This document shows, piece after piece, positions 1-47,712 of a stretch of 47,712 nt of DNA (the stretch's first letter is position 1; each line of letters opens with the position of its first letter). Origin of the DNA: a virus; the IMG/VR virus record IMGVR_UViG_3300042866_002779, positions 1 through 47,712 of that record; one strand, written 5' to 3'. The notes under the pieces were generated by a model. The model searched no databases, was not told the origin of the DNA, and saw nothing but the letters and a program-made list of their open reading frames with translations. The translations under genes were made by a program, and so were the position numbers.

Positions 1-2007
1 TTTGGTGCACCAATTTCGGCAAACCCAGGTCTTGTACATAAACCATATCGAGATTCATGGGACATTGAACGCGCATATCGCGAGGGCATGTCCAAAATCA
101 CCTGGGTAAACAGGTGTATTGATGCAATTGCCGGTAATCAGGCACGACTGCCAGTGATTCTTCGAAAAGATAATTCCAACAAGGGCGAGATAATAGTTGG
201 TAAAGAAGCAAATCGCTCCACGTTGCTCGAGCTACTAAACACAAGAGCCAACGTTGGAGAAAATAGTTTTATCTTTAGATATAGGCTTTCTGCACAGCTT
301 CTTCTTGGTACGCGCGGAGCATTTATTGAGAAAATACGCGGAAGAGACGGCGGAATAATCGCCCTTAATCTTCTACCACCACAGGCAACGGCGCCAATCC
401 CTCATCCGAAAACATTTGTTTCCGGCTATGAAGTTGCCATGCCCTACGGAGAAAAGGTAATACTTAAGCCAGAAGATGTTTGCTGGATTCGCCGTCCACA
501 CCCACTTGACCCATATCTGTCACTTACTCCGCTCGAGGCTGCTGGTGTAGCTATTGAAATTGAAAATCTTGCGAAGCTCTACAACAGAAACTATCTCCTT
601 AATGACGGCCGTCCTGGCGGCTTGCTTGTAGTCCGTGGAGAAATAGATGAAGACGATAAAGAAGAATTAAAGAGCAGGTTCCGTGGTAACCTATCCAAGA
701 CTGGACATACAACAGTAATCGCAGCAGACGATGGCGTTGATTTTGTTGACACATCAGCGAGCCCGCGCGATGCCGCGTATATCCAGATGCGCCAAGTTAC
801 GAAAGAAGAAATTCTTGCTGCATTCGGTGTGCCGGAATCAGTAATAGGAAACGCAGCTGGAAGAACATTCAGCAATGCTGCGGAAGAAATACGTGTCTTC
901 TGGATGGAAACAATGTTGCCGCACCTAGAACCGATTGCGCGAGCACTTGATGAGTTGGACGATAAAAACTATGTCGACTTCGATACGAGCGAAGTTCCAA
1001 TTCTTCAGTTGTACAAGCAAGAGCGCGATAGATATTTGCTTACAGAGTTTCAGGCTGGATTGATAAGCGGAAACGAATACCGAATTGGTTCCTCAAGAAA
1101 AGAAGTTGAGTCCGACCTTGCTGACTCACTCCTCGCTAATCCAAACTTAATTCCGATTGCGAATACAAAGAAGAAGATGGACGAGAACGCTGCAATGGTC
1201 CCTGGTGCAGCCCCAGGTATGCCTGGAGCCCCCGGTATGCCACCAATTCCTGGAATGCCGCCAATGCCAGGTCAGGCCCCACCGATGGAAAACATCCCCC
1301 TTGACCCGAACACGATGCAGGGTGCAATGGCCGAGGTTACACAAACAGGCGAGCTTGCTCAAAGTACACTCCCGCCAGAAGCAGCCGCATTACAAACTGG
1401 AGCTGCACCAACTCCACCTGGAGCGCTCACCGCAGAAAGCGGCGAGATGCAGTACAAATCAGCTGAGCCAGCTGTCGAAGACAGAACAGAAACTTCAATT
1501 GAGCGTTGGTCGGAAATACTTTCACGAGGAATTGAGAGAATTCTGGAAAGACAGCAACGAGTTGTACTGGAAAAGTCTGGTGGAAGCAAGGCAAGAAAAG
1601 GGCTCATGGCTGGAACGCTTGACATCGATTCAATACTCTCGATTGACTCATGGAATAAGCAATTTGAAGATGACCTAAAGCCAGTTGTTTCCGCGATTAT
1701 CAATGACTCGCATGAATCAAAACGCGAAAGAATGCATGTAAAGGGTTTGTCGCCAAGAGCTATACCGCCTCTAGATTTCTTGAGAGCTGTTGATTCACAC
1801 GTTGCAAATATCAAAAAAATAAATGAGCAGACAGCCTTTAACATCAATGAAATAATGCTTAAATCGTTTGTTTATTCTGACGAAGAGCGAAGATTTTCAT
1901 CCTTCAGACAAGAGCTAATTGAAATGTATGCAAATCTTCTTGCAAAAGAACATGTCGAAATTGCTGAAGAAGAGACACGCCGAGCCTGGAACTTCGCTCA
2001 GTTCTAA
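1..2007 (+). CDS. HK97-family portal protein (5' end outside window)
   Basis: The dodecameric portal forms the DNA entry and exit channel at one capsid vertex and docks the terminase. The frame is already open at base 1, so the true start lies upstream. An internal ATG at 88 is probably not the start, because the 29 codons before it read naturally into the protein. Seen in the sequence are portal-like segments: NRCIDAIAG near the start, a stretch around GTRGAFIEK, the LDPYLSLTPLEAA segment, the RPGGLLVV strand and the KEEILAAFGVPESVIGNA segment typical of HK97-type portals. The C-terminal third is unusual: a Pro/Gly/Met-rich linker (about 1195-1290) followed by a helical charged tail. The polyprotein that begins with the prohead protease lies 106 bases downstream, the usual portal-protease order. 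Family assignment is secure; the role of the tail is unknown. Confidence 0.9.
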   Translation, partial: FGAPISANPGLVHKPYRDSWDIERAYREGMSKITWVNRCIDAIAGNQARLPVILRKDNSNKGEIIVGKEANRSTLLELLNTRANVGENSFIFRYRLSAQLLLGTRGAFIEKIRGRDGGIIALNLLPPQATAPIPHPKTFVSGYEVAMPYGEKVILKPEDVCWIRRPHPLDPYLSLTPLEAAGVAIEIENLAKLYNRNYLLNDGRPGGLLVVRGEIDEDDKEELKSRFRGNLSKTGHTTVIAADDGVDFVDTSASPRDAAYIQMRQVTKEEILAAFGVPESVIGNAAGRTFSNAAEEIRVFWMETMLPHLEPIARALDELDDKNYVDFDTSEVPILQLYKQERDRYLLTEFQAGLISGNEYRIGSSRKEVESDLADSLLANPNLIPIANTKKKMDENAAMVPGAAPGMPGAPGMPPIPGMPPMPGQAPPMENIPLDPNTMQGAMAEVTQTGELAQSTLPPEAAALQTGAAPTPPGALTAESGEMQYKSAEPAVEDRTETSIERWSEILSRGIERILERQQRVVLEKSGGSKARKGLMAGTLDIDSILSIDSWNKQFEDDLKPVVSAIINDSHESKRERMHVKGLSPRAIPPLDFLRAVDSHVANIKKINEQTAFNINEIMLKSFVYSDEERRFSSFRQELIEMYANLLAKEHVEIAEEETRRAWNFAQF

Positions 2008-2025
2008 CTATTTCACTAAATAGTT
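2006..2025 (+). terminator. Small hairpin at the portal stop codon
   Basis: An 8-bp perfect stem (AACTATTT, 4-base loop, AAATAGTT) overlaps the portal stop codon. It is AT-rich and lacks a clear T tract afterwards. It may be a weak terminator, an RNA processing site or an mRNA 3'-end stabiliser rather than a strong intrinsic terminator. Confidence 0.3.
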
Positions 2026-2053
2026 TCTGTAAAAGAAAAGCAATTCTCAATAC

Positions 2054-2087
2054 TTGCACTGCAGATTTATCTGGTCGTTTATTATCT
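2054..2087 (+). promoter_or_regulatory. Possible promoter for polyprotein 1
   Basis: A TTGCAC box (2054-2059) is followed by an AT-rich stretch ending in TTATCT (2082-2087). The spacing is longer than the consensus 17 bases if TTATCT is the -10 box; TTTATT at 2078 gives 18. The same TTGCAC box occurs upstream of the major capsid gene. Evidence is weak and based on motif appearance only. Confidence 0.25.
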
Positions 2088-2113
2088 ATTGAGTCTTAGT
2101 GAAAGCGAATTAA

Positions 2114-5100
2114 ATGACCACTGACCACTTTGAATACAAGTCGACATCCCTTGGCTCCGCTTCACAGAAAGCCGGCTCCGTCAATCTCGATGAGATGCAA
2201 GGAATTGTTGAGTGCTTTGTAGCTGGAATCGGCAATAAAGACTCTGTTGGTGATATTTGCGCAAGTGGTGCTTTTACGAAGAGTCTTCAGCGCCGCAAGC
2301 CGCGTGTTGTGTGGGGCCATAACTGGAATGACCCAATCGGCAAAGTACTCGAAATTTACGAGGTGCCACCGTCTGACCCACGCCTACCACTAAAAATGAA
2401 GATTGCCGGAATCGGCGGATTATTTGCAAAAGTTCAATTCAATCTTCAGTCAGAAAAGGGCCGCGAAGCTTTCACGATGGTTGCTTTCTTTGGAGAAGAA
2501 CAAGAATGGTCGATTGGATATAAAACCCTGCGCGCACAGTATGACCAGAAGTCTCAGGCAAACGTAATCTACGAGTTGGAGCTTTATGAAGTGTCTCCAG
2601 TTCTTCATGGAGCCAATCAACTGACTGGCACAATTTCCGTGAAGACAGATGACCCATACGGCGAAGATAGCTCCGTAATGATGATGGATGATGAAAAGCC
2701 GAACAAGTTGGAAATTGAAAAGCAACTCTCAGGAATGCTTGGCGCAAAAATATCGCTCATGGAAATGGACGACGAAAATCTGACATTTGCTCGTCGTGTG
2801 GCTGACGGTTCAGTTAAGAGATTCAAGTGTGGCTGGAGTCGAACGGGTGGTCGAATGATGTTCGGCCCGCCAGAAGAAATAGTGATGCAGAGACCGTCCG
2901 CACCACAAACAGCACCAATGATGGTTCCGCCAAATGAGCCAAGAAGAATGGTCCGCCCACAGCAGATGCCATCAATGCCAATAGCTGTCAAGCCAGGCAT
3001 GGAGGGTGTTGTTGTTGTTCCGCTCCCTGCAGTTCAGTACGAAGAGGGCAATAACAAGCCAATAGATAAGAACAACCTCGATAAAGAGGAAGCGGACCTG
3101 CGTGACGCTTTGCTAAAAATTGTAAAACGCCACGGCAAGTTCAACGAAGACAAAGATGGTGTGTGGGCTGGATATAAACCGGCTTCAGAAAATCCCATCG
3201 CATCAATCGGGGTCAAGTGTGCAAATTGCGTGTTCTTCCAAAATGATGGGTCATGCAAGATTGTTGATATGGACATCGAACCAGAAGGCAAATGTCGTTT
3301 TGCAGTAATTCCAAAAGGCGTTGTCAATGTCGATGGAATTGCTAAAAAGGAATACGAAATTGAAGAAGACGCAAATTTCGATGAAGCTATTGAAGACCTA
3401 GAAGTTAAGTACCCTGGCGAGTTTGTCATGGCCATGCTTCGCGGAGCGGTAGGTAAGAGAAAAAAGAAGCGTAGCAAATTTAAATCACTTTCTGAATTTG
3501 GCAAAGATGACAACTCATTCGATGAGCAATACTGCATTCCGCTTCACCCAAATGACGCGTTCCGTGTCAAGCAAGAAATTGACCCAATTCTCGATTACTA
3601 CATGGTTGATGCAGAAGTGGATATTGATGGAATCGTTCTCAAATCCGGGGTTAGTTTAGATTTTATTGAAGCAGTCGATAACGCTCTGGAAAACATAAAA
3701 AAAAAATTTCTAGATAGCTCTGAGTTTGAGTCAAAAGCGATTGGCCGAAGACTAGGAAGCTACGTTGGCAGCAGACTCATTGATAGACCATCAATCGGTG
3801 GCCGTCGAGACAGAAGAAATCGCCGTGGCGACATTGACATGCCAACCGGCGGAACACCAGGAAATCGACGACCAACGGGGAGCGACTTCGACCCCGACAA
3901 CGATGGCTGGGTAGATGAAGGAACAACACGACCCCGCTTCGTCGGCGTGCAAGATGCAAAACCGGCAACACCGTCAAAACCCTTCTCTTCTGGAGCTGAG
4001 AAACGCTCACGATTTAATACTTCACGTCACGGTCTTGGAAAAGAAACCGAGAGTAAGTTTGGTGTCGCACCAGATGAACAGGCAAGACGAGAAGCATTTG
4101 ACAAGACTGCACAGGAATGGGTTGATAAGGGCTTCGGCTGGGAGGAAGTGCCTCGCTACCAAACAGACAATACACGTTCCGCAGAGTTCTTAAGAGGGCG
4201 CGAGCTTGGGTACAACCAAGCAAGAAGAGCATGGCAAGGCGACGACAAGAAGCGCCCAGCAAAATTCAACGAAAAAGCAAAGAGCGGACAGGCGTATCAA
4301 GAGTGGTATTACGATTTTGTTCGCACACTAGGCACATACCTCGATGCAACAAATAAGTATTTTGCCGGAAAAGACAAAAAGGACAAGAATAAAAATTATG
4401 TTGGCGAAGACGGCGAGAGCCAGTTTCTTAAAGGACTTGATAGTGCGCTACGCAGCGAAGTCTATGAGCGTCGCCCGTCAACTGGAACATGGGACCCAAA
4501 CGATAAAGAGACTCTTGCTCGCTGGATGAACTCATATGGGTTCGACGGTGCAAGCCCAAACAAGCCAGATAGAAAACTCTCATCCGGAAGACTTCCTGCG
4601 CTCGATGACGATTTCGACCCAGATAATCCCTACGGCGACGACAACCTTCCATTCGATGAGAGCGGAACTGATACATACGACAGAATTATTAGAGATTTCC
4701 TCGGCGAAGAAATGCCACGTCCAAAACGAGGGAAAATCGCTCCACCAGAAAAGAACCCAGAAGACTATACAGACCAGGATATTTACGAAGAGCGCATGAA
4801 TGGCGTATCCATTGAGGATATGGCCAAAAAACTTGGTGTAACAAGAACGGAGGTGCGCCAGGCAGAACAAAGATACATGTCCGAGATTCGAAGAGGCAGT
4901 GCATCGCGTGCTGCCGAGAGCGCGCCAAGACTTTCTAGTGGATTTGAGAATTTCCTAAAAAAGCCAGAAAACAAGCGCACTCGTCGTGAAAAGCAAGACT
5001 ACTTAGGACCACTCTGGGAATACAGGGATGGCCAGACACTGTCATCTGGAAAAGATGAAAATCAAGAAGCAGATGCAGCTCGTATTAAAGACATGTACCA

Positions 5101-8100
5101 GCAAATGGGTGAAGCAATTATTGCTGCGCTTGATGAGATATTAAAGGACCCAAGCAAAGCTGGCCAGTGGCAAGTGCCTTGGCGCTCGCCAGAGTTGTAC
5201 GGTCGAAATCCAACAAGAAGAAATCGTATTTATCAAGGCATGAATCAATTGATTCTTTCCCAGGTCGCATCAAAGCGCAAATACAAAACAAATCGTTGGG
5301 CTGGACGTTCGCAGTGGCGTGAGTTGAATAAGAAAGCAAAACCAAAACCAGGAGAAATTGGTGTCAATATCCTCGTTCCGTTTGACATAAAAAATGATGA
5401 CGGAATTCGTACTGGTGAAAAGGGTTTCAAAATTGAAACAGTATTCAACGCCGACCAAATGGACGGACTGCCAGCATGGGTCTACGAAGTCAAAGAAACA
5501 GAAAAACTTGATGCGGCACAACGACTTGAAGACATTGAAAATGTAATCAAAGAAATTGGTCCTAGATACAGGGAACAGGGAGTCAGTGCATTCTACGACC
5601 CAAACGATGACACGATAAATGTTCCTCCATTTGAGAACTTTATTGAACCAATTGCTTTCTATGGAACAGTTCTGCATGAAATTATTCACTGGACAGCCCA
5701 TCCATCGCGACTAAAGAGAGACCTAAGCGGCAGAATGAAGGGCACCCCAGAACAGAGAAAGAAATACGCATTTGAAGAACTCATCGCAGAAATCGGTGCT
5801 TCATTTGCGATGGGATTCCTCGGTGTAGAGCCTCAAATACGCGAGGACCATATTCAGTACCTAGCGTTCTGGCGCAAAGCACTGCAGGACGACCCAAGCT
5901 CAATCCGTCGTGCAATTGAAGGCGGACAGCAGGCTGTTGACTACATTATGAATAAGTCAGCAACGCTGCGCAAGCGCGCTGGTGTTCCAGACAGCGAACG
6001 CAAGGGTAAAGAAGACTACACAATTGAAGCGCCAATCGTTGGTCGAATCACTATCCCAATTCCAAAGAAAAAGCCAGTTGTCGGCACACCAACACCAGAA
6101 AACAAAGTACGTCAACGCGTGCGTGTTCGTGGACAAGGTCCATCTGCAGTAAAAACTATCCTTGAGGACTACGAGAATAATCGTCTTTCAAGCGGCATAA
6201 CCGGATTCGTTATCAAGGACGAAGAAGGCAACACGTATAACCAAATTAACAAGCGTCTTTCTTCTGGCCGCGGACCAATTGTTGGCGCCAAGGACCCTAA
6301 GCGCAAGATTGAGCGAACTGAGGGTTCGTTCATGGAAATGTTTGGAATGAAGTTTGAGCCGACTGATGAACAAAAAGACGTTATGGACACAGTTGCACAC
6401 TTCACAAAAACTGGTGAAGGTGGATTGGTTGCTGTTCGCGCAGGAGCCGGAGCAGGTAAAACCACCACACTTGAACAATCTGTTATTCGTATGGCCAAGG
6501 AATCTCCGGAGTCACAGTTTTATTACATAACATTCAATAAGAAAAATGCTTCAGAAGCAGCACGTAGAATGCCTGACAACACAGGAAGCTCTTCGATTAA
6601 CCAATTGGCATACTGGTCCCTATTGCTCGAAGACAGGCCAGGAATTTCTCCAGAGTTCAAAGAGAAACTAAAAAAGATAGGCATTGGCGCCGGCAACGAG
6701 TACTACTCATCAGCAAACCCTAAATCAACAAGACAAACGTCTGCAGAGGGATATGGTGGAAAAACTGTCGATACAACAGGATTGAAAAAAGCTGGATTCA
6801 GAACTTTGGGATACGTTTCGTTTGAAACAACAAGCGGTGGTCGCGACGTAGCGAGACACTACGATTTCGGCACGAAATACCCAGACGGACTCACCCACGA
6901 AGGGGTGGAGCTGACTGCTGACGATTATGGTCTTGTTCTCATCAACGCCCTTACTCGTTATTCACAGAGTGATGATGATGTGCTTAGTGAAAAACATTTC
7001 AAGCTTCGTCCACACGAAATTGAAAGAAATAAGCAACTTGCCGAGTCTGGCGACCCAATCGACCCTGCCGAAACAGCATTCGACCAGATACCACAAGAGT
7101 GGGTTGACCTAGCACTCAAAATGTGGTCTGACACGCTCGACCCGAAGAGCAATGTACTGCCCAATTACGACCAGCAAGTAAAGATTTGGGCTATGCAAAA
7201 ACCAAATCTGCGTACAGACGCTGGAATGGTTGGTCACGGCACAAGAAAAGTGAAAGATGCAAGAGCACAGGACAAAAAACTTGACCCAGGCTCAATAGTC
7301 CAAGTTGATGGTGTGGATTATGTCTACACAGGTGGTGGAGCACGCGCCGGATTGCGTCGCCGATATGCAACGGAAGATAAGCCCATTTCGACTTTCTTCT
7401 TTGACGAAGCTCAGGACGTAAACCCAGTTCTCCAAAAGGTGATTGAAGACAATATTGCGAATAATAATCTTGCAATAGTCATGGTCGGTGACCCACGGCA
7501 ATCAATTTATGGATTCCGTGGTTCATCTGACTCATTCGCTCGACTCAATCCAGATTTCAACTTAACGTTGACTGACTCATTCAGATACGGAAAGACAGTT
7601 GCGTTCCTTGGAAACTTGATGCTTGGTCGTGGAAACATGACCGACAGGCAGGGTGGGATTGATGAGGTTTCTGCGGACTACAAGTTGTTTGGCCGACTTC
7701 AGGATGTGGTTTCTCATGACTTCAATCTTGGAACACTCACCGGAAATGATTTGCGTAAGAAACTTGATTCAATACAAAAGAAATACGGAATTTCTGGTCC
7801 AGACGGACAGTCACTGGCAGATATGCCAGAAAAAGAGAGAAATGAGCTACTGGACAAGGCTCGTGGTTACATCGTTCCAGAATCGGAAGGAATCCTCTAC
7901 CGTCAGATACCAACAAGCGCAGATGGTACGTGGGCATATATTTCTTATTCAAACAAAAACACCCTTACAGCTGCCTTGGAATTCATCGGAGCGCATCCAG
8001 ACAAAATCGTTGGATTGCCTGCCGAAAAATACAGAGACATGGTTGAATTCCTACGCCACTATCAGTTTGTCCTCCGTCCTGTTGGGACACGACCACGCGA

Positions 8101-10978
8101 ATCAAAGATTATTGGCAATGCGTGGACAATGGAGGAAATCAGAAAACGCGCAGGTCAAAAATCATCCTATGGTCAACTGGGTTCAATGCTCAAGCTTTTG
8201 CAGGTTCGAGACGCAGAAGGAAATCAACTTTCCCCACTTGACTGGCTAAACAGATTGCTAGGTCGAAGGGACCCACAAACTGGCGAGGTCTTAACTAGAG
8301 CAAGAATACGAGAAATAGAAGAACCACTCGATGTTGACCCATTCAAGAATATAGATGGAAGTTCTTCGACGGTTTCTGGTGAGGAACTAATTGCTCTCGG
8401 AAAACAAAAAGCAGGTAAAGGCGGCGGTGGAGCTAAGGGTGCGTACAAGATGAATCGTGATAAGCGATTTAACATCATCCCGAACCCAACCGGCCAGACA
8501 CCAAGCAGAGAAGTTTTCTGGAAACTGGATACCGAAAGTCTTGGTGCAGATGGGAAATGGGAGAATGGAGTAATTATTTCCGGTGAAGGAATAATTGATG
8601 TCTACCAGTTCAGGGACGCAGCAGGAAAAATTCAGTACACAGGTGACAAGAACGGCGAAAAGCCTATGATGCGACGCCGGATTGAGAAAATGATTAAAGA
8701 CCTCAATCTGGAAGGAAAAGTCACAATAGAAAAGCAGTACGTACCACGTAAGGCTGGCTCATCGAATGCACCAGCATATGACGCTGTAAGAATAAAGGGA
8801 GATAATCCAGAAGAGACTGGATTGCTCCTCAGCCTTGTTGGAAGAATGATAACTGACTCAGCAAACGAGCCAGAAGTTGATGCATCGTTCTTAACAACAC
8901 ACGCAGCCAAAGGTTTGGAATTCGACAACGTGGTTGCCGGAGACGATTTCTTCCAGCCAAAGTTTGAAGACGATGGTTCGATACTTCCAGGGAATGACAT
9001 AAGTCGTGAAATGGAAAACCTTATTTACGTCATGATGACTCGCGCAAAAAAGCGCATTCAGTTGTCTGAGGCAACGTCATGGATTATCGACCCAAAGAAA
9101 AATCCAAAGGGTTTTGAATATATTGAAAAGTTCCTAACCGAGGAGCAGCAGGCTCCTTCTGGATTTTGGAACCCATTTGGAGATGGTGAGCAAGTATTCC
9201 CTGATGGCGCAAGAGAGATACTTTCAAGCGGTCGCGTAAATAGCGTACCTGAAACAGCAGTTCCAGGAACTGGGACCAACAGGTCGGCAAGACGAGCAAG
9301 ACTTCGTGGCGGAGATGTTGAGCGACAGGCCACTACAGAAACATCAGCACCAGAAACGCCAGTAGTCCAAGCGCCAGAACGGACAGCAGCAGTTGGTGGG
9401 CCACGTTCAGTAAACAGTTCAAATCGCGCTGACAGAAAAGCACGAAGAATGAGTAGCGGGTCCACTTATGCGGACAATATCAATGCTACAAATCTTGCTG
9501 CAATTAGAGGCTCAAAGACTGGAGAGTCATTCGCGTTTGCCAGAAGATTCTGGGATGGTTTTAGAAAACGCGGAATAACGCTAGATACGTCAAGTAAGTC
9601 CGGAACAGTAAAAGAGCGCAGACGACAGATAAATGAGGGCCTGGATAAGGCTGCCGCCGCAATGAAGCGTCGACCACAAGTAACTATCGGTCGCGTATCT
9701 GGGAATGAAAATCTTTCGAATCCAGATGCAGATACATGGATGCTTCCAGTAAAGAGCCTGAAGGAATCAATCAGAATTCCAACAGAGTTTGATGTTGTCA
9801 GAAATCCAGACAACACAATTGCTGATGTAAAGTGGACCAAGTCGGAACCAATTTCCAACACCGACCTTTCAAGATTGCTAAATTTATCGCCAGAGGATGC
9901 AAAGAGGATTTCTGATGATGATTCTGGAATATCCCACAATGCCGTCAGATTCCTCGTTGCAGAACTCGGCAATAGACCTGAATTTGGTGGATGGAGATTG
10001 TTCTCGCCAGTAACTTCAGACGAGCCGGGCGTGGAGAAGATGTCGTCAGCTCAACGTTTTGCCGAAAATCTCGGTAGAGCCAATATGCGCGACAGATTCA
10101 TCATTGAAACATTTGGGAAAGACGCATATCCGTTCTGGGCCGACAGGGAAGAAAATCAAATCATTTCTTCAGATGAATACTCCACTCTTGGAGAAGTCGA
10201 CCCAGTGGCAAAATTTAGGGCAACTGGAAGATTTACGCCAAACCCAGAAGACGCTGATGGCGAAGCTTCTGCCGAGGCTGACCTTATTTACGAGGGAATG
10301 CCAGACTTTGTTCCAGAAGCACCAGCACCGACGGTCAATGAAACAAACCCAGCTGGCGCAAAGACATCAAGAAGAGATTTCAAGTTGGATAATCTCATCG
10401 AAAATCTTGGTCTTGACAGAGACGAATGGATGGCTCAGCTAAGAGAAAGAATGAAGCGGTCATTCGGGATGGATGATGTCGGTTTGACCAATCCGAAAGA
10501 CAGGAAGTCATGGGAAAGTGACGGAGTGCCAGTTGCAGCAATCCAGGAGATGATTCGGACAGGGATGATTGAGAATGCGGAAAGCGTTTGGCCAGAAAAT
10601 GGTCAAAAGCTTGACGGTGAACTTCGCGCAAGCAAGGCAAATGTTGCCGAGGCGATGGTTGAGTTCATATCAAACACCCAGAAGGGTTCTGGTGGAAACA
10701 CCAAGAGAAATAAGGAATACATCCTTGGTACGAGCAATCTTTCCGTTCTTCTAAACAATGCAGCAAAAACACGCGGCAAGACTTTCAGCAAGATTAAGGG
10801 TGATGAGCCAAGATACTCATCCAACGAGCTTCAAGATGTGGTCAATCGTTTCAATGAAATATTTGGCACAAGCCACACAATTGAGGACATTTTCAGTAAA
10901 GAGCAATTAGAAAACGCACGTAAGAGACTTCAAGAAGAAGGTCGAACCATGTTCGGCAAATCAGGAACAAAAGAATAG
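2114..10978 (+). CDS. Polyprotein 1: prohead protease, ArdC-like antirestriction and UvrD-like helicase
   Basis: This 2954-residue protein starts with an HK97-type prohead protease (about residues 25-180; candidate catalytic His69, Ser133 and Glu156/159). It continues with a four-Cys motif (C369, C372, C381, C394), an Arg-rich Ca-loop-like module (542-611) shared with polyprotein 3, an HTH-like stretch (about 895-925), an ArdC-like domain (about 990-1310, HEIIH at 1188-1192), a full SF1 helicase (about 1386-2369) and an unrecognised C-terminal part. Short motifs (F/L/M)-S-S-G lie at residues 624, 822, 940, 976, 1358, 1382, 2370 and 2446, between domains. I infer that these are cleavage sites for the protease. 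A normal phage head protease is about 200 residues, so this is an extreme fusion. The frame is intact, with no sign of frameshift. Domain calls are firm; processing and packaging are inferred. Confidence 0.85.
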   Translation: MTTDHFEYKSTSLGSASQKAGSVNLDEMQGIVECFVAGIGNKDSVGDICASGAFTKSLQRRKPRVVWGHNWNDPIGKVLEIYEVPPSDPRLPLKMKIAGIGGLFAKVQFNLQSEKGREAFTMVAFFGEEQEWSIGYKTLRAQYDQKSQANVIYELELYEVSPVLHGANQLTGTISVKTDDPYGEDSSVMMMDDEKPNKLEIEKQLSGMLGAKISLMEMDDENLTFARRVADGSVKRFKCGWSRTGGRMMFGPPEEIVMQRPSAPQTAPMMVPPNEPRRMVRPQQMPSMPIAVKPGMEGVVVVPLPAVQYEEGNNKPIDKNNLDKEEADLRDALLKIVKRHGKFNEDKDGVWAGYKPASENPIASIGVKCANCVFFQNDGSCKIVDMDIEPEGKCRFAVIPKGVVNVDGIAKKEYEIEEDANFDEAIEDLEVKYPGEFVMAMLRGAVGKRKKKRSKFKSLSEFGKDDNSFDEQYCIPLHPNDAFRVKQEIDPILDYYMVDAEVDIDGIVLKSGVSLDFIEAVDNALENIKKKFLDSSEFESKAIGRRLGSYVGSRLIDRPSIGGRRDRRNRRGDIDMPTGGTPGNRRPTGSDFDPDNDGWVDEGTTRPRFVGVQDAKPATPSKPFSSGAEKRSRFNTSRHGLGKETESKFGVAPDEQARREAFDKTAQEWVDKGFGWEEVPRYQTDNTRSAEFLRGRELGYNQARRAWQGDDKKRPAKFNEKAKSGQAYQEWYYDFVRTLGTYLDATNKYFAGKDKKDKNKNYVGEDGESQFLKGLDSALRSEVYERRPSTGTWDPNDKETLARWMNSYGFDGASPNKPDRKLSSGRLPALDDDFDPDNPYGDDNLPFDESGTDTYDRIIRDFLGEEMPRPKRGKIAPPEKNPEDYTDQDIYEERMNGVSIEDMAKKLGVTRTEVRQAEQRYMSEIRRGSASRAAESAPRLSSGFENFLKKPENKRTRREKQDYLGPLWEYRDGQTLSSGKDENQEADAARIKDMYQQMGEAIIAALDEILKDPSKAGQWQVPWRSPELYGRNPTRRNRIYQGMNQLILSQVASKRKYKTNRWAGRSQWRELNKKAKPKPGEIGVNILVPFDIKNDDGIRTGEKGFKIETVFNADQMDGLPAWVYEVKETEKLDAAQRLEDIENVIKEIGPRYREQGVSAFYDPNDDTINVPPFENFIEPIAFYGTVLHEIIHWTAHPSRLKRDLSGRMKGTPEQRKKYAFEELIAEIGASFAMGFLGVEPQIREDHIQYLAFWRKALQDDPSSIRRAIEGGQQAVDYIMNKSATLRKRAGVPDSERKGKEDYTIEAPIVGRITIPIPKKKPVVGTPTPENKVRQRVRVRGQGPSAVKTILEDYENNRLSSGITGFVIKDEEGNTYNQINKRLSSGRGPIVGAKDPKRKIERTEGSFMEMFGMKFEPTDEQKDVMDTVAHFTKTGEGGLVAVRAGAGAGKTTTLEQSVIRMAKESPESQFYYITFNKKNASEAARRMPDNTGSSSINQLAYWSLLLEDRPGISPEFKEKLKKIGIGAGNEYYSSANPKSTRQTSAEGYGGKTVDTTGLKKAGFRTLGYVSFETTSGGRDVARHYDFGTKYPDGLTHEGVELTADDYGLVLINALTRYSQSDDDVLSEKHFKLRPHEIERNKQLAESGDPIDPAETAFDQIPQEWVDLALKMWSDTLDPKSNVLPNYDQQVKIWAMQKPNLRTDAGMVGHGTRKVKDARAQDKKLDPGSIVQVDGVDYVYTGGGARAGLRRRYATEDKPISTFFFDEAQDVNPVLQKVIEDNIANNNLAIVMVGDPRQSIYGFRGSSDSFARLNPDFNLTLTDSFRYGKTVAFLGNLMLGRGNMTDRQGGIDEVSADYKLFGRLQDVVSHDFNLGTLTGNDLRKKLDSIQKKYGISGPDGQSLADMPEKERNELLDKARGYIVPESEGILYRQIPTSADGTWAYISYSNKNTLTAALEFIGAHPDKIVGLPAEKYRDMVEFLRHYQFVLRPVGTRPRESKIIGNAWTMEEIRKRAGQKSSYGQLGSMLKLLQVRDAEGNQLSPLDWLNRLLGRRDPQTGEVLTRARIREIEEPLDVDPFKNIDGSSSTVSGEELIALGKQKAGKGGGGAKGAYKMNRDKRFNIIPNPTGQTPSREVFWKLDTESLGADGKWENGVIISGEGIIDVYQFRDAAGKIQYTGDKNGEKPMMRRRIEKMIKDLNLEGKVTIEKQYVPRKAGSSNAPAYDAVRIKGDNPEETGLLLSLVGRMITDSANEPEVDASFLTTHAAKGLEFDNVVAGDDFFQPKFEDDGSILPGNDISREMENLIYVMMTRAKKRIQLSEATSWIIDPKKNPKGFEYIEKFLTEEQQAPSGFWNPFGDGEQVFPDGAREILSSGRVNSVPETAVPGTGTNRSARRARLRGGDVERQATTETSAPETPVVQAPERTAAVGGPRSVNSSNRADRKARRMSSGSTYADNINATNLAAIRGSKTGESFAFARRFWDGFRKRGITLDTSSKSGTVKERRRQINEGLDKAAAAMKRRPQVTIGRVSGNENLSNPDADTWMLPVKSLKESIRIPTEFDVVRNPDNTIADVKWTKSEPISNTDLSRLLNLSPEDAKRISDDDSGISHNAVRFLVAELGNRPEFGGWRLFSPVTSDEPGVEKMSSAQRFAENLGRANMRDRFIIETFGKDAYPFWADREENQIISSDEYSTLGEVDPVAKFRATGRFTPNPEDADGEASAEADLIYEGMPDFVPEAPAPTVNETNPAGAKTSRRDFKLDNLIENLGLDRDEWMAQLRERMKRSFGMDDVGLTNPKDRKSWESDGVPVAAIQEMIRTGMIENAESVWPENGQKLDGELRASKANVAEAMVEFISNTQKGSGGNTKRNKEYILGTSNLSVLLNNAAKTRGKTFSKIKGDEPRYSSNELQDVVNRFNEIFGTSHTIEDIFSKEQLENARKRLQEEGRTMFGKSGTKE
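2186..2653 (+). other. Domain: HK97 prohead protease (polyprotein 1)
   Basis: Residues about 25-180 match the U35-type prohead protease layout: an N-terminal strand with GIGNKDSVGD, a GAFTKSL helix, RVVWGHN with candidate His69, EWSIGYK with candidate Ser133, and LYEVSPVLHGAN near the end. In HK97-type phages this enzyme removes the capsid delta domain and then itself. Here it would have many further sites in cis and in trans. Confidence 0.88.
3737..3946 (+). other. Shared module: IGRRL...DGWVDEG (copy 1)
   Basis: Residues 542-611 begin with IGRRLGSYVGSRLIDRP, pass through an Arg-rich stretch and a GDIDMPTGG segment, and end with a Ca-binding-like loop DFDPDNDGWVDEG and TTRPRF. A near copy starts polyprotein 3 (41595-41798). 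In both proteins an SSG motif follows within about 15 residues. Function is unknown; a capsid-targeting tag is one possibility. Confidence 0.7.
5051..6184 (+). other. Segment: ArdC-like antirestriction domain (polyprotein 1)
   Basis: The segment between TLSSG (residue 976) and RLSSG (1358) is about 380 residues and holds a complete ArdC-like protein. The N-terminal half has the WQVPWRSPE, NPTRRNRIYQGMN and TNRWAGRSQW pattern of the ssDNA-binding part. The C-terminal half has a zinc metallopeptidase motif HEIIHW (His1188, Glu1189, His1192) and a later EELIAEI helix that may supply the third ligand. ArdC proteins bind single-stranded DNA and counter restriction of incoming DNA. Exact bracketing by two motifs supports release as a free protein. 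Confidence 0.8.
6269..9220 (+). other. Segment: UvrD/Rep-like SF1 helicase (polyprotein 1)
   Basis: The segment between RLSSG (1382) and ILSSG (2370) is about 985 residues. It contains all main superfamily 1 motifs in order: a Q-motif-like start (EQKDVMD), Walker A AGAGAGKTTT (Lys1449), Walker B FFFDEAQD (Asp1764, Glu1765), GDPRQSIYGFRG, TTHAAKGLEFD and YVMMTRAKKR (Arg2310). It appears catalytically intact. A helicase fused behind a head protease is very unusual and suggests packaging in the virion. Confidence 0.85.
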
Positions 10979-11052
10979 GAATATTGCAGTAGTAAATAAA
11001 TTTGCAGAAATTAGTTAATGTTGCTAATTCACGCTGCTGCGACATGATACGT

Positions 11053-11058
11053 TATAAT
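11053..11058 (+). promoter_or_regulatory. Possible -10 box for the scaffold-like gene
   Basis: A consensus TATAAT stands 62 bases upstream of the start of the next gene in the 142-base gap after polyprotein 1. No good -35 box sits 17 bases upstream; TTGCTA at 11021 is too far away. An AGGAG ribosome-binding site (11112-11116) precedes the ATG at 11121. The gap otherwise shows no gene. Confidence 0.45.
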
Positions 11059-11120
11059 TTAGAGCACAATTTAATGGTTAATGTCCAGACCGGTCATTTT
11101 CCTGCACAAACAGGAGTTCT

Positions 11121-12734
11121 ATGAGCTACGACGAGAAGGTGAATGTCAGTATCGACAGCGACGGAGACGTGCTGAAGTGCGCGAAAGGACTTGCTTCTGG
11201 CGAGTGCGGATTTGTCAAGGGCGCAAAAATTTGCGCCAAATGCGGCGCGGTACCAGTTGAAATGAAGATGGTTCCAGTTTCGGGATTGGATGGGAAAAGC
11301 GTCATGTCGGAAGATATGACAGAAGACATGATGCCAGAAATGTCAGAGGACATGGTTTCTCGCAACAAGAAGAAAAAGAAGAAACCATCCATGAAAGAAA
11401 TGTACGCAGAAATGGATGACGAGGAAATGGCCGAAGACGAAGAAGAGTCAATGGCCAAAAAGCGCATGGTTCCAGAGATGCAAGAAGATGTCGAACCAGA
11501 AATGGACGACATGGACGAAGAAGATGACGAAAACCTCGACACTGACGCAGACGAGGAAGAGATGGATTCTGAATCCGAAAAAATGTACGGAATGGGTCCA
11601 AAGGGACGCCGTAAGTTCAAGGCTGAAGACATGGATATGTCAGAAGACGAAATGGACGAAGACGAAGAAGACGAAGAAGACATGGACATGGAAGAAGAAG
11701 ACATGGACATGGAAGAAGAAGCCGAAGAGGGCGCAGAAGACGAAGAAGAAATGGACGAAGACGAAGAAGAAGATACTGAGGAAAAGTCTTTTGATGCCGG
11801 TAATGAATACTGGGATGCCCTCCGTGAAACACGTATTAAGTCGATGGGCATAAAGCCATCGGACATTGGTGCGTCAGGTTACGTCTGCTCCCTAGAGCGC
11901 AAGGCTTATGCTGGCTCTGCCCCAGTATGCGATGACTGCCCAGGTGGATGCATTGCGGAAAAAGGAATGCCAGGAATCCTTCATGTTGAAGGACTTGCTG
12001 AACAGATGTTCAATGGTCGCGTTATCGACTCTGGCTATTCTGCAGATGCGGACATGTTTGTGGTTGATGTGCAAACAAAGAGTGGAGATGTCAAGGAAAT
12101 ATTCATTGACGGAACAACTGCTGAAGTTATGGGTTTCCACAAACTTGACGTAAATGAATTTGAGCAAAAATCAGAGGCGTCTGAGTACAAGTTGATTGAC
12201 TTCACTGAAGCTGCAGAAATCGCAGTAAAATCATTCGATGGACATGTCGTGGCTGTTGAGCCAGACGTATTCGAAGGATTTGATTCGTACGCAGTTGAAA
12301 TCGAAGGATTCGACGGAAAGTCATACGATGTTTTCGTTGCCCTCGATGGAGAGGTTCTCGGATACGACAGATACGAGCAAGATGAAGCTGAAGCAATTGA
12401 AGCAGAAGCAGCAGAGCTTGCCTTGAAGCGTGCTTTCAACGAAGAACGACGAATGGACCTTGCAAAAGAAGGCATGGCTCTTCCGGACGGTTCATACCCA
12501 ATTGTTACCGAAGCTGATTTGCGCAATGCAATTCAGGCATTTGGTCGCGCCAAGGATAAAGAAGCAGCGAAGAAGCACATCATGAAGCGGGCGCGGGCTC
12601 TGAAGCTCGAAAGCTTGATTCCAGCAAACTGGATTGCTGGTGCTTCAGAAAAGAATGAGGTGCCAAATGATGCAAACTTCCTCGCCTCACTGGTTGAGTT
12701 TCAGCTGCTCGAAGAGCAAATCGACAATCTCTAA
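11121..12734 (+). CDS. Acidic, zinc-ribbon-containing scaffold-like protein with DUF6582-like C-terminus
   Basis: This 537-residue protein has four visible parts. The N-terminus has four cysteines in two pairs (C20, C27 and CAKC near 40), as in a zinc ribbon. Residues about 60-225 are dominated by Asp, Glu and Met. The middle has further Cys (CDDCPGGC) and two similar strand-helix units (VVDVQTKSGDVKEIFIDG and YAVEIEGFDGKSYDVFVALDG) that resemble PepSY-like repeats. The C-terminus has LPDGSYPI, DLRNAIQAFGRAKDKEAAK and HIMKRARAL, the signature I know as DUF6582 in phage proteins. Its position between protease and capsid genes and its extreme acidity suggest a scaffolding or internal head protein, but that is inference. 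A good AGGAG precedes the start. Confidence 0.7.
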   Translation: MSYDEKVNVSIDSDGDVLKCAKGLASGECGFVKGAKICAKCGAVPVEMKMVPVSGLDGKSVMSEDMTEDMMPEMSEDMVSRNKKKKKKPSMKEMYAEMDDEEMAEDEEESMAKKRMVPEMQEDVEPEMDDMDEEDDENLDTDADEEEMDSESEKMYGMGPKGRRKFKAEDMDMSEDEMDEDEEDEEDMDMEEEDMDMEEEAEEGAEDEEEMDEDEEEDTEEKSFDAGNEYWDALRETRIKSMGIKPSDIGASGYVCSLERKAYAGSAPVCDDCPGGCIAEKGMPGILHVEGLAEQMFNGRVIDSGYSADADMFVVDVQTKSGDVKEIFIDGTTAEVMGFHKLDVNEFEQKSEASEYKLIDFTEAAEIAVKSFDGHVVAVEPDVFEGFDSYAVEIEGFDGKSYDVFVALDGEVLGYDRYEQDEAEAIEAEAAELALKRAFNEERRMDLAKEGMALPDGSYPIVTEADLRNAIQAFGRAKDKEAAKKHIMKRARALKLESLIPANWIAGASEKNEVPNDANFLASLVEFQLLEEQIDNL

Positions 12735-12751
12735 CAAAAAGGCAACCCGCA

Positions 12752-15700
12752 ATGACGGGTGATTTCACCGACAAGGAACGAGTAGTTGTATCGCGTCGCA
12801 TGCTGGCGCCTGCGCGCACTATTGGTGACGTTGATAAAAAGGCTCTTACTTTCAAGGCTTCAGTTATTGAATCAGCCAAACAGGAAAGACTTATTGCCGA
12901 TATCGCAGTAAAAGCTCTTGGCGAAAATCGCCAAACATACGAAGATACCGACAATAAGAAACGTGAATTCACTGGAGACACTAGACCTGGCGTTCAGTCC
13001 GACGAATTTGGTCACAGATGGGAAACTGCAGCGAAGTGGGAGCCAGGAAAAAGGTTTGTACTTAGTCCATCATACGAAAGCAAAAATGGCATGGACACCA
13101 TGCCAAACATTGGGTGGATTGAGCCGACAACTGGGAATTTCAAAAATCTCGACGAAATGCTTTTTGAGCTTAATCGCAAACCGCAAATAAAACTTACAAA
13201 ATTTAAAGTAAATGCAAAAACAGATGATGTAATCCAGGAATCGGCAGAAGAAATAGATGGATTCTCTATTACTGCAGGCATGTCATTCGATGAGCGACGA
13301 GCCAAACTACGTGAACTAACAGAAAAAGAAAACGGACTAGAAAAAAAACGCCTCCCTGGCAGACCTCTCTCTTCTCGTATTCCTGGTGGAAATCTCATTG
13401 CGCGAGCTGCTGCTCGATTCGGCGTAGTCCGTGACGAGCTAAACAAATTCAGATGCCCTCCGGGAACCCCTGCTGCAAACCAATTTACGGACATGTTCGG
13501 AACCAACTGTTTTGGTTTTAGCGCGTCCAGATTCTCTCGCTTTGCTGCGCGTAAGGCAAAAGAGATGCAGGAATCAGGGGAGCTTGGTGGTTTTACAAAC
13601 GGAGTAAGAACACTACTTAACTTTATAAAAAACAATGAGTGGGATTCAAATGTTCCGTGGGCTCCAGTCAGAATGGCAAGAAGCCCGTATTACGACGAGA
13701 TAACTGGAGAAAGACTAGATTCCCCAGATTGGCGTACGGTTGACGTTGAGCCAGGTCAGCGACTTTTTAGAAACGGACTGATAAATGCCCAGGATGCGGC
13801 TATCAAGTTCGATGAAAGCGTTTCGGAACTATATAGCGAATTGGGTGTTGACAGAAGCGATGCTGCACGAGCAGTAAATGCTGACGTATTCGAGGCAGTA
13901 GAAAAGCTAAATGAGCTGTTCGTCGCAACGGGCGGCAGAGATGGTTGGGACCTAAACGTATCGAATGTTTCTGGAATGGGCGATATGTCCAGAATGAGAC
14001 CAGACGAGGTTCGCAGGTACATAACAGCCCGCCTGCAGAAGGTGGCTAACTGGAAAGCGCTGACCAAGCCAGAACAAGAGCGCTTAATTGAAGCTGACAT
14101 TAAGAGATATTACGAAACAGAGCGAGCATATTTTGAAACAGCTTTGCATCTGTACAAAACAAAACCAGGAACCGCTAAATTTTTCGACCGAATTGAATAC
14201 AATTTCTTCACTAATGACGAAGCAGGAACTGCGGTTCACGGAAGCATGAGGCCAGGTGCTGGTGGAATACGTGGAGTAATGCACGTAAACCTAGAGCGCA
14301 TCATGACAAACCAGGAATCGATGCTGCCAGACATGCGTGCAGATGAACGACTTGCCGTATCTGCTGTTGGGGTTGTCAGTGACTCAGAGGCGAAGAGCGC
14401 AGTAGCAGACTTCTTGATAAATTCCGAATATGCAGCACGCCATATGGCAGGGCTCATAGACGGGCCGAGGTCATTTACTAAACATATTGCTTTTCATGAG
14501 TTTTCACACGGAATTCAAAGCCAGGCATTCATTCAAAAAATTCTTCGCAAAGCTATCGATAACGGCGGAAAAATTGAAATCCCTCAGTACAAACAAGACA
14601 AGAGAACTGGTGCGATGACGTTTGTCGGCAACCGTATTGTCACTGTTGATTTCGATGAAGAGCGTGGAGGCTTGTTGACAAATCTAACAAGCGGTGATGT
14701 TATGGATTTGATGATGGATTCCAATGATGGCTTGGACCTGAAAAATATGTCAGATGCATTAAAGCGCAGTGAAGTGGCTGCATTTCTTGCTGGCAAGTAC
14801 CCAACCGAATATACAGAAGGCAGCGAAATATGGGGTCTTGAGGTTGGTGCAGAACTACATGCACTACGCGAACAGGGACTTATTTTCGGAGATGACGTAG
14901 ACGCAGCATTGGAGTGGATGGATGACGTTGAGCGAAGCAGGCTTTCTGCCGAGCGCGCAGATATTGATGCAGAAGAACGCGCAATACTGGAAAGTACTAC
15001 ATTCAGGCCGACTTCCAGCTCTTCTGCAGACCGCCTTTCCGATGAAGAAATCGATGAAATGTCCGGAGACATTGAGAAACGAACAATAGAGGAAAGACGG
15101 GAAAAACTTAAAGAATTTAAAAAATTCTATTCGGAACTCGATGAAGAAGAGATGTTCCAACAAGCTGCACTGGTTGATGCCCAAAGAAGAGACATACGCG
15201 CACAACTTGATAATTTTACGAATGAGCTCAATGGGCTTTCTGAACTACCAGAAGATGCAACAGAGGAATCAATAACAGAGCGAATAGAGAAAGTGGCTGA
15301 CCTCAGCAAGAAAATTGAAGAAGGTCAAAAAATACTTGACTACTACGAGAAAATGTACTCTGATTCGCGTTCTGAGTGGAGGAAGAAATTCGGAGTTGGA
15401 GCAAAGGGTGAGGCATCGAGATTCGACAGGGTAGTCGAAAAAACAAGACGTGATGCAGGAATGGTGGATGACGAAGAAATAAAAGCATTTGCTAAAGCAA
15501 AAAGAATTGATGACATAACATCTTCAGCAAAAACAAAATCAGAAAATCAACTGATTCGCCGTGCCGCTGATATTGACGTCTTGGTTAAAGACAGGCTAGA
15601 AGACGACCCGGAAGTTCAAGAATTAATGGAGGAGCGCTCAATTCTCCGTTCTGAATATATTTCACGAATTGCAGAGAGTGGTGATTCGCGTGCAACAGCA

Positions 15701-18700
15701 AGGGCCGGTAGGGAGTTTAATGGCAAGGTAGATGAATTACTCAAACCAAAACCTAAGAAAATAAAGAAATTTAAATCGCAAAAAGAAGCTATAGACAATG
15801 CGAAACGAGAGAAAGCGCGCCTGCGTCGAAAGATAACCAAAGAACAAGCTGCTGCAATCCGAGAGATGGATGATTTCGTAGCCCCAGAAATAGCGCAGAT
15901 GTTAACTCCGGAAAAGCAAACTGTTGTAGGTAGGGCGATGAATGCAAGAAATGCTCGTCTCAACCGTCTTGGCCTTGCCGTAGACCCGAGGCGCAAGGAC
16001 GAGGGTTCGCTGTCTGAACAGGTGCGCAACATACTCATCCCAACAATGGAAGCAATTGATTCGTCGTCGATAGATTCGCCATTTGAATTTGAGGTTGTAT
16101 CCGACTTCCCAGCAGTAGAAGTAAAGGGGAAAAAGGTTGGGGATGAAATAAATGTAGATAATTTCATTTCTGGACGTGTACTCACATCTCGCTCTAAACC
16201 GACATCATCACCTCGAGGGACAGATAAGGAAACGGGCCGCGTAAAGAGGAAAATAATCATTAGTGTTGCAGAAGGAAATCGCGGAGTCTTTCCAAATGCC
16301 GAAAAAGATGATGAGCAAAAGTTCGTCGCACCTCCAGGGAAACTGAGAATCATTAGTCGCGACAAAGATGGAACGATAAGAGCTGAAATTGTAAGACAGA
16401 AAGACACCGTTGATGTACTTGATGCCCTTGTTGACGGAATCAGCTCTGGAACCGATGACGCCATATGGCGACAGGGAAACTCTAAGAAAATTAGAGAAGT
16501 TGCCGATAAAGAAATAATAAGAAGAAGCAAACTCGGCATATCGAGGCCAGACTCAACAGAAAGAGAATCTGCAGATATAGACGAGACAAGCGCTGAGATA
16601 ATTGATTCAGTTGCAGATTTTGGGTCAACCTTCGGCGAAGCCCCATCAAGACGACTTTCTTCTGGGTCTACACATTTTGGACCAACTCTCTCCAGAGAGG
16701 AAAGACGGTCTTCGCGGAGAAAGCAGCTTTCGTCTGATATGCGTGAGCTGCGCTCAATTCTCAATGGTAATGGTTCAAAAGAGTATGACGACATTGCATC
16801 AGACATGCTCGACTCAAATGTTGCAGAAGCTCTTCGAAGGTACTCAGATGAACAGATAGCACAGTTGATTGAAAATGCTGCATTTAAAATGCACAGTTCT
16901 TTCGACAGACGAGTTCGAGTGAGAATGCGTGACGAAGATATTAGTTCGTTGTCGGAAAATGGGGTTGTTCGTTCTGGCGGAGTTCGTCCTGGTGTTCCAT
17001 CCACCTCAAGAAGAACAGAACGACTTTCAAGAATGGCACCAAACGACAGGCGCGGACGTCTGTCTAGTGGACGTATCAGCTCGGTAGAGGAATTAGAAAG
17101 TAGGGCGAAACTGGAAGATGAGGTAGCCGCAAAAGCGGCAGACATTTTCGACAAAGTTGTTGCTGGTGGAAAAAACGTCGACGACATGAATACTGACGAG
17201 ATATCAAAGGTTTTTGGTAAATCACTGGTCCGCTCAACAAGGAAGGCAATTAGCGCAAAGCACAAAAATACATACATTGCCGAAGACGTACCGACAGCGT
17301 TGGCGCTTATGTCACTCGGCCATCACGTGATTGTAAAAGATGCAGACCTAACACTTACCGCTAGCGCTCAGGCAAAGCTAGAGAAGGCAGTGCAGAAAAG
17401 CGCCTTGACCCATATTGAGCAGAATAACGAAAGATGGTTGAACTTCAAGAAAGCATACGAAGCTGATGTGCTTTCAAATAATCCAAGCATCGATATCTCA
17501 TCAAAAGATTTTGTAAACAAAATGAAAAAAGACTATGTCGACAGCTACCAGGCTGACCTATGTGGGCTTTATGATGCAATGCAAAATCTGCTGTGTTCTG
17601 GCCATATCGGCATAGATAGAGAAAAGATGCCCCAGACAAACGGAAGAACAAAAGGCGCAAACACAATTGCCATACGGATGTTAAAAAATGGTAAAGCCGA
17701 TGGGAAATGGGAACCTGCATCTGGACTGTCTACTGAGGATAGTGAAAGATACGCATCCCTAAAAAAACGTCATCCAATGAAAAATAAACCATCATCGAAC
17801 CCAATGTCAGAGGATGAACTTAATTGGTTCTACTCGAACACGGATTGGAATAACACCGAGGTGAATCTTGAGGGTGAATTTATTCAATTCCTAAATGAAA
17901 CACTTACACCAGAAGACCCGTCTACTGGTCCATCCGTACGTAAAAAAACAGTCCCCGCAAACGAGTATGCTCCGTCGCAGCAGCAGCTTGTCGCATCAAA
18001 GGTGTCTGGCATGGCAGATGGAATAACCAAAAAAGCACTTGAAATCGCAGACCAACTAGAGCAAGAAGGTCTTGATAGAAAGTCCGATGAATTCAGACGG
18101 CGCTTCCTTGAAGAAATCAATAAGCAGTGGTTCAGTTCGCCGATACTCGCAACAATGGATAAATACATTTTGGATGGACATCACAGATGGGCAGGAATAA
18201 ACGTAGCGAATCTTGGCTTAGGTGATGAATTGCAGGTTCCACTAAATGTTAACGAAGTGCAAACCGACATCGTTGAGGGCCTTACACTTGGCAGAGCTTT
18301 TCAGGAAGTATATGGAATCAAGGAAGCAAGACTTGGTGCAGAAAATGCTTGGCAAAAGGGAGATATTGCTGAAATCAGCGACTCGGAAATTGCGAAAGTT
18401 GCAGAAGACCTAAAGACGAATATTTCAGACATGGCCGACGAGCTCTATGAGCGAGGTGACTTCATCAAGGTTGGTGCCGTCGGATACACAGCACGTCCGG
18501 ACTACAAAAAAGCAGTTACCACAAGACAGTCGTTGCGTTCCAATCGCAGAATAGTCCTACCAGACGATTCTGATGAAATCACAGGTAGGGCAGCTGCGCG
18601 AAGGACATGGTTCAGCTCTGGAAGAGACATGACAAGTGCCGCGAGCCGAGCTAGAAATGATAGAAATGCAAATGCAAGAGCAGTTAGCGCGCTAACAAAA

Positions 18701-20128
18701 GCCGGAGTAGAAAAATCCGAGCGCGGAGACATGGTCCAGGCGATTGCGGCAATGAGCGTCTTTGGAAACGGTGGGACATCAGAAGATATAGCAAAGGTGG
18801 CAAACCAAATTGCTGCTGCTGGAAATCAAGACCTGGCTCTTGTCGCTGTCAGGGAGCTCCAAAGAAGTGGAGCGATAGACAAAAACACAGCCATGCGCGC
18901 GATGGAAAAACTTGGCGATTACTCAGGGCCAAGAAAACCAGTGAGTAACAGAAAAAAACTACAAAACTCATTTGCCGATGGGTTTGGGGCATTTATGAAG
19001 AATGTTTCAGAAAAACGCAATAACAATCGTACGCGTGGGGTTCTGTCAAGGACGCGCAGGCAGGTCCTAACAGGGAAAATGTCAGACGGAGATACTGACG
19101 CCACTTCCTCGCAGAGAATCGGAATGTCCGCAATTAATTTTGCCAAAGACTATCAATCATCAATCGGTCTATCTTCTGATATTCCAAATGAATTGAGGCC
19201 AGTGAGTGGATATCTTGTTCACAATTCATATAAAAAGGCAAAACAAAATCAAGTATTGCAAAACAATTCAGGCAATATTGACATGGATGCAAATTTTGAA
19301 ATCATGGACGAAGATATTGTCGGTGATGGACTTACCGCATTCGGCGACATAGAAGTTGTACTTAAGCCAAATGTATCGAACAGAGTTGCATATGGTAAGG
19401 GTGATTCGTTAAGCACCGGCCACAGACCGGTTGCATTAAACTCAATGAACCGTGATGACATCGTTGATGCTTATATCGGTGGTAGCAGCCCAGGTTCGAG
19501 AAGCAGAAATCTAGTATCAACGCTAAATCTTCTCGGTGCTGGCATGTCAGATGATTTCTCTTCCGTAAATAGTGGAAGAGATAGAGATGGCAAATTCCCA
19601 ACTCCTGGCAGCTTGGGTCAAGGGGTGGACAGGGATATATTCGAAGCACAAATTCTTGGCGGTTTTGATAAGGATGAAGTTGAGAAAATCAACTACCCAT
19701 TCTCCCGACTATCTGAAAATTCTGGTAAAGAAGATATTTCTGACGTAGTCAATAATCGCTCGATTGCTGAGCGGCTTCGTTCGGCAGGATTCTCACAAGA
19801 AGAGATTGAGTATTTTTACTCAATTAACTCTGGAAGCAAAATGAATACGCAAAGCATGCAAAAATTAAGAAACTATAGAGCTGCAAAAAAAATACAAGAT
19901 GAATATAAAAAACTTGGTTTTGATAATGTAGGGATAGCTCACCCAGAAGGAATTAATCTTTTTGATGCCAGGAGCTATAGTGCAGCAGCAAAGCGCTCCG
20001 ACGACATAGAGACAGTCCTTAGGGAAAAAATAATGCGCGAGATTGCAGAAAACGCCAAAAAGCTTCTTGAAGAGATGAGAAAAGAGAAAAGTCCTAGCCT
20101 TGTGACTAGAAGCGGAGCAATGCTATGA
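12752..20128 (+). CDS. Polyprotein 2: HExxH metallopeptidase-like and ParB-like domains
   Basis: This 2458-residue protein starts 17 bases after the acidic protein, with AAGG 9 bases before the ATG. Motifs related to LSSG are at residues 206 (PLSSR), 1302 and 1437 (RLSSG), 1326 (QLSSD) and 1954 (WFSSG). After the first comes a Cys motif, RCPPGT...FTD...NCFG (about 234-256), resembling one in the protein at 21255. HEFSH at 582-586 marks a zincin-like domain, followed by a long charged, probably coiled-coil region (about 760-1120). A ParB/sulfiredoxin-like signature, LDGHHRW, lies at 1807-1813. The last 500 residues are unrecognised. The gene overlaps the next by ATGA. It is probably a processed virion protein, by analogy with polyprotein 1; functions of most parts are unknown. 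Confidence 0.75.
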   Translation: MTGDFTDKERVVVSRRMLAPARTIGDVDKKALTFKASVIESAKQERLIADIAVKALGENRQTYEDTDNKKREFTGDTRPGVQSDEFGHRWETAAKWEPGKRFVLSPSYESKNGMDTMPNIGWIEPTTGNFKNLDEMLFELNRKPQIKLTKFKVNAKTDDVIQESAEEIDGFSITAGMSFDERRAKLRELTEKENGLEKKRLPGRPLSSRIPGGNLIARAAARFGVVRDELNKFRCPPGTPAANQFTDMFGTNCFGFSASRFSRFAARKAKEMQESGELGGFTNGVRTLLNFIKNNEWDSNVPWAPVRMARSPYYDEITGERLDSPDWRTVDVEPGQRLFRNGLINAQDAAIKFDESVSELYSELGVDRSDAARAVNADVFEAVEKLNELFVATGGRDGWDLNVSNVSGMGDMSRMRPDEVRRYITARLQKVANWKALTKPEQERLIEADIKRYYETERAYFETALHLYKTKPGTAKFFDRIEYNFFTNDEAGTAVHGSMRPGAGGIRGVMHVNLERIMTNQESMLPDMRADERLAVSAVGVVSDSEAKSAVADFLINSEYAARHMAGLIDGPRSFTKHIAFHEFSHGIQSQAFIQKILRKAIDNGGKIEIPQYKQDKRTGAMTFVGNRIVTVDFDEERGGLLTNLTSGDVMDLMMDSNDGLDLKNMSDALKRSEVAAFLAGKYPTEYTEGSEIWGLEVGAELHALREQGLIFGDDVDAALEWMDDVERSRLSAERADIDAEERAILESTTFRPTSSSSADRLSDEEIDEMSGDIEKRTIEERREKLKEFKKFYSELDEEEMFQQAALVDAQRRDIRAQLDNFTNELNGLSELPEDATEESITERIEKVADLSKKIEEGQKILDYYEKMYSDSRSEWRKKFGVGAKGEASRFDRVVEKTRRDAGMVDDEEIKAFAKAKRIDDITSSAKTKSENQLIRRAADIDVLVKDRLEDDPEVQELMEERSILRSEYISRIAESGDSRATARAGREFNGKVDELLKPKPKKIKKFKSQKEAIDNAKREKARLRRKITKEQAAAIREMDDFVAPEIAQMLTPEKQTVVGRAMNARNARLNRLGLAVDPRRKDEGSLSEQVRNILIPTMEAIDSSSIDSPFEFEVVSDFPAVEVKGKKVGDEINVDNFISGRVLTSRSKPTSSPRGTDKETGRVKRKIIISVAEGNRGVFPNAEKDDEQKFVAPPGKLRIISRDKDGTIRAEIVRQKDTVDVLDALVDGISSGTDDAIWRQGNSKKIREVADKEIIRRSKLGISRPDSTERESADIDETSAEIIDSVADFGSTFGEAPSRRLSSGSTHFGPTLSREERRSSRRKQLSSDMRELRSILNGNGSKEYDDIASDMLDSNVAEALRRYSDEQIAQLIENAAFKMHSSFDRRVRVRMRDEDISSLSENGVVRSGGVRPGVPSTSRRTERLSRMAPNDRRGRLSSGRISSVEELESRAKLEDEVAAKAADIFDKVVAGGKNVDDMNTDEISKVFGKSLVRSTRKAISAKHKNTYIAEDVPTALALMSLGHHVIVKDADLTLTASAQAKLEKAVQKSALTHIEQNNERWLNFKKAYEADVLSNNPSIDISSKDFVNKMKKDYVDSYQADLCGLYDAMQNLLCSGHIGIDREKMPQTNGRTKGANTIAIRMLKNGKADGKWEPASGLSTEDSERYASLKKRHPMKNKPSSNPMSEDELNWFYSNTDWNNTEVNLEGEFIQFLNETLTPEDPSTGPSVRKKTVPANEYAPSQQQLVASKVSGMADGITKKALEIADQLEQEGLDRKSDEFRRRFLEEINKQWFSSPILATMDKYILDGHHRWAGINVANLGLGDELQVPLNVNEVQTDIVEGLTLGRAFQEVYGIKEARLGAENAWQKGDIAEISDSEIAKVAEDLKTNISDMADELYERGDFIKVGAVGYTARPDYKKAVTTRQSLRSNRRIVLPDDSDEITGRAAARRTWFSSGRDMTSAASRARNDRNANARAVSALTKAGVEKSERGDMVQAIAAMSVFGNGGTSEDIAKVANQIAAAGNQDLALVAVRELQRSGAIDKNTAMRAMEKLGDYSGPRKPVSNRKKLQNSFADGFGAFMKNVSEKRNNNRTRGVLSRTRRQVLTGKMSDGDTDATSSQRIGMSAINFAKDYQSSIGLSSDIPNELRPVSGYLVHNSYKKAKQNQVLQNNSGNIDMDANFEIMDEDIVGDGLTAFGDIEVVLKPNVSNRVAYGKGDSLSTGHRPVALNSMNRDDIVDAYIGGSSPGSRSRNLVSTLNLLGAGMSDDFSSVNSGRDRDGKFPTPGSLGQGVDRDIFEAQILGGFDKDEVEKINYPFSRLSENSGKEDISDVVNNRSIAERLRSAGFSQEEIEYFYSINSGSKMNTQSMQKLRNYRAAKKIQDEYKKLGFDNVGIAHPEGINLFDARSYSAAAKRSDDIETVLREKIMREIAENAKKLLEEMRKEKSPSLVTRSGAML
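14230..14900 (+). other. Domain: zincin-like metallopeptidase (polyprotein 2)
   Basis: AFHEFSHGIQ places His582, Glu583 and His586 in a helix, the HExxH zinc site. A later GLEVGAELHALREQG helix could provide the third ligand. Flanking sequence is not recognised, so the substrate is unknown; DNA-end or peptide binding by inactive relatives is also possible. Confidence 0.6.
17072..18610 (+). other. Segment: ParB-like nuclease-type domain (polyprotein 2)
   Basis: This segment lies between RLSSG (1437) and WFSSG (1954). It has a conserved-looking N-terminal part with a Cys-containing stretch (LCGLYDAMQNLLCSGHIGIDR) and a C-terminal ParB/Srx-like core with ILDGHHRWAG around residue 1808. ParB-superfamily proteins bind DNA or CTP or act as nucleases; which activity applies here cannot be told. 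Confidence 0.55.
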
Positions 20129-20637
20129 AAGCTGTATTGGCTGGTTCAATAGGCCAAGACCGTATTTATTACATAATCGACGCGAATAAAAATTCCAAAG
20201 ATGGTGCAGTTGTTCGTCCGGACGGAAGTGCCGTATTCGTGTACTTTTTCTCTTTTGCAGCAAAAGCAATCGGCGTCAGAAAGAACCGCTCGTCAAGATT
20301 TTTACGATTTCTTTGGGATTCACCACAAAATCCAACCAAGGGTTCATGGTACGACACATTTATTTTAAAAACTAAGCCAATAGATAAAAAAATGCTTGAC
20401 GGTCTAAATGTTGTTTCAAAATTGGGTAAAAAACAAAAATCGCTTAAACAAAAATCTGACCGCATTCAGGAGTTTTTAAACACAAAGACTGATGTTGTTC
20501 AAGTTCAAACTAGTTGCTGCGGAGGAATGGTAAAGTCTGAGAGGGATATTTATTCATTTAAATCGCTGCAACAGCGCGACGACGCCTGGAACGCAATGAA
20601 TATTTTGCGCCAATTGGAGGATAACAACGATGTCTAA
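20125..20637 (+). CDS. Unrecognised protein, 170 residues
   Basis: I do not recognise this protein. It overlaps the end of polyprotein 2 by ATGA and the next gene by 8 bases, so it belongs to the head operon and is probably translated by coupling. It is basic, with a Lys-rich stretch (about 90-115) and a TSCCGG motif near residue 130. A hydrophobic stretch (SAVFVYFFSFAAKAIGV) near residue 30-46 is too charged at its edges to call a membrane segment. A head-completion or structural role is possible only by position. Confidence 0.6.
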   Translation: MKAVLAGSIGQDRIYYIIDANKNSKDGAVVRPDGSAVFVYFFSFAAKAIGVRKNRSSRFLRFLWDSPQNPTKGSWYDTFILKTKPIDKKMLDGLNVVSKLGKKQKSLKQKSDRIQEFLNTKTDVVQVQTSCCGGMVKSERDIYSFKSLQQRDDAWNAMNILRQLEDNNDV

Positions 20638-21274
20638 CGAAGACGAAATAAAAGCCGACCCACTAGGAGGGCTACTCCCTCAGGAGATTGTCACCGGCGA
20701 TATTCTTCGTGGATATGGGCCGCGTCGAGGAAACCTGGAGCGCCTACTTCGCTACTGGCGTCCAATCATGAAAAAACCAGGCGGGTTCAGGAGATGCAGA
20801 GTGATTTTAGCGAATCACCCAGAACTGTATCCGCTGAACAATATTTGCGCATGGCTTCATCATGAAACAACTGGTTTATGGCCAAATGAAGGATGCCACC
20901 ATCCAGGAATGAAGAACTGCAAAAAGAAGATTCGCAAGCTGACCAACTGGACTGATGCACAATTTGCCAGAAGGCTGGCAAGCAATGCAAAGCCAGCAAA
21001 TCTTGTTAGAGGGGCAAAAAAAGACGCAATTTTTGACGACGTGTTTTTTCACGACTTTGTTCAACAGGAATCAAAAGGAATTGAAGTTGTAACTGAAGAT
21101 GACTACAAGCATGCGTTTCTTGTTTTGCGCGACTTCTGTGAAATGGAGCCAAAGTTTATGGACTTTTTGAGAGAAGATAAAAACTGGGAGATTGAAGGCG
21201 AGGACGAAACAGGCAGCACAGTGTCGAAGAGTGTTGTAAAAAAGAAATCACTCGATGAGGAGTGCTGTGGTTAA
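20630..21274 (+). CDS. Conserved-looking phage protein with Cys/His cluster, 214 residues
   Basis: The function is unknown. Visible features are a strongly basic start (ILRGYGPRRGNLERLLRYW), then an ordered Cys/His set: FRRCRVIL, NNICAWLHHETTGLWPNEGCHH and MKNCKKK. This could bind a metal. The C-terminal third is acidic, then ends KKKSLDEECCG. It overlaps both neighbours and sits in the head operon between polyprotein 2 and the capsid gene. The compact GYGPRRGNLERLLRYWRP block looks like a family signature, but I cannot name the family with certainty. Confidence 0.65.
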   Translation: MSNEDEIKADPLGGLLPQEIVTGDILRGYGPRRGNLERLLRYWRPIMKKPGGFRRCRVILANHPELYPLNNICAWLHHETTGLWPNEGCHHPGMKNCKKKIRKLTNWTDAQFARRLASNAKPANLVRGAKKDAIFDDVFFHDFVQQESKGIEVVTEDDYKHAFLVLRDFCEMEPKFMDFLREDKNWEIEGEDETGSTVSKSVVKKKSLDEECCG

Positions 21275-23306
21275 TAGCGATACAGAATACTGCTGTCCGG
21301 AGTCAACTTCTCGTATCGTAACGAGAGTTATTCTTTCTGATTTGGACACTAAGTCAAAGTTTGACTTTATTCGCGGGCGTGGAGCAATCAGTCAAAAGAT
21401 TGTTGAGTATAAGGCCCTGTCGCGTCTTAATGGCAATACCAGGAGAAAGCATAAAATTGATTCAAATGGAATCATGAGCACTAAGGCAAACTTTGGCCGC
21501 CAACTCGGAAGCACATTGCTCAGCACCTTTCTGCCAGGAGATACAGGACCAATTCGTTCCCCTATTCGTTCTGCAACATACAGAACAATAACTCCTGGAT
21601 TTGGTGGGAGCAGGGGTGGCTCAAGGCCGGGTCAGAATCGTGGTTACAGGTGTCCGGAAGGGTACCAGTACGGCGGGCGATTCACTGACAACAGACTTTC
21701 TACGTGCGGTGCAAAACTTTTTGATATTCCTTCCGCTCTTGGAGCAACAATTAGAGCAATACGAGGAGCTGGCACATCAGGACTTCCATCCACTGTTCAG
21801 GGTCGCACTGTTACTGGCGGACCAATCGACAGCTCTCTTATTGCAAGCAGGAAACCACAAATTACCCGCGTTGGAAACGAAAACAGAAGAGCGTCATCAG
21901 ACAAGGTGAAAGCGCTCATAAAAGAAATCGGTCAATTCAACCTGTCGTCTAACACTAAAGCCAGGAGAATGGTTAGGCGTGATGGATTCGTTCTGGAACC
22001 AGTAGTTCCAACGAAGGTGCTGAGAGCTATCCCGGATAACAGGGACATGGAAGGCGCCTACTACCTTATGTCGACTCTTTCTTCATCCGACCTCGGCGGA
22101 GAAGAGCTTGGACTTCTTTCCAATACTGGAATTAAAAGTTTGATTTATGTTCTACCTGGTGGTTCAACAATAAGCTTGTCTAAGGCCAGAAATCTCTCTG
22201 TTGGCGAGAGAAGAAAACTTGGAAGAGTAGTCAATTCAGCACAAAAAATAAATAACAGCAAAGACCCAGGAGCAAGGCTAAGAAATGTTGCCGACGAAAT
22301 AGGCGATGGTATTCAGTATTCCGAATCGTTTGATGGAATCAAAAATCCTAATGAAATAATTGATGGGACAACAGCCTGGGCAAAGAAGCTATTTGGTAAG
22401 CGAAAACTACAGAAATTGCCAAAAGAAGAACAGGGCACCTCGCGAACTACGGTTTCACTTTCCGGGAGAGGAAAGCTAATAAACAATCTTGATGATGCAA
22501 TAAGTTTCATTGCAGACGGAGGTAGTTTTTCACGAATTACACCTATCGTTCTCGCAAAACTTCTAGCAAATCAACAATTAGTCCGCAAGGAGAAAATATC
22601 AAATTCAATATCAGCGGTTGAGTCTGGGGCTCAAAAGTATTTCGTTTACGAAAAGCCAAAAAACTATCAGCACCTAGCGGAGAGATTTGCGTCAGACCTC
22701 CAGCAGCATCTGGGCATGGAGTCTCCGGATGTGATATTTGTTGGAAAACCAAACGATAAAAGAAAGTATCTGAGACAGGACGTGGAGTCTGCTGTGCCTG
22801 GTGGCGTATTCAACCCGAATCAAAAATTTGAAAACCTTGATATTGCGGATGTTGCAAGAATGCTTGTAAGCGACTTCTTGACAGACCAGCGCTCAAGACC
22901 AGCATCCTCAATTTATCCAATAGATACAGCTGATGGAACCAGGGCGGTATTGGCAGATAACACCACATCAGGATTGATTGACCTCTCAAAAATAGAAATA
23001 ACAAAAAGAATGAAGATGCGTCTCAATGATTTTTATGGCGCACAACTCACTCCAGCATATTCTGACTATTATCAAAAGCTAAGAGCAGAGCAAAGAGTTC
23101 TTTTTATGAAACTTTTGTCACAAATGATTAATCGAGCAAGAAGTTTTAACTCAAAAAAATTTGCATCCGACATGAATGGGTATGGGATGTCTGATGGGGA
23201 AAAAATTCACTTAAACATTATTTCTAAACTGTTCAATTCAAGACTTGACGTACTACAAAATCAAAAACAAGTACTTCGAAGTCTCATTTCCGGAGGTAGC
23301 AAGTGA
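21255..23306 (+). CDS. Putative virion protein with RCPxG-FTD-Cys motif, 683 residues
   Basis: It starts inside the previous gene (20-base overlap); GTG codons at 21261 and 21267 are alternative starts. Residues about 75-130 are Gly/Arg-rich and lead into RCPEGYQYGGRFTDNRLSTCG (nt 21648-21710), which resembles the Cys motif of polyprotein 2. Next comes SALGATIRAIRGAG, possibly a membrane-active or packing helix. The rest is mixed alpha/beta without known motifs, although NGRGK-like and ADNTTSGLI segments are conserved in style. No perfect LSSG motif is present. It ends with GTGA overlap to the next gene. Its place in the head operon suggests a structural or ejected protein. Confidence 0.65.
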   Translation: MRSAVVNSDTEYCCPESTSRIVTRVILSDLDTKSKFDFIRGRGAISQKIVEYKALSRLNGNTRRKHKIDSNGIMSTKANFGRQLGSTLLSTFLPGDTGPIRSPIRSATYRTITPGFGGSRGGSRPGQNRGYRCPEGYQYGGRFTDNRLSTCGAKLFDIPSALGATIRAIRGAGTSGLPSTVQGRTVTGGPIDSSLIASRKPQITRVGNENRRASSDKVKALIKEIGQFNLSSNTKARRMVRRDGFVLEPVVPTKVLRAIPDNRDMEGAYYLMSTLSSSDLGGEELGLLSNTGIKSLIYVLPGGSTISLSKARNLSVGERRKLGRVVNSAQKINNSKDPGARLRNVADEIGDGIQYSESFDGIKNPNEIIDGTTAWAKKLFGKRKLQKLPKEEQGTSRTTVSLSGRGKLINNLDDAISFIADGGSFSRITPIVLAKLLANQQLVRKEKISNSISAVESGAQKYFVYEKPKNYQHLAERFASDLQQHLGMESPDVIFVGKPNDKRKYLRQDVESAVPGGVFNPNQKFENLDIADVARMLVSDFLTDQRSRPASSIYPIDTADGTRAVLADNTTSGLIDLSKIEITKRMKMRLNDFYGAQLTPAYSDYYQKLRAEQRVLFMKLLSQMINRARSFNSKKFASDMNGYGMSDGEKIHLNIISKLFNSRLDVLQNQKQVLRSLISGGSK

Positions 23307-24046
23307 AACGTATTTCCATAATAAAAGATGCCCTGCGCAATATGCCGCATGCCATAGCTATTGATGATGATTCAAAATTTATTGTTAAATCACTAACCGA
23401 ATTCGGAAATAGCCTAATAGATGGTGTTGTTTCGCGTGAGTCGTACGCAACAAAATCACTTCCTGCTGGATTTGTTGCAACTGATTTCAAGGAAATTAAC
23501 TCTTCGGTGCAGAGAATAGTTGATGGAATAAATTTTGATTCTCCAGAAGTAATCGTTCCGTCTACCCCAATCGTGACATCACAGAAGAAAATACTGAACG
23601 CTTCAAGATTTCCATCAGAGACAAAAACCAATGGATTTCGTTCCCCGTCTAGCAGGGGGATTGATAAATTCAAGAGCCCTATTGAAAAAATCAACATAGT
23701 TGACTTCAAGGCAAGGTTGTTCTCATCTTCGGCTAGGCGCTCAGAAGTATTTAGTTCTATAAAAAATAATCAAAAAATTGGATTTGATAAAAAATCTGGA
23801 CAACTAATTTCAAGAGAGGCTAATAGTCTTGCGTCTATTGCAATCAATCGGATAGTTGAAAGAATCGGACAAAAAGCAATAGTGAGAGCACACGTTGCCG
23901 AAAAAACGGCAAATCCAGAATCACCTTCACGGCGCGCAAATAGGCACGCTGAATTCCTTGTTGAATCAAAGCGCGAGCCAATAGTCCCAGAGGGAAATCA
24001 AAGACTTATCGCTGCATTGCAGTCAAAACTTGGCAGGAAGATATGA
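23303..24046 (+). CDS. Unrecognised head-operon protein, 247 residues
   Basis: The start is a GTG that overlaps the upstream stop (GTGA), and the end overlaps the next ATG (ATGA), so translation is coupled on both sides. It is Ser/Ile/Lys-rich with no Cys and no signal peptide. The C-terminal part (SPSRRANRHAEF and QRLIAALQSKLGRK) is helical and basic. No domain was recognised. By context it is a minor head component or assembly factor. Confidence 0.6.
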   Translation: MKRISIIKDALRNMPHAIAIDDDSKFIVKSLTEFGNSLIDGVVSRESYATKSLPAGFVATDFKEINSSVQRIVDGINFDSPEVIVPSTPIVTSQKKILNASRFPSETKTNGFRSPSSRGIDKFKSPIEKINIVDFKARLFSSSARRSEVFSSIKNNQKIGFDKKSGQLISREANSLASIAINRIVERIGQKAIVRAHVAEKTANPESPSRRANRHAEFLVESKREPIVPEGNQRLIAALQSKLGRKI

Positions 24047-24783
24047 AAAAACCAGACTTGGTCAAGAAGCTTGACGCACTTGCAATTGCGCGTGAAATGG
24101 GTTGCTCTGGGGCGCACAAGGATAAAGATGGCAACTGGATGCCATGTGCATCAATGGGTGAGCTTGAGCGTCTATCAAATATTGCTGAAACAAGTAAATG
24201 GAGAACCGTTGTTGCCGGAGAAAGAAAAGCTGCCGGAAGAAGCACTGGAAAGAAAAAGAAAAAACGAAGAATAGATAATTGGGAAAACTTGAACGAGATG
24301 CCGATTCGAGGAATAGAAACAATCGACGGCGGTGGATTGGTATCTGGGAATTTTGCTGGAAAAGCGGAATCTAGTCCATGTTGGCCTGGATACAAACAGG
24401 TTGGAATGAAACCTGGGAAAAATGGGAGCATGGTCCCAAACTGTGTCCCGGTAAGCGGCAAAGCTCTTCAGGGCCCTCAATACGTAAGGGAAGATGACAC
24501 AGATGTGTTCATGGACCCAGACTCAGCTCGGTCAAGAGCTAGGCAAATTGGTTGCATTGGCGTAAGCAGGAGAGTTAGCAAAAACGGAAGAACAGTTTGG
24601 ATGCCTTGCACAAATATGACCGATTACGCAAATAGAACCGGCTCAACTTCGCTGGGAAGAAGAAATGCGGAGAGAACCAGAAGCCGAGAAATAATGAACG
24701 CCGTTCGTACTGTTTTTCGTTCCGGTGGCAAGAGCAACTTAAAGAAAAAGCACGCAATTTCTGAGGAACTCAGTCAAAAATAA
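24043..24783 (+). CDS. Protein with duplicated GC-G...WMPC motif, 246 residues
   Basis: The function is unknown. The protein has an internal duplication: AREMGCSGAH, DGNWMPCASM near residue 30, and ARQIGCIGVS, RTVWMPCTNM near residue 180. Each unit thus has a GCxG and a WMPC cysteine. Between them is a third Cys pair in SPCWPGYKQVGMKPGKNG and VPNCVPV. Spacing suggests small metal-binding or disulfide-bonded beta units. A Lys/Arg-rich stretch (GRSTGKKKKKRRI) lies between. It is the last gene before the capsid gene and overlaps the previous one by ATGA. A virion role is likely by position only. Confidence 0.65.
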   Translation: MKKPDLVKKLDALAIAREMGCSGAHKDKDGNWMPCASMGELERLSNIAETSKWRTVVAGERKAAGRSTGKKKKKRRIDNWENLNEMPIRGIETIDGGGLVSGNFAGKAESSPCWPGYKQVGMKPGKNGSMVPNCVPVSGKALQGPQYVREDDTDVFMDPDSARSRARQIGCIGVSRRVSKNGRTVWMPCTNMTDYANRTGSTSLGRRNAERTRSREIMNAVRTVFRSGGKSNLKKKHAISEELSQK

Positions 24784-24799
24784 ATAGCAATTACTATTT
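24782..24799 (+). terminator. AT-rich hairpin after the head operon
   Basis: AAATAG, a 6-base loop and CTATTT form a short stem starting at the stop codon of the preceding gene. It shares the ACTATTT/AAATAG sequence with the hairpin after the portal gene. There is no T tract directly behind it, so termination is doubtful. Confidence 0.25.
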
Positions 24800-24826
24800 A
24801 CACACTTTTGTATAAAACTTTATTAG

Positions 24827-24866
24827 TTGCACTAAAGAATGTAAACCATCTGTTATTTTTGATATT
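24827..24866 (+). promoter_or_regulatory. Possible capsid gene promoter
   Basis: TTGCAC (24827-24832) is followed, 18 bases later, by TGTTAT (24851-24856), and by GATATT (24861-24866). Capsid genes often have their own strong promoter, and the 158-base gap before this one contains no gene. The TTGCAC box recurs before polyprotein 1. Confidence 0.35.
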
Positions 24867-24879
24867 ACGAGGGCTGGGT

Positions 24880-24903
24880 GCTTACCTAAGCCACGACGTA
24901 AGC
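24880..24903 (+). promoter_or_regulatory. Hairpin in the capsid gene 5' leader
   Basis: GCTTAC and GTAAGC form a 6-bp stem with a 12-base loop about 40 bases before the capsid ATG. If transcription starts at the promoter upstream, this would be an mRNA leader hairpin, possibly stabilising the message. A GGAG ribosome-binding site (24932-24935) follows. Confidence 0.3.
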
Positions 24904-24941
24904 AGTAATTCAACCCTTCAAATTCCAATACGGAGCAAATC

Positions 24942-26291
24942 ATGTCACAAGACAAAGCAAGAATTGAAGAGCTGCAGTCAGCTCTTCGCACCAAAATGGC
25001 AGACAATAAAGCCATTGCGGACTCATTCAAAATCGAGGAAGGCACAGTAGTTGTTTCTTCTGAGCAGAAGTCAGCATTCGACAAGAACATGCAGGACATT
25101 AAGTCAATTAAGTCACTGCTTGCTGACCTTCAGACAATGGGCGATGTTGACTCATGGTCATCACAGCCACAGGGAGAAGCAGTAGCTTCAAGCTATGCTG
25201 CAGCAGCTGCAGACCTCAGTCAATTGAGCTCACGCGAAATCAAGTCAATCGGTCAAATGTTTATCGAGTCACCTGAGTTCAAGACACTCAATGGTGGCCG
25301 TAACGGCGCAAACATGGTTGCACCATGGCAAGTTGCTGCTTCATTGACCGCTTACAACGTAAAGGACGTTTACTCAGCATTGCCAACAACGGCAGTTACC
25401 GACAGCCGCCTCGGCAGCTTCGGAAACGTTCAGCGCGATGCCATGGTTCTTCCTCCAATGCGTACAAAGCGTGTTCGCGACCTGTTCCCAGTTCGCAGAA
25501 CATCTGCAGCAGTAATCGAATACTTCCGTCAGCTTGGCTTCACCACGCTGCAGGCAGGTCATGGAACAAACTCGGCATCTTCAGTTGCTGAGCGTTCTGG
25601 TGGCAACTTCGGTATCAAGCCGCAGTCATCGTTCGCATTCGTTGGTGAGCAGGCTCCTGTTCGCACATTGGCACACTGGGAAGCTGCACACCGCAACGTC
25701 CTCGCCGATGAGCCACAGCTACGTTCAATCATCGACAACGAACTCATGTACGGTCTGCGTCTCCTAGAAGACTCGCAGATTTTGAATGGCGATGGAACTG
25801 GCGAAAACCTTCTTGGTGTTCTCCAGACTCCAAACATTCAGGAGTACGCATGGTCAGACGGTGCAACCTCACCAGTTGCAGACACAAAGGCTGATGCAAT
25901 TCGTCGTGCCGCAACCCTCTCGTTCCTTGCTTACTACGAGCCATCCGGCATCGTGTTGCACCCGAACGACTGGGAAGACATCGAATTGACAAAAGACCAG
26001 CAGGGTCAGTACCTCGTTGCAGTTTCGGTTGCAATGGGTGGCGAGCCACGCGTTTGGAGAATGCCAGTCGTTGACACCCCGGCAATTGCTGAGGGAACAG
26101 CCCTGGTCGGTGCATTCGGTACCGGTGCTCAGCTGTACGACAGAGAAGAGGCTTCAATCCGAATTTCGGAACAGCACTCAGACTTCTTCGTGCGCAACGC
26201 AATCGTCATCTTGGCCGAGCAGAGACTCGCCCTTGCTGTCAAGCGTCCAGAAGCATTCGTCAAAGTTGACTTCGACGGAGAGCCAAGCTGA
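24942..26291 (+). CDS. HK97-family major capsid protein
   Basis: This 449-residue protein forms the icosahedral shell. The N-terminal 95 residues are charged and helical, as expected for a delta (scaffold) domain. A motif QLSSREIK at 94-101 then precedes the mature-like part. Typical HK97 segments follow: the E-loop region (DAMVLPPMRTKRVRDLFPV), FGIKPQSSFAF, the spine helix region LADEPQLRSIIDNELMYGLRLLED, ILNGDGTGENLLGVL, GIVLHPNDWEDI, GEPRVWRMPVVDTP and RISEQHSDFFVRNAI. HK97 gp5 loses about the first 103 residues to its protease, so a cut near residue 97 fits well. The gene has its own promoter candidate and terminator, which fits high expression. Confidence 0.96.
   Translation: MSQDKARIEELQSALRTKMADNKAIADSFKIEEGTVVVSSEQKSAFDKNMQDIKSIKSLLADLQTMGDVDSWSSQPQGEAVASSYAAAAADLSQLSSREIKSIGQMFIESPEFKTLNGGRNGANMVAPWQVAASLTAYNVKDVYSALPTTAVTDSRLGSFGNVQRDAMVLPPMRTKRVRDLFPVRRTSAAVIEYFRQLGFTTLQAGHGTNSASSVAERSGGNFGIKPQSSFAFVGEQAPVRTLAHWEAAHRNVLADEPQLRSIIDNELMYGLRLLEDSQILNGDGTGENLLGVLQTPNIQEYAWSDGATSPVADTKADAIRRAATLSFLAYYEPSGIVLHPNDWEDIELTKDQQGQYLVAVSVAMGGEPRVWRMPVVDTPAIAEGTALVGAFGTGAQLYDREEASIRISEQHSDFFVRNAIVILAEQRLALAVKRPEAFVKVDFDGEPS
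25221..25235 (+). other. Candidate prohead protease cleavage site in the capsid protein
   Basis: Codons for Gln94-Leu95-Ser96-Ser97-Arg98. This is the same LSS(G/R/D) pattern that separates domains in the three polyproteins, and it lies where the delta domain should end. Cleavage is inferred, not seen. Confidence 0.6.
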
Positions 26292-26328
26292 TTAATCCAA
26301 TAACTGGTTATCCAGTTTGAGTTGAAAT

Positions 26329-26380
26329 AACCCCCGGGAGTAATCGTGAAAACGGTGAAACCGGGGGTTGTTTCTTTTAT
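26329..26380 (+). terminator. Rho-independent terminator after the capsid gene
   Basis: AACCCCCGG (26329-26337) pairs perfectly with CCGGGGGTT (26361-26369) around a 23-base loop, followed by a T-rich tract (TGTTTCTTTTA). This is the strongest intrinsic terminator in the window and would cap transcription of the capsid gene. Confidence 0.85.
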
Positions 26381-26420
26381 AGTTTCATATCTGTGCGAAA
26401 ATTGAACCATGGAAGATGCG

Positions 26421-27824
26421 ATGTCACAAATCAAAAGCGATGAAGAACTTTTTGCCGAATTAGAGCAAATAGCGAACAATATCCAAGAACAAGATGAGCT
26501 CGAGCAGCTAATTGATGAAACGCTAATCGAACTTAAATCAGAAGATTTCATGCCAATATTCGATGAGTATTACGGTTCTAATCGTGTCGGTCAATTCGAA
26601 TTCCCATCCGAGGAACAAATCTCGGCAATTCCTGAATACATAAAAACAAAGGGCGGGAAAAAACCACTCAAAGACCCAAAGGGTGGTTTGACAGCTGCTG
26701 GTAGAGCGTTCTTCAAGAGAACAGAAGGCGCAAATCTAAAGCCAGGAGTAAGAGGCCCAGCTGATACACCGGAAAAAATGCGTCGCAAGGGTTCATTCCT
26801 TACTAGATTTTTCACCAACCCACGTGGACCAATGAAAGACGAAAAAGGAAGAGCAACAAGACTTGCTCTTTCTGCTGCAGCATGGGGGGAACCAGTTCCC
26901 AAAAATATGGAAGATGCAGCAGCGCTTGCTGCAAAAGGAAAAAGACTTCTTGAGCGTTACCAAAACTCAAAGAAGAAGTCAGATGAACTTGAAGATTATG
27001 AGTACAAAGCCGCTCTTGGAATGTCAATTGGCCAACGCGCTGGCGGCGCTGCTCCTACCGGAACAAATCCAGCAGAAGCCGTAGACCACGACAGCGATGG
27101 AATGATTTTCGATGGCACTCCACAAGAGCAAAGAAAACCATATCAACGCTCAAGCGATGCGAACTATGAAGCGCAGAGAAGAAAATTTGTTCGTCAGCAG
27201 CTAAAGCTTCAGGGAATAAAAATGAATCGACGCGTTGAGGATAGAAGCAAGGAAGAAAGAGATGCTCGTGCAAGAGCTAGAGCAGCTTTCGACAAGGTTC
27301 TAAGAGGGGCAGATGGTAAGCCATCTGCTGACGGTCTTCCAAAGGGACCGTCATCACCTCCGGGACAGAAGCCATCTCCTTCAAAACCACGTGACCAGAA
27401 GCCTGCAGATAGGTATCCAGACCCGCCAAAGAAATACCCACCAGGGCAAAAGCCGTCACCATCCAAACCAAGGGACCAGAAGCCTGCCGACAGGTATCCA
27501 AGTCCAGGGAAAAAGTATCCTCCTGGGCAAAAACCGGAGCCAAAAGATACCAAGCCAGCCGACAGATACCCAAGCCCAAGTAGGCCTCAACCAAGCAAGC
27601 CAGCAGACCGTATTCCGAGTCCTGGAAAGAAGTACCCACCAGGACAAAAGCCAAATCCTGGAACTCCTTCATCAAAAAGACCAGGAGCTGATAGGCCACA
27701 GCCACCAACAATCGCACCAGGTCCGCGAGTAGAAAAGAAGCCAGAAACAGGACGCGTTATGGGTCCCAAGTTCCCGGGCCAAGATGCGATAATGAATCGC
27801 CTAAATCCAAAGAACAGCAAGTAG
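26421..27824 (+). CDS. DUF6321-like protein with Pro-rich tandem repeats
   Basis: The start at 26421 is chosen because GGAAG lies 5 bases before it; an ATG at 26409 in the same frame is the alternative. After an acidic helical start, the central block GGLTAAGRAFFKRTEGANLK, KMRRKGSFLTRFFTNPRGPM and RLALSAAAWGEPVP is the signature of DUF6321, a phage-associated family of unknown function. A Ca-loop-like DHDSDGMIFDGT follows. The last 160 residues are Pro/Lys-rich repeats built on YPPGQKPSPSKP and QKPADRYPSPGK (nt 27357-27662). Such repeats suggest an extended surface or linker, perhaps binding nucleic acid or capsid. It is transcribed after the capsid terminator, possibly from a TATAGT box near 26378. 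Confidence 0.75.
   Translation: MSQIKSDEELFAELEQIANNIQEQDELEQLIDETLIELKSEDFMPIFDEYYGSNRVGQFEFPSEEQISAIPEYIKTKGGKKPLKDPKGGLTAAGRAFFKRTEGANLKPGVRGPADTPEKMRRKGSFLTRFFTNPRGPMKDEKGRATRLALSAAAWGEPVPKNMEDAAALAAKGKRLLERYQNSKKKSDELEDYEYKAALGMSIGQRAGGAAPTGTNPAEAVDHDSDGMIFDGTPQEQRKPYQRSSDANYEAQRRKFVRQQLKLQGIKMNRRVEDRSKEERDARARARAAFDKVLRGADGKPSADGLPKGPSSPPGQKPSPSKPRDQKPADRYPDPPKKYPPGQKPSPSKPRDQKPADRYPSPGKKYPPGQKPEPKDTKPADRYPSPSRPQPSKPADRIPSPGKKYPPGQKPNPGTPSSKRPGADRPQPPTIAPGPRVEKKPETGRVMGPKFPGQDAIMNRLNPKNSK
27357..27662 (+). repeat. Tandem repeats encoding Pro-rich units
   Basis: About four degenerate units of roughly 27 codons encode PPGQKP, KPADRYPSPG and KKY. The third unit is longer and divergent. 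The repeats are in frame within the DUF6321-like gene and vary at third codon positions, so they are not a recent duplication. Confidence 0.75.
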
Positions 27825-27836
27825 GGATAACTTGTC

Positions 27837-28238
27837 GTGGAACGATTCTGGTATGGGGCAACGGTACTCAATGTAATTGATGGAGACACGGTCGACCTAA
27901 TGATTGACCTTGGATTTAGTGTCCATCATAAAATTCGTGTTCGTCTATATGGCGTTAATACACCAGAGTCACGCACTAAAGACCTTAAGGAAAAAGAACT
28001 TGGGCTTAAGGCAAAGTCTTTTACCAAGGACTGGCTTGATGGTCATAAATGGGTTTTTGTAAACACTATTCCAGACAAAAATGATAAATATGGAAGAGTT
28101 TTGGCAAGAATTTACTCATCAGACAAAATAGATGACCCCACAACTGCTTGTTTAAACAAAGACATTATCCAATCTGGTTTTGCTCGTGAATATTTTGGTG
28201 TGGGTGACAAAACCTGGAATGAATTCAAGACAAAATGA
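27837..28238 (+). CDS. Staphylococcal-nuclease-like thermonuclease
   Basis: This 133-residue protein starts at a GTG 13 bases after the previous gene. It has the SNase fold signatures: VIDGDTVDL (Asp17), RVRLYGVNTPES with Arg36 and Glu44 in the spacing of catalytic Arg35 and Glu43, and KYGRVLARIY with Arg87. The position equivalent to calcium ligand Asp40 is Asn41, which could lower activity. No signal peptide is visible, so it acts in the cytoplasm, in the virion or after lysis. It overlaps the following lipoprotein gene by ATGA. Possible roles are host DNA degradation or DNA processing. Confidence 0.85.
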   Translation: MERFWYGATVLNVIDGDTVDLMIDLGFSVHHKIRVRLYGVNTPESRTKDLKEKELGLKAKSFTKDWLDGHKWVFVNTIPDKNDKYGRVLARIYSSDKIDDPTTACLNKDIIQSGFAREYFGVGDKTWNEFKTK

Positions 28239-28453
28239 AAAGGTTAATTCTTGTTTCTGCACTTCTTATTGCTTCTTGCGGTTATGACGGTAAGTACCGA
28301 TATAAATGTCAAGACCCTGAAAACTGGGGCAAGAGTGAATGTAAGCCGCCAATATGCGAGGTAGATGGAGCGTGCACAAAAACGCTGCTTGGATGGGACC
28401 CGAACGAAACAAGCGTAGATACGATTTCACCAGAGGTAACAACGGCGCCATGA
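28235..28453 (+). CDS. Small lipoprotein, 72 residues
   Basis: The N-terminus MKRLILVSALLIASC is a signal peptide with a lipobox (LIAS before Cys15), so the mature protein should be a membrane-anchored lipoprotein. Four more cysteines follow in a short hydrophilic part, probably forming disulfides. The tail is Thr/Pro-rich. It overlaps both neighbours by ATGA. Phage lipoproteins in such places often act in superinfection exclusion or lysis, but nothing specific is visible here. Confidence 0.75.
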   Translation: MKRLILVSALLIASCGYDGKYRYKCQDPENWGKSECKPPICEVDGACTKTLLGWDPNETSVDTISPEVTTAP

Positions 28454-28980
28454 AAATAGAACATTTAAGAATCGGTGATAAAGGACCTGCGGGTGGAGTT
28501 ATTTTTATCAATCCGACCACACATGGAAATACTACTGGTTTGTGGTTTGAAGCAGGTCCATGCAGAAATCCCGATTTCGTCCAAATATCCTGGTCTTCTG
28601 GATACGGAGATTCTGGTGCTTCGGGAAACAAAATTGGCACAGGAGAGAGCAACACAAAACTTATTGCGTCAATGAGTGGAAATACAAAAGACAACTGCGC
28701 AGCAGCATATTGCACTAGTTATTCATGGAATGGATTTGCAGATTGGTTCCTGCCTTCCGATGACGAGATGGCCCAGCTATACGCCCATCGAGACATGGTT
28801 GGAGGCTTTGATGATGGTAGCGCATACTGGAGTTCAACCCAAGGTGTTCCAGGAATGAACTTCACATACGAAACCGCACATGTGCAGATTTTTGGTGCTA
28901 GTGGGTCTAGTGGCTACAACGTTAGTAAGGACCAATTGTACTTTGTGCGCCCAGTCCGTTCTTTTTCCAACCTTGATTAA
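28450..28980 (+). CDS. DUF1566 (Lcl C-terminal)-like protein, 176 residues
   Basis: The start at 28450 is preferred over an upstream ATG at 28354 because it gives an ATGA overlap with the lipoprotein gene and begins just before the domain. The pattern GDKGPAGGVIFIN, GTGESNTKLI, SWNGFADWFLPSDDEM, YWSSTQG and YFVRPVRSF is typical of DUF1566-like domains in bacterial surface and phage proteins. Two cysteines (AAAYC, GPC) may pair. There is no signal peptide of its own. It could be a tail-tip or decoration protein or a partner of the lipoprotein; this is not resolvable from sequence. Confidence 0.75.
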   Translation: MKIEHLRIGDKGPAGGVIFINPTTHGNTTGLWFEAGPCRNPDFVQISWSSGYGDSGASGNKIGTGESNTKLIASMSGNTKDNCAAAYCTSYSWNGFADWFLPSDDEMAQLYAHRDMVGGFDDGSAYWSSTQGVPGMNFTYETAHVQIFGASGSSGYNVSKDQLYFVRPVRSFSNLD

Positions 28981-29000
28981 TCAGGAGGGTTAATTAAAAT

Positions 29001-29288
29001 ATGAAACCACGACTCACACCAGCGGACCTTGATGCTCGTCTTAAGTTTGTTGTTGGGTGCGTACTTGCTGCAGTTTTAACACTAACAACTATAGGTGTTT
29101 TGTACGCTCTCGTATTCGTTACGCAGCCGATAGGGGCTCAAGCAGAAAACGATAAAATGTTTTTTAGCGTGCTTTCGAGCGTCGCGACTTTCATAACTGG
29201 AACACTTGCAGGACTGATGATTTCCACTGGAAGAAATGCTGAAGACAAAAACGGCAATGGCATCCCAGATAGCGAGGAGCAACTGTGA
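29001..29288 (+). CDS. Holin-like small membrane protein, 95 residues
   Basis: An AGGAGG ribosome-binding site (28983-28988) precedes the ATG. Two hydrophobic segments are visible: about residues 15-41 (FVVGCVLAAVLTLTTIGVLY...) and 55-75 (FFSVLSSVATFITGTLAGLM). A hydrophilic tail follows with a Ca-loop-like DKNGNGIPD. Size and topology fit a holin, the protein that opens the cell membrane at lysis, but no endolysin is adjacent, so the call is tentative. It overlaps the next gene by GTGA. Confidence 0.55.
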   Translation: MKPRLTPADLDARLKFVVGCVLAAVLTLTTIGVLYALVFVTQPIGAQAENDKMFFSVLSSVATFITGTLAGLMISTGRNAEDKNGNGIPDSEEQL

Positions 29289-29740
29289 AAAGTGAAACAT
29301 GGGGAACGTATGCAGGAAAAATAGTTGGATTCCGTTTCGAGACAAAGGCTGACCAAAAATCTAATAAATGCCCTGTGGCAACAACTGATATAGCAGTAAA
29401 TCTTCGTAATAGGAAAAAAGCGATTGATACAGCGATGTATGGACCACTAAATCCTGCTGAACCAAATGAAGAGTACTGGGCAAAATTGGCAAGTGAGTGG
29501 GACGTTGACGCGGATGACGCGAAAAAACAACTCTGTGGGAATTGTGCTGTATTTATTGTTTCGCCAAAAATGAAGGCATGCATCAATGAAGGTGTTACTG
29601 GTGGAGAACGTCAAGACGAATGGACGTCCATAGATGCGGCCGGCCAGCTTGGTTATTGCGAAGCATTTGATTTTAAGTGTGCATCAAAGAGAACATGCCG
29701 GGCATGGGTTACCGGCGGACCGATTACGGAGGATAAGTAA
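29285..29740 (+). CDS. Cys-rich, possibly metal-binding protein, 151 residues
   Basis: The start is a GTG overlapping the previous stop. The second half has six cysteines in a tight order: LCGNCAVF, MKACINEG, GYCEAFDFKC and KRTCRAWVTGGP. This pattern is seen in phage proteins of unknown function and resembles small Fe-S or zinc proteins. It has a similarity in style to the four-Cys motif in polyprotein 1 (CANCVFF...C...GKC). It is followed by a TAATG overlap to the next gene. Confidence 0.6.
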   Translation: MKSETWGTYAGKIVGFRFETKADQKSNKCPVATTDIAVNLRNRKKAIDTAMYGPLNPAEPNEEYWAKLASEWDVDADDAKKQLCGNCAVFIVSPKMKACINEGVTGGERQDEWTSIDAAGQLGYCEAFDFKCASKRTCRAWVTGGPITEDK

Positions 29741-30072
29741 TGGCTGGAGCACCCCCGAAGAAAAAAGTTGTTCGTGAGGAAAAGAACAGCGAAGAGATTG
29801 CATTTACAACTGCAAAAAACTCTGAATACAACATTTGCACTCCAATGCTTAATGCTGCGCACATAAGAATCACACATCCATTCACGCGCAAGGATATACA
29901 CCTAAGCACGAAGAGTCATGAGTTCTTTGCATTATTTAAGGACATGTCAGACAAGGGCCTTGGTGACCGACTGTTCATGGAACTCAGTCAATTCGGCGCG
30001 AACATAGATGAGAAGTGGTTCGAAGTTCTCCATGAAGCAAAGATTTACTGCGGACAAGAAACTGCGCAATGA
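29740..30072 (+). CDS. Unrecognised protein, 110 residues
   Basis: The start overlaps the upstream stop (TAATG) and the end overlaps the ferredoxin ATG, so it is part of the same operon. The start is Lys-rich (PPKKKVVREEK); the remainder is mixed alpha/beta with ICTPMLNAAHIRITHPFTRKD and a helical C-terminus ending in YCGQETAQ. I do not recognise a family. It may interact with the neighbouring Cys-rich or ferredoxin proteins, but that is only context. Confidence 0.6.
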   Translation: MAGAPPKKKVVREEKNSEEIAFTTAKNSEYNICTPMLNAAHIRITHPFTRKDIHLSTKSHEFFALFKDMSDKGLGDRLFMELSQFGANIDEKWFEVLHEAKIYCGQETAQ

Positions 30073-30314
30073 GAGTATGGATTGACCAAGACTTATGTAC
30101 TGGAGATGGTCTTTGCGCGGAGATAGCCCCAGATGTTTTTCATATGATGCCAGACGGTCTTGCGTATGTGCGCGAAGGGGACAAGATTTATGCGGCCGCT
30201 GTGGGGAACCCAGAAGGCGCAGCTGGCTTAGCATCTTTCGCAGACGACAGGCTTGAAGACGTAATAGAAGCTGCCGAAGAGTGCCCTGGGGAATGTATCT
30301 TTATTGAAAGCTAG
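30069..30314 (+). CDS. [3Fe-4S]-type ferredoxin
   Basis: This 81-residue protein has the layout of actinobacterial 3Fe-4S ferredoxins, the electron donors of cytochrome P450 and similar enzymes: VWIDQDLCTGDGLC (Cys10, Cys16), APDVF, and a C-terminal ECPGECI (Cys72, Cys76). It should be a soluble one-electron carrier. A host reductase would be needed, as none is encoded here. A partner within the phage could be the class II ribonucleotide reductase or the Cys-rich protein two genes upstream; both are speculative. It overlaps the previous gene by ATGA. Confidence 0.85.
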   Translation: MRVWIDQDLCTGDGLCAEIAPDVFHMMPDGLAYVREGDKIYAAAVGNPEGAAGLASFADDRLEDVIEAAEECPGECIFIES

Positions 30315-30319
30315 CCCCC

Positions 30320-30484
30320 TTATGGGAGAAGCATCTTTTCGCGCTCGAATTCATTCCACTCGCGGAATGTGCCGCCCTGGCCATAGCCGGTGTACTGGTC
30401 TATCGACCTAGCTAGAAAAATGTGAAATGTTCCGGCAACAAGGCTCAAAAACCCAAGTATTATCAGTGCTGTCATGGCAATCAT
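30320..30484 (-). CDS. Small membrane protein, 54 residues
   Basis: A short minus-strand frame reads MIAMTALIIL, then GFLSLVAGTFHIFLA and a soluble tail with a Tyr/Gly-rich stretch (YTGYGQGGTF) and a charged helix. It has one clear membrane segment near the N-terminus. An internal ATG at 30475 is an alternative start. No clear ribosome-binding site is seen. It fills the 237-base gap between the ferredoxin and MazG genes, convergent with the first and divergent from the second, and is supported by composition only. Confidence 0.45.
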   Translation of the reverse strand: MIAMTALIILGFLSLVAGTFHIFLARSIDQYTGYGQGGTFREWNEFEREKMLLP

Positions 30485-30551
30485 TATTACATTGCAATCA
30501 CTAAAATGAATACAACAAAGTTAAGTATCACAAAAATAGATAGGCCTCATC

Positions 30552-30878
30552 ATGAATTTTAACGACTACCAACATCGAACCAGCTCTACTGCAATCTACC
30601 CAGAGGGCAAAGCACTCGAATACTTAGCTCTTGGTCTCTGCTCCGAGGCTGGGGAAGTAGCGGGAAAACTAAAGAAAGTCATTCGTGATTATGATTCACA
30701 CCTGACGGAAGAAAAGCGGTTTGAATTAGCATCAGAGCTAGGGGATGTTCTTTGGTATGTTTCTCAATTAGCGCTTGAGCTAAATGTCACGCTGGATAAT
30801 GTAGCTCATGAGAATCTTGCGAAACTTGCCGACAGGAAAGAGCGTGGGGCGATAAGTGGGAGTGGTGATTTTAGGTGA
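30552..30878 (+). CDS. MazG-like nucleotide pyrophosphohydrolase
   Basis: This 108-residue all-helical protein has the MazG-type metal sites: SEAGEV (Glu32, Glu35) and SELGDVLWYV (Glu62, Asp65). Enzymes of this family hydrolyse nucleoside triphosphates to monophosphates and pyrophosphate. In phages they are thought to tune nucleotide or (p)ppGpp pools. This fits the ThyX and ribonucleotide reductase genes nearby on the opposite strand. It overlaps the next small gene by GTGA. Confidence 0.88.
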   Translation: MNFNDYQHRTSSTAIYPEGKALEYLALGLCSEAGEVAGKLKKVIRDYDSHLTEEKRFELASELGDVLWYVSQLALELNVTLDNVAHENLAKLADRKERGAISGSGDFR

Positions 30879-31009
30879 TTGACATCAAGAAGGGCTGCCA
30901 GTTTGTTTCTGCAGTTATATTTGCTCCGGTAATAGTCGCGGTAATGCTAAAAACATTTCTCAGAATGAGAAAAGACCTGTCTATTCCCAATCGGGAGATG
31001 TACGAATAA
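30875..31009 (+). CDS. Small membrane protein, 44 residues
   Basis: A GTG start overlaps the MazG stop codon (GTGA), which suggests coupled translation. The sequence has one hydrophobic segment (FVSAVIFAPVIVAVML) followed by a basic stretch (KTFLRMRKD), an N-out or N-in single-pass membrane topology. Its 3' end overlaps the convergent minus-strand gene by 29 bases. Function unknown. Confidence 0.5.
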   Translation: MIDIKKGCQFVSAVIFAPVIVAVMLKTFLRMRKDLSIPNREMYE

Positions 31010-31232
31010 CTGGATTTCTGTCCAACATATCCTCGAGTGCCTGGTTCGGCGTGTCGCCAATACCAAAAAATTTTGAGTCGTCCGAATCCCAAAAATCCAG
31101 AGCGTCGCAGTCATCGCCGTCAATGTAGTCGTAATACCCCTGTGTGAGCTCTATGTCTCCGTGATACGCATACCACTCGCCGCCCTCATATGTCCCACCA
31201 TAACGAGATTGCCTTATCGTTATTGGATACAT
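30981..31232 (-). CDS. Acidic small phage protein, 83 residues
   Basis: The start at 31232 (MYPITIRQS) is chosen because it lies one base after the upstream stop (TAG-C-ATG), indicating coupling; a longer frame reaches 31283. The motif RYGGTYEGGEWYAYH is followed by a strongly acidic stretch rich in Asp and Tyr and a C-terminal helix QALEDMLDRNP. Similar small YGG-EGGEW proteins occur in actinophages, with no known function. Confidence 0.6.
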   Translation of the reverse strand: MYPITIRQSRYGGTYEGGEWYAYHGDIELTQGYYDYIDGDDCDALDFWDSDDSKFFGIGDTPNQALEDMLDRNPVIRTSPDWE

Positions 31233-31233
31233 G

Positions 31234-31629
31234 CTAGTGGTATATTGTGGATGCACTAATAAACCCGTAGTCTTCTGGTCCATGCTGAACGCACAGTGTC
31301 TGGTAAAAACGATTTTTAACTCTTAAATTTCCATTTACTCCGCATGCTTCACAAATCAAATACGACCTCTTCTCAAACGGCGCGATAATTGCGCTAGTCC
31401 TGTAAACCAGAGCATCATTTGAAGGCTTAATGTAGTACCTTAGGCCTCCGAACTTTTGTTTTATTTGATAAATCTTATAGTTTGGGTCGAACGCAATTAA
31501 TGCATTGTGACATTCCTTTATTAAACCACCCCACCCTTCTCCAACCGCAATGTGATTATCGTACCCGTCCACAAAACGTGTGCGCAGAAATTCGAACTCT
31601 TCGGAGAGACCTATTTCTTTAAAGCTCAC
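31234..31629 (-). CDS. Zinc-finger-like conserved phage protein, 131 residues
   Basis: The GTG start overlaps the stop of the oxygenase gene upstream (GTGA). The order EGWGGLIKECHNAL, QIKQKFGGLRYY and LICEACGVNGNLRVKN with TLCVQH is a pattern I know from many phage and prophage proteins of unknown function. CEACG and the later LCxxH probably bind one zinc. It could bind nucleic acid or protein. It belongs to the minus-strand accessory operon. Confidence 0.7.
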   Translation of the reverse strand: MSFKEIGLSEEFEFLRTRFVDGYDNHIAVGEGWGGLIKECHNALIAFDPNYKIYQIKQKFGGLRYYIKPSNDALVYRTSAIIAPFEKRSYLICEACGVNGNLRVKNRFYQTLCVQHGPEDYGFISASTIYH

Positions 31630-32408
31630 ATCGCCTCCTCTTCAAAATTGAAATCAATCACATGTTCGTCCATGTATTTTCTTGGCGGAAGTCTATCTAT
31701 GGTTAGGATTCGCTTCACCCACCTATCGCTCCCATCATATTTTGGTTGAAACGGCTTTCTGCCATGTACAGCAACTCTGTTGTCTATAACCATAACTTCA
31801 CCAGACTTGAGCGCCACTTCTTTTGTGGTCTTTGATATTGCATCACGAACAGCGGAAAGAGTCGATTGCGCTTCTGTGGTCTTACCTCTCATTAACGCCC
31901 AATCAAATGTGAATACATCATGGCCGGCTTTGTCGCGAGAAAGAGGAGTTATTCCGAGAGTAAAATCCGGTTCCCCATCCATCATGAAGCTGTCATCCAA
32001 TGAAGTTGTGAAGTTTGGAGTTCGGAGAACATTTATCTGCTCTTCAGAAAGCTCGGAGACTATGTCATCAAGGGATGAGTATGTTGTCAGTGCTGTTTCG
32101 TCGCCGCGTAAACACATCAAAATTACATGTGTTGGCTTATACGGGTGAAAAGCCGTCTCGGTATGAAGATATAATTCAACTTTTGACGACGTAGATATTT
32201 GTTGGTTTTCGTTTTTATGCACAGGGACAATATTCTGAATCAGTCGCCCACCCTGTTCTTGTCGGTAACTTACTGGATATCCGTGGAATCCAGCGATTTC
32301 AATAAGGTTGGATGTGGCTTCCGGAGTCCGAGCGTCATCAATAATCGGAATCGCCGGGGTAGGCGGAATATTGCCGATATCGACATTTTTGATGATTTTT
32401 ACGGACAT
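31626..32408 (-). CDS. Clavaminate-synthase-like Fe(II)/2-oxoglutarate oxygenase
   Basis: This 260-residue protein matches the CAS/VioC/AsnO branch of non-haem iron oxygenases, which hydroxylate free or carrier-bound amino acids. Visible are GGRLIQNIVPV, the iron motif HTETAFHPY (His82, Glu84) with KPTHVILMCLRGD, then the distal His215 in VIDNRVAVHGRKPF and Arg229/Arg233 in DRWVKRIL for 2-oxoglutarate. All expected ligands are present, so it should be active. Its substrate is unknown. No biosynthetic cluster is nearby; neighbours are small phage genes and tRNAs. Possible roles are modifying a host metabolite or a protein side chain. It is shorter than typical family members (about 320-360), lacking part of the N-terminus. 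Confidence 0.85.
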   Translation of the reverse strand: MSVKIIKNVDIGNIPPTPAIPIIDDARTPEATSNLIEIAGFHGYPVSYRQEQGGRLIQNIVPVHKNENQQISTSSKVELYLHTETAFHPYKPTHVILMCLRGDETALTTYSSLDDIVSELSEEQINVLRTPNFTTSLDDSFMMDGEPDFTLGITPLSRDKAGHDVFTFDWALMRGKTTEAQSTLSAVRDAISKTTKEVALKSGEVMVIDNRVAVHGRKPFQPKYDGSDRWVKRILTIDRLPPRKYMDEHVIDFNFEEEAM

Positions 32409-32428
32409 AAATAGAACCTAGCAAAAAG

Positions 32429-32503
32429 TGGAGCCCTCGGTGGGAGTCGAACCCACGGCCACCTCATTACAAGTGAGGTGCTCTACCACTGAGCTACAAG
32501 GGC
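32429..32503 (-). tRNA. tRNA-Thr (anticodon TGT)
   Basis: The cloverleaf is complete: acceptor GCCCTTG with CGAGGGC, D-arm AGCTCAGTGGTAGAGC, anticodon stem CCTCA with TGAGG around loop CTTGTAA, and a T-arm with GGTTCGACTCC. CCA is encoded. It reads ACA, a frequent codon in this phage. Confidence 0.92.
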
Positions 32504-32520
32504 AGCCCTTAAAAATATAG

Positions 32521-32593
32521 TGCCTGGAGAGAGACTCGAACTCTCACTGGCGGCGTCCTAAGCGCCGTGCCTCTGCCATTGGGCTACCCAGAC
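32521..32593 (-). tRNA. tRNA with anticodon TAG (Leu codon CTA), class-I shape
   Basis: Acceptor GTCTGGG pairs with TCCAGGC (two wobbles), anticodon stem CGGCG with CGCCG around loop CTTAGGA, T-arm GAGAG-TTCGAGT-CTCTC, discriminator A. The variable loop is only 5 bases, whereas bacterial tRNA-Leu normally has a long variable arm. No CCA is encoded, unlike its neighbours. Identity is therefore uncertain. Confidence 0.75.
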
Positions 32594-32597
32594 TAGA

Positions 32598-32687
32598 TGG
32601 AGGAGCGGGAGGGATTTGAACCCCCGGTCCGCGCAAACGGACTCCTGTTTTCAAGACAGGTGCAATAAGCCTCTCTGCCACCGCTCC
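32598..32687 (-). tRNA. tRNA-Ser (anticodon TGA)
   Basis: A class II tRNA of 90 bases: acceptor GGAGCGG with CCGCTCC, anticodon stem CCTGT with ACAGG around loop CTTGAAA, a long variable arm with GTCCG and CGGAC, and encoded CCA. It reads TCA. Confidence 0.92.
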
Positions 32688-32697
32688 GACGCCTATG

Positions 32698-33474
32698 TTA
32701 TTTTCGGCGCTGAACAACCACCTTCTTTGCCTTCTTCTTAGGGGGCAAAGTCTTCTTATTGCTAGCAATTTCCTTATTTGCAGTAGCAACACTCAATGGA
32801 ACAGACTCAATTACTTGCATGGAAGCAAGGGAGGTGGTTGTCGTTGTTTCAACGATTACTGGTGCTTCACTTGGGATTGTTGGTACTTCAACTGGAGCAA
32901 CATCTAATTCTTCTGCTGGCCTTGGAGGAGCAACGGGCACAATAACTTGCGGAATAATTGTCGTCGTAGTGGTGGTCGTCTCGGGAATGTTCGTCGTAGT
33001 GGTGGAAGTAGCAATGGTGCCATTAAACTGACGACCAGTCGTTCCGTCACATGAGATATTGCAATCACCATTAGTCACAACTGGATTCGCGCTGGCTCCA
33101 ATAAGGGAGTAAATAGCAGAACGAGCCACGGACAAATCAATACCTTCGTACCAAATAGCTAGTGTGTAATTCGGGCGAAAGCCATTACCACCACTTCCGT
33201 CTCCGATACCAATGCCTACGTACTGGCACTTATCAAGGTAGTTATAGAAACCAGCAATCGCCATTCCCAAAGCCTTGTGCCCACCATTGCTGTAAGCAAC
33301 CAATCGTTGATATGCATCGGTTCCAACTTCTGTATCAATAATCGTAATCATTGAGGGGGCCAATGATGATGGAGCTTCTGTGTATTCGCCGCAATCTTGA
33401 GCGGTTGCCTCACTAGAGCCGAGCGTTGCAAACAAAAGGGCGGCAACTACAACTACCTTCTTCATGTTTCTCAT
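32698..33474 (-). CDS. Secreted Thr/Pro-rich protein, 258 residues
   Basis: The N-terminus has a signal peptide (MKKVVVVAALLFATLGSSEATA, cleavage after ATA likely). The exported domain (about 25-150) contains six Cys and SMITIIDTEVG, GGHKALGMAIAGFYNYLDKC, GIGIGDGSGGNGF and NISCDG segments. Then follow Thr-rich stretches (TTTTNIPETTTTTTTIIP) and Pro/Val-rich linkers, ending in a Lys-rich basic tail (KKTLPPKKKAKKVVVQRRK). Thr-rich linkers of this kind are common in secreted proteins of actinobacteria such as Acidimicrobiia. The function is unknown; the basic tail could hold it at the envelope. It is located between tRNA genes, so it may be a recently acquired cargo gene. Confidence 0.7.
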   Translation of the reverse strand: MRNMKKVVVVAALLFATLGSSEATAQDCGEYTEAPSSLAPSMITIIDTEVGTDAYQRLVAYSNGGHKALGMAIAGFYNYLDKCQYVGIGIGDGSGGNGFRPNYTLAIWYEGIDLSVARSAIYSLIGASANPVVTNGDCNISCDGTTGRQFNGTIATSTTTTNIPETTTTTTTIIPQVIVPVAPPRPAEELDVAPVEVPTIPSEAPVIVETTTTTSLASMQVIESVPLSVATANKEIASNKKTLPPKKKAKKVVVQRRK

Positions 33475-33537
33475 GATTTTCCTTTAAATTTGTGGTTTAG
33501 ATGTACCCTATCGGAAACAATTAAATAATCCACATAA

Positions 33538-33613
33538 TGGCTGGCGAGGTAGGGCTCGAACCTACGACCCAGGGATTAACAGTCCCTTGCTCTGCCAACT
33601 GAGCTACTCGCCA
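33538..33613 (-). tRNA. tRNA-Asn (anticodon GTT)
   Basis: Acceptor TGGCGAG with CTCGCCA, D-arm AGCTCAGTTGGCAGAGC, anticodon stem AGGGA with TCCCT around loop CTGTTAA, T-arm with GGTTCGAGCCC, discriminator G and encoded CCA. Confidence 0.92.
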
Positions 33614-33645
33614 AAAATATGGTTAATTTTTACACCTTCAATCAA

Positions 33646-34344
33646 CTATGGACATACCATTCCATTTTCAACCCATGCCTTATACGTGACAGGCATAGTT
33701 TGAGCCAAAACAATTTCAACACGCGTTGCATATCGGCGAATGTCCACCTGTGCAGACTTGTCTAGACGAAGAGATAAAAAATTCATTAACGAGCGAGCAT
33801 TTACCGTCCAATAAAACTGTGTGTACATTCCCATTGGCAAAACTGTTCGTGCAAGCTCTTTTGCAACGCCGTCATTAATCAATTCCTTGTAGGTGCCGTA
33901 CGCCATTTCGTTTATATTTTTAATTCTTTCAATAGTTCTATCGGCGACATCTTTTTCAACGGGGTCAAAGTGGTATGCGCCCGGTTTTCCAACCTGAGTT
34001 CTCACATCGTGCTCTGCAGGAACGAAAAACTCATCGTTGACCATACTGTATCGAGCTGAAAATTCATTAAATGAACCTATTCTGTGCCTAAACCATTCCC
34101 TAGCAACAAATATTGGACACTTAATATGGAATCTAAATGCATTGTGCTCAAAAGGAGTGCCATGTCTTTCGCGCATTAAGAAATTTATCAATCCTTTTGC
34201 TGCTTCATCAAGCTCCTCTTGGTGTCGCGCAAAAGATACACGTGCTGCATTGACAACCGACATATCGTCGGCCATATGTGCGTCTAGACGCACAAACCCA
34301 AACTCATCAATTTTTCTTTCTTTCACTTCCATTGCAGCCTCCAT
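33646..34344 (-). CDS. thyX: Flavin-dependent thymidylate synthase
   Basis: This 232-residue protein carries the ThyX motif RHRIGSFNEFSAR (Arg86 to Arg98), matching RHRxxSxNExSxR that binds FAD and dUMP. The fold-typical segments GTPFEHNAFRFHI and the C-terminal RYATRVEIVLAQTMP are present. It makes dTMP from dUMP using methylenetetrahydrofolate and NADPH. With the ribonucleotide reductase next to it and MazG on the other strand it forms the phage nucleotide supply. A second start (MEVKERK) five codons in is possible. Flanking tRNA genes lie at both ends of the reading frame. Confidence 0.96.
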   Translation of the reverse strand: MEAAMEVKERKIDEFGFVRLDAHMADDMSVVNAARVSFARHQEELDEAAKGLINFLMRERHGTPFEHNAFRFHIKCPIFVAREWFRHRIGSFNEFSARYSMVNDEFFVPAEHDVRTQVGKPGAYHFDPVEKDVADRTIERIKNINEMAYGTYKELINDGVAKELARTVLPMGMYTQFYWTVNARSLMNFLSLRLDKSAQVDIRRYATRVEIVLAQTMPVTYKAWVENGMVCP

Positions 34345-34359
34345 GATTGATGTGTTTGA

Positions 34360-34436
34360 TGGCGCGTCGGGTAGGACTCGAACCTACAACCTACAGATTA
34401 GAAGTCTGTTGCTCTATCCGATTGAGCTACCAACGC
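34360..34436 (-). tRNA. tRNA-Arg (anticodon TCT)
   Basis: Acceptor GCGTTGG with CCGACGC, D-arm AGCTCAATCGGATAGAGC, anticodon stem ACAGA with TCTGT around loop CTTCTAA, T-arm with GGTTCGAGTCC, discriminator G and encoded CCA. It reads AGA, which is heavily used in the phage genes and is usually rare in actinobacteria. Confidence 0.93.
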
Positions 34437-34448
34437 CTGCGTGGCCTA

Positions 34449-36377
34449 TTACTTTACAGGACAAGCACCAGTAGCGCAATCGTCAAGCGCAAGCAGTCCG
34501 TCAAAGGAATTTTGCACCAAAGGAATTGAAAAATCTATTTTTGATATCAGTTTTTGGTATTCCTCTTTGGTGATTTCTTCGTATGGCGGAAGCGGGAAGT
34601 TGTGGTCGCTGTGCAAAAGGAATGACACCGATTTGACGCCCTTGTCGTAGTTCTTGGACAACCATTCTTTGATTGAATCGAGCTCTTCCTTACGATAGTA
34701 GACGGTTACGGACACGGCGTTGTCCGCCCATACAGTTTGCATCTTCTTTACCCATTCAAGTTGCTCAACTGCTGTCATGCTTGCGGCCAGAACTGCACCC
34801 TCTGGCGATTCGCACGGAAAATCAACCACATATTTAGTGTGGTCTTCGCGACCGTCAATTCCAATATCCCACTGAACTTTATAACCGCGCTTACGGCAAC
34901 CATCGACCAATGGGTCTGATGAGCCAAAGCGCACACGTCGGATATAGTACTGCGCAAATCCTGGATGTATACCAGGCGTGTTGCCTGGGAGCAGCGCCAA
35001 GGTACCAGATGGCTGAACTGTTGTAAGGCGAACCGATTCTGGCCAATTATTTTCTGCCGAGTACTTTTTATCAAATTCACGGAGATTTATATACGCCTTA
35101 TCAAGCCACTCAATCTTTTCCTGCTCCACCTGCAAGATTCCAGTGACGCTCTGGCCAAGTCTTGCGTTCTTGCGAACAATCTCGGTTGTCTTTGCGTATG
35201 GGTAGTCAAGCCTGGTTATCTGTTTCTGCACCTTGTACAGCAACATTGATATTTCTTTTAGCTGTTCAAGTGATTCGACATTTGGCAAAAATATTGTCGC
35301 TAGATTGCATGACTCGCCATCTGCGAGAGCAATTTCCGCACATGGATTGAAGCCCTCAATGCTGTTGTCGACCATTCTTTCGCCTAGTCGGCCATAATTC
35401 CTTGCAAGCTTGCGATTAACAAGACCGTATGGCTCGCCTGAGCCGTCGTAACCCTTCCAGAGTTCTGTCATGATTTCTTCGTACGCATCTGCATAGATGG
35501 AGTTGTTGGAGTTAGCACGCCACGCTGGAACGCTGCCAGTTGACCAGTTCTTTGCTCGAATAAACAGAACGTCGTCTGGGTCACCAATTGCAATCTGTGC
35601 TGAACGACGTGATGAACCAGAAACAACGATGCGACCAATGATGTTGCAAATGTCGAGCACGTCAATTGAACGAAGCTTCTTGCCCTCGCGATTCTGCATT
35701 ACCTTGCATATGTCGGCAACTCCGTCAATTAATGCGCCTGGACCGGATGCGGTACCGCCGAACGTCTTCAATGGCGCGCCATATTCACGAATCAAAATTG
35801 TCGAGTATGAAAAAGACTTGCCAGTATCAAAGTATGACTTAAGAACTGCATGAAGGAGTCGCTTCCATCCTTGACGAGAGTCAGGAACGATAATGTCTGC
35901 GTCATTTGACCGCTCGTGAGTGATGACGACGCCTGGCTTAACTTTTGGTAGCTCGTGAATCTTCGAGCGCTCTACCGAGAATCCAACGCCGCCACCCAGC
36001 ATCAGGTATTCAAACAGCAATTCAAAATCTTCAATCGATTCAATATTCGTGAAGTAACAATTATTCAAAGAAGTTGCATTGAACTTCTTGACAAGCGGTG
36101 TGCCAAGTTGCCAAAGAGCACGCCCAGAAAGTGAGCAACGCAGGTTAAACATGTGGTCAAAAAGCTTTTCTGCTTCCTCTGGCGTAAATGGAACGCCAAT
36201 TTCAATTGCGCCATTAATTGCGCGGGTAATTGTTTCGGTCCACGTCTCATTGCGACCAGTTCCATCGACTGGGCGGCTGTATGTGCGCAGGTATACAACC
36301 TCGCCCAAACCACCGAAACCCCATGGTGTTTTTTTATCTGCGTAACTTGCGATGAAAGATGGGTCAAGAATAGACAT
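34449..36377 (-). CDS. nrdJ: Adenosylcobalamin-dependent (class II) ribonucleotide reductase
   Basis: This 642-residue enzyme reduces ribonucleotides to deoxyribonucleotides using coenzyme B12. It follows the monomeric triphosphate-reductase layout: NNCYFTNI (Cys107), the loop FNPCAEIALADGESCNL with active-site Cys346 and Glu348 and Cys357, TVQPSGTLALLPGNTPG, and the C-terminal relay pair in CATGACPVK (Cys634, Cys639). It is shorter than the Lactobacillus leichmannii enzyme (739 residues), mainly in the N-terminal region. It is independent of oxygen but needs host B12. The start is ATG with AAGGA about 14 bases upstream, rather far. Adjacent to ThyX, it supplies dNTPs for replication. Confidence 0.95.
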   Translation of the reverse strand: MSILDPSFIASYADKKTPWGFGGLGEVVYLRTYSRPVDGTGRNETWTETITRAINGAIEIGVPFTPEEAEKLFDHMFNLRCSLSGRALWQLGTPLVKKFNATSLNNCYFTNIESIEDFELLFEYLMLGGGVGFSVERSKIHELPKVKPGVVITHERSNDADIIVPDSRQGWKRLLHAVLKSYFDTGKSFSYSTILIREYGAPLKTFGGTASGPGALIDGVADICKVMQNREGKKLRSIDVLDICNIIGRIVVSGSSRRSAQIAIGDPDDVLFIRAKNWSTGSVPAWRANSNNSIYADAYEEIMTELWKGYDGSGEPYGLVNRKLARNYGRLGERMVDNSIEGFNPCAEIALADGESCNLATIFLPNVESLEQLKEISMLLYKVQKQITRLDYPYAKTTEIVRKNARLGQSVTGILQVEQEKIEWLDKAYINLREFDKKYSAENNWPESVRLTTVQPSGTLALLPGNTPGIHPGFAQYYIRRVRFGSSDPLVDGCRKRGYKVQWDIGIDGREDHTKYVVDFPCESPEGAVLAASMTAVEQLEWVKKMQTVWADNAVSVTVYYRKEELDSIKEWLSKNYDKGVKSVSFLLHSDHNFPLPPYEEITKEEYQKLISKIDFSIPLVQNSFDGLLALDDCATGACPVK

Positions 36378-36475
36378 TTTAATTTAATTCCTTACTGTGT
36401 GGTGCGGTGAGCGTATAAGAGAAAAGAGTGTAGCCGAAAAAAAAATACTGAAATGGTCCAGCGTCGTGGAAAAAA

Positions 36476-36805
36476 TTAAATTAGTCCGAGCTCTTTTGCT
36501 GTATTTAATGGAATGTGTTGTCCAGCTCGATAAATTATTGTTTTCGTTGTAACGCCTGGTGCTATTTCGTGTTCCTCAACATAATCTTCTTCAACATAAA
36601 AAGTCAAATTGTCATCTAGTGATGAATTCGTGTTGTAACCAAAAATAGTTTTTGGTGGCCCAGATTCTCCACTACAATCACCGGTCGGATGACCACAAAC
36701 TGGGCATGGTTGACGGCTCGCTCGGTGAATCTTTACGCCTGCAATTATTTCTACTTCCCCCTTGGAGCCGTCTCCAAATGCAGGACTATCGTAAAAAGCT
36801 CCCAT
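36476..36805 (-). CDS. Zinc-knuckle-like small phage protein, 109 residues
   Basis: The CPVCGHPTGDC motif near residue 34 gives three closely spaced Cys plus His, a likely zinc site, and is a pattern seen in many actinophage proteins. The following strands (TFYVEEDYVEEHEIAPGV) and the C-terminal HIPLNTAKELGLI look like a small DNA- or protein-binding unit. The latter resembles SAP- or Lsr2-type tails only loosely. Function unknown. Gap 36378-36475 upstream of the ribonucleotide reductase shows no gene. Confidence 0.6.
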   Translation of the reverse strand: MGAFYDSPAFGDGSKGEVEIIAGVKIHRASRQPCPVCGHPTGDCSGESGPPKTIFGYNTNSSLDDNLTFYVEEDYVEEHEIAPGVTTKTIIYRAGQHIPLNTAKELGLI

Positions 36806-36827
36806 AATATTTAATTATACCTAATAT

Positions 36828-37466
36828 TTAAACAGTAAAATCTTGAATCAGAAAGCCAAGTTCGTCTATTTCATCCCTAACTCGCATGATTTGCCCCTGG
36901 CTCACTTCATCGACCACGTTCCCCATTAACGAATTTCTTATCATCTGCGGATATTTCGCCTGTTTTAGGTATTTGTCTGCTTTTTCTGGGTAAAAGAGCA
37001 TTTCTGCCCAATCAACTTTTTTACCTATTGAAACGGAATATGGTGCGGCGACCATCGAAACCGGCGTTACCGAGTCTGAATCGTCAATAGAGGCATGGCT
37101 TATCGTTATGCACTCAGACACAGAGTTGTCCCTGTCCACGAATGCGGCTGCAAGACTGGACCCTTTGGTCTGTGCTGCGTCGTAGGAGCAGTACCCCTCA
37201 GCCACCATCGTCAGCGACGCAATACCCCAGTATTTTCGCATTAACTCGCATAATTCTTTACACTTTTCAAATTTTATTTCGTGTGGGAGATTGGTGACAG
37301 ACTGCTTCATCTGGGCAATAAGCATTAAGTACTTTGGAGACCATCCAAGAAAGTGTGTAGCCACGTCCTCTCCGATTCCGTGCTCGGAAATGGCAACATC
37401 TTTAGCCAACTGGGCCGACGTCAGGGCTAAGGCCATCTTGCCGAAATCGTCAACGTATTGCTCCAC
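36828..37466 (-). CDS. Unrecognised protein, 212 residues, probably leaderless mRNA
   Basis: I do not recognise the family. It is mainly helical in the first 90 residues (SAQLAKDVAISEHG, CKELCELMRKYWGIASL) and then carries two short strands with Ser-rich turns (CITISHASIDDSD). The start is GTG at 37466. A TAGTAT box lies 6 bases before it on the minus strand and there is no ribosome-binding site, so the mRNA is probably leaderless. It is divergent from the histone-like gene and would be the first gene of the minus-strand block. Confidence 0.6.
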   Translation of the reverse strand: MEQYVDDFGKMALALTSAQLAKDVAISEHGIGEDVATHFLGWSPKYLMLIAQMKQSVTNLPHEIKFEKCKELCELMRKYWGIASLTMVAEGYCSYDAAQTKGSSLAAAFVDRDNSVSECITISHASIDDSDSVTPVSMVAAPYSVSIGKKVDWAEMLFYPEKADKYLKQAKYPQMIRNSLMGNVVDEVSQGQIMRVRDEIDELGFLIQDFTV

Positions 37467-37472
37467 ATCGAA

Positions 37473-37478
37473 ATACTA
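37473..37478 (-). promoter_or_regulatory. -10 box for a leaderless transcript (minus strand)
   Basis: TAGTAT on the minus strand, 6 bases before the GTG start at 37466. Transcription from this box would begin at or next to the start codon. No clear -35 box was found. Confidence 0.5.
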
Positions 37479-37555
37479 ATCATTATTAAAAAGTTGAACC
37501 GTAAATATGTTTTTTGAATAAAATACCCCTTTCACCGCGGGCTCGATTTATGCAC

Positions 37556-37561
37556 TAGAGT
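37556..37561 (+). promoter_or_regulatory. -10 box for a leaderless transcript (plus strand)
   Basis: TAGAGT ends 7 bases before the ATG at 37569 and there is no ribosome-binding site in between. This is divergent from the TAGTAT box at 37473-37478, giving a compact bidirectional control region of about 100 bases. Confidence 0.5.
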
Positions 37562-37568
37562 CTGTTCC

Positions 37569-37856
37569 ATGACAACGAACAAAAAACCAACAGCAAAAAA
37601 AGCCGCAGCTAAGAAGGCTCCGGCCAAGAAAAAGCCAGCAGCCAAAAAGCCTGCGGCGAAAAAGACGTCAGCACCGAAAGCTGCAGTCAAGATAAAGGAT
37701 TCTGCCTCCTCGTATCTTGCTGACACGGATGAATTCATGAAGGCATGGGATGCCATTGAAGAAAAAATTGAGCAGTCAGTTCCAGACAAGGTTGAAGTCG
37801 ATACAACTAAGGCAAAAAATTGGCTAAAGAGCTTCTTGCGAAAGCTTTTTAAATAA
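37569..37856 (+). CDS. Histone H1-like Lys/Ala/Pro-rich protein, 95 residues
   Basis: The first 45 residues are built from KKPAAKK-type repeats, like bacterial histone-H1-like and actinobacterial HU tails, and should bind DNA nonspecifically. The second half is an ordinary helical domain with an acidic start (YLADTDEFMKAWDAIEEK) and a basic end (KNWLKSFLRKLFK). It could be a nucleoid-like or packaging protein or modify early transcription. It is probably expressed from a leaderless mRNA. Confidence 0.75.
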   Translation: MTTNKKPTAKKAAAKKAPAKKKPAAKKPAAKKTSAPKAAVKIKDSASSYLADTDEFMKAWDAIEEKIEQSVPDKVEVDTTKAKNWLKSFLRKLFK

Positions 37857-37874
37857 TCTTCAGACCGAGTCTTA

Positions 37875-38285
37875 ATGACATCCGAGCGTAGGCGCTCACC
37901 AAGACGCAAAATAGCCGAAATAAAAAGAGTCGGTGCTTGGGGTCATGTTTCGTATCATCACGTCCTAGTATGTGGTCATACTGAGATACGTAAACGTGCA
38001 GCATCAACTGGAGAATTGGCTTGTGCGTGGTGTTTGCGCGCTGAACAAAAAGCCAGTGAGATTCGCGCGCTCGTCGGACCTCGGGTGATAAGAACCGAAG
38101 ATGAAGCCCTTGCTGACGACGAAGTAAAAATTGAACGCACGCGAGCCGCGCTAGCAACAAGATTCTCGATTCCCGTAGACGCTGTAGATGTTCTTTCAGA
38201 AGATATATCTGGTCAACTGGTTATTCGCAGTGCGACAATATTTCTTTCCGCCAGAGACGTGACAAGATTGGTTGACACCCGCTAA
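37875..38285 (+). CDS. Unrecognised basic protein with CGH...CAWC motif, 136 residues
   Basis: The start is Arg-rich (SERRRSPRRK). VLVCGHTEIRKRAA and LACAWCLRAEQKA place three Cys and a His close together, a probable zinc site near residue 33-52. The C-terminal half is alpha/beta without known motifs. It lies between the histone-like gene and WhiB with small gaps and likely belongs to the same operon. A DNA-binding role is plausible but unproved. Confidence 0.6.
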   Translation: MTSERRRSPRRKIAEIKRVGAWGHVSYHHVLVCGHTEIRKRAASTGELACAWCLRAEQKASEIRALVGPRVIRTEDEALADDEVKIERTRAALATRFSIPVDAVDVLSEDISGQLVIRSATIFLSARDVTRLVDTR

Positions 38286-38302
38286 CATCACTCCCATCAA
38301 TT

Positions 38303-38308
38303 TATAGT
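38303..38308 (+). promoter_or_regulatory. Possible -10 box before the WhiB-like gene
   Basis: TATAGT lies 18 bases before the GTG start chosen for the WhiB-like gene. A TTGACA at 38272-38277 is too far (25 bases) for a standard promoter. Weak support. Confidence 0.3.
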
Positions 38309-38325
38309 TCATGATTGGGGGAACA

Positions 38326-38679
38326 GTGCCAAGCTATCCATATACGCAAAGTGAAATTCCAGTACGAGTGGATAGACCGCCGACTGATGGCGCATGCAAA
38401 AATTACAGCCCAAACATTTTCTTTCCACACGCTGACCGAGAGAGCGATGATTTCAAGGAAAGTTATATCGAGTCTCGAGACAACACCAAGCTCGCTATTG
38501 AAATTTGCAATGAATGCGCAAAAATAGAACAGTGTTTTGCATACAGCATTTACCACGAAAAGTACGGTATCTGGGCTGGTACAACCGAGCGACAACGGAA
38601 GACTTTGCGACGTAGAATGAAAATACAATTGGTTCCGCGTGAACCGATAATTCTTATTCCAGGAATGAATCTCAAGTGA
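38326..38679 (+). CDS. WhiB-family iron-sulfur transcription regulator
   Basis: This 117-residue protein has the four Cys of the family (ACKNY, then ICNECAKIEQC) that bind a [4Fe-4S] cluster, and the WhiB turn GIWAGTTERQRKTLRRR with a basic helix. WhiB proteins are confined to actinobacteria and their phages and act on promoters through the host sigma factor. The GTG at 38326 is preferred to ATG 38311 because GGGGGA lies just before it and a -10 box would sit too close to the ATG. It is the best evidence for an actinobacterial host. Confidence 0.92.
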   Translation: MPSYPYTQSEIPVRVDRPPTDGACKNYSPNIFFPHADRESDDFKESYIESRDNTKLAIEICNECAKIEQCFAYSIYHEKYGIWAGTTERQRKTLRRRMKIQLVPREPIILIPGMNLK

Positions 38680-38683
38680 CCAA

Positions 38684-40480
38684 ATGACCCAAATATCCGA
38701 CCCAGTAGAAAATTTTCTCGGACTGCTTGATGGCGTCCGTAAAACAAGCACCGGATGGGTTGCTCGCTGTCCGTGCAGAAACGACGACTCAAACCCGTCC
38801 TTATCTGTCTCGGAGGGGAACGACGGCCGTGTTCTAGTTACTTGCCACCGCGCAATGTCGTGCAATGTTGATGAAATTTGCAGTTCGGTTGGTTTGCGCG
38901 TTTCGGACTTAATGCCGCAGGATTCAAAACCCGTCATCAGAAATGCTGCAACAGACAAGCCAATAAAGACAGAAAAAAAACCAATACCCACACAGAAACC
39001 GAAGTTGACTTTTGTTGAGTCGTATGACTTTGTTGATGAAAATCATCAGTTGCTATTTCAAAAAGTTAGATACGTCGATGAGAATGGCAAGAAATCATTC
39101 AGTCAGAGAAAGCCAGATGGGCGAAATGGCTGGGTTTATGCTCTCGGCGATACGCCGAAAGTTCTTTACAATTTGCCAGCAGTTCTTGAAGCCAAGAAAA
39201 ATGGTGTGCCAATTTGGGTTGTTGAGGGGGAAAAGGATGCCAACACACTCATTGACATGGGGATTGTTGCAACAACGATGCCTGGCGGTGCTGGTAAATG
39301 GCTCGACATCCACACAGAGGCACTGGCTGGAGCCGTTGTAGAAGTCATCGCCGACAATGATGAAATTGGGGTAAAACACGCCAATGAAGTAGTGGAGACA
39401 CTTTCTGCAGCTGGATGCAGCGCGCAGGCATGGGTTTGCCCATCACACAAGGATATTACTGACCACATGTCGAGTGGTGGCTCAATCGATGGATTGCTGC
39501 CGATTTTCGAGGACGCGGAAAATCAAGATTTTGAGCAAATTGATTTTGAAGAGGTTGAAGTTGAGTCGCCGCAAACTCCAGAAGATGCCGCAATTGAGAA
39601 GCTAAGCGAACTGATTGCGCGAACCGACCTAAATGCAAAACAGAAAATTGCAAAGAGCAATCTAATCATTGCTTCTTCAACTGTGTCCTTTGTTCTGGAT
39701 ACTGGTCGTCTTGTTCAGTGGAATGAATTTCTTAGTGAAACCACTGGCGACACATATGAATGGGTTATTCCTGGGTTATTAGAAAAAAGCGAAAGAGTGA
39801 TAGTCGTAGCCGCAGAAGGTGTTGGTAAAACCATGCTTGCGCGTCAGGTTGGAATTCTTACGGCTGCTGGAATAAATCCTTTTTCTTTTCAGCAAATGCC
39901 AAGAATCACAACGCTTACCGTTGACCTAGAAAACCCAGAACGAATCATCCGAAGAACATCACGCTCAATTGCTCTCCAGGCCATGTCCCACGCAGGAACT
40001 GACAGCATTGACGCACACCTGCTTTCCAAACCATCAGGAATGGACTTGCTCAAGGCAGCAGACAGGGCAATCCTTGAAGATGCGCTAGACCAAGTTAGAC
40101 CACAGCTTCTCGTGATAGGGCCGCTATATAAGGCATTTCTTGACCCAGGTGGGAGAACTTCTGAATCAATCGCCATTGAAGTGGCTAAATATTTGGACAC
40201 AATTCGCGTTGTTTATGGTTGCGCTCTATGGATTGAGCACCATGCCCCACTTGGTACAAGTTCTACGTCAAGGGATTTGCGTCCATTCGGTTCTGCAGTT
40301 TGGTCGCGCTGGCCAGAATTTGGCTTGTCCCTACAGCCAGACCCAACTGCTGGTGGCGATTACGTCTATGACGTTAAGCACTTTAGAGGTGCTCGCGATG
40401 AACGCCACTGGCCGCTGAAGATGAAACGCGGAAAACGCTTCCCATTCGAAGTGGTAGAGTGGATGAAGACAACAACATGA
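38684..40480 (+). CDS. Primase-helicase: CHC-like zinc, TOPRIM and RecA-like ATPase domains
   Basis: This 598-residue replication protein has a zinc-finger-like primase start (CPCRNDDSNPSL, VTCHRAMSCNVDEIC), a TOPRIM core with WVVEGEKDA (Glu181) and ADNDEIG, and a RecA-like ATPase with Walker A AAEGVGKTML (Lys382) and VIGPLYKAF after a Walker B-like strand. This layout is seen in phage and plasmid primase-helicases. It would prime and unwind DNA at the fork. It starts 5 bases after WhiB and overlaps the next gene by ATGA. An HMSSGG sequence near residue 263 looks like the polyprotein motif but is probably chance. Confidence 0.88.
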   Translation: MTQISDPVENFLGLLDGVRKTSTGWVARCPCRNDDSNPSLSVSEGNDGRVLVTCHRAMSCNVDEICSSVGLRVSDLMPQDSKPVIRNAATDKPIKTEKKPIPTQKPKLTFVESYDFVDENHQLLFQKVRYVDENGKKSFSQRKPDGRNGWVYALGDTPKVLYNLPAVLEAKKNGVPIWVVEGEKDANTLIDMGIVATTMPGGAGKWLDIHTEALAGAVVEVIADNDEIGVKHANEVVETLSAAGCSAQAWVCPSHKDITDHMSSGGSIDGLLPIFEDAENQDFEQIDFEEVEVESPQTPEDAAIEKLSELIARTDLNAKQKIAKSNLIIASSTVSFVLDTGRLVQWNEFLSETTGDTYEWVIPGLLEKSERVIVVAAEGVGKTMLARQVGILTAAGINPFSFQQMPRITTLTVDLENPERIIRRTSRSIALQAMSHAGTDSIDAHLLSKPSGMDLLKAADRAILEDALDQVRPQLLVIGPLYKAFLDPGGRTSESIAIEVAKYLDTIRVVYGCALWIEHHAPLGTSSTSRDLRPFGSAVWSRWPEFGLSLQPDPTAGGDYVYDVKHFRGARDERHWPLKMKRGKRFPFEVVEWMKTTT

Positions 40481-41145
40481 GTGATGACAAAACAAAGCCG
40501 ATAACGACTCGTGAATTTCTGAACGAGCGCGATATACGCATCTTTAAGATGCGCCAGGCTGGAACGTCAGTGCAGGAAATAGCCAGAAGATTCGGGGTAT
40601 CCACATCATCTGTCACTCGTTCAGTTCAGCGCCAATTGGAAAAAATGAACAAGGAAGCAATTCTTGCTTACCCCGAAGTTCTTCGACTTGAGCTTGAGCG
40701 GCTGGACAACCTACAGCAGGCGATTTGGCCAATGACGCAGCATCGCAGGGAGGTTCAGGAGGATGGCACGGAAATTCAAATTGAACCAGACCTCAAGGCT
40801 ATTCAGCAGGTTTTATCAATCATGGACAGGAGGACAAAACTCCTTGGCATGGAACAGACGAACGTCAATGTGCAAATGGATGTCAACAACAATACGAATA
40901 TACGAGCAGTTATTGCCGGCCAGCCAGGAGTTGAAAGACCGGCGATTGGTTTTGACCCAGAGTCCGAAGCAAAAAAACTTTTGGAACTGATGGCTATATC
41001 CGGCGTGTTGCCCGAAAGTACAGTAAAGTCTCTTCTAGGGACAGATAGTTCGGACATAATTGATGCTGAAATAGTCGAGCTTTCAGGTCTGGATGAATCC
41101 GAGGAGGATTACGGTGAAGAAGCAGATAAAGATTTTGACGAGTGA
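40477..41145 (+). CDS. Small terminase subunit-like HTH protein, 222 residues
   Basis: ATG at 40477 gives an ATGA overlap with the primase gene; another ATG lies at 40459. An HTH (QEIARRFGVSTSSVTRSVQRQ) is followed by a helical block (LELERLDNLQQAIWPMTQH, AIQQVLSIMDRRTKLLGME) typical of phage small terminase proteins that recognise packaging sites. The C-terminus is acidic. A transcription regulator is the alternative. Its position far from the portal fits a circularly permuted view with the large terminase beyond the right edge. Confidence 0.65.
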   Translation: MSDDKTKPITTREFLNERDIRIFKMRQAGTSVQEIARRFGVSTSSVTRSVQRQLEKMNKEAILAYPEVLRLELERLDNLQQAIWPMTQHRREVQEDGTEIQIEPDLKAIQQVLSIMDRRTKLLGMEQTNVNVQMDVNNNTNIRAVIAGQPGVERPAIGFDPESEAKKLLELMAISGVLPESTVKSLLGTDSSDIIDAEIVELSGLDESEEDYGEEADKDFDE

Positions 41146-41455
41146 AGATATAAGCGCTTCAAATATGATGGCGGCAATGAAAAAAGTTGCTGACACAATC
41201 AGCCCAACTATTGCTCCTGTTGCAAAAGAAGACGACGCCCCAATCGATAAGTCCGTTCTCATCCGAACCACAGAAGCAGAAAGAGAGCGCTGGAAACAAG
41301 CCTCATCCGAGGAGCAACTATCCCTTTCTGCGTGGATACGAAACTGCCTTAACGAGCGCGCCACACGAGCCCTGGATTGCCAGCACCCGCCAAGTATGGT
41401 TAAGCGATATCCATGGTCCGTAACCTGCACAAAATGCAACACAAGACTTCAGTAA
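41114..41455 (+). CDS. Ribbon-helix-helix-like protein with zinc-type tail, 113 residues
   Basis: The GTG at 41114 is preferred because GGAGG lies 6 bases upstream; ATG at 41093 is an alternative. SVLIRTTEAERERWKQAS and LSLSAWIRNCLNERA look like the strand-helix-helix of CopG/Arc-type DNA-binding proteins, though the region could be another small fold. The C-terminus DCQHPPSMVKRYPWSVTCTKCNTRL has C-x-H and CxxC, probably a zinc ribbon. It overlaps the previous gene and may regulate the operon. No partner toxin is seen. Confidence 0.65.
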   Translation: MKKQIKILTSEDISASNMMAAMKKVADTISPTIAPVAKEDDAPIDKSVLIRTTEAERERWKQASSEEQLSLSAWIRNCLNERATRALDCQHPPSMVKRYPWSVTCTKCNTRLQ

Positions 41456-41503
41456 AGTCTTAACACCACGTAAATTCATTTTTATTGAGTTTTACACAAG
41501 TGG

Positions 41504-41509
41504 TATCAT
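41504..41509 (+). promoter_or_regulatory. Extended -10 box for polyprotein 3 (leaderless)
   Basis: TGGTATCAT contains the TATCAT hexamer with an upstream TG, an extended -10 element, ending 7 bases before the ATG at 41517. No ribosome-binding site is present, so the mRNA is predicted to start at or next to the ATG. Confidence 0.5.
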
Positions 41510-41516
41510 TTTGTAG

Positions 41517-44500
41517 ATGTCTAACGCAGATGAGGAATTTGAGATTCCGTTTGAGCTTTCCCGAAAAGGTAGAGAGCTAGAGCAGGAAACCAAGGCCATT
41601 GGTCGTCGCCTTGCCTCGTATGTGGGCGGTCGTCTTATTGATAGGCCAAATGTTGGAGGCGGACGTAGGCGTCGTCGTGGAGACATTGATGTTCCAACAG
41701 GAGGGGTGCCAGGAAGCAGAAAACCAACCGGCAGTGATTTCGACCCGGATGCAGACGGGTGGGTCGATGAGGGCACAACGCGTCCAAGATTTATAGGCAC
41801 AAACGATGAAACCCAGGCGGTTCGACAAGCCGTGCGACTCTCTTCTGGGCAGGCAAACACAACAGAACAAACCAGCCCAGCAGAAGAAAGAGTTGCTGTG
41901 GCTCGTAAAAGAGTTGAAGGGCTAAGGGCTGCAATTGCCGAATTAGAGCGGTCCGGGAATTGGACAGGAAAAGATAACGGTGTCGTTCTTAGCGGTAATT
42001 CAAGAAGCAACGAGCCAGTCGAAACCATCGATATTGATAAACCTGGAATAAATCCAGCAAATCAAACACGTGAAGAACACGTAGCACTCATCGAGCAAGA
42101 CCTCGATAGAAGAAACATTAACGACCCTGCGCAACGGGAAAGTGAAATTAAAAAAGCCCTTTCAAGCAGAGTTACGGAAGCAAAAGAAAAACTTTATCTT
42201 GCTGAAGAAAGCCTACGAATTCAAGAATTTGAAGAAAATCGCAAAAAAATACGAGATGAACAAAATGTTCTAGATGTTGAAGAAATACCAGAAGAAAAAA
42301 TTGCAGTTCTTAAAAGCGAAGCTGATTCGATAAGGTCTTTGAGTCAGCAAGAACAAGATAACCTTTTTATTTCACCAACACCAACTAACGCGTACTTTAT
42401 TCATCATGGAGTAGCAGAACTAGATGATGGAATATTCATACCTGAACGCACAAAAGGTGGGGGAATTGGCTCTGGACAGATACTGGGTAATACACGCGAG
42501 CTAAATGAGACACAGTCACGAAATTTACGCCGTGATTTTGCTTCAACGTCCGTCAAAGTCAAAGCATATCGCTCATTATTGCAAAAGCTTCGCGCAAATG
42601 ATGAGTCTTCAGTAATTGAGAATCAAGACGAAGTCAGAGCTATTGCGAACATCATTGGTAGTCCGTACGTGGCATTTGCTTCTGACGATAAATTTACAAA
42701 AGGCTGGGAAGTTGGTGACAGCCTGAGAATATCTGACATAAATGCCAGAAAAGGAAATGCATTTAATCTCGACGGGATTATCAGTGAGGTCGAGTTAAAT
42801 CTAGGAGTCGAAGAAAAAGCAGCATCAGAGATGCAGTCGGTATTGGCTGCACTTGGTGATGACAAGAACTTTATGTCTACTCACTCTGGTCTGTATCAAG
42901 CTGCTACAAAATATTCTGGATATCTCGACAGATATCCAACTGAAGCCTTTTCCTCGATGATAAAGGAAATACGCACATTGTGGTTGCAGGATTTAGCAAC
43001 AGCACGACACCGCAGAGGCACATCATGGTTTGGTGTAGGTAAATGGGGTCATGACATTACCAACATCCTTGGTCCTGGTGGGGAGTGGCAAGTACTAGGC
43101 AAAAATAAGCCGATTGCCGGACTCTCGAAGCCTCAGGGTTTCAGTCAGACTGATTATGACGACATATTGTTTGCGATGACTCCAAGAATTGTCAAAATGC
43201 ATGATGAAAGGGGATATGTAGACATTGATGAGCTTTTAGCTGACATAAACGAACCGATTGACTACTCAAAGCGTTTGTCTAGCGGCTCAGACAGGCCTTC
43301 TTATCCTAGAAAACCAACATACGGTGCTTTTATTGGCGGAGCAGAGCAAGAATTTGGCGATGCTAAAACATGGCAGGAATTTAAGGACAAGTACAAAAAT
43401 CGAGAAATAATTTTCTTTGATTACGAGACGACTGGTCTGGTATTTGATGAATTCCGCAAACCTTCTTCCAATGGCCAACCAACACAGTTTGGTGCTGTGA
43501 AGATGAAAGACGGAAAAATAATTGACAGCATCAATATTTTCATGGACCCAGAAGAATCTCTTGGTGAATGGTCGCGCGCAAACCTCAAGGACATAGATGG
43601 CAATCCGCTGACAGATGAGTGGTTAAAAACCCAAACATCCATCAAAAAGGCACATGAACGACTTGCCGAGTTCGCTGGAGATGATGCAATATTCGGCGTA
43701 CAAAACGCATCATTTGACAAAGACGTCCTCGAACTGGCACTATCTCAATCAGGCATTACATGGAGACCCAAGGGCTACCTAGACACTAAAGAAATTTCAG
43801 ATATGGCCCTTCCTCGTTGGACGCCAGAAACAGACGACGGCCCATTCGTTCTTGATGCAGACGGGAACAAGAAGCCGTCCAATGGACTTGCCGCCATAAC
43901 CAAATACCTCAATGTTGATTTAGGTGAAAAACACCATACGGCAGATGCAGATGCTGAAGCAACCGGTCTTGTCATGTCGGCGATTATCGATGGAGCCATC
44001 ATTAATGGTTGGTCAACTGACGTTTTGGACAAAGACAAAAGGGATGCAAAGTTCAATTCAAATAATGCAAAATTTGCAGCAGCGGTAGATAAATTCGAAC
44101 AAGATGTCGCTGAGTATCGCCGTCTTTCATCCGGAGATGACGGCGACTACAGAGGAATGCATATGGCCCCAGATGCAGATTCTGGAGCACCACTTCACAA
44201 TTTGACTGGTGTTTACCCAGATGATGTTTATTCCTCATCAAGTATCCGCTACTACGGAACGGGTAATGACAGTTTTGACGCAGCCGCAGTAGATGTGGTT
44301 CGTCGTTTTAGAAATAAACCGAATGCCGATGTGACCGTGTATAGGGCTGTTCCGATATCGAGGGATGAGCAAATACTAAGACTCGAAAAACAGCAGAAAT
44401 ACATTCTCCAATATGGTCGGGTACCTCGTGGTGTATCAACAAACCTCCATCACAGCGACTATTACGACAAACTTGCATCTGAGCTAGATGCTCTACGCAA

Positions 44501-47500
44501 TCAGGAAGAATCTGAGCTTGTATCAATAAATCCAGGTGACTGGGTGACCCCCGTACGACAGTATGCAGTTGAGCACGGTGAGGGAGTTCTTCGTGGGGAC
44601 TATGAAATAATCAAAAAACGCGTCAAAGCAAAAGACATCTACACCAACGGTGACTCATGGCTCGAGTGGGGTTATGACCCAGATAAACGCAACTCCTTGT
44701 CTTCAGGTAAAATTTACGATTCAGTCGTAAGTGAGGAAAATTACCTATCAAACGAACAGCGAGCAGGAGTAGAGAGTTTCTCTGCGCTGATGCTGGGTGA
44801 CGAACTCCAAAAAGAAGATGAGTGGATTACTAAAGATGACCCAAGATATTCCTCATTTCAGAAAATTCAGGGTATTGAATACGATGTATTCGAAGAAGAC
44901 GTTCTCGCGGATAGCGAAGAAAGAAAAGCCTTCAAAGAATCAATAAAGTCAGCAGCGAAAGATATGTTTTCTGGTGAAATAACGACAAGAAACGACGTTA
45001 TAGTCACGGCAGCAAACGGAGAAAAAATAAATCTTGGTAGAACATTCGATATTGTTGTTTCACCGACAGACGTCGTCGTACAGAAAATGGACGAAGAAGA
45101 ATTCGAAGAAGCAAGTGAAGCCCTTGGTGTCGATGGAATTATGGAAGGCGCGAAAAAGCGGCCATCCACAAGCGTGAGCTTGAAGTTCACCGTTGAAACA
45201 AAAGACAAGGACGCTGTAAAACGACTTACTCAAGCAGGAATTCCACGGCGGGAACGTTGGGACGGAATTGGAGATATGGAGGACTTCGAAAAAGGGCAAA
45301 ACGAAGGCCAACTGGTAATTGCTGATTCAATCAGAACAATTGTAATCAATGGAAGAAATAAGATGATTGTCCATGATTCACTATCCGTCGGTGCCCCAGC
45401 TCGAGGCAATGGAATAGCGAGCATTTTCAACGCCAGAAACGAGGCTGTTTACAGAGAGATTGATGCAGAAACAATATTGGCTTCCGCTCAGTCTGGGGAA
45501 CAAGGCGACTATATGGGCGCAACACACTGGGCCAGAAATGGCTTTACATGGGCGTCGCAGGGCGAGCAGCAAAAATTTATAGAAGTAATAGATAATGCGG
45601 TAAATGATTCATCACGAAAATGGTTTACGGACGAAGAAAAGAAGAGAATAACATCGCTCTACGAAAAATCAAAAAACGGAAAATTCAAAACAAATGCAAC
45701 AGCAGAACAGCTTGTTGATTTTGAAGAAGCCGATGAGCTATTTAGAGCCGGAGAAGGCGTCACTATTTTAATGAAGCGTGACATCAAGCGCAAGAGCCAG
45801 CAGTCAGCTCCAAGGACTGTGGTTAATCGCCTCCTATCGCGTGGTGGCAGGAAAAATAGACGAACCTCCAACCGTCTTTCGTCTGGAGGCGAGCGTCCAA
45901 TACTAAAAATGAATCAGCCAGATATAAAAGCGCATCAATTGAAAAAATATAAATACGGAGACCAAAGTGAACTTGGCGGAAATGTTCGCAGAAGCAAGTC
46001 GAACTGGCTAAAGGGCATGACTCCAAGACAAATGTCTGAATTGCTCGTCCCAACATCAAAAGAGCAATACTTTGAAATGCTTATTGATGATTTTGCGCCA
46101 GGAGGACGAGACTCTGCAGAATACGTAAAAAGATTCAACGCCGTCCATGACGAGTATTTTAAAAACAATCCATGGGATGATATGGATTTCTCCCCCGAAG
46201 CAGTTGAAGCTGTGCGTAACGCTGTTGAGCGAGCTGTCGAATCAAATCCAAAACTAAAGTGGGCATTTGAGACACACGGTGCTCCCGTTTTCTACATGCA
46301 AACAGCTGATGCTTCGAGGGCGTATGAAAGCTTGCCTCAGGTTTCGTCAAAACTTGAACAAATAAAGAGTGTTCGCGGAATCGGTTCAAAAGACCCATAT
46401 GTTCGCGCCAGGACAACTCCATTCCTTAATTCCGTATCCTTTAACCGAAGACTGATTATCGACAGGGAATCAAATTCGCTAGACACAGCACGCGAAAACG
46501 TGACCATGGACCCGACGAGACTCGTAACGAGCCGTGATAACACTATTGACAAATCAATAGCTGGAGTCATAACCCATGAGTGGGGACATTGGTTGCATTT
46601 CCGAGCACTAAAAGACGTCGAACTAGCTGGCAAGCCAAAAAATCGCCATTATTTTGGTTCTGGTGACCCTCAGGATAAGCGTTACGCGCAAGCGCTGCAG
46701 GTTGCGTCCGAATATAACGATGTAATTATGAATCCTGACATGATGGCCAGATTCTCTGACGGGGTTGACATAAATTCGGTTACAGATAGTCCGATGACAC
46801 TCTCTTCTTACGGTAATACAAATAAAGCTGAAGCATTTGCTGAGGCAGTAGTTGCGATACTTCACCCAAATGATAAGTTGAAGACATATGCGCTAAATAA
46901 AAAACTGCGTGAAGATGTTTATTCAATACTGTTTGTTGACGGCAATACAGAACCGTGGGGAAATCTGGCAGAAAAATCTCAGGAACGAAATTCAAGCAGT
47001 GCGCCACGCCTTTCATCTGGAGCTACTGTGGAGAAAAAAAGAGTTAAGTACTCTCCAGAGCAGATACGGCAAATAGCATCACAGGTTGAGGTCAAATATG
47101 CCGAAACCCCAGAGAAACGCCTACTGGCAAGAAAGACTCTGCAAAAAGGATTCCAAGGCGGTTTTACTGTCGAGCTAGACACAATGGACGACATAAAAAA
47201 TGGTATAGCAGTAGCAAGAAATAGAAAAGGAATGATTTTTCCAGCTTCTGCAGACTTCACTCCGGATGGAGAGCCAACAGAAGAACTTATTGACACATTC
47301 GTTGCATGGCTGGACTTTCACGGACCTGAAGTATTCAACAACCCATCGGATGGAGCAGAAAGAGTCGCTATCGGCGGATGGGTGGATGACGGAACTCTTT
47401 ATCTTGACGTAACCGATATCTACCCAACAGCGCAATTCCTTCCGCGAGCCAGGGATTTGGGTGGGCAGGAAAACCAAAAAGCTGTAACCAACCTGAACGT

Positions 47501-47690
47501 TCTGTGGGAGTTGCTCGAGTCTGGGGCAGATGACCTGAGTCCTGCCTTTATTGATACCGGCGGCGATGGCGGCCAAACAATTACTAGGGAAACAATTGAA
47601 CGGTTCAGAAAGGCCCTACTTGCTTTTGAGTCAGGCGATGAAGGACAGCCACGATTGCCCATAAAAAACACTAAGAAAAAATCTTCATAA
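41517..47690 (+). CDS. Polyprotein 3: DEDDh exonuclease, ART-like, GNAT-like and HExxH domains
   Basis: This 2057-residue protein starts with the module shared with polyprotein 1 (residues 27-94) and ends it at RLSSG (108). Further LSSG motifs lie at 587, 870, 1061, 1454 and 1832. Between them are an unrecognised charged segment (111-587), a DEDDh exonuclease (590-869), an ADP-ribosyltransferase-like domain (873-1060), a GNAT-like domain (1064-1453), an HEWGH metallopeptidase-like domain (1457-1831) and a C-terminal domain (1835-2057) with IGGWVDDGTLYLDV. Domain and motif borders coincide. It is far from the protease gene and would be cut in trans. It probably enters the procapsid and is processed there; this is inference. 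The stop is followed by the window end. Confidence 0.82.
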   Translation: MSNADEEFEIPFELSRKGRELEQETKAIGRRLASYVGGRLIDRPNVGGGRRRRRGDIDVPTGGVPGSRKPTGSDFDPDADGWVDEGTTRPRFIGTNDETQAVRQAVRLSSGQANTTEQTSPAEERVAVARKRVEGLRAAIAELERSGNWTGKDNGVVLSGNSRSNEPVETIDIDKPGINPANQTREEHVALIEQDLDRRNINDPAQRESEIKKALSSRVTEAKEKLYLAEESLRIQEFEENRKKIRDEQNVLDVEEIPEEKIAVLKSEADSIRSLSQQEQDNLFISPTPTNAYFIHHGVAELDDGIFIPERTKGGGIGSGQILGNTRELNETQSRNLRRDFASTSVKVKAYRSLLQKLRANDESSVIENQDEVRAIANIIGSPYVAFASDDKFTKGWEVGDSLRISDINARKGNAFNLDGIISEVELNLGVEEKAASEMQSVLAALGDDKNFMSTHSGLYQAATKYSGYLDRYPTEAFSSMIKEIRTLWLQDLATARHRRGTSWFGVGKWGHDITNILGPGGEWQVLGKNKPIAGLSKPQGFSQTDYDDILFAMTPRIVKMHDERGYVDIDELLADINEPIDYSKRLSSGSDRPSYPRKPTYGAFIGGAEQEFGDAKTWQEFKDKYKNREIIFFDYETTGLVFDEFRKPSSNGQPTQFGAVKMKDGKIIDSINIFMDPEESLGEWSRANLKDIDGNPLTDEWLKTQTSIKKAHERLAEFAGDDAIFGVQNASFDKDVLELALSQSGITWRPKGYLDTKEISDMALPRWTPETDDGPFVLDADGNKKPSNGLAAITKYLNVDLGEKHHTADADAEATGLVMSAIIDGAIINGWSTDVLDKDKRDAKFNSNNAKFAAAVDKFEQDVAEYRRLSSGDDGDYRGMHMAPDADSGAPLHNLTGVYPDDVYSSSSIRYYGTGNDSFDAAAVDVVRRFRNKPNADVTVYRAVPISRDEQILRLEKQQKYILQYGRVPRGVSTNLHHSDYYDKLASELDALRNQEESELVSINPGDWVTPVRQYAVEHGEGVLRGDYEIIKKRVKAKDIYTNGDSWLEWGYDPDKRNSLSSGKIYDSVVSEENYLSNEQRAGVESFSALMLGDELQKEDEWITKDDPRYSSFQKIQGIEYDVFEEDVLADSEERKAFKESIKSAAKDMFSGEITTRNDVIVTAANGEKINLGRTFDIVVSPTDVVVQKMDEEEFEEASEALGVDGIMEGAKKRPSTSVSLKFTVETKDKDAVKRLTQAGIPRRERWDGIGDMEDFEKGQNEGQLVIADSIRTIVINGRNKMIVHDSLSVGAPARGNGIASIFNARNEAVYREIDAETILASAQSGEQGDYMGATHWARNGFTWASQGEQQKFIEVIDNAVNDSSRKWFTDEEKKRITSLYEKSKNGKFKTNATAEQLVDFEEADELFRAGEGVTILMKRDIKRKSQQSAPRTVVNRLLSRGGRKNRRTSNRLSSGGERPILKMNQPDIKAHQLKKYKYGDQSELGGNVRRSKSNWLKGMTPRQMSELLVPTSKEQYFEMLIDDFAPGGRDSAEYVKRFNAVHDEYFKNNPWDDMDFSPEAVEAVRNAVERAVESNPKLKWAFETHGAPVFYMQTADASRAYESLPQVSSKLEQIKSVRGIGSKDPYVRARTTPFLNSVSFNRRLIIDRESNSLDTARENVTMDPTRLVTSRDNTIDKSIAGVITHEWGHWLHFRALKDVELAGKPKNRHYFGSGDPQDKRYAQALQVASEYNDVIMNPDMMARFSDGVDINSVTDSPMTLSSYGNTNKAEAFAEAVVAILHPNDKLKTYALNKKLREDVYSILFVDGNTEPWGNLAEKSQERNSSSAPRLSSGATVEKKRVKYSPEQIRQIASQVEVKYAETPEKRLLARKTLQKGFQGGFTVELDTMDDIKNGIAVARNRKGMIFPASADFTPDGEPTEELIDTFVAWLDFHGPEVFNNPSDGAERVAIGGWVDDGTLYLDVTDIYPTAQFLPRARDLGGQENQKAVTNLNVLWELLESGADDLSPAFIDTGGDGGQTITRETIERFRKALLAFESGDEGQPRLPIKNTKKKSS
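41595..41798 (+). other. Shared module: IGRRL...DGWVDEG (copy 2)
   Basis: Residues 27-94 repeat the module of polyprotein 1: IGRRLASYVGGRLIDRP, an Arg run, GDIDVPTGG, and DFDPDADGWVDEG followed by TTRPRF. Identity is high over about 68 residues with one length change in the Arg run. RLSSG follows 13 residues later. Confidence 0.7.
43287..44120 (+). other. Segment: DEDDh (DnaQ-type) 3'-5' exonuclease (polyprotein 3)
   Basis: The segment between RLSSG 587 and RLSSG 870 has FFDYETTG (Asp635, Glu637), QNASFDKDVLE (Asp734) and HHTADADAEAT (His807, Asp812), the complete DEDDh set. It would degrade DNA or RNA from 3' ends. At about 280 residues it is a natural length for a free exonuclease. Confidence 0.8.
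44136..44693 (+). other. Segment: ADP-ribosyltransferase-like domain (polyprotein 3)
   Basis: The 190 residues between RLSSG 870 and SLSSG 1061 contain VTVYRAVP (Arg943), GDWVTPVRQYAVEHG (Thr1011) and SWLEWGYDP (Glu1050), in the order of the R-S-E triad of ART enzymes. The start YRGMHMAPD and PLHNLTG with YPDDVY fits a family seen in phage proteins. Target unknown. T4 Alt is a functional parallel. Confidence 0.6.
44709..45872 (+). other. Segment: GNAT-like acetyltransferase domain (polyprotein 3)
   Basis: The segment has a candidate acetyl-CoA loop APARGNGIASIF (Arg1296) with preceding strand MIVHDSLSVG and a later GATHWARNGFTW, which fit a GNAT fold. The N-terminal half is an unknown charged region. 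The call is tentative. Confidence 0.45.
45888..47006 (+). other. Segment: HEWGH metallopeptidase-like domain (polyprotein 3)
   Basis: VITHEWGHWLHF gives His1687, Glu1688 and His1691, a zinc site, with a downstream NKAEAFAEAVVAI helix whose Glu could be the third ligand. Together with those in polyproteins 1 and 2, this is the third HExxH domain in the set, though the flanking sequences differ. Confidence 0.6.
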
Positions 47691-47712
47691 AAAGTGCAAT
47701 AATATAGGTATC

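What the first reader, a model, noticed from the sequence alone, without database searches (positions are those of the whole stretch)
32521..32593. tRNA with TAG anticodon but no long variable arm
The anticodon UAG reads the leucine codon CUA, and discriminator A fits leucine, yet the variable loop has only 5 bases. Bacterial leucyl tRNAs are class II. It also lacks encoded CCA unlike the other four tRNAs. It could be a degenerate leucine tRNA, or one charged with another amino acid, changing decoding of CUA.
Basis: partly seen in the sequence, partly recalled or inferred. Interest (0 to 1): 0.5.

Follow-up and report, generated by a model that had tools for sequence, protein, structure and literature searches.

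The report
Short-armed leucine tRNA in a phage
A phage carries a leucine transfer RNA without the long extra arm expected of bacterial leucine tRNAs; it belongs to a widespread, little-noticed group shared by phages and some bacterial chromosomes, and it most likely reads CUA as ordinary leucine.

Summary
In detail: window 32521-32593, minus strand, is a tRNA with anticodon UAG, a 5-base variable loop, A73 and no encoded CCA. The degenerate and code-changing readings are not supported. Its body (D arm TAGCCCAAYGGCAGAGGCA) recurs in many phages and in actinobacterial chromosomes. The E. coli leucine identity elements outside the long arm (A73, A15-U48, G18G19, A20a; review passages) are all present. 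Three MAG loci carry the same tRNA over positions 8-65; all differences lie in the acceptor stem. In four of five MAGs that carry this kind of tRNA-Leu(UAG), the CAA, UAA, CAG and GAG isoacceptors are class II and no class II UAG was found. CTA codons of the phage align mainly with Leu (53 of 79 modal) and are about five times commoner than in one such MAG. Best reading: a class I tRNA-Leu of actinobacterial kind that supplies CUA decoding. Charging and host are untested.

The parts
32521..32593 (-). class I tRNA-Leu(UAG), 73 nt, no encoded CCA
   Evidence: ARAGORN; Rfam RF00005 47.9 bits
32558..32560 (-). anticodon TAG (positions 34-36) in a 7-nt loop CTTAGGA
   Evidence: sequence; alignment
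32546..32550 (-). 5-nt variable loop CCAGT (positions 44-48); U48 partner of A15
   Evidence: sequence; numbering as used
32569..32584 (-). D arm (positions 10-25): 3-bp stem, 13-22 unpaired, A14, A15, G18G19, A20a
   Evidence: sequence; same D arm in relatives
32521..32521 (-). discriminator base A73
   Evidence: 226 of 228 distinct relatives have A
32432..32503 (-). neighbouring tRNA-Thr(UGU), CCA encoded
32601..32687 (-). neighbouring tRNA-Ser(UGA), class II, CCA encoded, U73
33541..33613 (-). tRNA-Asn(GUU), CCA encoded
34363..34436 (-). tRNA-Arg(UCU), CCA encoded

Best explanation
It is a working leucine tRNA of class I shape, of the kind found in actinobacterial chromosomes, from which it probably came (direction inferred). 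The host leucyl-tRNA synthetase should charge it through A73 and the hinge elements A15-U48, G18G19 and A20a; by the review passages the long arm is not crucial for E. coli LeuRS. The host would add CCA. Loaded with leucine it reads CUA (and by wobble perhaps other CUN codons), which the phage uses far more than the MAG with the nearest tRNA does. Shown: gene, structure, relatives, leucine-only anticodons, class I as the only UAG isoacceptor found in four MAGs, codon skew. Inferred: transcription, charging, host, benefit.
For: Gene and structure. Kept in six related contigs, with a pair-keeping U2-G71 to U2-A71 change in some. Free-anticodon scans (parsed, recounted): viral 119 of 119 leucine anticodons (UAA 70, UAG 22, CAA 17, GAG 6, AAG 2, CAG 2); bacterial 120 of 120 (UAA 80, CAA 20, UAG 18, CAG 2). 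Acceptor, anticodon and T stem pairs kept in 213-228 of 228 distinct tRNAs. E. coli leucine identity elements: review passages. MAG loci L355, L358 and L310 identical at positions 8-65. MAGs G002, G003, G004, G005: Leu CAA, UAA, CAG and GAG are class II and UAG is class I; none of the 29 class-II-length Rfam matches of G001-G005 is UAG. Genes around L355 read as housekeeping (my naming from translations). CTA columns modal Leu 53 of 79. CTA is 152 of 1018 Leu codons in 30 phage ORFs that I chose against 287 of 9300 in 261 ORFs of G002; Fisher p 7e-48.
Against: No expression or charging data. CTA has the lowest share of Leu as modal residue of the six leucine codons (67% against 72-79%) and more Ile (13 of 79 against 34 of 466, p 0.015); ATA is one base away, so I read it as drift. 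Only 79 of 152 CTA codons could be scored. The CTA test in the host-like genomes is too small: 6 codons, 3 Leu. Single-sequence folding is unconvincing. Three of nine very close contigs lack the gene. The scan patterns fix the D arm and T loop, so the D-stem pairs are not tested, and relatedness of the 228 sequences is not corrected for. The host is inferred: the other four phage tRNAs are only 77-83% like their best G002 match of any kind. All MAGs are incomplete: G002 shows no tRNA-Trp, -Tyr or -His among its 41.
Confidence: 0.9

Rival explanations
1. The tRNA is charged with another amino acid and changes the meaning of CUA, as the yeast mitochondrial tRNA-Thr(UAG) does.
For: Class I shape with a leucine anticodon; precedents in yeast mitochondria and in a human tRNA-Leu-CAA gene close to tRNA-Met (paper passages); a slight Ile excess at CTA columns.
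Against: The body occurs with six leucine anticodons and no other in the parsed scans; A73 in 226 of 228; 7-nt rather than 8-nt anticodon loop; CTA columns mainly Leu; the nearest non-leucine tRNA of G002 is 69% identical to the phage tRNA.
Confidence: 0.03
2. A decayed class II leucine tRNA (pseudogene) that lost its arm and is not used.
For: No CCA; two G-U pairs in the acceptor stem; lowest Rfam score of the five; weak fold; absent from 3 of 9 very close contigs, and cousins L008, L097, L098 hold class II tRNA-Leu(UAG).
Against: Closest relatives are class I tRNAs of bacterial chromosomes; the class II Leu tRNAs of G002 are not among its four best matches there; stems kept by paired change over 228 sequences; kept in six related contigs.
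Confidence: 0.05
3. A leucine tRNA whose main role is to escape a host tRNA-cutting defence: the acceptor stem differs from the MAG tRNA while the rest is identical.
For: All 6 (L355) or 8 (L310) differences lie in the acceptor stem.
Against: No such nuclease was sought; the codon skew offers a simpler reason for keeping it; paired stem changes could be drift or recombination.
Confidence: 0.08

Closest known systems
Canonical class II bacterial tRNA-Leu
   Same: Leucine anticodon, A73, A15-U48, G18G19, A20a
   Different: Variable loop of 5 nt instead of a long arm
Cluster-encoded tRNA-Leu(TAG) with short variable loop in Mycobacterium mucogenicum and M. phocaicum (PMC6582537, passages)
   Same: Leu(TAG), short variable loop, in a tRNA gene cluster that the authors think may come from phages
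   Different: There beside a normal class II isoacceptor; its sequence is in a supplement and was not seen here
Animal mitochondrial tRNA-Leu (PMC9976931, passages)
   Same: Leucine tRNA without a long arm; A73 and A14 matter for the human one
   Different: Mitochondrial; [quoted passage not shown]
Yeast mitochondrial tRNA-Thr(UAG) (PMC7609411, passages)
   Same: UAG anticodon outside a class II tRNA-Leu frame
   Different: 8-nt anticodon loop and CUN read as Thr; here a 7-nt loop and CTA at leucine columns

Membership tests
Leucine-accepting bacterial tRNA (E. coli identity set) | Discriminator A73 | tested here: met
Leucine-accepting bacterial tRNA (E. coli identity set) | Levitt pair A15-U48 | tested here: met
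   sequence; in relatives A-U or, with G15, mostly G-C
Leucine-accepting bacterial tRNA (E. coli identity set) | G18G19 and A20a in the D loop | tested here: met
   sequence; list of elements from PMC9976931 passages
Leucine-accepting bacterial tRNA (E. coli identity set) | Large variable region (listed for bacteria in the review's table, though its text says it is not crucial in E. coli) | tested here: not met
   5 nt; review passages
Leucine-accepting bacterial tRNA (E. coli identity set) | Charging with leucine by LeuRS | not testable with these tools
   needs in vitro or in vivo assay
Class II tRNA | Variable arm of 10 or more nucleotides | tested here: not met
   5 nt
CUN-reassigning tRNA (yeast mt tRNA-Thr type) | 8-nt anticodon loop | tested here: not met
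   7 nt
CUN-reassigning tRNA (yeast mt tRNA-Thr type) | CTA codons at columns of the other amino acid | tested here: not met
   53 of 79 modal Leu, next Ile 13
Class I tRNA-Leu group (defined in this report, so the test is partly circular) | Body TAGCCCARYGGNAGAGGCA, 5-nt variable loop, A73, leucine anticodon | tested here: met

The most novel reading that the evidence does not exclude
Bacteria have a second structural kind of tRNA-Leu, class I, that moves between phages and chromosomes and has taken over one leucine isoacceptor in various Actinobacteria (UAG in several MAGs and in Nocardioides, UAA in Microbacterium, CAA in Streptomyces). If so, the rule that bacterial tRNA-Leu is class II is false, and LeuRS there works in vivo without the long arm.
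Probability: 0.7. Interest if true: 0.65.

Novelty: new variant of a known kind. Interest (0 to 1): 0.5.

Why it matters
It contradicts a statement in a 2023 review that tRNA-Leu has a long arm everywhere but in animal mitochondria, and it offers a natural test of how LeuRS recognises its tRNA. It also warns that annotation which expects a long arm may flag real leucine tRNAs as isotype conflicts, and it removes a false lead to genetic-code change in phages.

Tried and rejected
Code change and pseudogene readings were tested and not supported. The CTA test in host-like MAG DNA against E. coli proteins was too small to decide: 6 CTA codons, 3 at Leu. A promoter scan of 31500-34500 found one site, on the plus strand, against 5.1 expected, so nothing is said of transcription. 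PHROGs named portal, major head, ribonucleotide reductase, thymidylate synthase, primase and an RNase E family; 8 of 15 proteins had no match.

The body is patchy among bacteria. The exact pattern matched 20 of 396 genomes of G002's phylum (G002 itself among them, and at least some others are genomes already seen). With two mismatches it matched 7 of 59 of its order: 3 UAG and 4 UAA. A class II pattern in the same 59 gave true class II UAG in 3 (G435, G440, G442), so class II UAG also exists in that order. A second class II pattern found UAA but not UAG in G002-G005, and neither in G001 and Nocardioides G450, where absence is therefore weak. Tool lists for G450-G452 were cut, so their leucine sets were not read in full.

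Ten paper searches gave one prior note of a short-armed Leu(TAG), PMC6582537. Passages of PMC9569102 and PMC6297222 added nothing. Papers outside the open library and supplements were not searched.

Full report
Observation. The window is a 47,712-base virus record. ARAGORN gives five tRNAs, all on the minus strand: Thr(tgt), Leu(tag), Ser(tga), Asn(gtt), Arg(tct). Rfam agrees; the Leu gene scores lowest, 47.9 bits against a threshold of 29. The Leu gene lacks CCA, the other four have it.

Relatives in phages. Relatives of the major head protein and of the thymidylate synthase were fetched from IMG/VR. The same tRNA was found in six contigs, in the same cluster; in four of them base 71 is A instead of G, turning U2-G71 into U2-A71. 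It is missing from three of the nine contigs with thymidylate synthase at least 97% identical (L088, L089, L090), so it is not fixed even among close kin. Cousins L008, L097 and L098 carry class II tRNA-Leu(UAG), and L062, L064 and L065 carry a class I tRNA-Leu(UAA) with nearly the same D arm. BLAST of the phage collection and fourteen short fetches show 73-78-nt tRNA-Leu genes in phages of Prochlorococcus, Synechococcus, Erwinia, Streptomyces, Mycobacterium, Rhodococcus, Pseudomonas, Rhizobium, Acinetobacter, Salmonella and Myxococcus; not all have exactly this body.

Which amino acid. I scanned IMG/VR with the D arm and T loop fixed and the anticodon free (stopped at 120 stretches). Recounted, the 119 loci L163-L281 give 119 of 119 leucine anticodons: UAA 70, UAG 22, CAA 17, GAG 6, AAG 2, CAG 2; the remaining stretch is L101, the window tRNA's own near-copy. 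U48, free in the pattern, is present in 119 of 119. The bacterial scan (also stopped at 120; R allowed at position 15) gives 120 of 120 leucine anticodons: UAA 80, CAA 20, UAG 18, CAG 2; 15-48 is A-U in 107, G-C in 12, G-G in 1. A sample of 396 genomes gives 20 of 20, but it partly repeats genomes. That no other amino acid appears is hard to explain unless the body means leucine.

Function by structure. Over 228 distinct tRNAs (some collected with anticodon-fixed patterns, so not used for the anticodon count) acceptor, anticodon and T stem pairs are kept in 213-228 of 228; for most of these pairs random re-pairing would give 0.38-0.74. Pairs 1-72, 52-62, 53-61, the D stem and 15-48 vary too little, or are fixed by the pattern, to say much (shuffled 0.83-1.00). 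A73 is present in 226, G in 2. The review passages name A73, A15-U48, G18G19 and A20a as essential in E. coli and say that variants without the long arm can still be active; its table nevertheless lists a large variable region for bacteria. The window tRNA has all the former and not the latter.

Chromosomal relatives. By record title 106 of the 120 loci are actinobacterial (titles), among them isolates and one record titled complete chromosome (L379); Planctomycetes, Chloroflexi and a few others make up the rest. L355 (titled Bifidobacterium breve, MAG), L358 (Actinomycetota MAG) and L310 (Acidimicrobiaceae MAG) match the window tRNA at all 58 positions 8-65; the six (L355) or eight (L310) differences all lie in the acceptor stem. 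L355 lies among genes whose translations I read as housekeeping, such as RNase PH, glutamate racemase and cysteine synthase (my naming, no search run). In that MAG (G002) I read all 41 Rfam tRNA matches: Leu CAA, UAA, CAG and GAG are class II, UAG class I. Reading the remaining class-II-length matches of the other four MAGs gives the same set in G003, G004 and G005; G001 shows only the class I UAG and no class II Leu, being the smallest. So none of 29 class-II-length tRNAs in five MAGs is Leu(UAG). The MAGs are incomplete (G002 shows no tRNA-Trp, -Tyr or -His), but the same gap in four of them is unlikely to be chance. Microbacterium G451 looks like the mirror: class II UAG (L543) and class I UAA. 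Nocardioides G450 has class I UAG and Streptomyces G452 class I CAA; the tRNA sets of these three were read only in part.

Decoding. In 30 window ORFs that I chose, CTA columns aligned with homologues at 30-85% identity have Leu as modal residue in 53 of 79 and Ile in 13; other leucine codons range from 54 of 75 to 62 of 78. The Ile excess is nominally significant (p 0.015); I report it against my reading. CTA makes 14.9% of leucine codons in the phage and 3.1% in 346 kb of G002. Other phage tRNAs fit: ACA, TCA and AGA are 43%, 30% and 32% of their families in the phage and 13%, 16% and 2% in G002 (shares). tRNA-Asn does not speak either way: it reads both codons, and AAC is 41% in the phage against 65% in G002. 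Supplementing rare host codons is the classical role given to phage tRNAs (recalled).

Literature. One paper notes a short-variable-loop tRNA-Leu(TAG) in a horizontally acquired mycobacterial cluster, beside a normal one (PMC6582537, passages). The tRNAscan-SE 2.0 paper discusses a human tRNA-Leu-CAA gene without the long arm that resembles tRNA-Met (PMC8450103, passages). In the ten searches listed under Tried and rejected I saw no description of chromosomal class I tRNA-Leu in Actinobacteria; that is a limit of the searches and library, not proof of absence.

Verdict. The surprise lies in the group, not in this gene.

Noticed in passing
window 32601: The phage tRNA-Ser(UGA) has U73, whereas the G002 tRNA-Ser(UGA) has G73 before its CCA.
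   Followed up: no
L151 62-137; L121 5930-6007: A second short tRNA-Leu body with a D arm like TGACGGGAAYTGGCATACCT occurs in phages, beside or instead of the body studied here.
   Followed up: no
window 32521-32593 against L355 and L310: All differences between phage and MAG tRNA lie in the acceptor stem; drift, recombination or escape from an acceptor-stem enzyme are possible.
   Followed up: partly
L355, record CAMAWR010000003.1: The record title names Bifidobacterium breve, but a 1.7-Mb MAG with a tRNA body identical to that of an Acidimicrobiaceae-titled MAG suggests a wrong label.
   Followed up: no
window 32698-33474, minus strand: ORF between the tRNA genes: 258 aa with a hydrophobic start like a signal peptide, Thr-rich stretches and a Lys-rich end (translation); no PHROGs match.
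   Followed up: no
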